Shown here one piece after another: positions 1 to 64,000 of a stretch of DNA of 64,000 bases. The position numbers and the translations under genes were made by a program. Source of the stretch: Oceanicola sp. 502str15. GTDB taxonomy: Bacteria; Pseudomonadota; Alphaproteobacteria; Rhodobacterales; Rhodobacteraceae. Under the pieces are notes generated by a model that worked only from the letters and a program-made list of their open reading frames with translations, searched no databases and was not told the origin of the DNA. Location of the stretch: NCBI RefSeq assembly GCF_024105635.1, contig NZ_WYDQ01000001.1, positions 1,736,001 through 1,800,000 on the forward strand, read 5' to 3'. Numbering within the stretch: position 1 is the first letter of the stretch; every line of letters starts with the position of its first letter.

Positions 1-195
1 ACCGTGTTTGCAGGTGAAGATTCCGTCTGGAAATACTGGATCATCGACCTGGTGGTTCCCGCCCTCTCCCCCGAGGTGCGTGCCCCGCTCCATAGCCGCC
101 TCACCCAACTGGCCGACTCACCCGCCCCCGGCGATCGCGCCGAAGAGGTCCACCTCGTCGCCCGGCAGGCGCTCGACACCGCCGCCCGCCCCTGA
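1..195 (+). CDS. C-terminal end of a small DUF5071-like protein (partial)
   Basis: The frame is open from the first base of the window and stops at 193-195, so only the last 64 residues are visible. The text contains an acidic stretch followed by VWKYWIIDLVVPAL and then an amphipathic helix rich in Arg, Glu and Ala. This resembles the DUF5071 family (HEAT-like helical proteins), but the match is from memory and the N-terminus is missing. GTG at 4 could be read as a start, but it has no ribosome site inside the window. No function can be given. The next gene (ctaD) is 309 bp away and unrelated. Confidence 0.5.
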   Translation, partial: TVFAGEDSVWKYWIIDLVVPALSPEVRAPLHSRLTQLADSPAPGDRAEEVHLVARQALDTAARP

Positions 196-504
196 TGCTG
201 CTGAAACTCCGCCCCCCAGCGCGGCGATCCCGCCGCCCGCAACCGCGCCAAACCATGGCCCACAGACACGCCCGGGCCTTCCCGGCCTGAGCCCAGCGCC
301 ACCGCGCCCTCCCCCGCCACAGGCCCGCCGCAACCCATGTCGCACCCGGCCAAATTTCCGCCAACTGCGACCACTTGCACATTGCCGATCCCGAACACCT
401 TCCCTAAAAGCGGGAAAAGAAGGGAGAGCCGGGCCGTGCTGTGCGCAGTGCTGGCCCATGTCTCGACCGCTCGGACAACCTACGCAAGCCGGGAGGCAGC
501 ACCT
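196..504 (+). other. Intergenic leader of ctaD
   Basis: This 309-bp stretch holds no supported gene. The long open frames across it, on both strands, are extensions of the ctaD frame or antisense shadows. A weak promoter-like pair TTGCCG, 17 bp, TAAAAG lies near 383-411. The GGGAGG at 491-496 is the ribosome site of ctaD. Confidence 0.4.
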
Positions 505-2172
505 ATGGCGGACGCCACCGTTCACGGTCACGACCACGAGGACAACCGGTCCTTTTTCACCCGCTGGTTCATGTCGACGAACCACAAGGATATCGGCATC
601 CTCTACCTCTTCACCGCAGCGGCGGTAGGCTTCGTTTCCGTCGCCTTCACCGTCTTCATGCGGATGGAGCTGATGGAGCCGGGCGTCCAGTTCATGTGCA
701 TGGAAGGCACCCGGATGTTCGGGGGCGAGGATTGCACCCCCAACGGCCACCTCTGGAACGTGCTGGTCACCGCCCACGGCATCCTGATGATGTTCTTCGT
801 GGTGATCCCGGCGCTCTTCGGCGGCTTCGGCAACTACCTGATGCCGCTCCAGATCGGCGCGCCCGACATGGCGTTCCCGCGGATGAACAACCTCTCCTAC
901 TGGCTCTACGTCGCAGGCACCGGCCTCGCGATTGCCTCGGTGCTCTCGCCCGGCGGCAACGGCGAGACCGGCTCGGGTGTGGGCTGGGTGCTCTACCCGC
1001 CGCTCTCGGTGCGTGAGGGCGGCTACTCGATGGATCTCGCGATCTTCGCCGTGCACGTCTCGGGCGCCAGCTCGATCCTCGGCGCGATCAACATGATCAC
1101 CACCTTCCTGAACATGCGTGCCCCCGGCATGACCCTGTTCAAGGTGCCGCTGTTCAGCTGGTCGATCTTCGTCACCGCATGGCTGATCCTTCTGGCCCTG
1201 CCCGTGCTGGCCGGCGCCATCACCATGCTGCTGACCGACCGGAACTTCGGAACCACCTTCTTCGACCCCGCAGGCGGCGGCGATCCGATCCTCTACCAGC
1301 ACATCCTGTGGTTCTTCGGACACCCCGAGGTCTACATCATCATCCTGCCGGGCTTCGGCATCATCTCCCACGTCATCGCCACCTTCTCGCGCAAGCCGGT
1401 CTTCGGCTACCTGCCGATGGTCTGGGCGCTGATCGGCATCGGGGTGCTCGGCTTCGTCGTCTGGGCGCACCACATGTACACCGTGGGGATGAGCCTGTCG
1501 CAGCAGAGCTACTTCATGCTGGCAACCATGGTGATCGCGGTGCCCACAGGCATCAAGATCTTCTCCTGGATCGCGACGATGTGGGGCGGCTCGATCGAGT
1601 TCAAGACGCCGATGCTCTGGGCCTTCGGCTTCCTGTTCCTCTTCACCGTGGGCGGCGTCACCGGCGTTGTGCTCTCGCAGGCCGGCATCGACCGGGCGTA
1701 TCATGACACCTACTACGTCGTGGCGCACTTCCACTACGTGATGAGCCTTGGCGCGATCTTCTGCATCTTCGCGGGGATCTACTTCTACTTCCCCAAGTTC
1801 ACCGGCAAGATGTATCCCGAATGGGCCGGCAAGCTGCACTTCTGGGCGATGTTCATCGGCGCCAACCTGACCTTCTTCCCCCAGCACTTCCTGGGCCGTC
1901 AGGGCATGCCGCGCCGCTACATCGACTACCCCGAGGCCTTTGCCTACTATAACCACATCTCCTCGATGGGCGCGTTCCTGTCCTTTGCCAGCTTCCTGTT
2001 CTTCATCGTGGTGATCTTCTGGGCCATGAAGTACGGCAAGCCCTCGCCCGCGGCCAACCCGTGGAACGAGCACGCCGACACGCTGGAGTGGACCCTCCCC
2101 TCCCCGCCCCCGGAGCACACCTTCGAGATCCTCCCCAAGCAGGAGGAGTGGGACAAGGTGCCTCACCACTGA
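505..2172 (+). CDS. ctaD: Cytochrome c oxidase subunit I (aa3 type)
   Basis: Catalytic subunit of the aa3-type terminal oxidase in the inner membrane. It passes electrons from cytochrome c through heme a to the heme a3-CuB site that reduces O2, and it pumps protons. The 555-residue length and about 12 hydrophobic segments fit the family. Visible ligands: H91 (heme a), the HPEVY motif at H273-Y277 (CuB His and cross-linked Tyr), H322-H323 (CuB), H400-D401 (Mg site), H408 (heme a3) and H410 (heme a). I chose ATG 505 because GGGAGG lies 8 bp upstream and the protein then begins [10 protein letters not shown]. The longer frame from 337 adds an unlikely 56-residue tail. A perfect 12-bp hairpin terminator follows. 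No other oxidase subunit gene is adjacent. Confidence 0.97.
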
Positions 2173-2195
2173 GGCCCGCCACCAGAGACCAGATC

Positions 2196-2227
2196 AAGGG
2201 GCGCGTCTTCACCGACGCGCCCCTTTT
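2196..2227 (+). terminator. Rho-independent terminator of ctaD
   Basis: A perfect 12-bp stem (2196-2207 with 2214-2225) and a 6-nt loop TTCACC run into TTTT. It sits 24 bp after the ctaD stop and 34 bp before the next start, so it separates ctaD from the mini COX1 gene. Confidence 0.9.
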
Positions 2228-2260
2228 CCATTCCGGCCCTGCCAGGATGCCCGCGCCCAG

Positions 2261-2788
2261 ATGACCCTGCTGACCATTCTGATGATCGCACCGCTCGCCG
2301 CGCTGCTCCTGCTGCGCCGCCGCCCGCTCGCCCTGCCGCTGGCACTGGCGGCGGGCTGGGCGCTGATCGCCCTGATCGCGGCCTTGTCCCCACCCTGGCC
2401 CGTTTCGGTGACCGGCACCGACCGCGCCTATCACGACACCTATTACGTCGTGGCCCACAGCCACTACCTGCTCACCTCGGCCCTGATCCTCGGCGGCACC
2501 GCCCTCGCCTTGCTGCTGGTGCGGGCCGCCGGAGCGCTGACCCTGCCGCGCTGGAGCGCCGCTGCCCTCGGCCTCGCCCAGACCGGCGCCTGCCTGACGA
2601 TCCTGCCCACCTTTTCCCTGCACGCCGCCGGGGCGCCCCGCCGCTACATCGACACCCCGGACAGCATCGCCATGGTGAACTGGCTCTCCAAGCTGGGCGG
2701 GCTGCTCACCTTCACCGGCCTCCTGTGCCGCGCCGCGCTGCTCCTCGCCGGCATCGCCCTCCGGCTCCGCGCGCGGCGCAGGGGATGA
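2261..2788 (+). CDS. Mini COX1: stand-alone C-terminal COX1-like membrane protein
   Basis: A 175-residue, very hydrophobic protein resembling only helices X-XII of cytochrome oxidase subunit I. It carries [13 protein letters not shown] at 57-69, close to the sequence of the true ctaD just upstream. It keeps the Mg-site pair H58-D59, the heme a3 His (H66) and the heme a His (H68). GAPRRYIDTP at 124-133 matches the loop whose Arg pair contacts the heme propionates. About five membrane segments are visible, the first two not obviously from COX1. The CuB histidines, HPEVY and the N-terminal heme a His are absent, so it cannot be an oxidase by itself. It lies behind the ctaD terminator with a modest AGGA ribosome site. 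It may be a partial duplication that became a separate protein, for example a heme-binding or assembly factor. That role is inference. Confidence 0.8.
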   Translation: MTLLTILMIAPLAALLLLRRRPLALPLALAAGWALIALIAALSPPWPVSVTGTDRAYHDTYYVVAHSHYLLTSALILGGTALALLLVRAAGALTLPRWSAAALGLAQTGACLTILPTFSLHAAGAPRRYIDTPDSIAMVNWLSKLGGLLTFTGLLCRAALLLAGIALRLRARRRG

Positions 2789-2887
2789 TGCCGCCCGCAC
2801 CACTGCGACGAGCCGCCGCGCCGCGCGGCACGCGCCCCGGGTGCAGCCCCCTCGCCCCCGCAGCGCCGCAGGGATAAACTCGCCCCC

Positions 2888-3379
2888 ATGCCCTACCAAT
2901 GGCAAACCCCGCCCCCTCCGGGCACCCGCAGCAGGCTCACCGCCTGGCCGTTCCGCTCGCTGCCCAAGGTGGGCTTCGTCTGGTTCATCGCCGCCACCGC
3001 CGCCCTGCTGCTCCTGCCCCTGCTCCCGGCGCTCGGCACCCCGGTGCTCTGGGGCCTTCTGCCCTTCCTGCTCGGCGCGCTCTGGCTGCTCTACGCGCTC
3101 CTGCAACGCAGCTATCGCGACGGCGAGATCCTCGAAGAACTCACCCTCACCGACACCCGCCTCACCCTCACCCGCCACAACCCCCGCGGCCCCGCCCAGA
3201 GCTGGGAGGAAAACCCCCACTGGGTCCGCGTCACCCTGCACCGCACCGGCGGGCCGGTGCCCAACTACATCACCCTCTCCGGCAAGGGCCGGGAGGTTGA
3301 AATCGGCGCGTTTCTCAGCGAAGACGAACGCATGGCACTGCACCAAGACCTCACCGCCCTCCTGCCGCTGCGCGACTGA
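2888..3379 (+). CDS. DUF2244 family membrane protein
   Basis: 163 residues. A short N-terminal part is followed by two adjacent membrane helices (about 32-50 and 53-72), then a cytoplasmic beta-rich part with EENPHWVRV and the end of a DUF2244 domain. The layout and the W-rich core are typical of DUF2244 proteins, which in alphaproteobacteria often lie near cytochrome oxidase genes. The function is unknown. It begins 99 bp after the mini COX1 gene, and the glycosyltransferase follows after 8 bp, so these two may be co-transcribed. The ribosome site is weak. Confidence 0.8.
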   Translation: MPYQWQTPPPPGTRSRLTAWPFRSLPKVGFVWFIAATAALLLLPLLPALGTPVLWGLLPFLLGALWLLYALLQRSYRDGEILEELTLTDTRLTLTRHNPRGPAQSWEENPHWVRVTLHRTGGPVPNYITLSGKGREVEIGAFLSEDERMALHQDLTALLPLRD

Positions 3380-3387
3380 CGGCACCG

Positions 3388-4299
3388 ATGGCCCAAGCCC
3401 CCGCAGCTCCGAAATGGAAGCGCGCCGCGCTGCGTGCCGCCGCCGCGCTCTCGCCGGCGCTGGCCACCGCACTCGGCCCCGCACCCTCCGAGGCGGCCGC
3501 GCTCTCGCGCCGGGGGAGCCTGTCGCAGGCGCCGCTCTCACCGGAGGTGGTGTTCCTGATTCCGCTGGTGGGCCGGCATCACGTGGGCGACTGGCAGGCC
3601 GTCGAGGCGCGCCTGCACGAAACCCTCGCCAGCTTCGCAGCCCAGAGCGATCCGGGCTGGCGGGCTCTGATCTGCGGGCAGGATGCCCCCGAGCTGCCCG
3701 CCGCGCTGAAGCAAGACACGCGCATCACCTTCCTGCCCTTCACCGATACGGTCGAAGGCAACGACAAATGGCACAAGCTCGCCGCGCTGTGCCACGCCCT
3801 GCCCACGCAGGGGCCGCAGGACGGCTATGCCATGCCCTTCGATGCCGATGACCTGCTGGCCGCAGGCGCGGTGGAGGAAATGCGCCGCCGCCGCAGCCCC
3901 GGCGGCTATCTCGTCGAGAGCGGCTGGCTGCTCGATGCAGGCTCGGGCCGCTTTGCCCGCGCCACCCGCCGCAGCCTCGCGGAACCGGGGCAAAAGCCGT
4001 TCTGGAAGCTCTGCGGCTCCTGCGCCGCCTTCCGCTGCACCCGCGATCCCGGCGATGCGGCCTTCATCGCCGCCGCCACCGCGCATGAACACCGGATGTT
4101 TCCCTACCTCGCCGCCCTCGCCGGGCGCCCGCTCGCGCCGCTGCACCAGCCCGCCGCGCTCTATATCCTGAACCACGGCGAGAATTTCGGGGCGCGCCGC
4201 GGGCGCGTCTCGTTCAAGGCACGCTTCGTGGAGCGCTTCGCGGTGGATGAAGAGGCAGAGGCGCGGATCAGGGCCGTGTTCCCGACGCTCGGCGCCTGA
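3388..4299 (+). CDS. Putative GT-A glycosyltransferase
   Basis: 303 residues. After an Ala/Pro-rich N-terminus the sequence VVFLIPLVGRHHVGDW starts a nucleotide-sugar-type fold. PFDADDLLAAGAVEEM near 150 resembles the metal-binding DxD segment of GT-A glycosyltransferases, followed by the usual description of residues around an acceptor site (SGWLL, WKLCGSCAAF). There is no membrane segment, so it should be cytoplasmic. Sugar donor and acceptor are unknown. It starts 8 bp after the DUF2244 gene. The family is read from motifs only, and it could be a sugar-binding relative without activity. Confidence 0.6.
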   Translation: MAQAPAAPKWKRAALRAAAALSPALATALGPAPSEAAALSRRGSLSQAPLSPEVVFLIPLVGRHHVGDWQAVEARLHETLASFAAQSDPGWRALICGQDAPELPAALKQDTRITFLPFTDTVEGNDKWHKLAALCHALPTQGPQDGYAMPFDADDLLAAGAVEEMRRRRSPGGYLVESGWLLDAGSGRFARATRRSLAEPGQKPFWKLCGSCAAFRCTRDPGDAAFIAAATAHEHRMFPYLAALAGRPLAPLHQPAALYILNHGENFGARRGRVSFKARFVERFAVDEEAEARIRAVFPTLGA

Positions 4300-4394
4300 G
4301 GCAAGGCAACAGCCCCACCGCCCTCGGGCACGCGCCTGTCACGCCACACCCGTTCCCCGCCGTTAAGATCTGTCGAAAATAATCGGGCCGGCTC

Positions 4395-4430
4395 GCTGCG
4401 CACCGCCTCCCGGTGGCGCGCAGCCGCCAA
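4395..4430 (-). terminator. Hairpin after yqeY
   Basis: An imperfect GC-rich inverted repeat (GCTGCGC with GCGCAGC plus inner pairs) directly follows the yqeY stop. On the minus strand it is followed some bases later by GATTATTTT. It is a possible terminator, not a strong one. Confidence 0.35.
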
Positions 4431-4895
4431 TCAGCCCAGCCGCGCCTTCACCATCGGGCCGACGGCGCCAAAGTCCATCTGGCCGGTGTAGCGCTCTTTC
4501 AGCAGGCCCATCACCCGGCCCATGTCGCGGATGCTCTCGGCCCCCGCCTGCGCGATCGCTTCGGAAACGGCGGCCTCGGCCTCGTCTTCCGAGAGCTGCT
4601 GGGGCAGGAATTCCTCGATCACCTTCACCTCGGTCAGCTCGCGCTCGGCGAGGTCGAGGCGGCCGCCCTCCTCGTAGGCGCGGGCGCTTTCCTGGCGCTG
4701 CTTCACCATCTTGCCCAGAATGCCGAGCACCTCGGCATCGGTGACACCGGCCTCCCCGGCCCCGTCCTGGCCCCTTGCGGCAATGTCCTTGTCCTTGATC
4801 GCGGCGTTGATGAGACGCAGCGTCGAGAGGCGCGCGGCCTCCTTGGCTTTCATGGCCTCTTTCAGCGCCGTCGCGACGCGGGTGCGGATATCCAT
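4431..4895 (-). CDS. yqeY: GatB/YqeY domain protein
   Basis: 154 residues, all helical: an N-terminal helical bundle (MDIRTRVATALKEAMKAKE) and a C-terminal tRNA-amidotransferase-like domain ending KARLG. YqeY proteins resemble the C-terminal domain of GatB and may act on tRNA or amidation, but their role is not established. I chose ATG at 4895 because homologues begin MDIRxRV and because the 21 extra residues upstream look non-coding. It diverges from carA across 243 bp. This yqeY-carA neighbourhood is common in alphaproteobacteria. Confidence 0.9.
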   Translation of the reverse strand: MDIRTRVATALKEAMKAKEAARLSTLRLINAAIKDKDIAARGQDGAGEAGVTDAEVLGILGKMVKQRQESARAYEEGGRLDLAERELTEVKVIEEFLPQQLSEDEAEAAVSEAIAQAGAESIRDMGRVMGLLKERYTGQMDFGAVGPMVKARLG

Positions 4896-5138
4896 GCGGT
4901 CGAAGTCCCTGGTTGCGCCCGTCGCTATGCAGTTTTGCACAGGCTGCGGGCCAGACAAGGGCGCACCCTACGCCGCGCTGCCGCATGGGGCAAGCACGGC
5001 AAGCGGCGACGTGACGGAAACAGCACGTTTCACCCGCCGCCACCCATGGCCCGAAACCGCCCCGACTGCGGGTTGACGCCCTGCCCCAGCCGCCCTAGGA
5101 ACAGGCGGATTTGCCGTCCGCCCAAAGGAGTCGCGCCG

Positions 5139-6302
<1,164 letters not shown>

Positions 6303-6325
6303 GGGGCGCTTTTTCGGCGGCGGTC

Positions 6326-6340
6326 TTAACCCTTCCTTAA
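6326..6340. promoter_or_regulatory. CtrA-type box TTAA-N7-TTAA
   Basis: TTAA at 6326-6329 and TTAA at 6337-6340 are separated by exactly 7 bp, and each half is followed by CC. This is the binding pattern of the cell-cycle and motility regulator CtrA in alphaproteobacteria. It lies 108 bp before the MshEN glycosyltransferase start. TTAA is rare in this GC-rich DNA, so a spaced pair is notable. Binding is not shown. Confidence 0.55.
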
Positions 6341-6447
6341 CCAAACGGGCGCAATTGTGGCAACGTGGAGGCTGCTGGGCCTTCACGCCTGCCGTGGGGG
6401 TGGTCTGCCATGCCGTCCCCATGCCACCGGGGAAGGAATCGCTCACC

Positions 6448-8538
6448 ATGAGCCCGCAGCCCAAGCGCCGCGCGGCTGGAGAGGCGCCGTCGTCTGCCGA
6501 CGGTGTCCTGCAGCTTGTCACACCCAAACGCTCCGTCGAGGAGGACCGCCCGAGGCTGGGCACCATCCTCGTCGAGATGGGGGCAATCGACCCGCCCGCG
6601 CTGCTCCGGGCGCTGGCGATGCAGGCCCGCGAGGATGCGCGGCTGGGCGATATCCTCCTCGCCCACGGCCAGATCACCCCCGACCAGCTCATGGCCGCCC
6701 TCGCCAAACAATGGCGCGCCCGCGTGATCGACACCGCCTTCGAGCCGCCCGACCCGCGGCTCGTCGATCTCTACAGCCCCGAACGCTGCCTGCGCGAGGC
6801 CATCCTGCCCTGGCGGCGGCTCGGCTCCTTCACCGTGGTCGTCACCTCCCGCCCGCAGCTCTTTGCCCGCCACCAGGAGGCGCTGACAGAGATCTTCGGG
6901 CCGGTGGTCATGGCGCTGGCGCAGGAGAGCGAGATCAACATGGCGGTGCAGCAGATCCGGGCCAAGGCCTTGGTAAAGCTGGCAGAAACCCGCGTCGATG
7001 CGCCACTGAGCTGCCGTGACCTCATCACGAGGCGCCGGCAGCGTGTGATGCTGGCCACCTGCCTCCTGCTCGCCCTCGCCGTGCTCGCCGCCCCCCGCGC
7101 CGCGCTCGCCCTGCTCACCGGCTGGGCGATGCTGACGCTGGTGCTGCAAATGGCGCTGAAGGCCAGCGCCACCGTTCATGCCTGGCGCGCGCTGCGGGCC
7201 GAGGCCCGCACCCGCCGCGCCGAGGCCGAGGCCGTCACCCGCAAGGCCCTCGCCCTCCGCCCCGCCGCCCCGCTCATCACCCCCGCCTCCACCCTCCCCG
7301 CCTTCCAGAGCCGCCCGGGCGAAACCGCCATCGCCCGGCTCCCGGTCGTTTCGGTCATGGTGCCGCTGTTCCACGAGGAGCATATCGCCAGCCACCTCAT
7401 CGAGCGGCTTTCGCGGCTGACCTATCCCAAGGAGCTGCTCGATGTCTGCCTGGTGATGGAGGCCGCCGACGACACCACCCGCCTCACCCTCTCGCGCACC
7501 CCGCTGCCGCCTTGGGTCCGGGTCATCACCGTGCCGCGCGGGGCGGTGCAGACCAAGCCGCGGGCGCTGAACTATGCGCTCGAATTCTGCCGCGGCTCGA
7601 TCATCGGGGTCTGGGACGCCGAGGATGCGCCCGAGCCCGAGCAGATCCACAAGGTCGTCGCCCGCTTTCACGAGCGCCCCCCCGAGGTCGCCTGTCTGCA
7701 GGGCGCGCTCGACTTCTACAATGCCGGGACCAACTGGCTATCGCGTTGTTTTGCCATCGAATATGCAAGCTGGTTCCGGGTCGTTCTGCCCGGCCTCGCC
7801 CGGCTCGGCTGGGCCATTCCGCTCGGCGGCACCACGCTGTTCTTCCGCCGCGACGCGCTGGAGCGGATCGGCGGTTGGGATGCCCACAACGTCACCGAAG
7901 ACGCCGACCTCGGCATGCGGCTGGTGCGGCTCGGCTATCGCACCGAGCTGGTCGAAAGCACCACCTACGAGGAGGCCAACTGCCGCGCCCTGCCCTGGGT
8001 CAAGCAACGCTCGCGCTGGCTCAAGGGCTATGCGCTCACATGGGCGGTGCACATGCGCCGCCCCGTCCGGCTCTGGCGCGACCTCGGGGCCTGGCGCTTT
8101 GCCGGCTTCCAGCTGCTGTTTCTCGGCGCCCTCAGCCAGTTCATCCTCGCGCCCCTGCTCTGGAGCTTCTGGCTGGTGGCCTTCGGCCTCTGGCACCCGC
8201 TCACCCCCTGGCTGCCGGTCTGGGCCATCTGGATGGTCGCGGCCACCTTCTTCGCCTCCGAGCTGGTCAACATCGCCACCGGCCTCACCGGCACCTGGCT
8301 GGCGGGGCACCGGCGGCTCCTCAAATGGGTGCCCAGCCTGCATCTCTACTTCCCGCTCGGAGCGCTGGCCTCCTACAAGGCGCTCTGGGAAATCGTCACC
8401 AAGCCGTTCTACTGGGACAAGACCACCCACGGCTTCCACGACGAGTCCGACGATCTGGCCCCCATCATCGTGGTCGAGCCCCGGCCCCCAAGGGCAAAGC
8501 CCCCCGCGCCCGTCAGTCCCGGGCCGCATCCAGCTTGA
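6448..8538 (+). CDS. MshEN-domain membrane glycosyltransferase (GT2)
   Basis: 696 residues, inner membrane. Residues 36-88 contain two tandem MshEN motifs, RLG...Q59 and RLG...Q88. This is the c-di-GMP-binding module first described in MshE/GspE ATPases, here without the ATPase. A hydrophobic pair (about 200-238) comes next, then a GT2 domain with VSVMVPLFHEE near 301, DAED near 390, TEDAD at 483-487 and QRSRW at 520-524, the motifs of processive glycosyltransferases. Several C-terminal membrane helices follow. It probably makes or exports an exopolysaccharide under c-di-GMP control (inference). GGAAGG at 6431-6436 supports ATG 6448. A CtrA-type box lies upstream. The 3' end overlaps the convergent GntR gene by 26 bp. 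Confidence 0.88.
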   Translation: MSPQPKRRAAGEAPSSADGVLQLVTPKRSVEEDRPRLGTILVEMGAIDPPALLRALAMQAREDARLGDILLAHGQITPDQLMAALAKQWRARVIDTAFEPPDPRLVDLYSPERCLREAILPWRRLGSFTVVVTSRPQLFARHQEALTEIFGPVVMALAQESEINMAVQQIRAKALVKLAETRVDAPLSCRDLITRRRQRVMLATCLLLALAVLAAPRAALALLTGWAMLTLVLQMALKASATVHAWRALRAEARTRRAEAEAVTRKALALRPAAPLITPASTLPAFQSRPGETAIARLPVVSVMVPLFHEEHIASHLIERLSRLTYPKELLDVCLVMEAADDTTRLTLSRTPLPPWVRVITVPRGAVQTKPRALNYALEFCRGSIIGVWDAEDAPEPEQIHKVVARFHERPPEVACLQGALDFYNAGTNWLSRCFAIEYASWFRVVLPGLARLGWAIPLGGTTLFFRRDALERIGGWDAHNVTEDADLGMRLVRLGYRTELVESTTYEEANCRALPWVKQRSRWLKGYALTWAVHMRRPVRLWRDLGAWRFAGFQLLFLGALSQFILAPLLWSFWLVAFGLWHPLTPWLPVWAIWMVAATFFASELVNIATGLTGTWLAGHRRLLKWVPSLHLYFPLGALASYKALWEIVTKPFYWDKTTHGFHDESDDLAPIIVVEPRPPRAKPPAPVSPGPHPA

Positions 8539-9154
8539 GCCGCTGCTCGAAGGCGGCCGAGATATGCCGCCGCAGCGCCTCGCCCGCACCGGCCTCGTCG
8601 CGCGCGGCCAGCGCATCGACAATCGCCTGATGCTCCGCCAGCGCCTCCGCGCCCCGGCCCTCCGCCGCCAGCGAGGTGGTCGCCAAAAGCGCCATCGAGC
8701 GATGCACGAGGTCCAGCTGCTGGATCAGAAAGCGGTTGTGGCTGGCCAGGTGGATCTGCCGATGAAACCGCCGGTTCGACCGGCTGAGCGCGCTCGGGTC
8801 GTCCACCCGCGCGCGGTCGTCCTGCACCATCTGGCCCAGCACCTTCACCTCTTCCGCCGTGGCATGGCGCGCCGCCAGCCGGGCCGCCAGCCCCTCCAGC
8901 TCCGAGCGCACGATATACAGCTCCGCCAGCTCGTTGTGGTCCAGCGACGCCACGATCAGGCTGCGCCCGTCGCGCACCAGAAGCCCTTGCGTTTCAAGCC
9001 GTTGCAGCGCCTCGCGGATCGGCGTGCGCGACACGCCGAAGCGCTCGGCCAGCTCGCTCTCCACCAGCCGGTCGCCGGGTTTGTAGACCCCGAGGTCGAT
9101 CGCTTCGAGGATCAGCCCGTAGGCATCCCGCTGCGGGGGCCGCGCTGTTGGCAT
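8513..9154 (-). CDS. GntR/FadR-type transcriptional regulator (FCD)
   Basis: 213 residues. The N-terminal winged helix (GDRLVESELAERFGVSRTP, REALQRLETQGLL) is that of GntR regulators. The C-terminal helical FCD domain carries SNRRFHRQIH, AEHQAIVDAL and RRHI, with the Asp/His residues that bind a metal and small organic acids in this family. The ligand and target are unknown, and no catabolic operon is adjacent. AGGAGG supports the start at 9154. The gene is convergent with the glycosyltransferase and overlaps it by 26 bp. Confidence 0.9.
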   Translation of the reverse strand: MPTARPPQRDAYGLILEAIDLGVYKPGDRLVESELAERFGVSRTPIREALQRLETQGLLVRDGRSLIVASLDHNELAELYIVRSELEGLAARLAARHATAEEVKVLGQMVQDDRARVDDPSALSRSNRRFHRQIHLASHNRFLIQQLDLVHRSMALLATTSLAAEGRGAEALAEHQAIVDALAARDEAGAGEALRRHISAAFEQRLKLDAARD

Positions 9155-9254
9155 TGGTGCTCCTCCTGGCTTCGTCCGGCGAGCCTATGCGCCCCGCCTG
9201 CCCCAAGGCAACCCGCCCTTGCGCCGCACCCGCGCCGCTTCTAGCTTCCGCGCC

Positions 9255-9899
9255 ATGAACCATGCTCCCGATTTTGCCCACGTCACCGCCTGGGTCTTCG
9301 ATCTCGACAACACGCTCTACCCGCCCGAGGCCCGGCTCTTCGACCAGATCGAGGTTCGGATGACCGCCTGGGTCATGGAGGCCCTCGGCATCGAGCGCGA
9401 GGCCGCCGACGCGCTGCGCTCCCGGTATTGGGCCGATTACGGCACCACCCTCGCCGGGCTGATGGAGGTGCACGGGCTCGATCCGGCGCCCTATCTCACC
9501 CATGTCCACGACATTTCGCTCGACCATCTCGAGGCCGACGACGCCCTCGCCGCCGCCATCAAGGCGCTGCCCGGCACCCGCTTCGTCTATACCAACGGCT
9601 CGCGCCCCTATGCCGAGCGGGTGATCGCGGCCCGCGGCCTTTCGGGTCTGTTCGATGATGTCTTCGGCGTCGAGCATGCCGGCTTCCGCCCCAAGCCCGA
9701 GCGCGCCGCCTTCGAAACCGTCTTTGCCCGCGCCGGGCTCGACCCGACCCGCGCCGCCATGTTCGAGGACGACCCCCGCAACCTCGCCGCGCCCCATGCC
9801 ATGGGCATGCGCACCGTGCATGTCGCGCCCGAGCCCCAGCCCGCGCCGCACATCCATCACCACACCAGCAATCTCGCCGCCTTCCTCTCCGGCCTCTGA
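9255..9899 (+). CDS. HAD-family pyrimidine 5'-nucleotidase
   Basis: 214 residues. The HAD motifs are in order: VFDLDNTLYPP with nucleophile D16 and D18, VYTNGS (motif II), the Lys of RPKPERAAF (motif III) and FEDDPRN (motif IV). The SDT1/PHM8-like subfamily dephosphorylates UMP or CMP, or removes damaged nucleotides. ATG 9255 starts the protein just before the first motif, and the upstream in-frame start at 9219 adds a poor leader. Cytoplasmic. It is followed by the first array of 11-bp repeats. Confidence 0.88.
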   Translation: MNHAPDFAHVTAWVFDLDNTLYPPEARLFDQIEVRMTAWVMEALGIEREAADALRSRYWADYGTTLAGLMEVHGLDPAPYLTHVHDISLDHLEADDALAAAIKALPGTRFVYTNGSRPYAERVIAARGLSGLFDDVFGVEHAGFRPKPERAAFETVFARAGLDPTRAAMFEDDPRNLAAPHAMGMRTVHVAPEPQPAPHIHHHTSNLAAFLSGL

Positions 9900-9956
9900 T
9901 CTTGCAGCTTTGCCCGCGCCCGATGGGTTAACCTCTCGTCGTCTTGCAAAAATGCC

Positions 9957-10000
9957 GTATGCACAGGGTGTGTACGGGATGTGTACAGCTTGTGCCTGTG
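9957..10000. repeat. Array 1 of four 11-bp direct repeats
   Basis: Units begin at 9957 (GTATGCAC), 9968 (GTGTGTAC), 9979 (ATGTGTAC) and 9990 (TTGTGCCT), each exactly 11 bp apart, with consensus ATGTGTACAGG. A shared block GCAAAAA-N3-CGTATGCAC leads into the array. The same arrangement recurs at 56298-56341. Eleven is not a multiple of three, so this is not a coding repeat. One helical turn per unit suggests a protein lined up on one DNA face, as for OmpR/PhoB-type regulators (inference). Confidence 0.8.
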
Positions 10001-10114
10001 ACATTTCTGCGGTTAACGCCGATTTCGCCGCCCCGTACCGGCATTTTCGCAAAGCCCCGCCTGCGCCGATCCGCCCTCTTGGCAATTGGCCCCGCAGCGC
10101 CCTAAATCCCCGTC

Positions 10115-11299
10115 ATGACACGGGAAACCACCGATATCCTCATCGCGGGCGCCGGCATCGCCGGCCTCACCGCCGCCGCCTGTTTCGGGCAGGCCGGATA
10201 CAGCGTCACCCTCGCCGCGCCGCGGCCGCCCAGCCGCGATAAAACCGAGGGGGATCAACGCTCTACCGCCTTCCTCGACCCGGCCACCGCGCTGTTTTCG
10301 CAAGCCGGCCTCTGGGATGCCCTCGCCCCCCACGCCCAGCCCCTGCAAGAGCTGCACATCACCGATACCACCGGCTGGCCCCCCAAGATCCGCGACACCC
10401 GCGCCTTCCGCTCCGAGGCCCCCGGCACGCCCCCGCTGGCGCAGAACCTGATGAACTGGCGCATCGCGGACGTGCTGCTCAACGCACTGGAATCATTGCC
10501 GAATGTTACGCTCCACTGGGGCGCCGGCTTCGCCTCCATGGTCACCCGCGAGCGCGAGGCCCTGCTGCGCCTGACTGATGGCACCTCGCTGCGCGCCCGC
10601 CTCGTGATCGGAGCCGACGGGCGCAGCTCGACGGTGCGCGAAGCCGCTGGAATCGAAGCAGAAATCTCCCGCTTTGGGCAAAAGGCCCTCGCCTTCACCG
10701 TCACCCACCCGGAGCCGCACAGCAACATCTCCACCGAGGTCTACAACCAGGGCGGCCCCTTCACCCTCATCCCCCTGCCCGACAGCGCCGGCCAGGCCCA
10801 ATCCGCCGTCGTCTGGATGACCCCGGGGCCCGAGACCCTTCGCCTGCAAGCCCTTGACGACGCCGCATTTTCCGCCAAGGCCAGCACCCGTTCCGCCGGT
10901 CTGCTCGGCCCGCTCACCCTTGCCAGCCGCCGCGCCCTCTTCCCGATCATCACCCTGCGCGCCAAGGCTCTCACCGCCCAGCGCACCGCCCTCATCGCCG
11001 AGGCCGCCCATGTGATTCCGCCCATCGGCGCGCAGGGGCTCAACACCTCGCTGAACGATCTCGCCGCTCTCCTCGGCAGCGCCACGCCGGACACCCTCGG
11101 GTCTCGGCAACATCTTGATGCTTATGAAAAATCCCGTGCCCGCGACGTGGCGGCGCGGGTGGCGGCGATCGGGTTCTACAACCGCCTCACCCGCTCCGGG
11201 CTGCCGCCGCTGCAATCGCTGCGGCTCTCCGGCCTCAAGGTGGTGGCCGATCTGCCGCCCCTGCGCCGTGCGGTGATGCGCGCGGGCATGGGCGGTTAA
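10115..11299 (+). CDS. UbiH/UbiF/Coq6-type FAD-dependent hydroxylase
   Basis: 394 residues. The N-terminal ADP-binding motif is GAGIAGLTAA. The second FAD motif IGADGRSSTVREAAGI is near 170, and the third AEAAHVIPPIGAQGLNTSLND is near 290-310. These are the signatures of the aromatic hydroxylases that add ring hydroxyls in ubiquinone synthesis, with O2 and NADPH or ferredoxin. Which ring position is used cannot be told from sequence. The start at 10115 needs no change, although the ribosome site is weak. The 11-bp array lies 115 bp upstream and may belong to its control region. Confidence 0.88.
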   Translation: MTRETTDILIAGAGIAGLTAAACFGQAGYSVTLAAPRPPSRDKTEGDQRSTAFLDPATALFSQAGLWDALAPHAQPLQELHITDTTGWPPKIRDTRAFRSEAPGTPPLAQNLMNWRIADVLLNALESLPNVTLHWGAGFASMVTREREALLRLTDGTSLRARLVIGADGRSSTVREAAGIEAEISRFGQKALAFTVTHPEPHSNISTEVYNQGGPFTLIPLPDSAGQAQSAVVWMTPGPETLRLQALDDAAFSAKASTRSAGLLGPLTLASRRALFPIITLRAKALTAQRTALIAEAAHVIPPIGAQGLNTSLNDLAALLGSATPDTLGSRQHLDAYEKSRARDVAARVAAIGFYNRLTRSGLPPLQSLRLSGLKVVADLPPLRRAVMRAGMGG

Positions 11300-11313
11300 C
11301 CGGGCCTTAGGAT

Positions 11314-12444
11314 CTAGGCGATAACCTTGTCGAGTACCCGCTCGAGCCGTCCGAGCGTTGCCTCAACATCCGCCAGCTTGTCGAGCCCGAAGAGCCCGAT
11401 GCGGAAACTCTTGTAATCTGCGCCCTCGTCCACCATCAGCGGCACCCCGGCGGCAATCTGCACGCCCTCGGCGGCAAAGGCGCGACCGGTCTGCAACTCC
11501 GGGTCGTCGGTATAAACCACCACCACACCCGGCGCGCCAAATCCTTCTGCGGCCACGCTTTTCAGCCCCTTGGCGGCAAGCATGGCCCGCGCCCCGTCTC
11601 CCAGCGCCTGCTGGGCGGCCTTCACCGTGTCGAAACCCTTCGCCTCGGTCTCCTTCAGCGCGTCGCGGAAGACCCGCAGCGCATCGGTCGGCATGGTCGC
11701 ATGGTAGGCATGACCGCCAGCGTCGTAGCTCTGCATGATCGCCAGCCACTTGCCGAGGTCGCAGGCAAAACTGTCGCTCTTGCTCTCCGCCACCTTCTCC
11801 TCGGCCCGCGCCGAAAGCATCACCAGTCCGGCCGAGGGCGGCGCCGACCAGCCCTTCTGCGGCGCCGAGATCAGCACATCCACGCCCGTCGCTTCCATAT
11901 CGACCCAAATGCAGCCCGAGGCGATGCAGTCGAGCACCATCAGCCCGCCAACCTCATGAACTGCCTTGGAAATTTCTGCAATGTAGGCGTCCGGCAGGAT
12001 CATCCCGCTCGCGGTTTCTACATGCGGCGCGAAGACCAGCGCCGGGGCCTCGGCCTTGATCCGGGCCACCACCTCCTCCACCGGCGCGGGGGCAAACGGC
12101 GCGGTGGCATCGTTCCCCGCCCGCCGGGCCTTCATCACGATCTCTTCCGAGGGGATCTCTCCGGCAGAAAAAATCTGGCTCCAGCGGTAGGAAAAGAACC
12201 CGTTGCGCACCACAAGCACCGTCTCGTCCCGCGCCAGCTGCCGCGCCACGGCCTCCATCGCATAGGTGCCCCCGCCGGGCACCACGGCCACCGCCTGCGC
12301 CTTGTAGCAGGCTTTCAGGCCGGATGAGATGTCGCGCATAACGCCCTGAAAAGCCTTGCTCATATGGTTCAGTGAGCGGTCGGTGAACACCACCGAAAAC
12401 TCTAGCAGCCCGTCCGGGTCGATATCTCCGCGCAGCGCCGTCAT
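11314..12444 (-). CDS. Class V PLP-dependent aminotransferase
   Basis: 376 residues. The fold-type I class V pattern is clear: VPGGGTYAMEAVARQLA for PLP phosphate binding, VLDCIASGCIWVDM with the Asp that contacts the PLP nitrogen, and SAPQKGWSAPPSAG with the Schiff-base Lys. The closest known group is alanine/serine-glyoxylate aminotransferase-like enzymes, but the substrate cannot be set from sequence. A good AGGAGG-type site supports ATG 12444; the longer frame adds a 17-residue tail. Two Lrp/AsnC regulators lie directly upstream on the same strand, so amino-acid control is likely. Confidence 0.88.
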   Translation of the reverse strand: MTALRGDIDPDGLLEFSVVFTDRSLNHMSKAFQGVMRDISSGLKACYKAQAVAVVPGGGTYAMEAVARQLARDETVLVVRNGFFSYRWSQIFSAGEIPSEEIVMKARRAGNDATAPFAPAPVEEVVARIKAEAPALVFAPHVETASGMILPDAYIAEISKAVHEVGGLMVLDCIASGCIWVDMEATGVDVLISAPQKGWSAPPSAGLVMLSARAEEKVAESKSDSFACDLGKWLAIMQSYDAGGHAYHATMPTDALRVFRDALKETEAKGFDTVKAAQQALGDGARAMLAAKGLKSVAAEGFGAPGVVVVYTDDPELQTGRAFAAEGVQIAAGVPLMVDEGADYKSFRIGLFGLDKLADVEATLGRLERVLDKVIA

Positions 12445-12507
12445 GGGGCGATCCTCCGTGTTGGTCGGCACATAGCTAGCCCCGCCGGGCGGCAAAGCAA
12501 AGCCCGG

Positions 12508-12972
12508 CTAGCCGCCGATCGGCCCCGGACGGCGCTCTTCGGTGAGCAGCACATTGGCCTCCACGTTGCCCACGCCGGGCAGCGCCATGATCCGGCGGCG
12601 CAGCACACGCTCAAAGTCGGCTAGGTCGCGCGCCGTCACCCGCAGGCGGTAATCATAGAGGCCAAGCACGTGCTCCACCGTCTGCACCTCGGGGATCGCC
12701 GCCACCGCGCGCTCGAAATCATCCAACGATATCCGCCCCTTGGTCGCCAGCTTCACGCCCAGAAACACCGTCACCCCGAAGCCCAACTTCTCGGCATCGA
12801 GCTGCAACCGCCGCCCCGAGATCGCCCCCGCCTCGGTCAGCCGCTTGATCCGTCGCCAGGCCGCCGGTTGCGACAGCCCCAGCCGCCGCCCCACCGCGCC
12901 GGCCGACTGGCGGCCATCCGCCTGCAAGGACGCAAGAATTTCCCAGTCCAGCTCATCCAGCGCGAAACTCAT
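12508..12972 (-). CDS. Lrp/AsnC family regulator (first copy)
   Basis: 154 residues. The N-terminal helix-turn-helix LDELDWEILASLQADGRQS ... LSQPAAWRRIKRL is followed by an AsnC/RAM ligand domain with LGLYDYRLRV and MALPGVGNVE. Proteins of this group bind DNA as octamers or discs and sense amino acids. AGGAGGT immediately before ATG 12972 sets the start, and the 5-residue longer version is less likely. It is only about 30% like its neighbour at 13045 by eye, so the pair is an old duplication or two separate recruits. Confidence 0.92.
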   Translation of the reverse strand: MSFALDELDWEILASLQADGRQSAGAVGRRLGLSQPAAWRRIKRLTEAGAISGRRLQLDAEKLGFGVTVFLGVKLATKGRISLDDFERAVAAIPEVQTVEHVLGLYDYRLRVTARDLADFERVLRRRIMALPGVGNVEANVLLTEERRPGPIGG

Positions 12973-13044
12973 TTCCACCTCCTGCATGCACCGACCACGC
13001 TTGGGGGGAACTTCGCGTCAATTTGAATGGGTTCTGCGCAAGCC

Positions 13045-13500
13045 TCATACCGGCAGCGCCTCCTGCACCTTGATCCGGCTCACATGCATCAGCGCCTCGA
13101 TGTCGGCGATATGAGGCAGCGCCATGATCTTCTCCCGATACACCGCCGTCCAATGCCCCATGTCCCGCGCGATGACCTCGAGGCGCACGTCGACCCTGCC
13201 GAGAAAGGTCTGGATTTCAGTCACTTCCCGCACCTCGCGCGCGGCATTAAGAAAATCGTCAAAGGCGCGTGGCAAAGTCTTGTCCAGCGTGACCCGGAGC
13301 GAGACGCGCAGCGCAAACCCCAGCGCCTCCCAGTCGATCACCGCCACCTGCCCGCCTATCACCCCCTCGCGCTCCATCCGCTCCACCCGCCGCCAGGCCT
13401 GCTGGGCGGAGAGGCCGACACGTTCGGCCAGTTCGGCCGCCTTGAGGCTCGGCTCGGCCTGAAGGTGGCGCAGGATGCGGCGGTCGTGATCGTCGAGCAT
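13045..13500 (-). CDS. Lrp/AsnC family regulator (second copy)
   Basis: 151 residues. It begins MLDDHDRRILRHLQAEPSL with a helix-turn-helix ending in LSAQQAWRRVERM, then a RAM domain with FLGRVDVRLEV and IMALPHIADIEAL. It diverges from ilvC across 135 bp and is followed 72 bp later by the other Lrp gene and the aminotransferase. Control of ilvC or of the aminotransferase by branched-chain or other amino acids is a reasonable inference from position only. The short start at 13500 fits the family N-terminus better than 13527. Confidence 0.92.
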   Translation of the reverse strand: MLDDHDRRILRHLQAEPSLKAAELAERVGLSAQQAWRRVERMEREGVIGGQVAVIDWEALGFALRVSLRVTLDKTLPRAFDDFLNAAREVREVTEIQTFLGRVDVRLEVIARDMGHWTAVYREKIMALPHIADIEALMHVSRIKVQEALPV

Positions 13501-13533
13501 GATTTTCTCAATCTTCCGGAGTATCAAGAATGA

Positions 13534-14658
<1,125 letters not shown>

Positions 14659-14692
14659 AACGGTGCCCTCACTGGCATACCCAAAATCGAGC

Positions 14693-14723
14693 AACCCCGG
14701 CCATCGCGCCGGGGTTGTGTTTT
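14693..14723 (+). terminator. Rho-independent terminator of ilvC
   Basis: An 8-bp perfect stem AACCCCGG (14693-14700) with CCGGGGTT (14709-14716), an 8-nt loop, then GTGTTTT. It ends the ilvC transcript just before the EamA gene. Confidence 0.88.
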
Positions 14724-14735
14724 CCGGAAGGCCCC

Positions 14736-15653
14736 ATGAACGTGCAAGCCCCTGAAATCACGGCCCGAAGCTGGGCGATGATTGCGGCCCTCGGTGTGAT
14801 CTGGGGCGGCACCTTCATGGTGCAGAGCCTTGCCTTGCAAACCACGGCGCCCTTCTGGGTTGCCGCCGCGCGGGTCAGTTTCGCGGCGCTTCTCACGGCG
14901 CTGGTCTGGGCCATGAGGGGCGGCCGCATGTTCACCACCACCGTCACCGACTGGCCCCGCCTCACCGTCGTTGCCCTGCTCTCCTCGGCCATCCCCTTCA
15001 TGTGCCTGAGCTGGGGCCAGCAATACGTGCCCTCAGCCTTCGCCGGGGTTTCCATGGCCAGCGTCACGCTCTTCATCCTGCCGCTCGCCCACCTGTTCCT
15101 GCCCGGCGAACGGATGACCCTGCGCCGCACGGCGGGCTTTCTGCTGGGCTTCGCCGGTGTCGCTGCACTGATCGGGCCGGAGGCACTTTCGGCCACCGGC
15201 GCAACAAACGAAGGCTGGGGCCGCGCGGCCTGCCTCGCGGCGGCCTGCTGCTATGCCGTCTCCTCGATCATGATGCGCCGCCTGCCCCCGATCGACCCCA
15301 TCGGCCTCACCTTCGCCACCGTGGCCATCGGCGCGCTCTTTGTCATCCCCGTGGCCACTCTCGTCCACGGCGCGCCGTCCAACCCGGGCACGCAGGGCCT
15401 GCTGATGCTCGCCCTGCTCGGCCTTGTGCCCACCGCCGGGGCCAACCTGTTGCGCATCCTCGTGATCCGCTCTGCAGGTCCGGTGTTCATGAGCCTCACC
15501 AACTACCTCGTCCCGCTCTGCGCAATCCTGTTCGGCTGGCTGATCCTGTCCGAAGACCTGCCCGGCTCGCTCTTCCTCGGCATGGCGCTGATCCTCTCGG
15601 GTGTGTTCCTCAGCCAATGGGGCGCCCTCAACCGCCTGTTCCGCCGCCAGTGA
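14736..15653 (+). CDS. EamA/DMT family transporter
   Basis: 305 residues with about ten membrane helices in two EamA repeats. The first repeat starts at WAMIAALGVIWGGTFMVQSLA and the second near AACLAAACCYAVSS, with the family Pro/Gly-rich ends (YLVPLCAILFGWLILSE). Members export amino acids or other metabolites. The substrate is unknown. GGAAGG at 14725-14730 supports ATG 14736. It lies after the ilvC terminator, so it has its own promoter or depends on read-through. Confidence 0.9.
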   Translation: MNVQAPEITARSWAMIAALGVIWGGTFMVQSLALQTTAPFWVAAARVSFAALLTALVWAMRGGRMFTTTVTDWPRLTVVALLSSAIPFMCLSWGQQYVPSAFAGVSMASVTLFILPLAHLFLPGERMTLRRTAGFLLGFAGVAALIGPEALSATGATNEGWGRAACLAAACCYAVSSIMMRRLPPIDPIGLTFATVAIGALFVIPVATLVHGAPSNPGTQGLLMLALLGLVPTAGANLLRILVIRSAGPVFMSLTNYLVPLCAILFGWLILSEDLPGSLFLGMALILSGVFLSQWGALNRLFRRQ

Positions 15654-15723
15654 GCGGATGCGCACAGATGGCGGGGCCGGGCCGCGCATTGATATAATGT
15701 AACACCGCCCCCATCTGCCCCTC

Positions 15724-16290
15724 ATGACCAACCTTCATGTGAGCACCAGAGAGGGCCTGCCGACAGAGATGCAGACCCTCCTTCGGGACACCCCGCGCGA
15801 TTCCTGGCCGGGGCACCCGAACTTCGCCGCCTCCATCGCCAACTGGATGGGGGCTCACCAGATGTTTCGCGACCTCGCCCGCGTCACGCGGGAGGATACC
15901 GAGGCCTTCCTCGACCGCGACCTCGAAGACAGCGCCTTCACCCGCTCCCTCGCCCGCTACGGCGACCGGCTGGTGCGCAACCTCCACGGCCACCACGCCT
16001 GGGAGGACCGGCGGTTCTTTCCCGAGCTGAACGCGGCGGACGACCGTTTCGAGGCCGGGCTGGAGATGCTGGAAAGCGACCACGTCGAGATGGATGCGCT
16101 GCTGGAGCGGTTCACCCGCAAGGGCAACCGCATCATCCAGCTGGCCCATCTCGACCCGCCGCAAATGGCGGAAGAGGCCCGCGGCTTCCATGATGAGGCC
16201 GTGGCGGCAGAGGCCTTCCTCGCCCGTCACCTGACCGATGAGGAAGACCTCGTGGTGCCGATCCTCCTGCACCACAAGCTGCGCGGATAG
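15724..16290 (+). CDS. Hemerythrin HHE domain protein
   Basis: 188 residues, a four-helix-bundle pattern. Likely iron ligands are seen as HQMFRDL, HGHHAWEDRRFFPEL, ESDHVEMD and the final RHLTDEEDLVVPILLHH. Such proteins bind a di-iron centre and sense or carry O2 or NO, or store iron. The exact role here is unknown. There are no membrane segments or signal peptide. A hairpin terminator follows. Confidence 0.85.
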   Translation: MTNLHVSTREGLPTEMQTLLRDTPRDSWPGHPNFAASIANWMGAHQMFRDLARVTREDTEAFLDRDLEDSAFTRSLARYGDRLVRNLHGHHAWEDRRFFPELNAADDRFEAGLEMLESDHVEMDALLERFTRKGNRIIQLAHLDPPQMAEEARGFHDEAVAAEAFLARHLTDEEDLVVPILLHHKLRG

Positions 16291-16296
16291 CCGATC

Positions 16297-16320
16297 GGGC
16301 CTGCCCTCCGGGGCGGGCCC
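16297..16320 (+). terminator. Hairpin after hemerythrin gene
   Basis: GGGCCTGCCC (16297-16306) pairs with GGGCGGGCCC (16311-16320), including one T-G pair, with loop TCCG and then GAAATTT. It is a probable terminator although the T-run is short. Confidence 0.5.
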
Positions 16321-16391
16321 GAAATTTGGTGACGCAAGGTCAAGTTCACTCTACCCTCGGGCGAAACCTGCCCCCCTGCGGAGATCCTGCC

Positions 16392-16979
16392 ATGACCGCC
16401 CATCAGCTTTCGCAACTATCCAAGTACGAACCGCCCACCCCGGCCACCGTGCCCCACCTCGGCGTGGAGCCGGTCAGCTACAATTGCCACATGGCGGTGA
16501 TGCACTGGGCCTTCATGGCCCTGGGCAAGAGCCATGGGCAGGCCAATGCGCGGGTCGCGCAGCTTGCGGTCAACAACTGCGACGCCTGCAACGGCAAGGG
16601 CGCGCGCCATGCCACCCTGCCCAACTCGCTCTACGGCACCATGTTCTGCTCTGCCGCCCGCCGCATCCCGGGGCGCGACCAGCTCTTTGCCATGGCCAGC
16701 GCCGGCGACGTACTCATCACCGGCGCCCCGAGCTACCCCTCCCATTCCATGGTCGTCCGCCAGAGCAAGAGCAACGACCACGTCACCATCCGTGGCTTCA
16801 ACAACTTCGGCACCATCGGCACCGGCGAGGTGCTGCAATACGATCCCGTGTCCCACAACATCACCAAGGAAAAGTACTGGCCCGGCGGCAGCTTCGGTAA
16901 CCACGGCTCGGCGCTCTGGGTCATTTCCCATGCCGCCTATATGGTGAAGGCACAGCACTACATGGCACACAACTCCTAA
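16392..16979 (+). CDS. Unassigned protein with Cys-His-Asn pattern
   Basis: 195 residues, no signal peptide and no clear membrane segment. I do not recognise the family. Visible points: VSYNCHMAVMHWAFMALGK near 28-46 (a Cys at the head of a helix), a CDAC pair near 66-69, GDVLITGAPSYPSHSMVV with a His near 121, and FNNFGTIGTG near 142. Cys-helix, then SHSMVV, then an Asn-rich strand is the order of catalytic residues in papain-like and NlpC/P60-like folds, so a peptidase or amidase-like fold is possible. This is speculative. ATG 16392 has GGAG upstream, and the longer frame from 16326 looks non-coding. The stop overlaps the convergent small gene by 4 bp. Confidence 0.75.
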   Translation: MTAHQLSQLSKYEPPTPATVPHLGVEPVSYNCHMAVMHWAFMALGKSHGQANARVAQLAVNNCDACNGKGARHATLPNSLYGTMFCSAARRIPGRDQLFAMASAGDVLITGAPSYPSHSMVVRQSKSNDHVTIRGFNNFGTIGTGEVLQYDPVSHNITKEKYWPGGSFGNHGSALWVISHAAYMVKAQHYMAHNS

Positions 16980-17164
16980 GCCGCTGGCTTCAGGCGATAA
17001 TTCGCGTCGATCTGGGGCGCCATCGTGCACCATTTCTCGCCGTTGTAGACCCAATGCGCGGGGCGGGTATCGGCCCGCAGGATCACGCGACCCTCGGTCA
17101 GATCGAGTCGGTCGGCGGGCATCATGCTGAGAAACAGGTAGAGGGCTTGGGTGGTCAGACACAT
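16976..17164 (-). CDS. Small conserved-looking protein, 62 residues
   Basis: The frame runs MCLTTQALYLFLSMMPADRL ... VYNGEKWCTMAPQIDANYRL. AAGGAG 6 bp before ATG 17164 is a clear ribosome site, and the compact composition with Trp and Cys is unlike a shadow frame. The longer in-frame start at 17365 would run a poor 67-residue Arg/Pro tail and is rejected. Function unknown. It is convergent with the Cys-His protein and overlaps it by 4 bp. Confidence 0.65.
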   Translation of the reverse strand: MCLTTQALYLFLSMMPADRLDLTEGRVILRADTRPAHWVYNGEKWCTMAPQIDANYRLKPAA

Positions 17165-17324
17165 GGCGTGGCTCCTTGCGGGCTGCTCGATTGGTCCTCC
17201 CATGGGGAAATCCTGCGCTCTTTCTGCGGCGCAGCAAATCGCGCCACGCAGCGGCGCGGCCCGGCGGTCAGGCTGACCGAGATTTCTGATTAAAAGCTGA
17301 TCAGGGCGCCCGCAAACCGGGCAG

Positions 17325-18674
17325 TCAGGCGGCGCTGGCGGCCTCCACCTCGGCCACGATGCCATCGACGACCCGGGCCAGAAGCCCCTCGTCCTCGCAT
17401 TCCGCCATCACCCGGATCAGCGGCTCGGTGCCGCTCTTGCGGATCAGCAAACGCCCCTTGCCGGCCAGCTCGGCCTCCGCCTCGGCCAGCCGGGCCTTCA
17501 CCTGCGCCGCCTCCAGCGGGGCCTCGCCCGCCGCGTAACGCACATTCTTCAGCATCTGCGGCACCGGCTCGAAAGACCGCGCCAGCGCGCTCGCCTTCTG
17601 CCCGGTGCCCACCATCGCCGCCAGAAACTGGATGCCCGCCAGCAGCCCGTCGCCGGTGGTGGCGTAATCGGTCATCACGATATGCCCCGACTGCTCGCCA
17701 CCAAGGTTGAAGCCCCCGGCCCGCATCCGCTCCACCACGTAGCGGTCGCCCACCCCGGTGCGCTCGAGCCGAAGGCCACGCCCCTCCAGAAAGCGCTCCA
17801 GCCCGAGGTTGCTCATCACCGTGGCCACCAGCGCGCCGCCTTTCAGGATGCCAAGGTCGCCCCAACGGGCCGCCAGCAGCGCCATCACCTGGTCGCCATC
17901 GGCAATCGCCCCGGTCTCGTCGATGATCATCACCCGGTCGGCATCGCCATCAAGGCAGATCCCCACATCGGCACCATGGGCCACCACCGCCTCGGCGGCC
18001 GCCTGCGGCGAGGTCGAGCCGCATTTGTCGTTGATGTTGAAGCCGTTGGGCGACACGCCCAAAGGCACCACCTCGGCGCCCAGCTCCCAGAGCACCTCGG
18101 GCGCGGTCTTGTAGGCGGCTCCATTGGCGCAATCCACCACCACCTTCAGCCCGGCCAGCGAGGCCCCGACCGGAAAGCTCGCCTTGGCCCGCTCGACATA
18201 GCGAAACCGGCCATCGTCGATCCGCTTGGCCCGCCCGATGTTCTCCGCCGCCGCAGGCTCCACGCCCGAAGCCACCAGCGCCTCGATCTCCTCCTCCGCC
18301 TCGTCCGACAGTTTGAAGCCATCGGGCCCGAAGAACTTGATCCCGTTGTCATGGGCCGGGTTGTGGGAGGCCGAAATCATGATGCCCAGATCGGCGCGCA
18401 TCGAGCTGGTGAGGTAGCCCACCGCCGGTGTCGGCACCGGGCCGAGCAGCAGCACGTTCATCCCCGTGCTCGTCAGCCCCGCCGTCAGCGCGTTCTCGAA
18501 CATGTAGCCCGAGAGCCGGGTGTCCTTGCCAATCACCACCCGGTGTCCGCTCAACCCGTCGCGGCGAAAGTAGCGGCCCGCTGCCGCGCCCAGCTTCAGC
18601 GCCACTTCGGCGGTCATCGGGGCCGAATTGGCCTTGCCGCGCACCCCGTCGGTTCCAAACAGCGTTCTGCCCAT
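17325..18674 (-). CDS. glmM: Phosphoglucosamine mutase
   Basis: 449 residues. It converts glucosamine-6-phosphate to glucosamine-1-phosphate, feeding UDP-GlcNAc for peptidoglycan and LPS. The start [16 protein letters not shown] is the family N-terminus. [17 protein letters not shown] holds the phosphoserine near 102. [11 protein letters not shown] is the Mg-binding loop, [14 protein letters not shown] the C-terminal phosphate-binding loop. It is last in the folB-folP-glmM cluster, 10 bp after folP, a common arrangement in this order of bacteria. Confidence 0.97.
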
Positions 18675-18684
18675 TGTGGCCCCC

Positions 18685-19686
18685 TCACATGCCCCATTGC
18701 GCGCTGGCGAGCCTCAGGCCCTGCCGCGTTTCCCGCGCATCATGCACCCGTAATAGCTGCACCCCCTGCCCGGCGGCAAGCACGGCCAGCGCGAGGGAGC
18801 CGGGCATGCGTTCTGCCGCCACCTCGGCCCCGCCGATCTTGCCGATGAAGCCCTTGCGCGAGACGCCAAGCAGCACCGGGCAACCGAGGCTGTGAAACAG
18901 CGAAAGCCGCCCGAGCAGCGCGAGGTTGTGCTCCATGGTCTTGCCAAAGCCGATGCCGGGGTCGATCACGATCCGCTCGCGCCGGATGCCATAGCGCGTT
19001 GCCGCCTCGATCCGCTCGGCCAGATGGTCGTACACATCGAGCAGCACATCGGTGTAGCGCGGATCGTCCTGCATGGTTTCCGGCGCGCCCTGCGCATGCA
19101 TCAGGCAGATCGCGGCATCTGTCCGCCCCGCCACCTCGGCCATCTTCGGGTCGAACAGCATGGCCGAGACATCGTTGATCATCGCGCCCCCGGCCTTCAG
19201 CCCCGCATAGGCCACCGCCGCCTTGCGCGTATCGAGCGAGATCGCCGCGCGAACCCCCGCCGCCCGCAGCCCCTCGACGACCGGCACCACACGGGAAATC
19301 TCTTCTGCCACAGGCACTTCCACCGCGCCGGGCCGGGTGCTCTCGCCGCCGATGTCGAGCAGGTCGGCCACGCCGTCCAGCGCCACGCCCTCCGCCACAG
19401 CCGCCCCGGCGCCGTCAAACCGCCCGCCGTCCGAGAAGCTGTCGGGTGTGATGTTGAGGATCGCCATGATCCTCGGCGCATCCATCGCCAGCCCTGCCAC
19501 CGGCGCGCGCGGGGCGGTCAGGGGCGCGAGCTCTTCTGCCGAAAGCTCTGCCACCGGCAGAACCTCGGGGCCCACGCCGCGTCCAAGCACCTCGACCCGG
19601 TCAAACCAGCACCAGCCCCCCGCCAGCACCAGCGCGCCCTCGGGGCGGGCCGCGTCGGTCTGCACCAGCGGGCGGATGTATCTCAT
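18685..19686 (-). CDS. folP: Dihydropteroate synthase
   Basis: 333 residues. It joins 6-hydroxymethyl-7,8-dihydropterin pyrophosphate to p-aminobenzoate in folate synthesis and is the target of sulfonamides. Motifs: [15 protein letters not shown] (pterin site), [37 protein letters not shown] and LLGVSRKGF. About 70 residues precede the TIM barrel. The start [11 protein letters not shown] at 19686 overlaps the folB stop as ATGA, so translation is probably coupled. The longer frame upstream is a shadow of folB. Confidence 0.96.
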
Positions 19687-20426
19687 CTGGCCAGCTCTCC
19701 CGCGATCCAGCCCGCCAGCGCCTCCGGGCGCGGCTCGGGCGGTTCGACGGCGGCCAGCACCAGCCGCGAGGGCGCCCAGAAGGCCGGAATGCCCTGCGCC
19801 GCGCAAAACCCGATCTCGGTGCGCGAAGAGACCACCCGCGCGCCCTCCACGCCCTCCGCGGCGATCCAGGCCGCCTGCTCCATCGCCAGCAGCATCACCC
19901 GCGCCCGCGCCTCGTCGCCCTGCGCCTTGGGCACGTAGCCCGGCGTCACCACATAAAGCACCGGGCCATCGGCTTCCGGCACCCGCGAGCCAAGCACCAT
20001 CAGGCACACCTCGGGCACGGCTGCGGGCAGCGCCACCGGCTCCACCTCGCCGCGCACCCTGAGCGCCTCGACGCCCAGCACAAACTCGCCCCGTTCCAGC
20101 TTGTCGATCCGCACCGCCATGCGCGCCACCCGCGGCTCCGAGAACACCCGCGCCGCGATCCGGTCCACCAGTGTTTCCAGCAGGTCCACCCGGCCCTCGG
20201 CCAGCGAGGCATCGACCGCGCCGATCAGCGTGTCGTAGCTCACCACCTTGTCGACATCATCGCCCGCAGGCTCGCCCGTCACCTCGGCATGCACCTCGAA
20301 GCACAGCCGCTGCACCACGCCGCGCTCGTCGGCAAAGGCGCCGATCTCGACGTCACGGTAAAGCTCTCTGAGAGCGATCACATCGCGGGGCGCATGATGC
20401 GAAAAGGCGAGGCCGGTTTCATCCAT
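19683..20426 (-). CDS. folB: Dihydroneopterin aldolase with C-terminal extension
   Basis: 247 residues, about twice a normal FolB (near 120). The first half matches FolB: LRELYRDVEIGAFADERG, CFEVHAEVT, VDKVVSYDTLIGAVDA, LLETLVDRIAARVF, RVARMAVRIDKLE. It makes 6-hydroxymethyl-dihydropterin from dihydroneopterin. The second half (about 125-247, from ALRVRGEVEPVA) is an extra domain that I do not recognise, with alpha/beta texture. ATG 20426 is preceded by GAGGCGAGG. The gene heads the folB-folP-glmM cluster. Confidence 0.88.
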   Translation of the reverse strand: MDETGLAFSHHAPRDVIALRELYRDVEIGAFADERGVVQRLCFEVHAEVTGEPAGDDVDKVVSYDTLIGAVDASLAEGRVDLLETLVDRIAARVFSEPRVARMAVRIDKLERGEFVLGVEALRVRGEVEPVALPAAVPEVCLMVLGSRVPEADGPVLYVVTPGYVPKAQGDEARARVMLLAMEQAAWIAAEGVEGARVVSSRTEIGFCAAQGIPAFWAPSRLVLAAVEPPEPRPEALAGWIAGELAR

Positions 20427-20478
20427 GCCTCGCCTCATTCCATGACCTGCGACCAAGTTCAATGGCCGCGCGGCCCGA

Positions 20479-21048
20479 TCAGATGACCCGCACCTGCGTG
20501 CCCACCGGCGTCAGCTCGAAGAGCTCCGCGATCAGCTCGTTGTAGGTGCCGATGCAGCCCGAAGACGAGCGGCGCCCGATCTTGCGGGTGTCGTGGGTGC
20601 CGTGGATCAGGTAGGCGGGCCAGCCGAGATACATCGCATGGGTGCCCAGCGGGTTGTCGGGGCCCGGCGGCATGTAGTGCAGCGAGGGGTCGCGCTTCAT
20701 CATCGAGGGGGTCGGCGTCCAGTCCGGGCCGACCTTCTTGCGCACCACTTCGGTATAGCCGGTGCGCTTGAGGTCGTCGGTCAGCGGCACCGAGGTCGGG
20801 TAGACCTTGTAGACAGAGCCATCGCCCGACCAGAAGTGCAGCGCGCGGCTGATGGTGTCGCAGACGATCGAGGCCTTGCCCAGATCGCTGAAGTGGTCGC
20901 GCCAGTTCTGCGAGGAGAAGCTGGAGGCGTTGCGGCGCACCTGCTCCTGGCGGCTCACCGAGGTCGGGTCAATCTCTTCGGCCCAGCTCACGGCGGGGGC
21001 GGCGGCCAGTGCGGCGGTGCCGGCAAGTAGGCGTCGTCTGGAAATCAT
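20479..21048 (-). CDS. L,D-transpeptidase (YkuD) with Tat-like signal
   Basis: 189 residues. The N-terminus MISRRRLLAGTAALAAAPAV is a signal peptide with an RRRLL twin-Arg pattern, so export is likely by Tat. The YkuD core shows HGTHDTRKIGRRSSSGCIG with H149 and nucleophile C165. These enzymes form 3-3 cross-links in peptidoglycan or attach proteins to it. The usual SxGCIR ends here in GCIG, that is the common Arg is Gly. It lies after folB on the same strand, with a 52-bp gap. Confidence 0.88.
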   Translation of the reverse strand: MISRRRLLAGTAALAAAPAVSWAEEIDPTSVSRQEQVRRNASSFSSQNWRDHFSDLGKASIVCDTISRALHFWSGDGSVYKVYPTSVPLTDDLKRTGYTEVVRKKVGPDWTPTPSMMKRDPSLHYMPPGPDNPLGTHAMYLGWPAYLIHGTHDTRKIGRRSSSGCIGTYNELIAELFELTPVGTQVRVI

Positions 21049-21193
21049 CTGAATTCTGCCTCTGTCACGGATCAGCAATTGCCCCTGCACCTGCCATGTC
21101 GGCGCAGGGTCTTCTACTCAAATGTTAGTGAAAGCGGCGGCCCTGCGCCACGTTTGCAACGCCGCCGCACCCGTGGCACGGCAGCGCAGGGGC

Positions 21194-21916
21194 TCACGAG
21201 CGCGGGTTGCGGTAGAACCGGTGCACGCCGATCTGGGCGGTGCGGGTAAAGCGGCGCGACCAGCTCGGGCGCACGGCGGTGGTGTGGTAGTAGGTCGCCC
21301 CGCCGGTGAGCGTGCGCGGCGCGCCGTTCAGCATCAGCCAGGCGATCTTGGCCACCCGCTCATAGGCGCCGCGCTCGCGGATCGCATCGGAGTAGCCATC
21401 GCAGGTGTAGGTGAACTGGCACTGGTAGCGCTTGCCGGTGCCCTGGTGGATCACCCCGCAAACCGTGCTCGGAAACGCCTTGGAGGACGCCCGGTTCAGG
21501 ATCACCTCGGCCACGGCAAACTGCCCCTTCACGGTCTCGCCGCGGGCCTCGTGGTAGAGCGCCTCGGCCAGGCAGGCCCATTCGGCCCCGCCATTGGCCA
21601 CCCGCGGCTGCTGGTCGATCCAGCCCGCGCTGTAGCTCACCTTGCGGCTGCCGGGCGTGCCGAACGTGCTGCGCGGTGCCGTTGCCAGCCGCTTGATCCG
21701 CTTGCCACCCACCGCCTCGAACGCCTTGCGCTCCTGTCCGAGCAGCGCATCGAGCTGCCGGTCGAGCGCCGGGTCGGCGGCGGGCGTGTTCTCGATCACC
21801 GCCGTCGGAGCGGTGGAGGTCGACATCACGGTTTCAGCGTGGGCGGGGGCGAACGCGGCGGTCATGCCAACAACGGACATGACCAGCGCAGGCAGGTTCC
21901 GGCGCAGTTTCAGCAT
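21194..21916 (-). CDS. SleB-type cell wall hydrolase
   Basis: 240 residues. After a signal peptide (MLKLRRNLPALVMSVVGMTA, ending AHA) comes a linker and a hydrolase_2 domain: LAEALYHEARGE with the catalytic Glu, AVAEVILNRAS, VCGVIHQG, CQFTYTCDG and GATYYHTTAVRPSW. SleB-type enzymes are lytic transglycosylases or amidases on peptidoglycan. ATG 21916 begins the signal peptide, and the longer frame is rejected. It stands with the L,D-transpeptidase as a wall-remodelling neighbour. Confidence 0.9.
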   Translation of the reverse strand: MLKLRRNLPALVMSVVGMTAAFAPAHAETVMSTSTAPTAVIENTPAADPALDRQLDALLGQERKAFEAVGGKRIKRLATAPRSTFGTPGSRKVSYSAGWIDQQPRVANGGAEWACLAEALYHEARGETVKGQFAVAEVILNRASSKAFPSTVCGVIHQGTGKRYQCQFTYTCDGYSDAIRERGAYERVAKIAWLMLNGAPRTLTGGATYYHTTAVRPSWSRRFTRTAQIGVHRFYRNPRS

Positions 21917-22088
21917 TGTCTTCTCGTAATCGCAGCACGTCCCAGGCTCGTGCCAAGCCGAGGCGGCGATTAGCGGATGACGTGGGGGCCTGTCCACCCC
22001 CGGTCCACCAACCGCGACCAATAGGCGCTTCATGGCGCAGATTGTTTCCAACCCGTGGCCAATCAGCCCTGAAAATCACGAAAATGCC

Positions 22089-24656
22089 CTAGCGCCGACC
22101 TTTCTCGGCCTCGCCCATTTCGTCGCGAATCGCCAGGTGCGCGGCGGCCAGCCGGGCCACGGGCACGCGGAAGGGCGAGCAGGAAACGTAGTCAAACCCC
22201 GCTTCGCGGCAAAAGGCAATGGTGTCGGGATCGCCGCCATGTTCGCCGCAGACCGACAGGGTCACACCCGGCCGCGCCGCCCGTGCCCGCTCGGCGCCCA
22301 GCATCAGAAGCTCGCCCACACCCTCCTGGTCGAGCGTGTGGAACGGGTCTTCCGGAAACACCTGCTGCTGCACATAGGCCCCCATGAACTTGCCCGCATC
22401 GTCGCGGCTGAGGCCATAGGTCATCTGCGTAAGGTCGTTGGTGCCGAAGCTCAGAAAGGTCGCGTGGTTGGCAATGTCGCCCGCCCTGAGCGCGGCACGC
22501 GGGGTCTCCACCATCACGCCGAGGCGGTAATCAAAGCTCGCGCCGGTCTCGTTGCGCACGGCGGCGGCCACCCCGTCGATCCGGGTCTTCAGCAGCTCCA
22601 CCTCGCGGCGCGCCGACACCAGCGGGAGCATGATCTCGGGCACCACATGGGCGCCCTTGCGCCCGGCCGCCACCACCGCCTCGAAGATCGCGCGGGCCTG
22701 CATGTCGTAGATTTCGGGCACGGTCACGCCAAGGCGCACCCCGCGCATCCCCAGCATCGGGTTGAACTCGGCCATCGCCTCGATCCGCTGGATCACGTCG
22801 CTCACCGGCAGCCCCAGCGCCTCGGCCAGCGCCCGCGCACCCTCGCGGTCGGAGGGCAGAAACTCGTGCAGCGGCGGGTCGAACAGCCGGATGCACACCG
22901 GCTGCCCCACCATGATGCCGAAGAGCTGGGTGAAATCCTCGCGCTGCATCGGCAGAAGCTGGTCGAGCGCGGCCCGCCGGTCGCCCTCGGAGTTGGCAAA
23001 GATCATCTCGCGCATGACCATCATGCGCCCTTCTTCGAAGAACATGTGCTCGGTCCGGCACAGGCCAATGCCCTCGGCCTTGAACATCCGCGCCGTCTGC
23101 GCGTCCGCCGGGGTGTCGGCATTGGCCCGCACACCGATGTCGCGGGCCGCATCGGCCCAGTCCAGCAGCGACTGAAAGCTGTCGTCCAGCGCCGGCTCCA
23201 GCATCTCGACCTCGCCCAGCAGCACCTCGCCGGTGCTGCCGTCGATGGTCACAAGCTCGCCCTCCTTCAGCATCCGGCCATCGACCGTGCGCAGGGTTTT
23301 CTTGGAAGTCGAAATCCGGATGCCGCTGGCGCCCACGATGCAGGGCAGCCCGAGGCCGCGCGCGATCACCGCCGCGTGGGAGGTCATGCCGCCGCGCTCG
23401 GTCAGGATGCCGTTGGCCACATGCATCCCGCGAATGTCTTCGGGCGTGGTCTCGCGGCGCACCAGCACGCAGGGCTCGCCCTTGGCCGCATGGGCCTGCG
23501 CCGCCTGCGCCGAGAACACGAGCTTGCCGATCGCGCCACCGGGGCTGGCGGCAATGCCGCGCACCACCGCATCGCGCTTCGCCTTCGGGTCCACCTGCGG
23601 GTGCAACAGCTCGGGCAGCGCCCGCGGCTCCACCCGCATCACCGCTTCCTCGCGGCTGATGATCCCCTCTTCCGCCAGCGACACCGCAATCTTCAGCGCG
23701 GCGCGGGGGCTGCGGCTGACGCGCACGGCGTCGAGCACCCTCAGCTTGCCGCGCTCCAACGTGAACTCAATCTCCATCTCCTCGCGCAGCCTTGCGCGGC
23801 AGATCTCGGCCATTTCGGTCAGCCGGTCGAAGATTTCGGGCTGCTCGCCTTCCAGCGAGGGGCCGCGCGGGTCTTCCAGCAGGTAGAGCGCGCCGCCATT
23901 GGCCTCCAGCGCGTCGCGCAGGAAGCTCTGGCGCAGGTAGCGCCCCGAAACCCGCCGTTGCCCGGTGACCTGATCGACAAAGCGGATCACCCCCGAGCCG
24001 CTCTCGCCAGGGCCGACCCCCAGCGCCATCTCCTGCACCACAAGGCCCAGCCCGGCATCCTGCGGCGCACCCCGCGCCTGCCGCAGCAGCCGCGCCGTGG
24101 TGCCCTCCCAGGCCCGCGCCATCGAGCGGAGCACTTCCAGAAGCTGCACCTCCGCATCCTGCGGAAACGGCTCGTCGGCCTCTTCCTCGTAGATCGCCAG
24201 CGCCATCTTCAGCCGCTCGGTCGGGTCTGCATCGGACAGGTCGAAGGCATCGGCGTCAAGGCGCGCCACATGCACCGCATAGCTCTGGATGAACCGCAGG
24301 TAGAGCACCGAGGCCGCGCTTTCGCCGTGGGTCTGGCTCAGTTCGAGGTGGCGCAGGTCGTTCATCCCGATGTTCAGGATCGCCCCCGGCCCGCCCCAGT
24401 CCGGGTCCTGGCTCGACGGGCGCACGCAAAGCAGCGACCGGTCCCGGAACACGCCCCGAAGCTGCGACACGTCAAACCCCTGCCCCGCCGCAAGCGCATG
24501 AACCGCCTGAAACGAAAGTGCCACCGTGTTGGGCACGGGCAGCCCCAGCCGGATCAGCCTTTGCAGGCACTTCGCCCGCCCCCCATGGGTGGAGGCCGCC
24601 ATCGTGGCGGTGGCAGTGATCTCGGTGAAACCGGCGATTTGGGTCGATTTCTGCAA
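22089..24656 (-). CDS. PPDK-like PEP-utilising enzyme
   Basis: 855 residues from a TTG start at 24656 (AAAGGA 8 bp upstream), or 872 from TTG 24707. The swivelling-domain His is present (GGMTSHAAVIARG, H427), and the PEP/pyruvate TIM barrel is intact (GLCRTEHMFF, GMRGVRLG, SFGTNDLTQMTYGLSRDD, SVCGEHGGDP). The ATP-grasp half is altered: the PPDK loop SGARASMPGM reads PSSQDPDWGG, and the LQTR motif reads LDAV. It may not perform the full ATP + Pi + pyruvate reaction. A CtrA-type box lies 60 bp upstream. It follows glyS, a known Rhodobacterales order. Confidence 0.85.
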   Translation of the reverse strand: MQKSTQIAGFTEITATATMAASTHGGRAKCLQRLIRLGLPVPNTVALSFQAVHALAAGQGFDVSQLRGVFRDRSLLCVRPSSQDPDWGGPGAILNIGMNDLRHLELSQTHGESAASVLYLRFIQSYAVHVARLDADAFDLSDADPTERLKMALAIYEEEADEPFPQDAEVQLLEVLRSMARAWEGTTARLLRQARGAPQDAGLGLVVQEMALGVGPGESGSGVIRFVDQVTGQRRVSGRYLRQSFLRDALEANGGALYLLEDPRGPSLEGEQPEIFDRLTEMAEICRARLREEMEIEFTLERGKLRVLDAVRVSRSPRAALKIAVSLAEEGIISREEAVMRVEPRALPELLHPQVDPKAKRDAVVRGIAASPGGAIGKLVFSAQAAQAHAAKGEPCVLVRRETTPEDIRGMHVANGILTERGGMTSHAAVIARGLGLPCIVGASGIRISTSKKTLRTVDGRMLKEGELVTIDGSTGEVLLGEVEMLEPALDDSFQSLLDWADAARDIGVRANADTPADAQTARMFKAEGIGLCRTEHMFFEEGRMMVMREMIFANSEGDRRAALDQLLPMQREDFTQLFGIMVGQPVCIRLFDPPLHEFLPSDREGARALAEALGLPVSDVIQRIEAMAEFNPMLGMRGVRLGVTVPEIYDMQARAIFEAVVAAGRKGAHVVPEIMLPLVSARREVELLKTRIDGVAAAVRNETGASFDYRLGVMVETPRAALRAGDIANHATFLSFGTNDLTQMTYGLSRDDAGKFMGAYVQQQVFPEDPFHTLDQEGVGELLMLGAERARAARPGVTLSVCGEHGGDPDTIAFCREAGFDYVSCSPFRVPVARLAAAHLAIRDEMGEAEKGRR

Positions 24657-24715
24657 CGCAGCAATCCTTTCTGTGGTGCAGAATAACCCGCAATGCGAGT
24701 CGAGCAAAGGAAAGG

Positions 24716-24730
24716 TTAAGCTGGGGTTAA
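24716..24730. promoter_or_regulatory. CtrA-type box TTAA-N7-TTAA
   Basis: TTAA at 24716-24719 and at 24727-24730 are exactly 7 bp apart, and the second half reads TTAAC. It lies 60-74 bp upstream of the preferred PPDK-like start and after the glyS stop. It matches the CtrA pattern but is not proven. Confidence 0.45.
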
Positions 24731-24755
24731 CAGTGCCGCCATTGCGACGAAGGTT

Positions 24756-26975
24756 CTACCCTTCCAGCCGCGACATATCCGCCACCTTGCCACAGGTCTC
24801 GCGGATGCGATGCAGCAGGTTCAGCCGGTTGCGCCGCAATATCTCGTTCTCCGCATTCACCTGCACCCCGTCGAAAAAGCCGTCGATCGGCGCGCGCAGC
24901 GCCGCCATCCGGGCCATGGCCGCGGCAAAGTCCTCCGCCTCCAGCGCCGAGGCAATCGCCGGTTCCGCCGCATCCAGCGCCTCAAACAGCGCCTTCTCCT
25001 CCGCCGCTTCCGCCAGCTTGATGTCGGGCCCGAACGAATATTCCACCCCATCCGCCGCTTCCGCCTGGGTCAGAATGTTGTTGGCCCGCTTGAACCCCTG
25101 CACGAGGTTCTCGCCGTCGTCGGTCGACAGAAAGGCCTGCACCGCCTCCGCCCGCTTCACCAGCAGGGTCAGGTCGTCCTTGCCGGGCATGGCAAGGCAG
25201 GCGTCGATCACGTCATGCCGAATGCCCTGATCGCGCAGGTGCACCTTGAGGCGGTCGTGGAGGAAGGCGAGGAGGTCGTCGGAGGTGTCGGGGCTATGGG
25301 CCGTCACCTTCTCGATCCACGCCGGCGCATCGCCTTCGATCCCGTCGATCACGGCGCGCGCAGCCGCGCCGAACACGCCATGCTGCGCGATCTCCGCCAG
25401 CAGGGCGTCACGCAGGGCAGCGGCCTTGGTGTCGTCGGGCGCAATCTGGTGGCGCAGAAGCTGCGCGTCGATCAGCCGGTCGAGATGCAGCCTGAGCCCA
25501 TTCCCCAGCACCAACCGGATCACCCCAAGCGCCGCCCGCCGCAGCGCAAACGGGTCCTTGCTCCCGGTCGGCTTCTCGTCAATCGCCCAGAACCCCGTCA
25601 GCGTATCCAGCTTGTCCGCCAGCGCCACGGCAACGGAAACCGGCGCACTCGGCACATCATCCGACGGCCCGAGCGGCGAGTAGTGCTCCTGACAGGCCGC
25701 CGCCACCTCGGCGGGCAGACCTGAAGCATCACTGTAATATCGCCCCATAAGCCCTTGAAGTTCCGGGAATTCAAAGACCATCTCCGAGCTGAGATCAGCC
25801 TTGGCAACCTTCGCCGCCTGACCCGCCAGCGCAGGCTCGGCCCCCACCATCGGCGCAAGGCTCTCCGCCAGCGCGGCGATCCGGGCGATCCGGTCGGCCT
25901 GGCTGCCGAGCTTGTTGTGGAAGGTCACGTTCTCCAGCCGCGCGGTCCAGGCCTCCATGCCCTCGGACTTCGCCAGCCGGAGGTCGTTCTCCCAGAAGAA
26001 CTTGGCATCCGACAGCCGCGCCGCCAGCACCTTCTGGTTGCCCGCCAGAATGGTCGCGCCGTTGTCGCGCGTCTCCATGTTGGCGACCGTGACAAAGCTC
26101 ACGATCTGGCCCTGCCCGTTCTTCACCGAAAAGAACTTCTGATGCTCCTTCATCGAGGTCTGCAACACCTCCGGCGGCAGGGCGCGAAACTGCTCTTCGA
26201 TCTCGCCCAGCAGCACCACCGGCCATTCCACCAGCCCCGACACCTCGGCCAGAAGCCCCTTGTCCTCGACCACCTCCAGCCCCTTGGCAAAGGCCAGCTG
26301 GGCGGCGTCATGGGCAATGGTCTCGGCCCGCTCCTCGGCGCTCAGAACCACCTTGGCGCGCTTGAGCTTCGTCTCGTAATCCTCGAAATTCGCAACCGAA
26401 AACGCGCCCGACGACAAAAAGCGATGGCCCCGGGTCACATCGCCCGAGGCGATCCCGTCAATCTCCAGCGGCACCACCTCGGCGCCGCTCTCATCGCTCA
26501 GGATGCACAGGATCGAATGCAGCGGCCGCACCCAGCGCAGGCTGCCCGCGCCCCAGCGCATCGACTTCGGCCAGGGGAAGCCGCGCACCGCCGCCTCCAG
26601 CACCTCGGCCACGATCTCCGGCGCCGCGCGGCCCGGCTTCTCGATCACCGCAAAGAACACCGCGCCCTTGGGCGTGTCGCGCTCCTCCAGCGCCTCGCGG
26701 GCCACGCCCGCGCCGCGCAGGAAGCCCTCGATGGCCTTTTCCGGCGCATCCACCCGCGGCCCCTTGCGCTCCTCGCGCACCGCCGGGCTCTTGTCGGGCA
26801 GCCCGTCGACCGCCAGCGCCAGCCGGCGCGGCGTCGAGAACGCCCGCGCTCCGGCATAGGTCAGCCCGGCCTCCACCAGCCCGTCGGTCACCAGCTTCTT
26901 GAGGTCTTCCGCCGCCTTGCGCTGCATCCGCGCCGGGATTTCCTCGCTGAAAAGTTCGATCAGAAGATCAGCCAT
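24756..26975 (-). CDS. glyS: Glycyl-tRNA synthetase beta subunit
   Basis: 739 residues. It works with GlyQ as an alpha2beta2 enzyme to charge tRNA-Gly. The start [18 protein letters not shown] is the family signature. TPRRLALAVDGLP, WPKSMRWG, RFVRP-like RWVRPLHSILCIL, HHEKFF-like EHQKFFSV, KLGSQADRIARI and DKLDTLTGFWAIDEKPTGSKDPFALRRAALG are the usual conserved stretches. ATG 26975 overlaps the stop of the small upstream gene by 8 bp. Confidence 0.97.
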   Translation of the reverse strand: MADLLIELFSEEIPARMQRKAAEDLKKLVTDGLVEAGLTYAGARAFSTPRRLALAVDGLPDKSPAVREERKGPRVDAPEKAIEGFLRGAGVAREALEERDTPKGAVFFAVIEKPGRAAPEIVAEVLEAAVRGFPWPKSMRWGAGSLRWVRPLHSILCILSDESGAEVVPLEIDGIASGDVTRGHRFLSSGAFSVANFEDYETKLKRAKVVLSAEERAETIAHDAAQLAFAKGLEVVEDKGLLAEVSGLVEWPVVLLGEIEEQFRALPPEVLQTSMKEHQKFFSVKNGQGQIVSFVTVANMETRDNGATILAGNQKVLAARLSDAKFFWENDLRLAKSEGMEAWTARLENVTFHNKLGSQADRIARIAALAESLAPMVGAEPALAGQAAKVAKADLSSEMVFEFPELQGLMGRYYSDASGLPAEVAAACQEHYSPLGPSDDVPSAPVSVAVALADKLDTLTGFWAIDEKPTGSKDPFALRRAALGVIRLVLGNGLRLHLDRLIDAQLLRHQIAPDDTKAAALRDALLAEIAQHGVFGAAARAVIDGIEGDAPAWIEKVTAHSPDTSDDLLAFLHDRLKVHLRDQGIRHDVIDACLAMPGKDDLTLLVKRAEAVQAFLSTDDGENLVQGFKRANNILTQAEAADGVEYSFGPDIKLAEAAEEKALFEALDAAEPAIASALEAEDFAAAMARMAALRAPIDGFFDGVQVNAENEILRRNRLNLLHRIRETCGKVADMSRLEG

Positions 26976-27531
26976 TGCTCTCGCTTTCCTGTGGCGTTTC
27001 CGCCTTGTATCCCTCGGGGTCGGGGCAGCCCTGCGGCGGCGGGTTGCCGTCAAAAACCTCTTCGCCGCAATGGTTTATCTGGTGCCAGACAAAGCCGCGC
27101 CCATCGTCCATGATCGCCACCACCCGGTCGATCCCGTAGTAGATGTTCTGCTCCCCGGTAAAGGCGATCGCCCGCCCCTCCTCAAGCGCCACGCCCACCT
27201 CCTCGGCGTCGTAGCAGTCAAACCACCCCGGCCCGGTCAGCGGCACCGCCTCGAGGTAGGGGGTGTAGGTCTCGCTCAGCATCGCCTGGCTCATCGGCGT
27301 GGTGAAGCAGGCCCGATAGCGGATCGGGCTGGAGTCCGCGTCGATGGCCTGGAAGTCATCGGCAATGATCGCCTCGGGCAACCCGCTGGCCAGCGAGGTC
27401 AGCTCCACCGGCGTCTCGCCCGCCGCCAGCTCGACCCGGTCGTAAAATCCATAGACCTGCAGATACCAGATCGCCGCCCCAACCAAAGCCGCTGCGCCCA
27501 CGATCACCCCTCCTACGATCTTGCCGTTCAT
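26968..27531 (-). CDS. DUF6446-like membrane-anchored protein
   Basis: 187 residues. An N-terminal membrane anchor ([20 protein letters not shown]) is followed by a soluble part with paired Cys residues ([36 protein letters not shown]). I recall proteins annotated DUF6446 in this exact place, between glyQ and glyS, in Rhodobacterales. The role is unknown. It overlaps glyQ by 4 bp and glyS by 8 bp, so the three are translated as one unit. The upstream in-frame start at 27693 is a glyQ shadow. Confidence 0.85.
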
Positions 27532-28475
27532 TTGGCGGCGTCCGAAACCCAGCCCCCGGCCTCGGTCGTCACGAAGGCATCGGCACAGGCCTTCGCCAGC
27601 GCCCGCACCCGCCCGATGTAGGCCTGCCGCTCGGTCACCGAGATCACCCCGCGCGCGTCCAGCAGGTTGAACAGGTGGCTCGCCTTGATGCACTGGTCAT
27701 AGGCCGGGTGCGCCATCACGGTCCGGCGGCCGGTCTTAGGGTCTTCGGCCGGGGCGGCGAGGATACGCTCGCACTCGGCTTCGGCATCCTTGAAGTGCTG
27801 CAGCAGCGTCTCGGTATCGGCCACGTCGAAGTTCCAGCGCGAATATTCGCCCTCGGTCTGGCGGAACACGTCGCCATAGGTCAGCGGAATGGGCGTCTGC
27901 GGGTCGTTGTAGGGCATGTCCATCACGTGGTTCACGCCCAGCACATACATCGCCAGTCGCTCCAGCCCATAGGTCAGCTCGCCGCTGACCGGCGCGCAAT
28001 CATGCCCGCCGACCTGCTGGAAATAGGTGAACTGGCTCACCTCCATCCCGTCGCACCACACCTCCCAGCCAAGCCCCCAGGCACCCAGCGTCGGGCTCTC
28101 CCAGTCGTCCTCGACAAAGCGGATGTCGTGCAGCGAGGCGTCAATCCCGATCGCCGCGAGCGAGCCGAGATAGAGCTCCTGAAGGTCCGGCGGCGAGGGC
28201 TTTATCAGCACCTGGTATTGGTAATAATGCTGCAACCGGTTGGGGTTGTCGCCATAGCGCCCGTCGGTGGGCCGCCGCGAGGGCTGCACATAGGCCGCCG
28301 CCCAGGGCTTGCTGCCCAGCGCCCGCAAGGTGGTGGCAGGATGGAACGTCCCCGCGCCAACCTCCATGTCATAGGGCTGCAACACCGCGCAGCCCTTGCC
28401 GCCCCAATAGGCCTGGAGCCGCAGGATGATCTCCTGGAACGAACGCGGTTTCTCGGGGCTGGTCTGCTCGGCCAT
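27528..28475 (-). CDS. glyQ: Glycyl-tRNA synthetase alpha subunit
   Basis: 315 residues. It is the catalytic subunit of bacterial-type GlyRS. Motifs: [70 protein letters not shown] and [21 protein letters not shown], the class II synthetase core. It is first in the glyQ-DUF6446-glyS operon, with the PPDK-like gene downstream. Confidence 0.97.
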
Positions 28476-28729
28476 GGCGCAGGTGATCCTTGGGTTTCGG
28501 CGTGCCCGGCCTCAATAGAGCCGGGGCGCCAGACGGTCAAACCGTTTGCCCCCGCCCGGACGCGCCGCACCGCCTGTGTCCCGCGGGCGACTCCCCCGCC
28601 CGGCAGGCCCAACACACGCATATTTGGGGTGCACCCGCCGTATGGGCTGGTAGATTGCCCCGAATTCGAGCAGGGGCGGCATTTGAGGGCCCCGGCCAGA
28701 CAATGACACGACATGGGACACCACGGGTA

Positions 28730-30532
28730 ATGGCGATTGTGACGAAGCGGATTTTTGCGGCGATCTGGATGATGTTTGCGGTGATTGCGGCAGGTGGCGG
28801 GGCCTCGGCCCAGAGCACTGTCTTTCTCCAGATCGAGGCCCAGCCCACCCTCGCCGAGGCCGAGGCACGGGCGCGCGCCTATTCCGCAGCCTTCCCCAAC
28901 ACGGTCGGCTTCCGGATGCGCTCGGGCTGGTATGCCATCGCGCTCGGCCCCTACGCCCCGCTCGACGCCAACCGCGAGCTGGCCGCGCTGAAGCGCGAGC
29001 GCCTCGTGCCCGCCGACAGCTTCATCGCCTTTCCCCAGCAGTTCCGCCAGCAGTTCTGGCCGGTCGGCGCCGACACGCTGAACGCCCCCGCCCCAGAAAC
29101 GACCTCCGAAGCCGAGCCCGAGCCTCAAGCCGAGCCCACCAGCCCCGAGGCCGAGCCCGACGCCGTCGTCGTGGCCGAACCCGAGCCGGTGCAGCCCGCC
29201 ATCCCCGAGGAAACTCCGGCCGAGGCCCGCCGCTCCGAGGCCCAGCTCAGCCGCGACGAACGCGCCGCGCTGCAGGAGGCGCTCAAGTGGGAGGGCTTCT
29301 ACGACGGCGCCATCGACGCCTCCTTCGGCCGCGGCACCCGTGGCTCCATGGCCGACTACCAGGCCTCGCGCGGCTACGAGCCCACCGGCATCCTCACCAC
29401 CGCCCAGCGCAACGAGCTGATGGAAGGCTACCGCGCCGAATTCGCCGCCCTCGGCCTCGCCCAGCTCACCGACGAGCGCGCCGGCATCGACCTGATCGCC
29501 CCCATGGGCCTCGTGCAGTTCGACCACATCGAACCGCCCTTCGTCCATTACACGCCCAGCAACGACCGTGGCGTGCGCCTGCTGCTGATCTCCCAATCCG
29601 GCGACCAGCGCACGCTCTACGGCCTCTACGACATCCTCCAGACCCTCACCATCGTGCCCGAAGAGGGCGAGCGCAGCCGCTCCGAGCGCAGCTTCGAGCT
29701 GACCGGGCAAAGCGCCGAGCTGCACAGCTACACCTACGCCCGCCTCGATGGCGGCGCGGTGAAGGGCTTCACCCTCGTCTGGAAGCCCGGCGACGCCAAG
29801 ATCATGGCTGCCGTGGTCAAGCAGATGCGCGAGAGCTTCACCCCCACCGCCGCCATCCTCTCCGACACCGCCGGTGCCAGCGGCGAGGAGCAGCGGGTCG
29901 ATCTCATGGCCGGGCTCGAAATCCGCACCCCCGAGGTCTCGCGCTCGGGCTTCTACATCGACGAGGCCGGCGCCGTGCTGACCACGACCGAGGTGCTCGG
30001 CCAATGCGGCCGCGTCACCATCGACGACACCTACGAGGCCGATATCGCCGCGCGCAACGACACCCTCGGCCTCGCCCTGCTGAAGCCGCGCCAGCCGCTG
30101 GTGCCGCTGGGCCACGCCCGCTTCGCCTCCACCACGCCCCGCCTCAAGTCCGAGGTCGCGGTGGCCGGCTACAGCTACGAGGATGTCCTCAGCCTGCCCA
30201 CCGTCACCTTCGGCACCCTCGCCGACCTGCGCGGGCTGAACGGCGAAAGCGACATGCAGCGCCTCGATCTCGCGACCCTGCCCGGCGATGCCGGCGGCCC
30301 GGTCATCGACCAGTCCGGCGCGGTCATGGGAATGCTCCTCGCCCGTGGCGAGGACGGCAGCCGCCAGCTTCCCGAAAACGTGCAATTCGCCGCCTCCGTG
30401 CCCGCAATCGCCGAGTTCCTCTCCACCGCCGGCCTGTCGCCCGCCGCCTCCGAAGGCGGCACCGCGCTGGCCCCGGAAGACATCACTACGCTGGCCGAGG
30501 GCATGACGGTTCTGGTGAGCTGCTGGGAATGA
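28730..30532 (+). CDS. Secreted protein: SPOR-like, PG-binding and inactive trypsin-like domains
   Basis: 600 residues. Signal peptide 1-27 (ends GASA). A SPOR-like segment covers about 30-105, then an acidic Pro/Glu linker, a PG_binding_1 domain (WEGFYDGAIDASFGRGTRG) near 180-235, and a C-terminal trypsin-like fold. The active sites are lost: the GDSGGP motif is GDAGGP (A521), the His position in the usual NHVV segment is TEVL (E421), and the Asp before LALL is G447. It is probably a periplasmic peptidoglycan-binding scaffold or inhibitor rather than a protease. ATG 28730 was chosen for the signal peptide; 28703 is possible. Confidence 0.8.
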   Translation: MAIVTKRIFAAIWMMFAVIAAGGGASAQSTVFLQIEAQPTLAEAEARARAYSAAFPNTVGFRMRSGWYAIALGPYAPLDANRELAALKRERLVPADSFIAFPQQFRQQFWPVGADTLNAPAPETTSEAEPEPQAEPTSPEAEPDAVVVAEPEPVQPAIPEETPAEARRSEAQLSRDERAALQEALKWEGFYDGAIDASFGRGTRGSMADYQASRGYEPTGILTTAQRNELMEGYRAEFAALGLAQLTDERAGIDLIAPMGLVQFDHIEPPFVHYTPSNDRGVRLLLISQSGDQRTLYGLYDILQTLTIVPEEGERSRSERSFELTGQSAELHSYTYARLDGGAVKGFTLVWKPGDAKIMAAVVKQMRESFTPTAAILSDTAGASGEEQRVDLMAGLEIRTPEVSRSGFYIDEAGAVLTTTEVLGQCGRVTIDDTYEADIAARNDTLGLALLKPRQPLVPLGHARFASTTPRLKSEVAVAGYSYEDVLSLPTVTFGTLADLRGLNGESDMQRLDLATLPGDAGGPVIDQSGAVMGMLLARGEDGSRQLPENVQFAASVPAIAEFLSTAGLSPAASEGGTALAPEDITTLAEGMTVLVSCWE

Positions 30533-30542
30533 AGTGGGGTAG

Positions 30543-30593
30543 CACCCACCCTACAGCCCGCACCGACCGGCGCGACAGACTGTAGGGTGGGTG
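30543..30593. repeat. 14-bp inverted repeat between convergent genes
   Basis: CACCCACCCTACAG (30543-30556) and CTGTAGGGTGGGTG (30580-30593) are perfect reverse complements with 23 bp between them. It lies between the 3' ends of the SPOR/pseudo-protease gene and trkH, so it may end both transcripts. GGTGGGTGAAACCC-type sequences recur near 61575, and this is a widespread REP-like motif. Confidence 0.75.
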
Positions 30594-30618
30594 AAACCCA
30601 CCACCCACGGGCCAAACC

Positions 30619-32067
30619 TCAGGCCCGCCAGAAATTCACCGTGAACAGCGCATAGACCGCCAGCACCTCGAGCCGCCCCACCAGCATCCCGCCGGCCAGC
30701 AGCCATTTCGCCGTGTCGTTCAGCGTGCTGAAATTCCCCGCCGGCCCGATGATGTCCCCCAGACCGGGGCCGATATTGGCAATCGCCGTCGCCGCGCCCG
30801 ACACCGAGGTTGTGAAATCCAGCCCGGTAAAGCTCAGCAGCACCGACAGCGCCCCCAGCGACACCGTGAACAGCACGAAGAAGCTCATCACCGACGACAA
30901 CACATCCTCGCCGATCGGCCGCCCGTCATAGCGCGGCGTGAAGACCCCCGAGGGCGAGTGGATCGTGCGGATCTGGCTCTTGATCGAGGCGAACAGCAGC
31001 TGGTAGCGGAAGATCTTCACCGAGCAGGCGGTCGAGCCGGCGCAGCCCCCGATCAGCCCGATGAAGAAGAACATGATCACCAGAAACCCGCCCCACTGCA
31101 TGTAATCCACAGAGGCATAGCCGGTGCCCGACATGATCGAGGTGATGTTGAACAGCCCCTCCCGCATCGCCTGCTCCCAGTGATGCGGAAAGATCGAGGT
31201 CAGGATCAGCGTGGTGACCAGCACGAGGATCGCGATGATCGCCAGAAACACCCGCACCTGGCTGTCGCGCCAGAGCGGCGTCGCATTGCCGTTGACCAGC
31301 TGCACGTAGCGCACAAAGGGCAGCGCCGCGAGGATCATGAAAACCGAGGCCGCGTATTCCGGCGCGCCCTGGAAGGTGCCGAAACTCGCGTCGTAGTTCG
31401 AAAATCCCCCGGTGCTCACCGTCGTGAGCGCATGCACCAGCGCATCGAACCCGTTCATCCCGAGAAACAGGTAGGTCAGCATGCAGGACACCGTGATGAC
31501 GATGTAGATCACCGAGATCTGCGCCGCGATCTGCGTCGCCCGCGGCAGGATCTTTCCCATGGTCTCAAAGGCTTCCGACCGGAAGATCTGCATGCCCCCC
31601 ACCTTCAGCTCGGGCAGGAACACCATGGCGACAACGATGATGCCGATGCCGCCGAGCCATTGCAGGATGCCCCGCCAGAGCAGGATGCCATGGGGCAGGT
31701 CGTCAAGCCCGGTAAACACGGTGGAGCCGGTCGTCGTCAGCCCCGACATCGCCTCGAAGAAGGCATCCACCACCCGCGCATCCGTCGCCCCGAAGATGAA
31801 GGGGATCGACCCGAACAGCGGCAGCGCCACCCAGACCAGCGTGGTCAGCAGAAAGGTCTGGCGCAGCGTCAGCCCCTCGCTCACCCCGTTGGCGCAGGCC
31901 AGCGCAATGAGCCCGCCACAAAGCATGGTGATGATCCCGCTCTCCAGGAACACCGGCCAATGGCTGTTGCCCTCATAGAGGTCGACCGCCATGGGCAGCA
32001 GCATCATGACCCCGAGAAAAGCGGTAAGAAGGCCGATGACATAACCGACCGGGCGAACGTCGAACAT
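30619..32067 (-). CDS. trkH: TrkH family potassium uptake protein
   Basis: 482 residues, polytopic inner-membrane protein with the four selectivity-filter-like loops of TrkH/KtrB: TTTGSTVF, TVSTGGFSN, MSGTGYASVDY and IANIGPGLG. It takes up K+ using membrane potential, normally with the TrkA regulator, whose gene is not here. The start at 32067 (MFDVRPVGYVIGLL) fits family members. The gene is alone on its strand, with a 760-bp gap upstream. Confidence 0.94.
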   Translation of the reverse strand: MFDVRPVGYVIGLLTAFLGVMMLLPMAVDLYEGNSHWPVFLESGIITMLCGGLIALACANGVSEGLTLRQTFLLTTLVWVALPLFGSIPFIFGATDARVVDAFFEAMSGLTTTGSTVFTGLDDLPHGILLWRGILQWLGGIGIIVVAMVFLPELKVGGMQIFRSEAFETMGKILPRATQIAAQISVIYIVITVSCMLTYLFLGMNGFDALVHALTTVSTGGFSNYDASFGTFQGAPEYAASVFMILAALPFVRYVQLVNGNATPLWRDSQVRVFLAIIAILVLVTTLILTSIFPHHWEQAMREGLFNITSIMSGTGYASVDYMQWGGFLVIMFFFIGLIGGCAGSTACSVKIFRYQLLFASIKSQIRTIHSPSGVFTPRYDGRPIGEDVLSSVMSFFVLFTVSLGALSVLLSFTGLDFTTSVSGAATAIANIGPGLGDIIGPAGNFSTLNDTAKWLLAGGMLVGRLEVLAVYALFTVNFWRA

Positions 32068-32827
32068 GGGGCAGAGCGTTGGCGTGGCCCGGCGAAAGTG
32101 TCAAGCCACGCCGATCAGGGCGCCCCGCATGAAGCCGGACCCCGTGGCAGATTGTGCGCCTGCGACAGCACCGGCCCCAGCCTCACCCCCATCACCCGCG
32201 CAGGCTCTGACGCCCCATTCCCGCACAGACCCGAACGGCCCCGGCCAACGCCGCGCCTGTCACCAACACAGGGCCCAAACCCCGACGCCAACTTGCAAAG
32301 CTCGAAACCGCCGCACCACCTCATCGCAAGCCGGCGGCGTCCAGCGGCGCAAGACATTCTCCCGCCGCGCAGCCAGCCCATCACCTCCTCCGGCCCACGA
32401 AGGTCCATCATCACCCGGGCCCCGAGGATATCAAGCAACGCCCTGCCCCAAAGCCCCATCGCAGCCAGGCCAACCAAATGTCGCACACCCCCACGAGCCA
32501 TCCCCAAGCCATTCAACCGCATGGGCCACACACATGTCGGTCTCGCCGCAAACAACCTTGCCAAACCCGATGAAGTGCCGCTCCGCCCGCCCCGGCAAGA
32601 AGGCCACCGGCGTCAGAAAGGCCCCCGCCCTCCAGACCCAAACCGCCCCAGCCAGCAATTACCCGATATCATGCTGAACACCGCCACCCGAACCAGCCCC
32701 GCCCCGCCCATTTTCTTGCTGCAAATATCTCCGGGGGCGTGGGGGCAGCGCCCCACTCCAACCCCCGCCCCCAAATCCACCACTGGCCATCCGCCGTAGG
32801 GCGGGACTTGTCCCGCCAGCCCGGCCC
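32068..32827. other. 760-bp gap with possible decayed sequence
   Basis: No supported gene. Two overlapping minus-strand frames (32431-32658 and 32115-32564) have unusual composition with Cys and Trp (for example ERHFIGFGKVVCGETDMCVA) but no ribosome site, no family resemblance and different frames, so a broken gene is possible. The trkH promoter should be near 32070-32150. Repeat copy A and a GTAGGGCGGGACTTGTCCCGCC-type hairpin lie near the purU end. Confidence 0.4.
32709..32755 (+). repeat. CATTTTCTTG element, copy A
   Basis: CATTTTCTTGCTGCAAATAT is followed by CTCCGGGGGC and a hairpin (GTGGGGGC ... GCCCCAC). It is one of five copies in the window (32709, 35302, 43876, 50557 and 52460 on the minus strand). 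It lies 73 bp after the purU stop, pointing towards purU. Confidence 0.8.
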
Positions 32828-33712
32828 CTACCCCATCCGCTCGGAGCGATACCCCCCCGGCGAGGCCGGAAACACCACCGTCTTGGTCCCGTTCATCAGC
32901 ACCCGGTGATGAATGAAGGCATGGATCGCCCGAGCAAACACCTGCGCCTCCACATCGCGGCCAAGGCTCACATAATCCTCCCCGCTCTGCGCATGGGTCA
33001 CCCGCACCGTGTCCTGCTCGATGATCGGCCCCTCATCCAGATCGGCGGTGACAAAATGCGCCGTCGCGCCAATCAGCTTCACCCCGCGCTCGAAGGCCTG
33101 CTTGTAGGGGTTCGCCCCCTTGAAGCTCGGCAGAAACGAGTGGTGAATATTGATGATCCGCCCCGCCATCTTCTGGCACATCTGGTCGCTCAGCACCTGC
33201 ATGTAGCGCGCCAGCACCACCAGCTCGGCCCCGGTCTCCTCCACCACATCCATGATCCGCTGCTCGGCCTGCAGCTTGTTCTCCTTCGTCACCTTGATGT
33301 GGTGAAACGGAATATCGTGGTTCACCACGACCTTCTGATAATCCAGATGGTTCGACACCACCGCCACGATCTCGATCGGCAGCGCCCCGATCCGCCAGCG
33401 ATAGAGCAGATCGTTCAGGCAATGCCCGAAGCGGCTCACCATGATGATCACCTTCATCTTCTGCGCATCGTCATGAATCGCCCAATCCATCGCAAAGGGC
33501 GCCCCCACCGCCTCGAAACCCTCGCGCAGCGCCGCGAGGCTTTCGCCATCCTCGCTCACAAAACTCGTCCGCATGAAGAAGTTGCCGGTGCCGGGGTCGT
33601 CGAACTGCGCGGAATCGGTGATGTTGCAGCCCTTCTCGGCCAGAAAACCGGAAATCGCGGCCACGATCCCCCGGGTCGAAGGGCAGGTGACAGTCAGGGT
33701 GTAGGTGCTCAT
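32828..33712 (-). CDS. purU: Formyltetrahydrofolate deformylase
   Basis: 294 residues. It hydrolyses 10-formyl-THF to THF and formate, balancing one-carbon pools. The N-terminal ACT domain (LTVTCPSTRGIVAAISGFLAE) is followed by a formyltransferase-like domain with the active-site residues in IINIHHSFLPSFKGANPY (Asn, His) and THADLDEGPIIEQD-like TADLDEGPIIEQD (Asp). The length is normal. It is alone on its strand. Confidence 0.95.
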   Translation of the reverse strand: MSTYTLTVTCPSTRGIVAAISGFLAEKGCNITDSAQFDDPGTGNFFMRTSFVSEDGESLAALREGFEAVGAPFAMDWAIHDDAQKMKVIIMVSRFGHCLNDLLYRWRIGALPIEIVAVVSNHLDYQKVVVNHDIPFHHIKVTKENKLQAEQRIMDVVEETGAELVVLARYMQVLSDQMCQKMAGRIINIHHSFLPSFKGANPYKQAFERGVKLIGATAHFVTADLDEGPIIEQDTVRVTHAQSGEDYVSLGRDVEAQVFARAIHAFIHHRVLMNGTKTVVFPASPGGYRSERMG

Positions 33713-33870
33713 TTGGCGTCCTTGCGGGTCAATCTCTGGTGCTTCGGAGTAGCAGCGGCGGGGCCTGCGTCAATCCGGGTTCAGGGCGACGTTATGGCCT
33801 GCGCAACATTCCGATTGCTCCAATGCGACGCTTTATGTTCCGATAGGTCACATGTGACGGGGAGCATGGG

Positions 33871-34785
33871 GTGGAACTGGTCGACAGCGCGCGCATCAAG
33901 GCGGGACCGGGCTGCAACTGCATGGCGGGCCGGGTGGTTTTCGAGCCGCGTCGCGCCCTCTGGTGGGTCGGCCACGGGCTCGGCGGCCTCGCCGCCCTCA
34001 CCCTCTTCCCCTCGCTCGCCGGCCTCGCGGCCTTCCTCGCCCTCACCGCGCTCACCATCTGCGCCGGCCACTCCGTCGGCATGCACCGCCTGCTGATCCA
34101 CCGCGCCTTCACCACCCCGCTCTGGCTCGAGCGCCTGCTGGTCTGGCTCGGCACCCTCGTCGGCATGGCCGGCCCCTTCGGCATGATCCGCGCCCACGAC
34201 ATGCGCGACTGGCACCAGCGCCAGTCCACCTGCCCGCCCCATCCCGCGCACGAGGCGGGCTTCTTCCGCGATGGCTACTGGCAGCTGATGTGCCGCTACC
34301 AGCTCACCCACCCGCCCCGGCTCGAGATCGAGCCGCAGGTCGCCCGCGACCGCTTCTACCGCCTCATCGAACGCACATGGATGGCCCAGCAGCTGCCCCT
34401 TGCCGCCGCCCTCTGGCTGCTCGGCGGCTGGGGCCTCGTGCTCTGGGGCATCTGCCTGCGGGTCTGGGTGTCGCTCACCATGCACTGGCTGGTCGGCCAC
34501 TTCTGCCACCGGAGCGGGCACCAGGGCTGGCACATCGCGGGCCTCCCGGTACAGGGCTACAACCTGCCGGGCTGGTCGCTCCTCACCTTCGGTGAAAACT
34601 GGCACGGCAACCACCACGCCTTCCCCCACTCCGCCCGCCTCGGCCTCGAGACCGGCCAGCTCGACCCCGGCTACTGGCTCATCCGCTGCCTCGCCGCCCT
34701 CGGCCTCGCCACCAACATCCACCTCCCCGCCAGCCAGCCCCCGCGCCCGGGGCTCACCCGCCTTCCGGGAACCCCCGCCGAATGA
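33871..34785 (+). CDS. Membrane fatty acid desaturase
   Basis: 304 residues, about four membrane helices, with the three His boxes of membrane desaturases: GHSVGMHRLLIHR, HDMRDWHQ and ENWHGNHHAF. A di-iron centre introduces a cis double bond in an acyl chain. It looks like the stearoyl-CoA/Delta9 group, but the substrate and position cannot be read from sequence. The start is GTG 33871, with ACGGGGAG 6 bp upstream; the ATG at 33866 is out of frame. The GNAT gene overlaps the stop as ATGA. Confidence 0.9.
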   Translation: MELVDSARIKAGPGCNCMAGRVVFEPRRALWWVGHGLGGLAALTLFPSLAGLAAFLALTALTICAGHSVGMHRLLIHRAFTTPLWLERLLVWLGTLVGMAGPFGMIRAHDMRDWHQRQSTCPPHPAHEAGFFRDGYWQLMCRYQLTHPPRLEIEPQVARDRFYRLIERTWMAQQLPLAAALWLLGGWGLVLWGICLRVWVSLTMHWLVGHFCHRSGHQGWHIAGLPVQGYNLPGWSLLTFGENWHGNHHAFPHSARLGLETGQLDPGYWLIRCLAALGLATNIHLPASQPPRPGLTRLPGTPAE

Positions 34786-35285
34786 GTGCCCCCACCATCC
34801 GCCCGCTCGATGCGCAATCGGACCTTGCCGCCATCACCGCCTTCTACCGGGCCGCCCCCGACTACTGGCTGATGGCCGATGGCACCGCACCCGATGCCGC
34901 CAAGGACGCCGCCTTCTTCACCGACGGCCCGCCGGGCTGCGACCCGACCGCCTCCCACCGCCTCGGCCTCTTCCTCGGCCCCCGCCTCTCGGGCCTCGCC
35001 GAACTCTCCTTCGGCTTCCCCGACCCCGCCGACGCCTACCTCGGCTTCCTCATGCTCGGCCCCTGGGCGCGCAACGCCGGCCACGGCCGCACCCTGCTGG
35101 CCCATGTCGAAACCCTCGCCCGCGCCGCCAAGAGCCCCCGCCTCCTCCTTGCGGTCCTGCAAGCCAACCCCCGCGCCCGCGCCTTCTGGCAGCGCGAAGG
35201 CTTCCGAGACACCGGAACGAGCGGCAGCTACACCACCACCACCGGCGTGACCCACCACCTGAACCGCATGGCAAAACCGCTCTGA
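34782..35285 (+). CDS. GNAT family N-acetyltransferase
   Basis: 167 residues. It starts IRPLDAQSDLAAITAFYR and has the GNAT acetyl-CoA-binding segment LGPWARNAGHGRTLLAHVE, then NPRARAFWQREGFRDTGT, typical of the fourth motif. The acceptor is unknown. Its start overlaps the desaturase stop by 4 bp (ATGA), so the two are co-translated. Repeat copy B starts 17 bp after the stop. Confidence 0.88.
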   Translation: MSAPTIRPLDAQSDLAAITAFYRAAPDYWLMADGTAPDAAKDAAFFTDGPPGCDPTASHRLGLFLGPRLSGLAELSFGFPDPADAYLGFLMLGPWARNAGHGRTLLAHVETLARAAKSPRLLLAVLQANPRARAFWQREGFRDTGTSGSYTTTTGVTHHLNRMAKPL

Positions 35286-35301
35286 AAGCGCCCGCCCTGC
35301 C

Positions 35302-35329
35302 CTTCATCTTGGTCCAAATATCTCCGGGG
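35302..35329 (+). repeat. CATTTTCTTG element, copy B (diverged)
   Basis: CTTCATCTTGGTCCAAATAT then CTCCGGGG matches the repeat core with a few changes. It lies 17 bp after the GNAT stop and runs straight into three 33-bp hairpin units. Confidence 0.7.
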
Positions 35330-35428
35330 GGTGTGGGGGGCTGGCCCCCCACTAGACGGTGCGGTGTGGGGGGCTGGCCCCCCACTGTACGTCGCGGTGT
35401 GGGGCGCTCCCCCCCCACCAATCGGCGC
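35330..35428. repeat. Three tandem 33-bp hairpin units
   Basis: Units begin at 35330, 35363 and 35396 and are exactly 33 bp each. The first two carry GTGGGGGGC-TG-GCCCCCCAC, a near-perfect inverted repeat. The third is diverged (GTGGGGCGCTCCCCCCCCAC). They lie between convergent GNAT and folE2 genes. Thirty-three is a multiple of three, which makes misleading Pro-rich frames. Confidence 0.9.
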
Positions 35429-35478
35429 GATATCCGGCGCAGTCCCCACGGCCCACGCCCCCAAAGGCAAACCGCCCG

Positions 35479-36576
<1,098 letters not shown>

Positions 36577-36747
36577 GGCAATTTCCCCCTTCCATCCGGG
36601 TGCGGGCCATCGCCCTCATATGGGGCAACTGGCGGGGCTGGCAAGGCTTTCGTCGCCCCCGCCACCGACGCCCGGCGTCCACGAGCGCCATTCCGCTAGG
36701 GATTTCGCGCCCGCCCCGCTAGGCTCGCTGCCCAAAAGGAGCCCGCC

Positions 36748-37632
36748 GTGATCCCCGCCCATGAGCCGCCCGAAAAGAGCTACAAGAGCGCCGTCAGCGA
36801 CTCCACCCGCTGGGCGGAGTTCGTGCCGCGCCCCGGCGATATCGTCGTCGTCACCCCGCCCAAGTCCGGCACCACCTGGGCGCAGGCCCTGCTCGCCATG
36901 CTCATCGCAGGCGATCCCGAGGTCGATGCCCAGACCGCCCTCAAGAGCCCCTGGATCGACAGCACCTCCCGCCCCTTCTCCGAGGTCGCCGCCCGCCTCG
37001 ACGCGCAGGATCACCGCCGTCAGGTCAAATCCCACACCCCCTTCGACGGGCTGCCGTGGTGGAACGAACTGCGCTACATCGCCGTCTTTCGCCACCCGCT
37101 CGACGTGCATCTTTCCTTCCGCAACCACGTGCGCAACATGCGCCCCGAGATCTTCACCCGCCGCTACGCGCTCGATCCCGCCGCCAGCTTCGCCATGTTT
37201 CTCGAAAGCCGCGAGGTCGAGGATGCCTCGCTGCACGGCATCGCGCTGCACTACCTGCAGGCCCGGGCGCGGCACGGGCGCGAGAACCTGCTGCTGCTGC
37301 ATTATGCCGACATGATCCGCGATCTGCCCGCCGCGCTGGCCCGGATCGCCGCCCATGTCGGCATCACCGCCCCGCCCGCGCTGATGGCAGCCATCGCCGA
37401 GGCCGCCACCTTCTCCGCCATGAAGGCCAACGCCGCCCGGTTCACCCCGGCAGCGGGCCTCGGGCTCTGGCACAGCGATGCGGGGTTCTTCAACAGCGGC
37501 GGCTGCAACACCTGGCAGGGCAAGCTGGGCGAGGCCGAACTGGCCGCCTATGACGCGGCGCTCTCAGCTTTGCTGCCGCCGGACGCGCGCGCCTGGCTGG
37601 AATGGGGCGACCGGGGCCAGCCCCCGGCCTAG
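36748..37632 (+). CDS. PAPS-dependent sulfotransferase
   Basis: 294 residues. The 5'-phosphosulfate loop is TPPKSGTTWAQ near 36-46, and the 3'-phosphate-binding segment AVFRHPLDVHLSFRNH is near 111-126. A catalytic His is expected near SHTPF (about 95). It belongs to the cytosolic sulfotransferase type that moves sulfate from PAPS to a hydroxyl or amine. The acceptor is unknown. The start is GTG 36748 with AAAAGGAG 6 bp upstream; the ATG at 36761 is out of frame. Confidence 0.9.
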   Translation: MIPAHEPPEKSYKSAVSDSTRWAEFVPRPGDIVVVTPPKSGTTWAQALLAMLIAGDPEVDAQTALKSPWIDSTSRPFSEVAARLDAQDHRRQVKSHTPFDGLPWWNELRYIAVFRHPLDVHLSFRNHVRNMRPEIFTRRYALDPAASFAMFLESREVEDASLHGIALHYLQARARHGRENLLLLHYADMIRDLPAALARIAAHVGITAPPALMAAIAEAATFSAMKANAARFTPAAGLGLWHSDAGFFNSGGCNTWQGKLGEAELAAYDAALSALLPPDARAWLEWGDRGQPPA

Positions 37633-37636
37633 CCGC

Positions 37637-37816
37637 TCACCCCTCGGCCGCCCGCTCTGTGGCCTCGCCCTCGCCACGCGGCTCCTCGGCCGGCTGCGGC
37701 TCGCGCGCCCCATAGCTGAACCCGCCATAGCTGAACCCGCCATCGCCAAAGCGTGCGCCACGGGCAGGCCATACTTCCAGATGCCTGAAATCAGGGCTCG
37801 GAACAGTCGCCTTCAT
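37637..37816 (-). CDS. 59-residue protein downstream of metZ
   Basis: The frame reads MKATVPSPDFRHLEVWPARG, then ARFGDGGFSYGGFSYGAREP, then a Glu/Gly/Arg tail. GGGAG lies before ATG 37816, 41 bp after the metZ stop, so it is probably the second gene of the metZ operon and under the SAM-II leader. The repeated GGFSYG unit is a tandem duplication of 15 bp in DNA. I know no family. It is too short for many gene finders but the ribosome site and composition support it. Confidence 0.65.
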   Translation of the reverse strand: MKATVPSPDFRHLEVWPARGARFGDGGFSYGGFSYGAREPQPAEEPRGEGEATERAAEG

Positions 37817-37857
37817 CTCTTGTCTCCCAACGAATGCAGTTTGCGTGAAAAGGGCCC

Positions 37858-39036
37858 TCAGGCCATCTCCAGCGCCTGCATCACGTCGGCCACAAGGTCC
37901 GCACTGTCTTCGATCCCGAGCGAGAGCCGCACCAGGCCGGGGCTGATCCCCAGCACCGCCTTCTTCTCGTCCGAAAGCCGCTGGTGGGTGGTGGTCGCCG
38001 GATGGGTGATGATGCTCTTGGCATCGCCCAGATTGTTCGAAATCACCGCGATCTCGAGCGCATCCAGAAAACGGAACGCCGCCTCCTTGCCGCCCTTGAT
38101 CTCGAAGCTCACCACCGTGCCGGGCTTTTCCATCTGCGCCAGCGCAAGGTTGTGCTGCGGATGGTCCGGCAGGCCCGGATAGAGCACCGCGTTGATCTTC
38201 TCGTGCCCGACCAGCGCCCGTGCGACGGTCTCGGCATTTTCCGCCTGCGCCCGGCAGCGCAGATCGAGGGTCTCCAGACCCTTCAGCAGCACCCAGGCGT
38301 TGAACGGGCTCATCGCGCCCCCGGTGTGCTTGAGGTAAGGCTCCAGCGTGCCGCGAATGAACTCCTTGGTGCCCAGCACCACGCCGCCCAGCACCCGGCC
38401 CTGCCCGTCGATATGCTTGGTGGCGGAATACACGATCACATCCGCGCCCAGCTCGAGGCTGCGCTGAAAGACCGGCGTGGCAAAGACATTGTCCACCACC
38501 ACCAGCGCGCCCACCGCATGGGCCAGCTCACTGACCCCGGCGATGTCGATCACCTCCAGCGTCGGGTTCGAGAGCGCCTCGAAGAACACCAGCTTGGTAT
38601 CGGGCCGGATCGCCGCCTTCCAGGCGCCGAGGTCGGTGCCGTCGACAAACTCCACCTCCACGCCGAAGCGCGCCAGAACTTCCGACAGGATGTATTCGCA
38701 GGAGCCGAACAGCGCCCGGCTGCTCACCACATGGTCGCCCGCCTTCAGCGGCGCGGTCAGCGCCGCGCTCACCGCCGCCATGCCGCTGGCGGTGGCAAAG
38801 GCATCCTCCGCGCCCTCCAGCATGGCGATGCGCTCTTCGAACATCCGCACCGTCGGGTTGCCGTAGCGGGCATAGATGAACTCGTCATCACCCAACGCCT
38901 CGAACCGGTCCTGCGCCTGCTGCGCGGTGTCGTAGACAAACCCCTGGGTCAGAAAAATCGCCTCGCTGACCTCGCCATACTGCGAGCGCCGCGTGCCGCC
39001 ATGAACCAGCTTGGTGCGTGTTTTGCGTTCAGACAT
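37858..39036 (-). CDS. metZ: O-succinylhomoserine sulfhydrylase
   Basis: 392 residues, PLP-dependent Cys/Met metabolism family. It makes homocysteine directly from O-succinylhomoserine and sulfide. Motifs: YARYGNPTVRMFEERIA, SGMAAVSAAL, VVDNVFATPVFQ and VYSATKHIDGQGRVLGG with the Schiff-base Lys in SATKHIDG. The gene is preceded by a SAM-II riboswitch, a terminator and a hairpin around its ribosome site, so SAM represses it. AAGGAGG is at 39043-39049. Confidence 0.95.
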   Translation of the reverse strand: MSERKTRTKLVHGGTRRSQYGEVSEAIFLTQGFVYDTAQQAQDRFEALGDDEFIYARYGNPTVRMFEERIAMLEGAEDAFATASGMAAVSAALTAPLKAGDHVVSSRALFGSCEYILSEVLARFGVEVEFVDGTDLGAWKAAIRPDTKLVFFEALSNPTLEVIDIAGVSELAHAVGALVVVDNVFATPVFQRSLELGADVIVYSATKHIDGQGRVLGGVVLGTKEFIRGTLEPYLKHTGGAMSPFNAWVLLKGLETLDLRCRAQAENAETVARALVGHEKINAVLYPGLPDHPQHNLALAQMEKPGTVVSFEIKGGKEAAFRFLDALEIAVISNNLGDAKSIITHPATTTHQRLSDEKKAVLGISPGLVRLSLGIEDSADLVADVMQALEMA

Positions 39037-39037
39037 G

Positions 39038-39056
39038 ATTGGCCTCCTTCGCCAAT
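39038..39056 (-). promoter_or_regulatory. Hairpin presenting the metZ ribosome site
   Basis: ATTGGC (39038-39043) pairs with GCCAAT (39051-39056), and the AAGGAGG ribosome site overlaps the loop (39043-39049). It may tune translation or expose the site. It ends one base before the start codon. Confidence 0.55.
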
Positions 39057-39092
39057 AAAAAAGCCCTCACCGCTGCCAAGCGACGAGGGGCT
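39057..39092 (-). terminator. Leader terminator of metZ
   Basis: On the minus strand AGCCCCTCGTCGCT pairs with AGCGGTGAGGGCT through 13 pairs with one bulge, loop TGGC, then six T residues. It lies between the SAM-II aptamer and metZ, the place for a riboswitch-controlled terminator. Confidence 0.85.
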
Positions 39093-39104
39093 CCCTCTGC
39101 CTGA

Positions 39105-39158
39105 CCTCTTTAGCGGAAGTGTTTAGAGTGGCCCGCAATCCGGTGAACAAATCGCCAC
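39105..39158 (-). promoter_or_regulatory. SAM-II riboswitch aptamer
   Basis: On the minus strand the text is GTGGC-GATTTG-TTC-ACCGGATTGCGG-GCCAC, then TCTAAACACTTCC-GCTAAAGAGG. The P1 stem GTGGC/GCCAC, GATTTG, ACCGnATTGC, AAA and GCTAAA are the conserved parts of SAM-II, known from alphaproteobacterial metA, metZ and related genes. It should turn metZ off when S-adenosylmethionine is plentiful. Confidence 0.92.
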
Positions 39159-39169
39159 TTGTGAGGGCT

Positions 39170-39198
39170 GAATTACGCCCAGCCGCGCGCCACGTCAA
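39170..39198 (-). promoter_or_regulatory. metZ promoter
   Basis: On the minus strand TTGACG (39198-39193), a 17-bp spacer and TAATTC (39175-39170) form a good sigma-70-type promoter. It would start transcription near 39163, just before the SAM-II aptamer. Confidence 0.7.
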
Positions 39199-39308
39199 TC
39201 CCGTTGGGCGGCTGAAATCCCCCGCCCCCGGCCCGCCTGCCACAAAACTGCCGACAGAAACCGGGCGCGCGCCCGTTTCACCTTCGAGCAGCAAACAGGA
39301 GGCTCCCC

Positions 39309-39716
39309 ATGAAACCGATCCTCGCCACCGTCCTCATCGCCACCACCACCCTACTCGCCCCCGCCGCCTTCGCGGCCCCGGGCGGGAGCAAGGCCAACTG
39401 CAACGCCAACGGCCATCGCGGCGCCTGCGCCCAGCCGCTGCGCTCCGAAAGCATCCGCCCGCAGGACTACGAGAACGAGGCCCGCAAGCAGCAGGCCCGC
39501 CAGCTCAAGGCCCGCCTGCAGGAGCAGGAGCGCCAACAGCAGCGCCGCCAGCTCAAGAAGCGCGGCCACGCCCCCACCCAAGCCCAACTCCGCCACCTGC
39601 CCCGGGCCCCGCGCGGGCAGGAATACCGGGTGATCGACAACCGCGTCGTGCGCATCAACAGCGACACCGCCCAGGTCGTCGCCGTGCTCGGCCTGCTCTC
39701 GGCGCTGCTCCGCTAG
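39309..39716 (+). CDS. Exported RcnB-like small protein
   Basis: 135 residues. A signal peptide (MKPILATVLIATTTLLAPAAFA) is followed by a Gln/Arg-rich, probably coiled helix (QARQLKARLQEQERQQQRRQ) and a C-terminal motif LPRAPRGQEYRVIDNRVVRI. The end resembles RcnB/YohN-type periplasmic proteins, linked to Ni/Co balance or envelope integrity in other bacteria. The function here is unknown. GGAGG lies before ATG 39309. The 3' end overlaps the convergent PAP2 gene by 4 bp. Confidence 0.75.
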   Translation: MKPILATVLIATTTLLAPAAFAAPGGSKANCNANGHRGACAQPLRSESIRPQDYENEARKQQARQLKARLQEQERQQQRRQLKKRGHAPTQAQLRHLPRAPRGQEYRVIDNRVVRINSDTAQVVAVLGLLSALLR

Positions 39717-40492
39717 CGCCGCCCCGGCGGTCCCGTCTCTCCGGTCGGGACCGCCGGCTCCTCCGCCGCCGCCGCCTCCGGCTCCACCGCACCGCGCCGC
39801 GACAGCCACCTTGCGCCAAGGAAACAGGCCATCGCCCAGGCCGCGCCCGCCAGCCACCCGGCCAGCACGTCGGTTGGCCAGTGCACGCCAAGGTAAACCC
39901 GGCTCACCCCCACCAGCACCGTCATCAGCACCGCCAGCGCGAGGATATAGACCTTCAGCGCCCGGCTCGGCATGACCCGCGCCACCAGCACGCCCAGCGT
40001 CAGGTAGGTCACGGCCGCCATCATCGAATGGCCCGAGGGGAAGGACGAGGTGATGACCTCCACGCCATGGGGCACCAGCTCGGGGCGCGGGCGGGCAAAG
40101 AGCAGCTTGGCGCTGTGCGAAATCAGAATGCCGCCGCCCACCGAGCCCAACAGATACACCACCGTCCCCCAGCTCCGGCGAATGGCAAAGAACCCCGCCA
40201 CCGCGAATGTGAAGATCGACAGCACCAGCACCCCGCCCAGCGCCGTCACGTCGCGCCCCATCACCTCCACCCAGCCCGGCCCGATCGGGTCGCTCAAGTC
40301 GCCGGGGGTGCGGAACATGAGCAGCAGGGCCTCGTCGAGCGTGGTGGTGTCGCCCTCGATCACCTCCTCTGCCAGCCCGGCAAAGGCCCAGACGCCGCCC
40401 ACCACCATCGCCAGCACCAGAAGCGTGCGCAGCTCCACGTTCGATCGGATCCATCGGAGGGCGCGGCGGCGGGTCGTCATGTCATATGCCAT
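39713..40492 (-). CDS. PAP2 family membrane phosphatase
   Basis: 259 residues, about six membrane helices. The three phosphatase motifs are [21 protein letters not shown] and SRVYLGVHWPTDV. Members dephosphorylate undecaprenyl pyrophosphate or phosphatidic acid/phosphatidylglycerophosphate. The substrate cannot be told. The start is 40492 or 40480; neither has a strong ribosome site. The C-terminal 30 residues are Ala/Glu/Pro-rich. Confidence 0.88.
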   Translation of the reverse strand: MAYDMTTRRRALRWIRSNVELRTLLVLAMVVGGVWAFAGLAEEVIEGDTTTLDEALLLMFRTPGDLSDPIGPGWVEVMGRDVTALGGVLVLSIFTFAVAGFFAIRRSWGTVVYLLGSVGGGILISHSAKLLFARPRPELVPHGVEVITSSFPSGHSMMAAVTYLTLGVLVARVMPSRALKVYILALAVLMTVLVGVSRVYLGVHWPTDVLAGWLAGAAWAMACFLGARWLSRRGAVEPEAAAAEEPAVPTGETGPPGRR

Positions 40493-40675
40493 AGGCTTGC
40501 AACGCGGTCCCTGCCCCTCCCGTTCCCTGTGGCCTGCGCGCCTCCTTCCGCGCTGTCACACCGCTGTAACCCAAGCTTAATGCAGGCGTAGTAAAACAAG
40601 GGCACTGATCCCCCAGATGTTGTGGCCCGATGGCTTGCCTCAGGGTCATGGCGCTCAGCCATGGGGAGTGCCCCG

Positions 40676-41602
40676 ATGCCCCTGACACATGCCAATGCCG
40701 ATGGCGACCGTCTCGCCGACCCGGCAGAAACCGTCTCCCGCCTGCGCTCCGCGCTGGCCGAGGCCTCGCCCGATGCGCCCATCGCCGTGCTGGTGCACGG
40801 CTTCCAGTACTCGCCGCAGGATCCGGCCCGCAGCCCCCATGGCTCGCTCTTCGGGACCGGGCAGCAGGAATCGAGCTGGCCCGAGCTTCTGGGCCATGGC
40901 GCTGCCGATGCGCCGGTCTGCCTCGGCTTCGGCTGGGAGAGCCGCGGCTCGATCTGGTCGGCCTACCACCGCGCACCCCGCGCCGGGCGGGCGCTGGCCG
41001 AGCTGGTCGACCTCGCCGCCGCCCTCGCCCCCTCCCGCCGCATCACCCTGCTGGCCCATTCGCTCGGCGCCCGCGTGGCCTTGCAGGCGCTGCCCCATCT
41101 GCCCGCCGGGGCGATGCGCCGCGCCATCCTGCTCGCCGCCGCCGAATACCGCCACCGCGCCGCCGAAGCCGCCGACTGCCCCGCAGGCCATGCCGCCGAT
41201 TTCCTCAACGTGACCTCGGCGCAAAACCTCCCGTTCGACCTGCTGCTCGAATATGCCTTCGCGCCCGGCCGCCCGGGCCGCGCTGCCATGGGCCGCGGCA
41301 TGGCCGGTCACGGCGCCGCGCAGGCCGCCCGCTGGACAGACCTGCCCCTCACCTGCCCCCACACCCGCGCCGCCCTCGCCCGCCTCGGCCACCCCATCGC
41401 CGCACCCACCCGCCGGGTCTGCCACGGCTCCACCTACTCCGCCCCCGGCGTCTTCTCCCTCTACCGCGCCGCGCTCCACGATGCCTCGCTCCTGCCCCGC
41501 CTGCGCGCCGCCCTCCCCGCGCCCGCACACCGCCGCCTCACCGCCAATCTCGCCCGCCTCGCATCTTTCGCCTTGCCTCCGGGAAATCGAACGCCATCCT
41601 GA
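40676..41602 (+). CDS. Alpha/beta hydrolase
   Basis: 308 residues. It begins MPLTHANADGDRL after GGGGAG at 40663-40668. IAVLVHGFQYSPQDP gives the oxyanion strand, and ITLLAHSLGARVALQALP carries the nucleophile elbow AHSLG. A late His (RVCHGSTY near 250) is a plausible third member. This suggests an esterase or lipase-like hydrolase, of the DUF-type family of HGFQ proteins. No signal peptide. The substrate is unknown. Confidence 0.8.
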   Translation: MPLTHANADGDRLADPAETVSRLRSALAEASPDAPIAVLVHGFQYSPQDPARSPHGSLFGTGQQESSWPELLGHGAADAPVCLGFGWESRGSIWSAYHRAPRAGRALAELVDLAAALAPSRRITLLAHSLGARVALQALPHLPAGAMRRAILLAAAEYRHRAAEAADCPAGHAADFLNVTSAQNLPFDLLLEYAFAPGRPGRAAMGRGMAGHGAAQAARWTDLPLTCPHTRAALARLGHPIAAPTRRVCHGSTYSAPGVFSLYRAALHDASLLPRLRAALPAPAHRRLTANLARLASFALPPGNRTPS

Positions 41603-41628
41603 TCCTCGACTTGAGGAGGAATATCACC

Positions 41629-42333
41629 ATGGCCCCGATCGACCTGTACTACTGGCCCACCCCCAACGGCTGGAAAGTTTCCATCGCGCTCGAGGAGATG
41701 GGCCTGCCCTACGAGACCCACCTCGTGAACATCGGCGCGGGCGACCAGTTCAAACCCGAGTTCCTCGCGATCTCCCCCAACAACCGGATGCCCGCCATCG
41801 TCGACCCCGAAGGCCCCGACGGCCAGCCCGTCTCGGTCTTCGAAAGCGCCGCCATCCTGATGTATCTCGCCCGCAAGACGGGGCGCTTCTACGGCTCCGG
41901 CGAGCGCGGGCGTATCGCCGTGGAGGAATGGCTGATGTGGCAGATGGGCGGCCTCGGCCCCATGGCCGGCCAGGCCCACCACTTCCTCAAATACGCCCCC
42001 TCGATGGAGCCACCCAACGACCTGCCCTACGCCAAGGACCGCTACCGAAACGAGGTGAACCGCCTCCACGGCGTCCTCGACCGCCAACTCGCCAAGACCG
42101 AATACGTCGCCGGCCCCGACTACTCCATCGCCGACATGGCCATCTGGCCCTGGGCGATCCTCTGGGAAGGCCAGCAGCAGGACATCTCCGACAAGCCCCA
42201 CTTCTCCCGCTGGCTCGACCTCGTTGGAGCGCGTGAGGCGGTGGTGAAGGGGAAGGCGCTGGCAGCAGAGAAACGGGCGAATTTGCAGGACAACAAGGAC
42301 GCCCAGAAGGTGCTCTTCGGCAAGCGGGACTAG
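41629..42333 (+). CDS. Glutathione S-transferase (YfcG/Nu-like)
   Basis: 234 residues. It starts IDLYYWPTPNGWKVSIALEE, the TPNGxK pattern of Nu-class GSTs. The thioredoxin-like domain has NRMPAIVDP and VFESAAILMYLARK (ES motif for glutathione), followed by the helical domain with YSIADMAIWPW. Nu-class members such as YfcG reduce disulfides with bound GSSG. GAGGAGGA at 41613-41620 supports ATG 41629. It lies 26 bp after the alpha/beta hydrolase stop. Confidence 0.93.
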   Translation: MAPIDLYYWPTPNGWKVSIALEEMGLPYETHLVNIGAGDQFKPEFLAISPNNRMPAIVDPEGPDGQPVSVFESAAILMYLARKTGRFYGSGERGRIAVEEWLMWQMGGLGPMAGQAHHFLKYAPSMEPPNDLPYAKDRYRNEVNRLHGVLDRQLAKTEYVAGPDYSIADMAIWPWAILWEGQQQDISDKPHFSRWLDLVGAREAVVKGKALAAEKRANLQDNKDAQKVLFGKRD

Positions 42334-42382
42334 CAAACTCGCCCGCTCCGCCAAGGAGGGCCGCCGCCGGGGCGAGCCCGGG

Positions 42383-42808
42383 CTAGAACGCGAGGTTCGC
42401 CAGCGGCGCGTGGATCAGGTCTTCCTCCAGCGCCACCTGCGAATGCTCGGTCAGCTCCACCTTCAGGCAGCCGTCCACCTCTCGCAGAAAGTACTTGGTC
42501 CGCGACAGCACAACCGCCGTGCCCTCCGCGTCCGCCATCCGTGCGGTGGCAACCGCGGTGATCTTGCCGCCCTCCGAAACCGTCAGCTCGCGCAGGCTCA
42601 GCGGCCCCTTCGACATGCCGTTCGCTTCCAGCTCGCCCATGTAGGCCGCCGTCAGCTGCGACACCTCCTCGCGGGTCGACAGCATGATCATGTCGGCCCC
42701 GAAGTAGACCGCCGTCGGCATCGCCAGGCACTCCATGATCTCGTCCACATCGCCCTCGGTGAACCTTTCCGACAGCCTCACCAAAAACGCTTCCACCCGA
42801 TCGCGCAT
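42383..42808 (-). CDS. NTF2-like (SnoaL-type) small protein
   Basis: 141 residues. The helix-strand texture (VEAFLVRLSERFTEGDVDEIMECLAMP ... LREVDGCLKVELTEHSQV) resembles NTF2/SnoaL-like folds. No catalytic residues can be assigned. GGAGG lies 8 bp before ATG 42808. A CtrA half-site-like TTAACCAT lies at 42832-42839. Confidence 0.6.
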   Translation of the reverse strand: MRDRVEAFLVRLSERFTEGDVDEIMECLAMPTAVYFGADMIMLSTREEVSQLTAAYMGELEANGMSKGPLSLRELTVSEGGKITAVATARMADAEGTAVVLSRTKYFLREVDGCLKVELTEHSQVALEEDLIHAPLANLAF

Positions 42809-42940
42809 CACACACCTGCCTCCCGAAACCAGTTAACCATAACGATTTCGCGCAAATGGCGACGAAAGTGATTCCATGCAAGATCCCTGATCGGCCCGCG
42901 CATCAATTTTTCCGTTGAAACAGGCCCGCGCAGACGGCCC

Positions 42941-43681
42941 TCACCCCACAACCACTTCCCAAATGAGCTTCGCCGACACCACCGCCAGCGCCACCTCCAC
43001 CAACAGGTAAAACAGCTTCTCCGGCAGCCACCGCGCCACCCGCGCCCCGCTCCACGCCCCCGCCAGCGCAAAGGGCGCCAGCCGGGCCGCCTCCATCAGG
43101 CTCTCCCAGGTGATCTGCCCGGCCAGCACGTAGGGCGGCATCTTCAGCAGGTTGACCACCGAGAAAAAGATCGTGACCGTCCCGAGATACACCATCTTGT
43201 CGAGCCGCTGGGGCAGCACATAGGCCTGAAACGGCGGCCCCCCGGCGTGGGAAATATAGCTGGTGAACCCCGCCAGCGTGCCCCAGACCAGCCCGCGCGG
43301 CACATCGGCCTCCCGCGGCGCGGGCTCAGTGCGGGCAAATCGCCCCCGAACCGAGCCGACGAGGTAGTAAATCCCGATCCCCGCCACCAGCAGCTTGATC
43401 GCATCGCCGGGCACCACCGTCACCGCGAAATAGGCCGCGATGATCCCCGCCACCGCGCCCGGCAGCATGATCTTCAGGTTGCGCACCGAAAACGCCTTGC
43501 GGAACAGGTAGACCGCATACCAGTCGGCAATGATGTAGAGCGGCAGCAACAGCCCCGCCGCCATCGCCGGGTCCATGAACAGCGACATCAGCGGCACCGA
43601 AAGCATCGCCAGCATCGGCACCCCGCCCTTGGAGAGCCCCATCATGTAGGCCGCCAGCGCAGCCACGATCCAGAATTCCAT
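42941..43681 (-). CDS. TSUP family membrane transporter
   Basis: 246 residues, eight hydrophobic segments in two repeats. GLSKGGVPMLAMLSVPL near 16-32 and GFTSYISHAGGPPFQAYVLPQ near 145 are the TauE/SafE signatures. Members move sulfite, sulfoacetate or other sulfur anions, or short acids. Substrate unknown. It is alone; no sulfur operon is adjacent. Confidence 0.88.
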   Translation of the reverse strand: MEFWIVAALAAYMMGLSKGGVPMLAMLSVPLMSLFMDPAMAAGLLLPLYIIADWYAVYLFRKAFSVRNLKIMLPGAVAGIIAAYFAVTVVPGDAIKLLVAGIGIYYLVGSVRGRFARTEPAPREADVPRGLVWGTLAGFTSYISHAGGPPFQAYVLPQRLDKMVYLGTVTIFFSVVNLLKMPPYVLAGQITWESLMEAARLAPFALAGAWSGARVARWLPEKLFYLLVEVALAVVSAKLIWEVVVG

Positions 43682-44016
43682 GCCTCTCCCCGCGAGGCCA
43701 GAAGACCTCCAACGCCGCCGCGACCCCGCCGCTCAGGCCCAGCGCATACCCTGCCGCCCGACCACATTCAACGCCACGCGCCCCCGCGCCCGTCCTCCAC
43801 CACCGCGACCGCTCGGCAGGCCGCAAGCGCCTCCCCCGACCCGCCCCAGACCCGAACAGTTTGAATCAAATTGCCCATTTTCTTGCTGCAAATATCTCCC
43901 GCCGGAGGCCTCAAATCTCTTCTGGCGCCCCCGCGCTACCAATCCACCCCGCCAGCAACCCGCCACCAACCAAGGCAACACCCCCGGCCCGGCCTCACCC
44001 CACCGGGGCGCCGCGT
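43682..44016. other. 335-bp gap after yciB
   Basis: C-rich on the plus strand, with no supported gene. It holds repeat copy C and the 5' region of the TSUP gene. The frames across it are shadows. Confidence 0.5.
43876..43909 (+). repeat. CATTTTCTTG element, copy C
   Basis: CATTTTCTTGCTGCAAATAT then CTCCCGCCGGAG, a short CTCC/GGAG hairpin. It is identical to copy A over the first 24 bp and lies 108 bp past the yciB stop. Confidence 0.8.
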
Positions 44017-44616
44017 TCACTCGCTCTTTTCGGTCCCGTATTTCTCGATCAGCGGATATTGCGCCATCATGAAAACAAAGAGCGCAGCAGGCAGCCCGAA
44101 GGTCTTCACCGTCACCCAGACCCCGCTGGAGAGCGCGAAGGCAATCACCGCATTGGCCACCGCCAGCGCAAGGAAGAACCAGGCAAACCGCTTGGTCAGG
44201 ATCAGCCAACCCGCATCGCTCATCGGCAAGAGCCCCTCCATGAGCCGCGCAAGGTAGCTCTGCCCCCGCATCAGCCCGATCGCGAGGATACCGGCAAACA
44301 TCGCGTAAAGGATCGTCGGCTTCAGCTTCAAAAACAGGTCGTTGTCCAGCACCACCGTCAGCCCGCCCATGAAGACCACCAGCACCAGCGTCATCACCTG
44401 CATCCGGCTGAGCGCGCCCGTCAGCGCCCAGAGCGCCCCCATGCAGATCACCATGGCGAGGACGAACCAGAAGGTGAGGTAGGTGAAGGTCTTCACCTCA
44501 TGGCCGAAGAGCATGTAGCTCTCCCCCTTCAGCAGGAAGAAGCCCAGGAAGAACCCCAGCACCGGGCCAAACTCCAGCGCCGTCTTCACCCAGCCGGGCA
44601 CCTGTTTCTCTGCCAT
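44017..44616 (-). CDS. yciB: YciB family inner-membrane protein
   Basis: 199 residues with five or six membrane helices (FGPVLGFFLGFFLLKG, TYLTFWFVLAMVICMGALWA, LVLVVFMGGLTVVL and so on). WVKTALEFGPVLGFF is the family N-terminus. YciB (once called septation protein A) is linked to cell envelope and division in other bacteria. Its start is 13 bp after the EamA stop, so both are in one unit. Confidence 0.9.
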   Translation of the reverse strand: MAEKQVPGWVKTALEFGPVLGFFLGFFLLKGESYMLFGHEVKTFTYLTFWFVLAMVICMGALWALTGALSRMQVMTLVLVVFMGGLTVVLDNDLFLKLKPTILYAMFAGILAIGLMRGQSYLARLMEGLLPMSDAGWLILTKRFAWFFLALAVANAVIAFALSSGVWVTVKTFGLPAALFVFMMAQYPLIEKYGTEKSE

Positions 44617-44629
44617 GTCGCTCTCCACT

Positions 44630-45535
44630 CTAACCTGCCATCTCAACTATCACCGCACCGGCAGCGATCAAGGCCATAAGGGCCAAACGTCGCGGCCCCA
44701 CCCGCTCGCCGAGCAGAAGCCACCCGATGAGCGCGGCAAAGACCGTCGAGGTCTCGCGCAGCACCGCCGCCTCCCCCACCTTGTCGAGCCGGGTGGCCAG
44801 CATCACCGCCCCGAAGGAGAAAAACGCCACCACGCCCCCGATCATCCCCCGCGCCATCAGCGGCCCCAGCGTGGGCGGGCTCTCCATCCGCCGGTAGCGG
44901 ATCAGCGCGACCCAGGGCGCAAAGCCCAGCCCGTCGATCATGAAGAACCACGCCAGAAAGGTGAACGGGTCGGCGGTGGCCCGAATGCCATAGGCGTCAT
45001 AGGTGGTGTAGAGCGCCACGAAGAGGCCGGTCAGCACCGCAAGGCCGAGGGCGGCCACCATGGTGTCGCGTTGCAGCGTGATGGTGCGCAGGTTGTAGGC
45101 CGCCAGCCCGTAGATCCCCGCCAGCAGCACCCCCACCCCGGCCCATTGCCCGAGCGTGAAGTGCTCGCCAAAGATGATCCCCGCCCCGATCACGGCAAAG
45201 AGCGGCCCGGTCCCCCGCACCACCGGGTAAACCACCGTATAGGCCCCGCGCGTGTAGGTCATCGCCTGCGCGATCTTGTAGCCAACATGGATCACGAAGG
45301 CCCCGGCAAAGATCGCCCACATATGCGGCTCGGGCCATGGCACCACGAACAGCGCAAAGGGCGCGGCCATCGCGCCATAGCAAAAGTCGATCGCCCCCCG
45401 GCTCATCCACGGATCATGCCGCCCCTTCTGAAGCGCCCCGAACACCGCATGCAACAAGGCCGCCAGCAAGGCCAGAGCCAGCGCCGCCGTATGGCCCGCC
45501 TCGGTGCCTTCGAGAGATGTGATCCAGGAACTCAT
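44630..45535 (-). CDS. EamA/DMT family transporter
   Basis: 301 residues, about ten membrane helices in two EamA repeats (LALLAALLHAVFGALQKG at the N-terminus, GMIGGVVAFFSFGAVMLA in the second half; VRGTGPLFAVIGAGIIFGE is typical). It probably exports a small metabolite. ATG 45535 was chosen; the 37-residue upstream extension is unlikely. YciB follows after 13 bp. Confidence 0.88.
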   Translation of the reverse strand: MSSWITSLEGTEAGHTAALALALLAALLHAVFGALQKGRHDPWMSRGAIDFCYGAMAAPFALFVVPWPEPHMWAIFAGAFVIHVGYKIAQAMTYTRGAYTVVYPVVRGTGPLFAVIGAGIIFGEHFTLGQWAGVGVLLAGIYGLAAYNLRTITLQRDTMVAALGLAVLTGLFVALYTTYDAYGIRATADPFTFLAWFFMIDGLGFAPWVALIRYRRMESPPTLGPLMARGMIGGVVAFFSFGAVMLATRLDKVGEAAVLRETSTVFAALIGWLLLGERVGPRRLALMALIAAGAVIVEMAG

Positions 45536-45725
45536 GCTGAGGGCATATATTTGCTTGGCGGGATGGTCCAGAGCCCGCCGCCAGCGCCACGCAAGCCGTG
45601 CAGCGCCGACACGCGGGGGGGCGCCCGCAACGGCCGTGCATGGCACTTTATGGTGAAGCCGTCATCCTTTCCTTCGAGGTGCCCCCCAACCTCACCGAAG
45701 CGCCGCCCCGGGGGGCGGGTCGGCG

Positions 45726-45759
45726 CTGCACGGCGGCCTGCGGCCTTGACTCCGTGCAG
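45726..45759 (-). terminator. Hairpin after the ABC permease
   Basis: CTGCACGG and CCGTGCAG form an 8-bp outer stem around an inner GGCC-GCA-GGCC hairpin. It lies 11 bp past the permease stop (minus strand). A second GC-rich inverted repeat (GCGCCG ... CGGCGC) follows. A likely terminator without a long T-run. Confidence 0.45.
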
Positions 45760-45769
45760 GTGCAAAACC

Positions 45770-46558
45770 CTACCGCCCCGCCCCCAGCCGCTTCTCCAGC
45801 CGCCGAAGCGCCAGCGAGAGCGTCACCGTCATCACGAGATAGAGCAGCGCCACCACATTGTAGGTCTCGAAATACCGGAAATTCCCCGCCGATGTGACCT
45901 TCCCGAGCTGGGTGATATCCGTCACCCCCAGCACCGACACGAGGCTCGAATCCTTGATCATCGCGATGAAGTCATTGCCCAGCGGCGGCAGGATGGTCCG
46001 CAGCGCCTGCGGCAACCGCACCAGCCGGAACCGCTGCCATGGCGAAAGCCCCAGCGCCTCCGCCGCCTCGATCTGCCCCTCGTCCACCGCCAGCAACCCG
46101 GCCCGAAACACCTCGGCGATGAAGGCCGAATATCCGATGGTCAGCGCAATGATCGCCCGCCAGAGCAACGAAAAATCCCGCGTCCTGATCCCCTCGCCCC
46201 CGAGCGCGGTCAGCGCCCAGTTCACCGCCCAAACCAGCGCCGGGGCGACCACGAAGGCGACGTAGAGCAGCAGCACCAATATCGGCACGCCCCGCACGAT
46301 CTCCACGTAAAGCCGCGCCACCTGCCGCGCCACGATCCAGCGCGACAGCGAGGCCATGGCCACCAGCAGCCCAAGCAGCGTGGCTAGAGAAAACCCCACC
46401 AAGGTCACGAAAACCGTGATGCCGACACCCTTCATCAGGGTCGCCAGCACATCGGAATAAAGCTCGTCCGCGATCACCCGCCCAAACAGCACCGCCCCCG
46501 TGACGGCCAGGATCACCAGCCACCACGGAAAGTCCTTCTCGCCGGGCCGCTCCCTCAC
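45770..46558 (-). CDS. Amino-acid ABC transporter permease
   Basis: 262 residues, HisM/GlnP type. Five or six membrane segments and the EAA loop [20 protein letters not shown] with Gly, plus [16 protein letters not shown], mark the ABC importer for polar amino acids. The start overlaps the binding-protein stop as ATGA. No ATP-binding protein gene is adjacent, so the ATPase must come from elsewhere. Confidence 0.92.
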
Positions 46559-47334
46559 TCGCCGAGCTTGGTATCAAGAAACCATTTCTTGTTCAGCGCC
46601 TCCAGCGTGCCATCCGCCGCCATCGAGGCAATCGCGGCATTGATCGGCGCCACAAGGTCGGAGCCCTTGGGGAAGATGAAGCCGAAATCCTCGGTCCCCA
46701 GCTTCTCGCCCACGATCTTCAGCGCGCCCTCCGAGGCCGCCACATAACCCTCGCCCGCCGTGCCATCGGTCAGCACAAGGTCCACATCGCCCGCCCGCAG
46801 CGCCTGAACGCCCGCGCCGAAGGTCTCGAACAGCTTCACCCGCGGGTTCGCCTCATCGCCATCCAGCACATCGTAGACCGCTACGTAAAACGGCGTGGTG
46901 CCGGGCTGGGCGGCCACCAGCAGGTCGTCATCCCCCGCAAAGCTCGCCGCATCGTTGAACCGCTCCTCGTCGCCGCGCACCAGCATCACCATTTCAGAGC
47001 GCATGTAGGCATCGGAGAAATCCACCATCTCCTTGCGGTCGTCCCGAATGGTGATGCCCGTCATCCCCATGTCGTATTGCCCTTCCGAGACCGCCGGAAT
47101 CATCGCATCCCAGCTGATGTTCTCATAGGCCACGCTCATGTTGATCCGGCTGGCGATCTCCGCCAGCGCATCATACTCCCAGCCCACGGCCTCGCCCCCG
47201 TCCATGTATTGCAGCGGCGGATAGGCGTTTTCGGTCACAACGGTGATCTCCCGGCCCTGAAGATCGGGCAGATCCTGCGCAACCACAGGGGTCACGAAGA
47301 GCGAGGCAAAGACGGCGGCGGCGGCATATTTCAT
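46555..47334 (-). CDS. Amino-acid ABC transporter binding protein
   Basis: 259 residues. Signal peptide [20 protein letters not shown], then a family 3 solute-binding domain: [53 protein letters not shown] and [12 protein letters not shown]. It binds a polar or acidic amino acid in the periplasm; which one is unknown. The longer start at 47391 is rejected because it lacks a signal-peptide shape. It is divergent from mgtC. Confidence 0.92.
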
Positions 47335-47464
47335 GGTGGCGACTCCCAGTGAGGTTTCCCGAAACCTTAGCCGATACACCACCACGCGCAACGCGCCCCC
47401 GCACCTGCCCGGAACCGCCGGGCCGGGGGGCGAGTTATGTCAGCAGACACATCGGGAGGGGGCC

Positions 47465-47944
47465 ATCATCGACACCATCGCATCCGAACTGACAGGCACC
47501 TTCGCCGGCGTCCCGCCCCTCACCGCCTTCCTCCGCCTGCTCGCCGCCGCCCTGCTCGGCGGCATCATCGGGCTGGAGCGCGAATGGCGCGAAAAGCCCG
47601 CAGGGCTGCGCACCCATATGCTGGTGTCGCTGGCCGCCGCGCTCTTCATCATCGTCAGCCAGCAGCTCGCGCGGCTGTCCTTCGGCGTCGATGAGGGGAT
47701 GCGGGTCGACCCGCTACGCCTTGTCGAGGCAGTCACGGCGGGCGTCGCCTTCCTCGCGGCAGGGATCATCTTCACCAAGGGCGACACGGTGAAAAACACC
47801 ACCACGGGCGCCTCCATGTGGCTTGCAGGTGGCGTCGGCCTCGCCTGCGGCGCGGGCCAGATGCCGCTGGCCGCCATGGCCACCGCCATCACGGTCGTGG
47901 TGCTCTCGGTGCTGCGCTACCTCGTGCGCGCCGTGGATGACTAG
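47465..47944 (+). CDS. mgtC: MgtC/SapB family membrane protein, apparent ATC start
   Basis: 159 residues if read from ATC 47465. The core is FLRLLAAALLGGIIGLEREWREKPAGLRTHMLVSL, the MgtC signature, followed by four membrane helices (VAFLAAGIIFTKGDTVKNTTTGASMW). It may act in magnesium stress or membrane-ATPase control. No ATG, GTG or TTG fits between the ORF start at 47333 and the core, but GGAGG (47455-47459) sits 5 and 8 bp before ATC codons at 47465 and 47468. The ORF from 47333 carries an unlikely 44-residue tail. A rare start or an ATG-to-ATC change is possible. Confidence 0.8.
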   Translation: MIDTIASELTGTFAGVPPLTAFLRLLAAALLGGIIGLEREWREKPAGLRTHMLVSLAAALFIIVSQQLARLSFGVDEGMRVDPLRLVEAVTAGVAFLAAGIIFTKGDTVKNTTTGASMWLAGGVGLACGAGQMPLAAMATAITVVVLSVLRYLVRAVDD

Positions 47945-47959
47945 ACCCCGCAGAAGGCC

Positions 47960-48904
47960 TCATTCGTCCGGCGCGTAGACCACCCCGAGCGTCACGCCCT
48001 CCAGCATCGGCCATATATCTTCCACGGTTTCAGGCACCCGCCCCGTCATCACCGCAGGGGCCATCCGCAGTGCTCCCAGCACCGGCTCCGCCCGCAGCTC
48101 GACCCGCACCCGCCCGACAGGATGGGGCAGGTCCGCCAGCAGCGCCGCCGCCGCCTGCCGCGCCTCGGCGTTCATCACCATCTCCGGCACCGTCGCGAGC
48201 GCCTCCAGCGCCTGCGCCCGCATCGCCTCGACCCGCTGCTCGGTCGGCACATCGCCCCCGCCACTCAGCAGCGCCGTGCCAAGGGGCAGCATGAAAATCT
48301 GCTCGAACAGCCCGTGGCTGACCATCTCCACCTCGGCCCGCGCCAGCCCCGTCTGCATCGCCGAAAGCTGCATCGCCATGGCATCGGTCAGGTCCAGCCC
48401 CTCCACCACGGCCGACATCCGCAGGCTGTTGTCCCAGGGAAAATCCGCAGAGGCGTCCTCGATCACCAGCCGCTTGCTGTCGCGCTCCCAATGCGCCCGC
48501 AGCACCAGCGCAATGCCGCCATCCGCCCGCATCTGCTCGCCCATCAGCCAGTCCACCGCCGGGTCCACGCCGGTGCGGTAGACCAAGTGCGCGCCCGCCA
48601 CCTCGATCTCCAGCGCCTCAGGCGGCAGCCCGTGCTCCAGCCGCGCCGCCCCACCGATCCGCACCCGCGCCCGGTCCAGCCCGTAGTCCACGTAGGCGTC
48701 CGGCCCCGAGATCACGACCTGCTCGAACAGGCAGGCCCCCTCCTCCACACGGGCCGTGCCCGCCTCGATCGGCGCGCCCAGCCCGAGCATGTCCACCCGC
48801 GTCAGCAGGCTCTCGCATTGCGCCCTGTCCATGGTGTCGTAGCTCTGCGCCCCCGCCGCCGCCCCCGGCAGCAGCAGGCAGGCCAGCGCCAGCGCCCGGA
48901 TCAC
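47960..48904 (-). CDS. Exported protein of unknown function
   Basis: 314 residues. A signal peptide (MIRALALACLLLPGAAAGA) is followed by a soluble, beta-rich part with EACLFEQVVI-like and DPAVDWLMGE stretches. I do not recognise the family. It overlaps ftsY by 4 bp (ATGA), so it is co-translated with it. It has two Cys residues that could form a disulfide. Confidence 0.7.
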   Translation of the reverse strand: MIRALALACLLLPGAAAGAQSYDTMDRAQCESLLTRVDMLGLGAPIEAGTARVEEGACLFEQVVISGPDAYVDYGLDRARVRIGGAARLEHGLPPEALEIEVAGAHLVYRTGVDPAVDWLMGEQMRADGGIALVLRAHWERDSKRLVIEDASADFPWDNSLRMSAVVEGLDLTDAMAMQLSAMQTGLARAEVEMVSHGLFEQIFMLPLGTALLSGGGDVPTEQRVEAMRAQALEALATVPEMVMNAEARQAAAALLADLPHPVGRVRVELRAEPVLGALRMAPAVMTGRVPETVEDIWPMLEGVTLGVVYAPDE

Positions 48905-50283
48905 GCGCCAGCGCCCGTCAGCGCCTCGGCAAACTCGCGCGGCTCGAAGGCATCGAGGTCGTCGATCTGCTCGCCCACGCCAATCGCATGGATCGGCAGG
49001 CCAAACTTGTCCGCCAGTGCCACCAGCACCCCGCCCTTGGCGGTGCCATCCAGCTTGGTCATCACCAACCCCGACACATCCGCCATCTTCTGAAACGTCT
49101 CAACCTGGCTCAGCGCGTTCTGCCCCGTGGTCGCATCGAGCACCAGCAGCGTGTTGTGCGGCGCGTCGGGGTCTTTCTTCTTGATAACACGAACAATCTT
49201 CGACAGCTCTTCCATCAGGTCGGCCCGGTTCTGCAACCGCCCGGCGGTGTCGATCATCAGCAGATCGGCCCCGTCGGCCTCGGCCTTCGTCATCGCGTCA
49301 AACGCCAGCGAGGCCGGGTCGCTCCCCTCGGGCGCCGTCATCACCGGCACGCCCGCGCGCTCGCCCCAAACCTGCAACTGCTCCACCGCCGCCGCGCGGA
49401 AGGTGTCGCCCGCGGCGATCACCACCGACTTGCCCGCCCCGCGAAACTGGCTCGCCAGCTTGCCGATCGTCGTGGTCTTGCCCGAGCCGTTCACCCCCAC
49501 CACCAGCACCACCTGCGGGCGCGTGGGGTAGAGTGGCATCGGGCGCGCCACCGGCTCCATGATCCGGGTGATCTCGTCCGCGAGGAACTGCTTGATCTCG
49601 GCGGTCGACACCTTCCGCCCATAGCGCCCCTCGGCCATGTTCGCCGTCACCCGCATCGCCGTGTCCACGCCCATGTCGGAGGCAATAAGCAGCTCCTCGA
49701 GGCTCTCCAGCATGTCGTCGTCGAGCACCCGGCGCACCACCGCCGCATCGCTCCGCCCGAGCATCCGGCCGATGAACCCCGGCCGCTTCGCCGCTGCCTC
49801 CCCGGCACGCGGCACCGGCGGCACCGGGATCGGCGGCAGGTCGGGCTCGGGCTGCGGCACCTCCGGCTCGGGCAGGTCCGGCTCCGGAATTTCCGGCCCC
49901 GGCGCATCCGGTTCAGGCAGGTCGGGCTCGGGAATTTCCGGCCCGGGCTGCGGCGCCGGCGGTATCTCGGGCTCAGGCGTGGGCGAAGGCGGAATCTCCG
50001 GCCCCGGATCGGGCACCGGCGGCACCTCGGGTTCGGGCACCGGCGGCAGATCCGGCTCCGGCGCAGGCGGCACCTCCGGCTCGGGCCCCGGCCCCGGCCC
50101 CGGCTCAGAAGACGAGCCCGGCTCCGCGCCGACCCCTTCCGTCACCAGCGCCCCGGCCTCCACCGCCGCCACCTCCTCGACAGCCTCGACCTCGCCGCCA
50201 TCGGCCACGATCGCCTCGAGCCCTTCGTCCAGCTTCGAACTGGACTTGAACAACTTGTCCTTCAGCTTCTTGAAAAACGCCAT
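48901..50283 (-). CDS. ftsY: Signal recognition particle receptor FtsY
   Basis: 460 residues. It is the SRP receptor at the membrane. The NG GTPase domain has GVNGSGKTTTIGKL, DTFRAAAVEQL, DTAGRLQN, TKLDGTAKGG and the DARGG-like GGVLVALADKFGLPIHAIGVGE end. The N-terminal 55 residues (MAFFKKLKDKLF) give a basic membrane-binding helix. Residues 56-158 are an unusual Pro/Glu repeat (PEPEVPPAPEPDLPPVPEPE) instead of the common acidic A-domain. ATG 50283 is preceded by AGAGGGG. Confidence 0.96.
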   Translation of the reverse strand: MAFFKKLKDKLFKSSSKLDEGLEAIVADGGEVEAVEEVAAVEAGALVTEGVGAEPGSSSEPGPGPGPEPEVPPAPEPDLPPVPEPEVPPVPDPGPEIPPSPTPEPEIPPAPQPGPEIPEPDLPEPDAPGPEIPEPDLPEPEVPQPEPDLPPIPVPPVPRAGEAAAKRPGFIGRMLGRSDAAVVRRVLDDDMLESLEELLIASDMGVDTAMRVTANMAEGRYGRKVSTAEIKQFLADEITRIMEPVARPMPLYPTRPQVVLVVGVNGSGKTTTIGKLASQFRGAGKSVVIAAGDTFRAAAVEQLQVWGERAGVPVMTAPEGSDPASLAFDAMTKAEADGADLLMIDTAGRLQNRADLMEELSKIVRVIKKKDPDAPHNTLLVLDATTGQNALSQVETFQKMADVSGLVMTKLDGTAKGGVLVALADKFGLPIHAIGVGEQIDDLDAFEPREFAEALTGAGA

Positions 50284-50527
50284 CAACGCCCCTCTTTCCA
50301 ACCCCTACCGACCTAATCCCTCACCGCCCCGGATGGAAGAGCCCACCGCATCCGCCCCCCTCCATGCGCCCCGAACCCGGCCCTCCCCCTTCCCCCAGCC
50401 CACATACCTGCCCCCATTATCCACCTCAGCCACCCCTCCACCCCCTTTCAAGCTCCACCAGCCAGCCCCCAAGCCCCCACACGACAACCACACCACCCCA
50501 CTCCCTTCCGCTCGCCCCCCAAGCGCA

Positions 50528-50552
50528 CCCGCCCCAACCCATCCCCACCCCC
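50528..50552 (-). other. G-quadruplex-type motif
   Basis: On the minus strand five G-runs follow one another: GGGGG T GGGG AT GGG TT GGGG C GGG, loops of 1-2 bp. This fits the standard G3+N1-7 pattern well. It lies 245 bp upstream of the ftsY start. Confidence 0.75.
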
Positions 50553-50556
50553 AGTC

Positions 50557-50587
50557 CATTTTCTTGCCCCAAATACTCATCCCGAAC
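50557..50587 (+). repeat. CATTTTCTTG element, copy D (diverged)
   Basis: CATTTTCTTGCCCCAAATAC then TCATCCCGAAC. It matches the core of copy A but not the hairpin tail. It lies inside the C-rich gap. Confidence 0.65.
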
Positions 50588-50808
50588 CCCACACCATCCC
50601 GCACAAGCCGTTCAGGCGCCCCGCCCCCACACCCCACATCCACCCCCCCCATTCAGGCCCGAAACCCAAGCCACAGGCAGCGCGTGGCGGCGCGGGGTGG
50701 GCGGGTGGGAGCGCCGCCACGCGCTGCCGCCCGCCCGAAACGCGCCAATCCGCCCCCTTCCTTCCGCCACATCGCCCCCCTATCCTCGCCGCGAACCGGA
50801 GACCCCAG

Positions 50809-51894
50809 ATGCCCCCCGCCGCCCTCTTCTGCGCCATCACCCTCGCCCCCGTCGCCCTGCTCGCGGCAGGCGGCACGCTGGGCGGGGCGTGGCTCATCGC
50901 CGCCGCCCTATACCTCACCCTCTTCTCCGCCCTGCTCGACCAGATCCTGCGCCGCGCGGGCGCCCGGCCCACCGCCACCGCCGCGCCCGGCAGCTGGGCC
51001 GATGCGCTCTGCGCCGCCCTCGCGCTGGCCCATTTCGCCCTGCTGGCCCTTGCCGTCGCCGCCGTCTCCGGCGCCACTGGCCTCGCCCCCTGGGAGCGCG
51101 CCATCGCCTTCCTCGCCTTCGGCCTGTTCTTCGGCCAGGTCTCCAACTCCAACGCCCACGAGCTGATCCACCGCGCCGCCCGCCCGCTCCGGGCGCTCGG
51201 CCGCTGGGTCTACATCTCGCTGCTCTTCGGCCACCACGCCTCGGCCCACCCCAAGGTGCACCACCGCTTCGTCGCCACCCCCGAAGACCCGAACTCCGCA
51301 CGCCTGAACGAAAGCTACTACCGCTTCGCCGCCCGCGCCTGGCTCGGCAGCTTTCGCGCCGGGCTCACCGCCGAGCGCGAGATGATGGCGCGCGGCACCA
51401 AGCCCCGCTGGCAGAACCCCTACCTCGAGTACACCGCCGGCGCCGCAGCCCTGCTCGCCCTCTCCACCCTCGCCTTCGGCGCCGCCGGGCTGGCGGCCCA
51501 TGTCGGGCTGGCCGCCTATGCCACGGCGCAACTGCTGATGTCGGATTACGTCCAGCACTACGGCCTCACCCGCAGCCGGCTGGCGAACGGCCGATACGAG
51601 CCGGTATCGGACGCCCACTCCTGGAACGCCCCCCACGTCTTCTCCTCGCTGATGATGCTCCACGCCCCGCGCCACTCCGACCATCACGCGCACCCCGCCA
51701 CCCCCTACCCCTCCCTCATCCTGCCCTCGGGCGCACCGCTCCTGCCCGCGCCGCTCCCGGCCATGGCCACGCTGGCACTGCTGCCGCGCAGCTGGCGGCG
51801 GGTGATGAACCCCCGCGTTGCCCGCCTTCACGCCGGCGCGCCCAAGGATCAGGCATCCCCCGCCCCCGGCCCGGGCAAGATCGCGAGGGCGTGA
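50809..51894 (+). CDS. AlkB-type alkane 1-monooxygenase
   Basis: 361 residues, about six membrane helices. The eight-His di-iron motifs are NAHELIHR, HHASAHPKVHHRFV, and HAPRHSDHHAHP, with DYVQHYGLTR between them. AlkB hydroxylates the terminal carbon of medium-chain alkanes using rubredoxin electrons. No rubredoxin or rubredoxin reductase gene is adjacent. It could also be an AlkB relative acting on other membrane lipids (inference). The start at 50809 has GGAG nearby. Confidence 0.88.
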   Translation: MPPAALFCAITLAPVALLAAGGTLGGAWLIAAALYLTLFSALLDQILRRAGARPTATAAPGSWADALCAALALAHFALLALAVAAVSGATGLAPWERAIAFLAFGLFFGQVSNSNAHELIHRAARPLRALGRWVYISLLFGHHASAHPKVHHRFVATPEDPNSARLNESYYRFAARAWLGSFRAGLTAEREMMARGTKPRWQNPYLEYTAGAAALLALSTLAFGAAGLAAHVGLAAYATAQLLMSDYVQHYGLTRSRLANGRYEPVSDAHSWNAPHVFSSLMMLHAPRHSDHHAHPATPYPSLILPSGAPLLPAPLPAMATLALLPRSWRRVMNPRVARLHAGAPKDQASPAPGPGKIARA

Positions 51895-51965
51895 CAGCCC
51901 CGGCCTTCCCGCGCGCGGCCCCATCTGCCATGCTCCCCCCAATCCCGAGGCCACCCGGAGACCCC

Positions 51966-52364
51966 ATGCGCCCCACCCTCCTCGCCGCCGCCCTCTGTGC
52001 CGCCACCCCTGCGCTCGCCGCCGAGCCGATGTCGGCCCCCGAGTTCGATGCCTATACCCAGGGCCGCACGCTCTATTACAACAACCACGGCACCGCCTAC
52101 GGGGTGGAAGAATACCTCCCCGGCAACCGCGTCCGCTGGTCGTTTCTCGATGGCCAATGCAAGGAAGGCACCTGGTATCAACAGGAGCGGTTCATCTGCT
52201 TCGTCTACGAAGACCAGCCCGGCGCGCCGCAGTGCTGGACCTTCTGGAAGGAGCCGGGCGGGATGCGCGCCCTGTTCGAAGATGACCCCTCGGCCACCGA
52301 ACTCTACGAGGTCACCGATGCCGACGAACCGATGCTCTGCCTCGGCCCCGACGTCGGGGTGTGA
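51966..52364 (+). CDS. Small exported protein, DUF995-like texture
   Basis: 132 residues. Signal peptide MRPTLLAAALCAATPALA, then a compact domain with YYNNHGTAYGVEEYLPGNRV, a Cys in GQCKEGTWY, then RFICFVYEDQPGAPQCWTFW. The pattern of a short secreted protein with W/C pairs is like proteins annotated as DUF995-type. I am not sure. ATG 51966 has GGAG upstream. It is 71 bp after the hydroxylase. Confidence 0.65.
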   Translation: MRPTLLAAALCAATPALAAEPMSAPEFDAYTQGRTLYYNNHGTAYGVEEYLPGNRVRWSFLDGQCKEGTWYQQERFICFVYEDQPGAPQCWTFWKEPGGMRALFEDDPSATELYEVTDADEPMLCLGPDVGV

Positions 52365-52407
52365 ACGCCCGTTCAATTCGGGCGGCGGCGCGGGCGGAGA
52401 GCGAGGA

Positions 52408-52460
52408 GCGGGGGTTTCACACCCCCGCACCCCCGTGGAGATATTTTCAGCAAGAAAATG
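52408..52460 (-). repeat. CATTTTCTTG element, copy E (inverted)
   Basis: Read on the minus strand: CATTTTCTTGCTGAAAATAT, then CTCCACGGGGGTGC, then GCGGGGGT/ACCCCCGC hairpin (52408-52428). It ends 14 bp from the SRPBCC stop and lies in its sense direction. Confidence 0.8.
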
Positions 52461-52473
52461 AACAGGTTGGCCG

Positions 52474-52911
52474 TCAGGCCGCAGGTTGTGCCACCTGGCT
52501 GGCCTCGAAGGCATCGAGGATCGCCGTCCAGCCCTTGACGTGCCCGTCGCGGGTGCCTTCGTCGGAGAACTTCACATGGGTCAGGGTGATCTCGGTGCCG
52601 CCCTCGACGGGTTTGAAGGTGAGGGTGACGGTGGTGCCCTCGTTCACGTGGCGGGAGTTCCAGGTAAAGACGATCTTCTCATGCGGCTTCAGCTCCAGGT
52701 ATTCGCCCGCGTGATCCACGATCCCGCCCGGCGTGGGCATCGGGATGAAGAACGTGCCACCCACCCGCGCATCGGAGGTGACACCGGCGGCGGCAGCACC
52801 GTCGCAGTTGCAGAAGAAGCGCGCCATGCTCTCGGGCGTGATCCAGGCCGTGTAGAGCTGCTCGGCCGGGGCGGCGATGGTGCGGGTGGTGGTCAGGGAA
52901 ATGTCAGTCAT
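52474..52911 (-). CDS. SRPBCC/AHSA1-domain protein
   Basis: 145 residues. It starts MTDISLTTTRTIAAPAEQLYTAWITPESMARFF and has RVGGTFFIPM and HEKIVFTWNS, the AHSA1/START fold. These proteins bind hydrophobic ligands or act as co-chaperones. It is the second gene of an ArsR/SRPBCC pair, which overlaps by 8 bp. A strong pairing like this is common and suggests that the ArsR protein represses both. Confidence 0.9.
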   Translation of the reverse strand: MTDISLTTTRTIAAPAEQLYTAWITPESMARFFCNCDGAAAAGVTSDARVGGTFFIPMPTPGGIVDHAGEYLELKPHEKIVFTWNSRHVNEGTTVTLTFKPVEGGTEITLTHVKFSDEGTRDGHVKGWTAILDAFEASQVAQPAA

Positions 52912-53260
52912 CTTGCGTTTCCTCGGGTTCAGGGTTCTGCGTCACGAGCCGATCCAGCGCTTCCAGCCTTTCGTCCCAGACCCAGCGCAGCTCCTTCAGC
53001 CAGCCGTCGAGCGCGGCGATGGGCTTCAGGTCGGCGGTCAGGAAATGCTCCCGCCACTGCGTCGTCCGAGACACGAGCCCCACCGCCTCCAGCACCTTGA
53101 TGTGCTTGGACACCGCGTTGAGGCTCATCTCGAAATAGCCCGCCAGGTCGCCCACCCGCATCGTGCCCTCACGGGTCAGAAGCGTGAGGATCTGCCGACG
53201 GGTCGGGTCGGAGAGGGCTTTCAGGGTTTCGGAAAGCGTGGAATTGATTCGTTCAACCAT
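52904..53260 (-). CDS. ArsR family regulator
   Basis: 118 residues. The winged helix (LKALSDPTRRQILTLLTREG ... MSLNAVSKHIKVLEAVGLV) is ArsR/SmtB type without metal-binding Cys/His, so the signal is unknown. It overlaps the SRPBCC gene by 8 bp. An imperfect dyad at 53292-53307 could be its operator. Confidence 0.92.
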   Translation of the reverse strand: MVERINSTLSETLKALSDPTRRQILTLLTREGTMRVGDLAGYFEMSLNAVSKHIKVLEAVGLVSRTTQWREHFLTADLKPIAALDGWLKELRWVWDERLEALDRLVTQNPEPEETQDD

Positions 53261-53291
53261 GTGGTAGAATTAGCGCCAGTCGACGCATCAT

Positions 53292-53307
53292 TCAACCGTT
53301 AAGTTGA
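53292..53307. promoter_or_regulatory. Possible ArsR operator
   Basis: TCAAC-CGTTAA-GTTGA is a small perfect inverted repeat 31 bp upstream of the ArsR start. Its position between ArsR and xseA fits a self-regulating operator. Low certainty. Confidence 0.4.
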
Positions 53308-53322
53308 TCCAAAATTTCTCGC

Positions 53323-54873
53323 TTAGAACAGATCGCCCTGCTCGGGCGGGGCCTCCTTCGGCGCGGCCTTCCGCTTCGGCCCGGCGGCCCCGGCCACAAC
53401 CCGCCCGTCGGCAAACTGAATCTCCAGCGGGCCCACCGCCGCCTTCGCCCGCGCCGCGCTCGTCACCAGCGCCTCGCCCTCGCGCACCACAGCAAAGCCG
53501 CGCTTCAGCGTCTCCTCGTAGCCCAGCGAGCCGAGCAGCCGCGACAGGCTCTCCAGCCGGCGCGCCCGCGCCTCGCCCTGCCCCCGCTGCGCCGCCTCCA
53601 GCCGGGCGCCCAGTGCCGCCACCCGCTCGCCGGCCCGCGCGGTGCGCTCGGTCACCAGCGCCGGGCGCAGCCGCTCGGCGCGGGCCGCAAGACGCTCCCG
53701 CGCGCGGGCCGCCATCCGCGTCAGCTCCGGCCCGAGCCGCCCGCCAAGCCGCGCCGCCCGCTCCCGCCGCTGGGCAATCCCGGCCCGCACCGCACCCGGG
53801 CGCAGGCCCGCCGCGGCCCCGGCCTGGGTGGCGCGCTTCTTCACCACCGCCGTGCGCAGCGCCGCCGGAAGCCGCTCGGCCCAGCCGTCGAGCCGCTGCT
53901 GGGCGCTGCCCAGCAGAACCTCGGGGCGCGGCAGGGCGCGGGCGAGGTCGGTCAGCCGCTGCCGCCGCCCGCGCACCGCCTCCGAGGCCCCCCGGCGCAG
54001 CCGCCCGCCAAAGCCGTCCACCGCTGCCATCAGCTCCAGCCGCACCGGCACCGCGATCTCGGCGGCCGCGGTCGGCGTCGGCGCGCGCCGGTCGGCGGCA
54101 TGGTCGATGAGCGTGGTGTCGGTCTCATGCCCGACCGCCGAAATCAGCGGTATGTCCGAGGCCGCAGCGGCGCGCACCACCTCCTCCTCGTTGAACCCCC
54201 AGAGATCCTCGATCGAGCCCCCGCCCCGCGCCACGATGATCAGGTCGGGCCGCGGCAGCGCCCCCCCCGGCGTCATCGCGTTGAACCCCTCGATCGCCGC
54301 CGCCACCTGCGGCGCGCAGGCCTTGCCCTGCACCGCCACCGGCCAGACCAGCACCTTGCGCGGAAACCGCTCCCGCAGCCGATGCAGGATATCGCGGATC
54401 ACCGCCCCCTGCGCGCTCGTCACCACCCCGATCACCTCGGGCAGAAACGGCAGCGCCCGCTTTCGCCCGGCATCAAATAGCCCCTCGGCGGCCAGCGCCT
54501 TGCGCCGCTTCTCCAGCATCGCCATCAGCGCGCCCACGCCCGCCACGGCAACCTCGGTCGCGTTCATCTGGTACTTGGACTGGCTCGGAAAGGTGGTCAG
54601 CTTGCCATAGGCCACCACCTCCATCCCCTCCTCGGGGATCACGCTGAGGCCCGCCACCTGCCCCTTCCAGCTGGTGCAAGCCAGCACCGAGCGGTCATCC
54701 TTGAGGTCGAAATACAAATGCCCCGAGCGCGCCCGCACCACGCGCCCGACCTCGCCCTTCACCCGCACATAGCCGAACTCGCCCTCCACCACGCGCTTCA
54801 CCGCCCCCGAAAGCTCGGAAACGGTGAACTCCGGGGCATTGCCTCCCGGCGTCGGGTCGTCGATCAGGTCCAT
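53323..54873 (-). CDS. xseA: Exodeoxyribonuclease VII large subunit
   Basis: 516 residues. It degrades single-stranded DNA with XseB. It begins with an OB fold ([37 protein letters not shown]) and then the catalytic part ([68 protein letters not shown]). The long coiled C-terminal half has Arg/Ala-rich repeats. ATG 54873 has AAGGG. It is divergent from purD; xseB is not seen. Confidence 0.96.
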
Positions 54874-54955
54874 GTCGCGCCGCCCTTGCTGCTCTTGTGC
54901 TGCTCTGCGCACAACCTTAGAACGCCCCGGAACCAAGGCCAAGGGAGCGGCGCCC

Positions 54956-56218
54956 ATGAACATCCTCATTCTCGGCAGCGGCGGGCGCGAACATTCCCTC
55001 GCCTGGGCGATCCAGCAGAACCCCAAATGCGACCGGCTCATCGTCGCGCCCGGCAACGCCGGCATCGAGGCGATGTGCGAGGTCGCCACGCTCGACATCG
55101 AGGACGGGCTGGCCGTGGCCGAGTTCTGCCACGAGAACACCGTCGATTTCGTGGTCATCGGCCCCGAGGCCCCGCTGGCCGCAGGCGTGGCCGACACCCT
55201 GCGCGAGGCCGGCATCCTCACCTTCGGCCCGTCCGCCGAGGCGGCGCGGCTGGAAGCCTCAAAGAAATTCACCAAGCAGGTCTGCGACGCCGCGCAGATC
55301 CCCACCGCCGGCTGGTGCTCCTTCACCTCCGCCGCGCCCGCACGCGACTACATCACCTCCGTGGGCGCCCCCAAGGTCATCAAGGCCGACGGTCTGGCCG
55401 CCGGCAAGGGCGTGGTCGTGGCGATGGACGAGGCCACCGCGCTCGCCGCCATCGACGACGTGTTCTCCGGCGCCTTCGGCGAGGCCGGGGCCGAGGTGGT
55501 GATCGAAGATTTCATGACCGGCGAGGAGGCCAGCTACTTCATCCTCTGCGACGGCAAGACCGTGCTGCCCATCGGCACCGCGCAGGACCACAAGCGCGTC
55601 GGCGAGGGCGACACCGGCCCCAACACCGGCGGCATGGGCGCCTACTCCCCCGCCCCGATCATGACCGATGAGGTCACGGCCAAGGCGCTTGAGCAAATCG
55701 TCAAACCCACCGTCACCGAAATGGCCCGCCGCGGCACCCCCTATCAGGGCGTCCTCTACGCCGGTCTAATGATCGAAGACGGCGAGCCCGCGCTGGTCGA
55801 GTACAACGCCCGCTTCGGCGATCCAGAGTGCCAGGTGCTGATGATGCGCCTCGGCGCGCAGGTGCTCGACCTGCTGCTCGCCTGCGCCGAAGAGCGGCTG
55901 GACGAAGCGCAGGTGAACTGGGCCGACGATCACGCCATGACCGTGGTGCTCGCCACCAAGGGCTATCCCGGCAGCTACGAGAAAGGCTCGGTGATCTCCG
56001 GGCTCGACGCCCTGCCCGAAAGCTCCACCCAGATGGTCTTCCACGCCGGCACCACCGCGGCAGGCGGCGCGATCACTGCCACCGGCGGGCGGGTGCTGAA
56101 TGCCACCGCCCGCGGCGCCACCCTGCAAGAGGCCCGCGACCGCGCCTATGCCCTCACCGAGGCCGTCGACTGGCCCGAAGGCTTCTACCGGACAGACATC
56201 GGCTGGCGCGCCCTCTGA
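54956..56218 (+). CDS. purD: Phosphoribosylamine-glycine ligase
   Basis: 420 residues. It makes GAR from phosphoribosylamine, glycine and ATP in purine synthesis. Motifs: [60 protein letters not shown] and [13 protein letters not shown] of the ATP-grasp fold. AAGGGAG at 54941-54947 supports ATG 54956. A terminator-like hairpin and then the second 11-bp array follow. Confidence 0.97.
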
Positions 56219-56263
56219 GGCGCCGCCCCTTTCCAACCCGTTACGCCACCGCGCCGCACATTT

Positions 56264-56281
56264 AACGCCAAACCCGGCGTT
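56264..56281 (+). terminator. Hairpin after purD
   Basis: AACGCC (56264-56269) pairs with GGCGTT (56276-56281) around AAACCC. It lies 46 bp past the stop. Plausible terminator but lacking a T-run. Confidence 0.45.
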
Positions 56282-56297
56282 TCTGTGCAAAAACAGC

Positions 56298-56341
56298 GTA
56301 TGCACGGGATGTGTACAGGATGTGCACGCAATGTGACTGGG
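56298..56341. repeat. Array 2 of four 11-bp direct repeats
   Basis: Units begin at 56298 (GTATGCAC), 56309 (ATGTGTAC), 56320 (ATGTGCAC) and 56331 (ATGTGACT), exactly 11 bp apart. It is preceded by GCAAAAA-N3-C, like array 1 at 9957. It lies between convergent genes, not at an evident promoter. Confidence 0.8.
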
Positions 56342-56357
56342 GTATCATTTGCCGCAA

Positions 56358-56372
56358 GGCCCGTTTCGGGCC
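56358..56372. terminator. Small hairpin after the FG-GAP gene
   Basis: GGCCCG-TTT-CGGGCC, 6 bp from the minus-strand stop at 56378. Perfect 6-bp stem without a T-run; may help to end the transcript. Confidence 0.4.
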
Positions 56373-56377
56373 AAATC

Positions 56378-57124
56378 CTAACGGCAGGTGCGCGCCTCGG
56401 CAAAGCTCTCCGGCCCCTCGATCGCGCCCAGATCGCGGGCCACCAGAGTGCCCTCCACCAGCCGCACCCCGACCAACCGCTGCCAGCCCGGATCGGCCAC
56501 CACCAGCTCCGGCCCGCCCCGGCAGTCCCGCAACCCGCCGTGAATGACCGGCTCGCCGAACCGGTGATTGGTCACGCCTGAAAGCTCCGCAACTTCAACC
56601 AGTTGCCCGCCATCCCAGCGCCAGACCCGCAGCACGCGGGCCAGGTGCGGGCGGTCGACATAGGCGATTTCAACAGCCCCGTCCCCATCCAGATCGCCCG
56701 CCCCCACCGGGGCCAGCCAACGGTTGCGCGTGCCGATGAAGGGCGTCGCCCCCAACCGCTCCAACCCGGTCTCGCCAATGCCCCAGACGGCCAGCCGCGC
56801 GCCCTGCGCGGCATGGCTCTCCACCACCACCACCTCCGGCTTGCCGTCGCCCGTGATGTCCCAGAGGCGGGGCGAAAGATCCTCAAAAACAAGCTCTTGC
56901 GGCAGGGTCGCCTGGTAGTTCGAAGACCCGGCACGGCACGGCATCTTCAGCTGCACCCCCACCACCAGCGCCCCCCACTCCTCGTCGTCGCCGAGCGCGC
57001 CATGCGGGTAGCGGGTGGTCGGCAGGGCGTAGTTTGCACCGCTGATCTGGTCCACGCATATCGGCCCGGGCCCGGCCGCAAAGGCGGGCGCCGCGACAAG
57101 CCACAGCGCGACCGCCCGCAGCAT
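56378..57124 (-). CDS. Secreted FG-GAP-like protein
   Basis: 248 residues from ATG 57124. Signal peptide MLRAVALWLVAAPAFA, then two FG-GAP-type calcium loops (LWDITGDGKPEVVVVES and VGAGDLDGDGAVEIAYVDRP), a repeat found in integrin-like beta-propellers. There are Cys pairs (ICVDQIS, MPCRAGS, LRDCRGG, ARTCR). It may be a secreted or periplasmic propeller of unknown ligand. An earlier start at 57172 would add 16 residues. It starts 53 bp after the ferredoxin stop, same strand. Confidence 0.75.
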   Translation of the reverse strand: MLRAVALWLVAAPAFAAGPGPICVDQISGANYALPTTRYPHGALGDDEEWGALVVGVQLKMPCRAGSSNYQATLPQELVFEDLSPRLWDITGDGKPEVVVVESHAAQGARLAVWGIGETGLERLGATPFIGTRNRWLAPVGAGDLDGDGAVEIAYVDRPHLARVLRVWRWDGGQLVEVAELSGVTNHRFGEPVIHGGLRDCRGGPELVVADPGWQRLVGVRLVEGTLVARDLGAIEGPESFAEARTCR

Positions 57125-57176
57125 TTTACCAATCGTCAGGAATTTGCGCCAATCTCGCAGAAACCGGCGCATCGCC

Positions 57177-57539
<363 letters not shown>

Positions 57540-57560
57540 TCATGCAGGGAGATTCCAGCA

Positions 57561-57594
57561 TTGCCGAACCACCCGCGATGTTCTATATTTGTTC
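57561..57594 (+). promoter_or_regulatory. LexA-type (SOS) promoter
   Basis: TTGCCG (57561-57566), a 17-bp spacer and TATATT (57584-57589) form a promoter. GTTC (57580-57583), 7 bp and GTTC (57591-57594) form the alphaproteobacterial LexA box overlapping the -10. The ATG is at 57597, so transcription would start at about the start codon. Confidence 0.75.
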
Positions 57595-57596
57595 TC

Positions 57597-58013
57597 ATGC
57601 CCCATTCCCCCGACTGGCCCCTCCCGCCCCGCGCCATCCCCGCCGCCCTGCTGAACCGCCCGCCCACCGGGGCGCGGGTCACCGTGGCCGGGCTGGTGCT
57701 GGTGCGCCAGAGGCCGGGCACCGCCAAGGGGGTGATCTTCGTGACGTTGGAGGATGAAACCGGCACCTGCAACGTGGTGGTCTGGGCCAAGACCTACGAG
57801 CGCTTCCGCCGCGCCGTGATCGCCGGGCGGCTGCTGCGGGTGACGGGGCGCATCCAGCGCGAGCAGGAGGTGGTGCATATCGTGGCCGAGCAGATCGAGG
57901 ATATCTCCGCCCTGCTCGACACCCTGCTCACGCCGCCCGCCCCGCAACCCCCTGTTGCAAAAGGGGCGCAAGAGCCCGCCCCTCGCCCCGCCCTCCCCGC
58001 TCCCGGGCTATGA
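57597..58013 (+). CDS. Stand-alone C-terminal OB domain of error-prone polymerase DnaE2
   Basis: 138 residues. The middle part (about 28-105: GARVTVAGLVLVRQRPGTAKG, VIFVTLEDETGTCNVVVWAK, RLLRVTGRIQREQEVVHIVA) is the C-terminal OB-fold of DnaE2/ImuC, the SOS translesion polymerase. All other DnaE2 domains are missing, and no such sequence lies upstream. The promoter has a LexA-type GTTC-N7-GTTC box and no room for a ribosome site, suggesting a leaderless mRNA. It may be a deletion scar joining an SOS promoter to the gene end, or a small SOS-induced OB protein. The last 30 residues are Pro/Ala-rich and may be degraded. Confidence 0.85.
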   Translation: MPHSPDWPLPPRAIPAALLNRPPTGARVTVAGLVLVRQRPGTAKGVIFVTLEDETGTCNVVVWAKTYERFRRAVIAGRLLRVTGRIQREQEVVHIVAEQIEDISALLDTLLTPPAPQPPVAKGAQEPAPRPALPAPGL

Positions 58014-58071
58014 GCCACCCCGCTCCCGCGCTATTCTGAGCCCAACGCGGCCCGCAAGAGAGCCCAGAGCA

Positions 58072-58650
58072 GTGACACGACCCAACGCCAAACGCCGCCC
58101 CCACCGTGGCTTTCTCGGGGCCATCCTCGCCTGCGGGGCGCTTGGCCTGTCGGCCTGCGTGCAGCCCCCCGAGGTGCAGAAGCGCTCCGCCCCGCCCACC
58201 ATCGTCACCACCCTCGAAGCCCCGCCCAGCGCCACCCCCGGCTCCTGCTGGGACAAGCAGACAACGCCCCCCGAGACAAAGACCGTGATCGAGCCGGTGC
58301 TGGTGCAACCCGCCCAGCTCACCGCCACGGGCGAGGTCATCTCGCCGCCGATCTACCGCCGCAAGCCGCAGGAATACGTGGTCAAACCCGCCGTCCATCG
58401 CTGGTTCGAAATCCCCTGCCCCGCCGAGCTGACGCCCGACTACATCTCCTCCGTCCAGCGCGCGCTCGCCGCCCGCGGCCACTACCAGGGCCCCGTCACC
58501 GGCCAGCTGGACACCCGCACCCGCCGCGCCATCCGCCGCTTTCAGCAGCCCCAGGGGCTCGACAGCGACACCCTCTCGCTCGCCGCCGCCCGCACCCTCG
58601 GCCTCGCCCCGGCCCTTCTGCCGCAGGCCGAAACCGCGCCCGAGGGTTGA
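58072..58650 (+). CDS. Lipoprotein with peptidoglycan-binding domain
   Basis: 192 residues from GTG 58072. The signal ends in LSAC (lipobox) after RRPHRGFLGAILACGALGL. A Pro/Thr-rich linker is followed by a domain with YISSVQRALAARGHYQGPV and DTRTRRAIRRFQ, the PG_binding_1 pattern. It should be an outer-membrane or inner-membrane lipoprotein that touches peptidoglycan. AGAG lies upstream. The longer frame from 57955 is part of the previous gene. Confidence 0.8.
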   Translation: MTRPNAKRRPHRGFLGAILACGALGLSACVQPPEVQKRSAPPTIVTTLEAPPSATPGSCWDKQTTPPETKTVIEPVLVQPAQLTATGEVISPPIYRRKPQEYVVKPAVHRWFEIPCPAELTPDYISSVQRALAARGHYQGPVTGQLDTRTRRAIRRFQQPQGLDSDTLSLAAARTLGLAPALLPQAETAPEG

Positions 58651-58703
58651 AGCCGCCGCCCCTTCCTGCATATCTCCAAGGAGAACAACGCAGGAGCAGC
58701 CCG

Positions 58704-60521
58704 ATGAAATCCCCCGCCTTCGACGCCGCCGCCGCCCCCTCCGGCGGCAAGAACCTCGGCGACCTCCCCGAGTGGGATCTCTCCGATCTCTACACCGCCG
58801 AAGACGCCCCCGAGCTGACCCGCGACCTCGAGTGGCTCGCCGGCGAATGCCCCGCCTTCGCAGAGGCTTACGAGGGCAAGCTCGACACGCTCACCCCCGC
58901 CCAGATGCTCGAAGTCGTCCACCGCTACGAGGCGATCGACCGCATCGCCGGGCGCATCATGTCGTTTGCCGGCCTGCGCTACTACCAGCTCACCGTCGAT
59001 CCGGGCCGCGCCCAGTTCATGGGCAACATGCAGCAGCAGATCACCGACATCATGTCCTCGCTGGTCTTCTTCACCCTCGAGCTGAACCGCGTCCCCGACG
59101 CCACCTACGAGGCATGGTTCTCCGGCTCCGAAGAGCTCGCCCGCTACAAGCCCGTCTTCGACCGGATGCGCGCCCTCAAGCCCTACCAGCTCTCCGACGA
59201 GCTGGAGAAATTCCTGCACGATCAAAGCACTGTCGGCGCCGCCGCATGGAACCGCCTGTTCGATGAAACCGTCGCGGGCCTCGAGTTCGAGGTCAACGGC
59301 GATGTTCTCGGCATGGAAGGCATCGCCAACCTGCTCTCCGACCAGAACCGCGACACCCGCGAGGCCGCCGCCCGCGAAATCGCCTCCGTCCTGACCGACA
59401 ACCTCTCCATCTTCTCCCGCGTCCACAACACGCTGGCCAAGGAAAAGGCCATCGAGGACAAGTGGCGCAAGATGCCCACGCCCCAGACCGGCCGGCACCT
59501 CTCCAACCACGTCGAACCCGAGGTGGTGGAGGCCCTGCGCAACGCCGTCGTCGCAGCCTACCCCCGCCTCTCGCACCGCTACTACGAGCTGAAGCGCGGC
59601 TGGCTCGGCCTCGACAAGATGCAGGTCTGGGACCGCAACGCGCCCCTGCCGATGGAAAGCGAAAAGGTCGTCAACTGGGACGAGGCCAAATCCACCGTGC
59701 TCGACGCCTACGCCGGTTTCGCCCCCGAAATGGCCGAGATCGCCAAGCCCTTCTTCGAGAAAGGCTGGATCGACGCCGAGGTGAAGCCCGGCAAGGCCCC
59801 CGGCGCCTTCGCCCACCCCACCGTCACCGACGTGCACCCCTACGTGATGCTGAACTACCTCGGCAAACCGCGCGACGTGATGACACTGGCCCACGAGCTC
59901 GGCCACGGCGTCCATCAGGTGCTCGCCGCCGAACAGGGCGAACTGCTCTCCAGCACCCCCCTGACCCTCGCCGAAACCGCCAGCGTCTTCGGCGAAATGC
60001 TCACCTTCCGCAAACTCCTCGCGGCGGCCAAGGATGACGCCGAGCGAAAGGTCATGCTCGCCGGCAAGGTGGAAGACATGATCAACACCGTCGTCCGCCA
60101 GATCGCCTTCTACGACTTCGAATGCAAACTCCACGCCGCCCGCGCCGAAGGCGAGCTGACCCCCGACCAGATCAACGAGATCTGGATGTCGGTGCAGGGC
60201 GAAAGCCTCGGCCCGGCCTTCGAGTTCATGGACGGCTACGAGACCTTCTGGGCCTACATCCCCCACTTCGTCCACTCGCCCTTCTACGTCTACGCCTACG
60301 CCTTCGGCGACGGGCTCGTGAACGCCCTCTATGCCGCCTACGAGGAAGGCGACGCCGACTTCCAGGCCAAGTATTTCGACATGCTCAAGGCCGGCGGCTC
60401 CAAGCACCACAAGGAACTCCTCGCCCCCTTCGGCCTCGACGCCTCCGACCCGGCCTTCTGGGACAAGGGCCTGTCGATGATCGAAGGCTTCATCGACGAG
60501 CTGGAGGCGATGGAGGGCTGA
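58704..60521 (+). CDS. pepF: M3 family oligoendopeptidase (PepF-like)
   Basis: 605 residues. The zinc site is LAHELGHGVHQVLAAE with the third ligand in TLAETASVFGE. The N-terminal helical part (LPEWDLSDLYTAEDAPEL) and the C-terminal end fit PepF/oligopeptidase F. Cytoplasmic, it cuts short peptides. AGGAG at 58692-58696 supports ATG 58704. The next gene starts inside its stop as TGATG. Confidence 0.94.
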   Translation: MKSPAFDAAAAPSGGKNLGDLPEWDLSDLYTAEDAPELTRDLEWLAGECPAFAEAYEGKLDTLTPAQMLEVVHRYEAIDRIAGRIMSFAGLRYYQLTVDPGRAQFMGNMQQQITDIMSSLVFFTLELNRVPDATYEAWFSGSEELARYKPVFDRMRALKPYQLSDELEKFLHDQSTVGAAAWNRLFDETVAGLEFEVNGDVLGMEGIANLLSDQNRDTREAAAREIASVLTDNLSIFSRVHNTLAKEKAIEDKWRKMPTPQTGRHLSNHVEPEVVEALRNAVVAAYPRLSHRYYELKRGWLGLDKMQVWDRNAPLPMESEKVVNWDEAKSTVLDAYAGFAPEMAEIAKPFFEKGWIDAEVKPGKAPGAFAHPTVTDVHPYVMLNYLGKPRDVMTLAHELGHGVHQVLAAEQGELLSSTPLTLAETASVFGEMLTFRKLLAAAKDDAERKVMLAGKVEDMINTVVRQIAFYDFECKLHAARAEGELTPDQINEIWMSVQGESLGPAFEFMDGYETFWAYIPHFVHSPFYVYAYAFGDGLVNALYAAYEEGDADFQAKYFDMLKAGGSKHHKELLAPFGLDASDPAFWDKGLSMIEGFIDELEAMEG

Positions 60522-60940
60522 TGCCCTACCGCCTAGGCCGCCTGATCGACCACATCGGCCTCCGGGTGAGCGACTACCCCGCCGCCCGGAGCCTCTGGCT
60601 CGCGCTCTTCGACGCCCTCGGCCTGGCTGCCGAGGTGGAGGAAGACCCCGACAACGGCCTCAACCTCGACGAGCTCTACATCGGCCCCGCCCGCCCCGGC
60701 GGCCCGGTCACCCGCGACCTTCACATCTGCCTCCAGGCGCCAGACCGCGAGACCGTCCAGCGCGCCCACGCCGCCGCCCTCGCCGCAGGCGGGCGCGACA
60801 ACGGCGCCCCCGGCCTGCGTGCCTATCACCCCGGCTACTACGCCGCCTTCCTGCTCGACCCGGATGGCAACAACATCGAGATCAAATGCGACGAACGGGC
60901 CGGGACCCGATCCGCCAGCCACATCGACATCACACCCTGA
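60521..60940 (+). CDS. VOC (glyoxalase-like) protein
   Basis: 139 residues. RLIDHIGLRVSDYPAARSLW and YYAAFLLDPDGNNIEIKCDE show the start and end strands of a VOC fold with His and Glu metal ligands. Substrate unknown. It overlaps the peptidase stop by one base (TGATG), so translation is coupled. Confidence 0.9.
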   Translation: MPYRLGRLIDHIGLRVSDYPAARSLWLALFDALGLAAEVEEDPDNGLNLDELYIGPARPGGPVTRDLHICLQAPDRETVQRAHAAALAAGGRDNGAPGLRAYHPGYYAAFLLDPDGNNIEIKCDERAGTRSASHIDITP

Positions 60941-61000
60941 CGCGCCCTGCGGGACGGCGGGTGGGGCGATGCGCGCCAGCGCGAGCGTCACCCGCCGCGC

Positions 61001-61531
61001 CTACTCTACCGAAATCTCCGTTTCCACCACCCCCGTCACCATCCGGCAGGTCTCCGGATCGACCGCCGAGGAGATGATCGGCTTGCGGCACAGCTCCGCC
61101 TCGAAGGTCGCCACCAGCCGCCCGTAGCCGCCCCAGACCTCCAGCTCCACCACGTCCACCACCGCCGCCCGCCGCGCCCCCCGGCTGGTCCAGAACGGGC
61201 CGCCCATGCCCTCCGGCACATGGATCACATCCACCGACAGCGGCACCGCGCCCGGCGCATAGGCCCCGACCCAGCGCACCTCGAGGCTGAACACGTCGCG
61301 CACGCTGAACCGCGGCTCCGGGTGCCCCTGCACCCGCAACTCCGTCAGCCGCGGCCCGCGCAGAAGGCTCGCCGTCGCCACCCGCGCCCCGCCCTGCTCC
61401 ATGGAGATCGTGTGCCAGCCCCGCGCCACCCCATCGACATAGGCCGTGATCCGCCCCAACCCCTCGGCAGCGGCAGGCATGGGCAGCGCCGCCAGTAGCA
61501 CCGCCAGCGCGAAAGGCATAAAGCACTTCAT
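61001..61531 (-). CDS. Exported protein of unknown function
   Basis: 176 residues. A signal peptide (MKCFMPFALAVLLAALPMPAAA) is followed by a small beta-rich domain (LGRITAYVDGVARGWHTIS ... LTELRVQGHPEPRFSVRDVFSLEVRW) and a C-terminal part with two Cys residues (AELCRKPII, PETCRMVTG). The family is unknown to me. The ATG at 61531 has GGAGGG too close, and ATG 61519 is a second option. Confidence 0.7.
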   Translation of the reverse strand: MKCFMPFALAVLLAALPMPAAAEGLGRITAYVDGVARGWHTISMEQGGARVATASLLRGPRLTELRVQGHPEPRFSVRDVFSLEVRWVGAYAPGAVPLSVDVIHVPEGMGGPFWTSRGARRAAVVDVVELEVWGGYGRLVATFEAELCRKPIISSAVDPETCRMVTGVVETEISVE

Positions 61532-61634
61532 CCCTCCAGCTTGCCCGCTCCCCCGGCAACAGGTCAAACACAGGAGGTGGGTGAAACCCGCCACCGCCGC
61601 CCTATTTACAATTTGAGAAGGTTTGGAGCCTAAC

Positions 61635-62030
61635 ATGAAGATCACGCGCGCAGCAGAACAACCCTCGGGCACCGGCCCGGCAGAGCACTTCACCGGCGCC
61701 GTCCGCCAGGACAATCGCCACAGCCCCGAAGACGGCACCTCGGCAGGTGCCGTGATCGTCACCTTCGAGCCCGGCGCCCGCACCGCCTGGCACACCCACC
61801 CGCGCGGCCAACTGCTGATCGTCACCGCCGGCCTCGGCTGGGTCCAGCGCGAGGGCGGCCCGAAAGAAGAGATCGCAGCGGGCGACAAGGTCTGGTTCGC
61901 GCCCGGCGAAAAGCACTGGCACGGCGCCCGCGACAGTCACGCCCTGACCCATGTGGCGGTCCACGAGGTGGTCAACGGCTCCAACGTCGACTGGATGGAG
62001 CATGTGAGCGACGCCGACTACCTCGGTTAA
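61635..62030 (+). CDS. Small cupin-domain protein
   Basis: 131 residues. The cupin motif is GARTAWHTHPRGQLLIV with the metal-binding His pair, and later WFAPGEKHWHGARDSH. Such proteins include carboxymuconolactone-like and quercetinase-like enzymes. Function unknown. GGAG lies 7 bp before ATG 61635. It overlaps the convergent transferase by 4 bp. Confidence 0.85.
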   Translation: MKITRAAEQPSGTGPAEHFTGAVRQDNRHSPEDGTSAGAVIVTFEPGARTAWHTHPRGQLLIVTAGLGWVQREGGPKEEIAAGDKVWFAPGEKHWHGARDSHALTHVAVHEVVNGSNVDWMEHVSDADYLG

Positions 62031-63637
62031 GGGCGCGCAAGCTCCAGCGGCGGGTCTACCGGCGCGCGCCAGAGCCGCGCCCGCAGCGCGTTTTCGCGCA
62101 GCAGCCGCCGGTTCAGCTCCGCCACCCCGAGGCGGGCGGCAAGCGTCGGCTCCGCGCTCCTCAGAGAGCGCCCCAACCCGGCGCGGCTCTCCGCAAGCTG
62201 AAAGCCCATCAGCTCCAGCACGGTCGGAAACACGTCGATCATCGCCCCCGGCGCGCTGACCCGGCCCGGCGACAGATCGCCGCCCAGCACGATCATCGTA
62301 TTGCGCCGCTCCAGTGCCTCCAGCGCCGCATAGGTGTTTACGGTCGGGTGGGCGAGATGATCGGAAAGCAGCACCACCAGCGTGTCGCCCGCCGCGATCA
62401 AGTCATTGAGAGAATTCACGAAATCCCGCGCCAACCCGGCCGTGCAGGCGACCGCGAGCAGCATGTCCTCGGCCTCCGCCCCCTGCCCCGGCTCCCGGCA
62501 TTCCGGCGCCAGGTAGCCCTTCGGCCCATGCGGCCCCATGGTCTCCACCACCACCGCAAAAGGCGTGCCCGCTTCGTGGAGTGCCGCGATCCGCTCCCGC
62601 GCGGCATCGAACACCACATCGTCCTGCACCCCCCAATCGGTCAGCTCGCCCCCCGCCCGTGGCGCGAGGTCATCGAGCCCGATCACCTCGTCAAACCCGT
62701 GAGTGAGAAACAGCAGGTCGATCCCGGCAAAGCCCGGGTCCGAATTCACCACGTAGCTCTGTCGATAGCCCTGCGCCGCCAGCAGGTCGCCAAGGCAGGT
62801 GGCTCCGGGCAGAAACGCGCCGCCCGTCGGCGGCCGGTTGCGCCGCATCAATCCCTGCGGAAACAGCGGCACCCCGCAGAGCGACGCCGCCAGCCCGCCC
62901 GCGCTGTAATCGGTCATGGCGATCTGGTCGATGTTGTCAAAGACCAGCCCGCGCGCCCCCAGCGCCGCCAAGGGCGCATAGGCCACACCGAACTGGGCAT
63001 CGCCATAGGTCTGCTCGAGGCTCTCGAGATAGACGATCACGAGGTTCATCCGCCGCGCAGGCACGCCCGTGACCTGCGGCGCCCGGTACTCCGCAACGAT
63101 CTCCTCCGCGCCGAACTGCGCGGATGTCCGGTACACCGCATAGGCCGCGATCGGGTTCACCAGCACCAGCCCCACCGCCGCCGCCAGGCTCACCGATCCG
63201 CCCCACCGCCGCGCCGCGATGCACCGCAAGAGTGCATGGGCCGGGATCGCCCAGAGCAGCACACCCGCGCCCGCCATCAGCATCTCGCCGCCGAACGATC
63301 CGGTGCCAAGGCCAAGCTGCATATGGGTCAGCGCGGCGGAAATGTTTGCCTCTCCAAAGACTTGCCGCATCGCAAGCGCAGGTGCCAGGGCGGCAAAGGC
63401 GAGCCAGTAGAGCGTGGTTGCGAGGCGCCCCGCGCCCTTGGGCGCAGCCGGCCCCTGCCACAGAGACAGGCCGTAGAGCAGGCTGGCAACGGCGGTGCCC
63501 CACAGCAGATCGGCCCGCACCGTCGCGGCGCCCCTGGCGATCCCCACGGCGCAGATCAGCAGCGCGAGACCGGCGAAAACCTGGTCTGCGCGCAGGCGCA
63601 ATCCGTCAGCCCCGCCCGCCCTTGGCATAGACCGCAT
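62027..63637 (-). CDS. OpgB/LtaS-like alkaline-phosphatase-fold transferase
   Basis: 536 residues, about four membrane helices in the first 190 residues, then a sulfatase/phosphatase-fold domain: MNLVIVYLESLEQTYGD, MTDYSAGGLAASLCGVP, DLLAAQGYRQSYVVNSDPGFAG and LLSDHLAHP. OpgB transfers phosphoglycerol to osmoregulated glucans and LtaS makes lipoteichoic acid; this is a related enzyme. In the TDYS-AGG segment a Ser stands where OpgB has Thr as nucleophile. ATG 63637 overlaps the next gene. Confidence 0.85.
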   Translation of the reverse strand: MRSMPRAGGADGLRLRADQVFAGLALLICAVGIARGAATVRADLLWGTAVASLLYGLSLWQGPAAPKGAGRLATTLYWLAFAALAPALAMRQVFGEANISAALTHMQLGLGTGSFGGEMLMAGAGVLLWAIPAHALLRCIAARRWGGSVSLAAAVGLVLVNPIAAYAVYRTSAQFGAEEIVAEYRAPQVTGVPARRMNLVIVYLESLEQTYGDAQFGVAYAPLAALGARGLVFDNIDQIAMTDYSAGGLAASLCGVPLFPQGLMRRNRPPTGGAFLPGATCLGDLLAAQGYRQSYVVNSDPGFAGIDLLFLTHGFDEVIGLDDLAPRAGGELTDWGVQDDVVFDAARERIAALHEAGTPFAVVVETMGPHGPKGYLAPECREPGQGAEAEDMLLAVACTAGLARDFVNSLNDLIAAGDTLVVLLSDHLAHPTVNTYAALEALERRNTMIVLGGDLSPGRVSAPGAMIDVFPTVLELMGFQLAESRAGLGRSLRSAEPTLAARLGVAELNRRLLRENALRARLWRAPVDPPLELARP

Positions 63638-64000
63638 CAATCAGCGCCTGCGTGCCCTTCGCATCCTCGAGGCTCCACGGATAGGCCGCCCCCTCGCGCA
63701 CCGTCCGCCCGAAGTTCTCCACCTGCAGCACGTATTGGTTGACCCCCGGAAACCGCTCGACCCGCCGCCCCATGTCCTGCTGGTGCAGTTCCACCTCGGC
63801 CTGATCGAACACGTTGGCATTGAACGGCGCGGTCAGCCGGATCACCCCCTCGGTGCCGTGAAAGCTCATATGCTGCCAGGGGTGCATCCGCATCGAGTTG
63901 ATCCAATGCGCCGTGCAGGAGGGAAACCGCGCCGCGACGCGGGCCACCACGTCCACCCCGGCCTCGAAATCGAGGTCGGCATGTGTGATCTCCTCGGGCT
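63606..64000 (-). CDS. Gfo/Idh/MocA oxidoreductase (C-terminal part)
   Basis: The frame runs off the window; only the last about 130 residues are seen. The visible text (EEITHADLDFEAGVDVVARV, INSMRMHPWQHMSFHGTEG, RVERFPGVNQYVLQVENFGR) is the C-terminal beta-sheet domain of Gfo/Idh/MocA NAD-dependent sugar dehydrogenases. The Rossmann domain lies outside. Substrate unknown. It overlaps the transferase start, so both are in one operon. Confidence 0.8.
   Translation of the reverse strand, partial: PEEITHADLDFEAGVDVVARVAARFPSCTAHWINSMRMHPWQHMSFHGTEGVIRLTAPFNANVFDQAEVELHQQDMGRRVERFPGVNQYVLQVENFGRTVREGAAYPWSLEDAKGTQALIDAVYAKGGRG

Follow-up and report, generated by a model that had tools for sequence, protein, structure and literature searches.

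The window analysed here is a stretch of 64,000 nt from Oceanicola sp. 502str15 (contig NZ_WYDQ01000001.1, family Rhodobacteraceae), and the part of it with which we are concerned holds a short gene, its promoter and a divergent neighbour:

57177-57500, minus strand: divergent gene that we take, from its Cys motif, to be 2Fe-2S ferredoxin-like; a marker of the locus outside the system
57561-57566, plus strand: -35 hexamer TTGCCG (sequence; scan for sigma-70-like sites)
57580-57594, plus strand: LexA-type box GTTCTATATTTGTTC (sequence; exact box in most orthologous loci)
57584-57589, plus strand: -10 hexamer TATATT, within the LexA-type box (sequence; scan for sigma-70-like sites)
57597-58013, plus strand: 138-aa DnaE2 OB-domain gene, proposed OB subunit acting in trans (Pfam, NCBIfam, genome search, co-occurrence, predicted structure)

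The half-sites of the box (GTTC at 57580-57583 and 57591-57594, separated by N7) flank the -10 hexamer, which follows the -35 hexamer after a spacer of 17 nt. This TTGCCG-N17-TATATT promoter is the sole sigma-70-like site found in 57400-58200 (9/12 matches; shuffles gave a mean of 0.0, sd 0.1). The gene runs from an ATG at 57597-57599 to a stop at 58011-58013 (138 codons), with 2 bp between the end of the box and the ATG, and the coordinates thus bear out the initial annotation, which had placed the box over the -10 and just ahead of the start codon. Because only 7 nt separate the -10 hexamer from the ATG, the mRNA would be expected to be leaderless or nearly so.

The encoded protein matches PF01336 (1.8e-15), and its top NCBIfam model is that of the error-prone DNA polymerase, of which it covers positions 943-1040 of 1047; the proposal that the gene encodes the C-terminal OB-fold of DnaE2 and nothing more therefore held. 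On its own the gene scores 111 bits against NF004225, under the 939-bit curated cut-off. Sequence matches to solved structures were weak (best E 0.0069; 5fku, Pol III alpha, 0.085), and PF01336, the DnaE models, the predicted fold and the structure match all point to a DnaE-type OB domain.

The rest of the polymerase is encoded elsewhere in the same genome (4.44 Mb, two contigs, completeness 100), which we searched with the DnaE2 model. A DnaE2 of 991 aa lies at C1:2683202-2686069 on the minus strand, about 0.89 Mb from the OB gene; it matches positions 3-938 of the 1047 in NF004225 at 1223.8 bits, above the curated cut-off of 939 bits, while the window gene in that search matches positions 942-1039. 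The frame contains the Pol III alpha, finger and HhH domains and the motifs PDIDVDF and KVDVLALGML, stops 33 residues past ...HPVGLLRAVLTPEPG, and lacks the same-chain OB domain of the usual DnaE2 architecture. The aspartate motifs have a catalytic role, and regular expressions for them matched 58 of 68 truncated DnaE2 sequences. The only other matches to the model in this genome were DnaE1 and one weak OB match. Since the two sets of model positions are complementary, one DnaE2 appears to be encoded as two genes, and since the genome's DnaE2 is without exactly the OB domain, the window gene would be half of a split polymerase. That the OB gene replaces a missing dnaE2 was rejected, as the dnaE2 core is present.

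The same division was found across the family, which we surveyed in 295 genomes, each of another genus. The OB protein was matched in 260 of them, and DnaE2 matches, contig-end pieces aside, ended either at 1039-1047 or near 937-962, with a few running on beyond a stop codon. A separate OB gene was found in 125/129 genomes with a truncated DnaE2 (123/127 of those with the truncated form only, 2/2 of those with both forms) and in at least 2/163 genomes without one (one contig piece set aside). By the script rule it was found in at least 2/128 full-length-only genomes, G021 included (a contig piece), and in at least 1/35 DnaE2-free genomes, counts that hold among the matches listed and could miss OB genes of low similarity. 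Fisher's p for truncated DnaE2 against the OB gene is 1.9e-73, a value that ignores phylogeny. Genome classes were compiled by hand from the search tables, with the state of three of the 295 genomes left undecided and the fragmented G068, G118 and G158 counted as truncated, a piece in each ending at 938-942; DnaE2 was scored on the best rows for two candidates per genome, more fully for 149 and 28 genomes.

Several apparent exceptions dissolved on inspection. In G009 the truncated match and the short OB frame sit at opposite ends of a single 217,585-bp contig, those of G178 and G021 were taken for full-length genes cut by contig boundaries, and in G233 both lie at the same locus, separated by one stop. 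Others stand. No OB gene was found in four truncated genomes, G044, G064, G162 and G180, all drafts of 100-490 contigs (G162 has a weak match to the OB query, 1.7e-5). G051, reported 100% complete, has matches for OB, imuB and an imuA-like gene and none for DnaE2, its OB gene and imuB each standing behind an exact box (L351, L358); here the OB protein may act with some other partner, or DnaE2 may have been lost recently. G237 carries an OB gene beside a full-length DnaE2, with the split DnaE2 present only as remnants. Both forms occur in G035, whose 3,789,584-bp contig carries the truncated DnaE2 with the OB gene and whose 126,304-bp contig carries the full-length one. A further search took in 332 genomes from outside the family (337 in all) and gave 154 with matches, five of which belong to the family; outside the family, among the matches listed, ten places had open frames shorter than 700 aa. 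The three that we opened (G591, G353 and G488) looked like decayed, frame-broken or contig-end full-length genes and were set aside, and the coordinates of the other seven place them close to contig starts. At the G591 locus (L344), broken imuA-imuB-dnaE2 pieces have the box GTTCTTGTTTTGTTC at their head.

The OB proteins also appear to have evolved together with the polymerase core. Pairwise distances of the two correlated with r 0.710 in 53 of the 56 genomes for which DnaE1 was fetched, and the partial correlation given DnaE1 was 0.551 (jackknife 0.539-0.570), a value that none of 1000 permutations reached, their maximum being 0.276. The corresponding values were 0.174 for OB against DnaE1 given the core and 0.112 for the neighbouring ferredoxin against the core given DnaE1; with the ferredoxin as the lone control, OB and core gave 0.678 (56 genomes). 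These distances suggest co-evolution of OB and DnaE2 core beyond what the DnaE1 and ferredoxin controls account for. In addition, a WPxPP motif, which we regard as a candidate docking peptide, stands near the start of 70/79 OB proteins and was not seen in the linker of the full-length G276 DnaE2. The G237 OB protein, from the genome in which only remnants of the split polymerase persist, lacks WPxPP and has a branch of 0.83 against a median end branch of 0.26.

We therefore consider it quite probable that DnaE2 here is a split enzyme in a dispersed SOS mutasome and that the window gene encodes its detached OB subunit: the sequence evidence for the split comprises the complementary model positions, the co-occurrence, LexA-type boxes on both halves and the co-evolution. 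Against it stand the four truncated genomes in which no OB gene was found, the OB gene of G051 where DnaE2 is missing, and that of G237 beside a full-length enzyme; an OB-less DnaE2 might also simply need no OB domain. Another version of events, to which we give a small but real chance, is that the OB protein works as a separately dosed switch, DnaE2 becoming mutagenic only once enough OB has docked, with the leaderless SOS transcript setting the timing; such a protein may act with ImuA-ImuB in the absence of DnaE2, as in G051. A little less probable again is that the truncated DnaE2 works without any OB domain, the OB protein having given up its role in DnaE2 to become a single-strand-binding protein in its own right, induced in the SOS response. 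Binding of single strands is common among OB folds, and for our protein it would follow from the fold alone. The retention of OB in G051, the four truncated genomes and the mention of DnaE2s lacking an OB domain in the available part of PMC3919608 fit this reading, but it sits poorly with the tight co-occurrence of OB gene and truncated DnaE2, with co-evolution that exceeds the DnaE1 and ferredoxin controls, and with the OB protein of G237, which has a long branch and no WPxPP.

The assignment of the gene to the SOS response comes from its promoter. The spaced repeat GTTC-N7-GTTC is the alphaproteobacterial LexA box. It agrees with the 'GTTC consensus' LexA group named in the portion of PMC6473078 available to us. 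The pattern alone is not rare: the window has 2 matches where 0.97 are expected, and the whole genome has 66 where the reversed control pattern has 75; its significance lies in conservation across loci. An exact box in either orientation stands no more than 260 nt ahead of the OB core at 72/79 orthologous loci, 71 of these 72 boxes in the GTTC orientation, and the ATG falls 16-18 nt past the box start at 55/79 (the 79 being part of the genomes with an OB gene, with starts chosen by script, partly using the box). G083 was missed in this count through a late chosen start, its box being read from the translations. In an overlapping set of 80 OB loci with organism titles, 77 have an exact GTTC-N7-GTTC within 200 nt upstream and 68 the 16-18 nt spacing, and the upstream profile of 55 relatives conserves both a TTGC-like -35 position and TAT-N-TT inside the box. 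The initial annotation was right in calling the promoter LexA-type.

Boxes also precede the polymerase half. Among 60 truncated dnaE2 loci, two of which were dropped for want of a start motif, all 58 scored have an upstream box with at most one mismatch (8.9% of 150-bp pieces drawn at random from these loci) and 17/58 an exact one (1.1% of such pieces), although the match in G162 looks fortuitous. The dnaE2 of the Oceanicola genome has GAACAAAACGTGAAA, with one mismatch, a point against the reading of a split enzyme. That the box is fortuitous or bound by another regulator, leaving the gene outside the SOS response, is suggested by the genome-wide count of the pattern, which does not exceed that of the reversed control; we hold this to be very improbable, given the conserved spacing at OB genes and the like boxes before truncated dnaE2, imuB and imuA-like genes as well as OB. 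The promoter box would accordingly place the OB gene in the LexA regulon.

The OB proteins are 106-185 aa long, except for one script-chosen frame of 253 aa, and NG86 dN/dS was 0.05-0.25 in 10 pairs of OB genes (dS near or above 1 in four), so that the genes look to be under purifying selection. The initial annotation had left open whether a deletion had put an SOS promoter in front of the gene end or the gene encodes a small SOS-type OB protein, and the many short orthologues with the same box (72/79 and 77/80 loci) favour the second; a pseudogene or deletion product, an SOS promoter having met the tail of a broken dnaE2 by chance, would suit a gene that is only the end part of a longer family, but has next to no chance against these boxes, dN/dS well below 1 and stand-alone OB genes in over 120 genera.

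The initial annotation had also suggested looking for an imuA-imuB-dnaE2 set elsewhere in the genome: all three genes are present, though they lie apart from each other and a single operon is absent. On C1 the imuA-like gene is at about 110 kb, the OB gene at 1.79 Mb, imuB at 2.67 Mb and dnaE2 at 2.68 Mb, the last two 11 kb apart with other open frames between them. The imuB-like protein has an IMS domain (7.4e-15), and an exact box begins 26 nt ahead of its gene's start; imuB has no imuA-like frame before it at that locus. The imuA-like gene (C1:110142-110765, minus strand, start chosen by hand) lies behind an exact box, with 14 nt from the box end to the ATG, and its product matched ImuA alignment A2 at 6.0e-24; an earlier verdict of absence, from one distant query, was overturned by this alignment. 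ImuA is the weakest of the three identifications, since the protein reaches only 27 bits against NF033429 (3.1e-6), where the cut-off is 150. Past the imuA-like gene, about 0.45 kb on its downstream side, a further exact box, GTTCTTTTTCTGTTC (G000:C1:109670-109684, minus strand, L097, outside the window), stands upstream of what is presumably a class II ribonucleotide reductase gene, so that the dNTP supply is possibly under SOS control. An AT-rich exact box, GTTCATTATTTGTTC, lies at G000:C1:2011320-2011334 (minus strand, L098), and 49 nt past its start begins a 142-aa frame that we take to be glyoxalase/VOC-like.

Dispersal is likewise seen in relatives. By coordinates, the imuA-like gene and imuB are apart, on different contigs or distant on one, in this genome, the G035 chromosome, G051, G083, G044, G064, G180 and G276. 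An exact box stands just upstream of imuB in all of these relatives except G064, where none was found, and just upstream of imuA-like frames in the three truncated genomes opened (G044, G200 and G141). In the seven full-length cassettes read (G035's 126-kb contig, G261, G237, G202, G165, G178 and G029), imuA, imuB and dnaE2 stand in a row in 7/7, with an exact box ahead in all but G029. A gene that we would call SRAP-like, from the MCNLYSQTK start of its frame, heads the cassette in G035's 126-kb contig, G261, G178 and G029 (L353, L359-L361). Dispersal and splitting seem to be separate events, for imuA and imuB are apart in G276 with a full-length DnaE2 and in G051 with none, and in G194 the two are adjacent and DnaE2 is split.

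A FastTree tree of 112 DnaE2 cores indicates how the split may have arisen. The truncated label requires 3 changes on it against 34.9 when shuffled, and a branch with support 100 has all truncated cores but that of G194 on the same side. The full-length core of G276 (L165) adjoins the truncated group; its OB domain is close to the separate OBs, its imuA and imuB are on other contigs, and it may represent an unsplit relative or a re-fusion of DnaE2. The full-length core of G292 (L170) lies inside the truncated group while its OB domain groups with full-length OBs, possibly through re-fusion or as a hybrid; the OB tree is poorly resolved, the domain being too short. In G194 a truncated dnaE2 is followed by one opposite-strand open frame, presumably dimethylargininase-like, and then by an OB gene with its own box that keeps the DnaE2-type tail HPRDQ..SRDFH, the imuA-imuB pair being on a different contig. 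This arrangement looks like an intermediate of DnaE2 fission. The simplest history would be a single fission, after which the OB gene moved to the ferredoxin locus, whose ferredoxin-like motif was found in the fetched stretch of 73/79 OB orthologues; as G194 lies outside the main truncated group, a second fission is possible.

From these data we can sketch how the system might work. Gene fission early in the family would have detached the OB domain from DnaE2, and the domain would have been kept as its own gene behind a LexA-type box. LexA bound over the -10 would block RNA polymerase from the promoter until, upon DNA damage, its cleavage released a leaderless or nearly leaderless OB mRNA. The OB protein would then dock on truncated DnaE2, perhaps by its N-terminal WPxPP and perhaps with ImuB and ImuA sharing in the docking, and would restore template-strand binding during translesion synthesis. 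DnaE2 would work as two chains, and with imuA, imuB, the dnaE2 core and OB at four places, each under predicted LexA control, the mutasome would come together from components induced independently of one another.

The closest known system is the ImuA-ImuB-DnaE2 mutasome of the DnaE2A group in the classification of DnaE2 systems by PMC12926913, with which ours shares homologues of all three proteins and LexA-type boxes, but here the genes are dispersed and DnaE2 is divided into core and OB chains. Neither feature is described in the available parts of that paper, and its main text has no mention of an OB domain, OB-fold, Rhodobacter or Alphaproteobacteria. It notes that iPolY and a separate ImuB-C in DnaE2X systems are possibly one protein split in two; there an accessory protein is divided, whereas here it is the polymerase itself. 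Several DnaE2 sequences without an OB domain are reported in the accessible part of PMC3919608, where supply of the OB in trans is not mentioned, together with the cyanobacterial DnaE encoded in two pieces split by an intein, likewise a two-piece polymerase, though the OB proteins here are, one frame apart, only 106-185 aa. An imuA-imuB-dnaE2 cassette is described on the 126-kb plasmid of Dinoroseobacter shibae (PMC9426580, in the portion available). In the accessible parts of the open-licence literature searched there was no report of an OB domain serving DnaE2 in trans.

The family with split DnaE2 includes Rhodobacter and Ruegeria, and the current names of its OB genes ('hypothetical protein', 'OB-fold nucleic acid binding domain-containing protein', 'DNA polymerase III alpha subunit') hide a likely part of the mutasome. 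If our reading is true, a four-gene SOS mutasome is to be predicted across more than 120 genera of this one family, and its naturally split C-family polymerase would be a natural experiment on the role of the OB domain in DnaE2.
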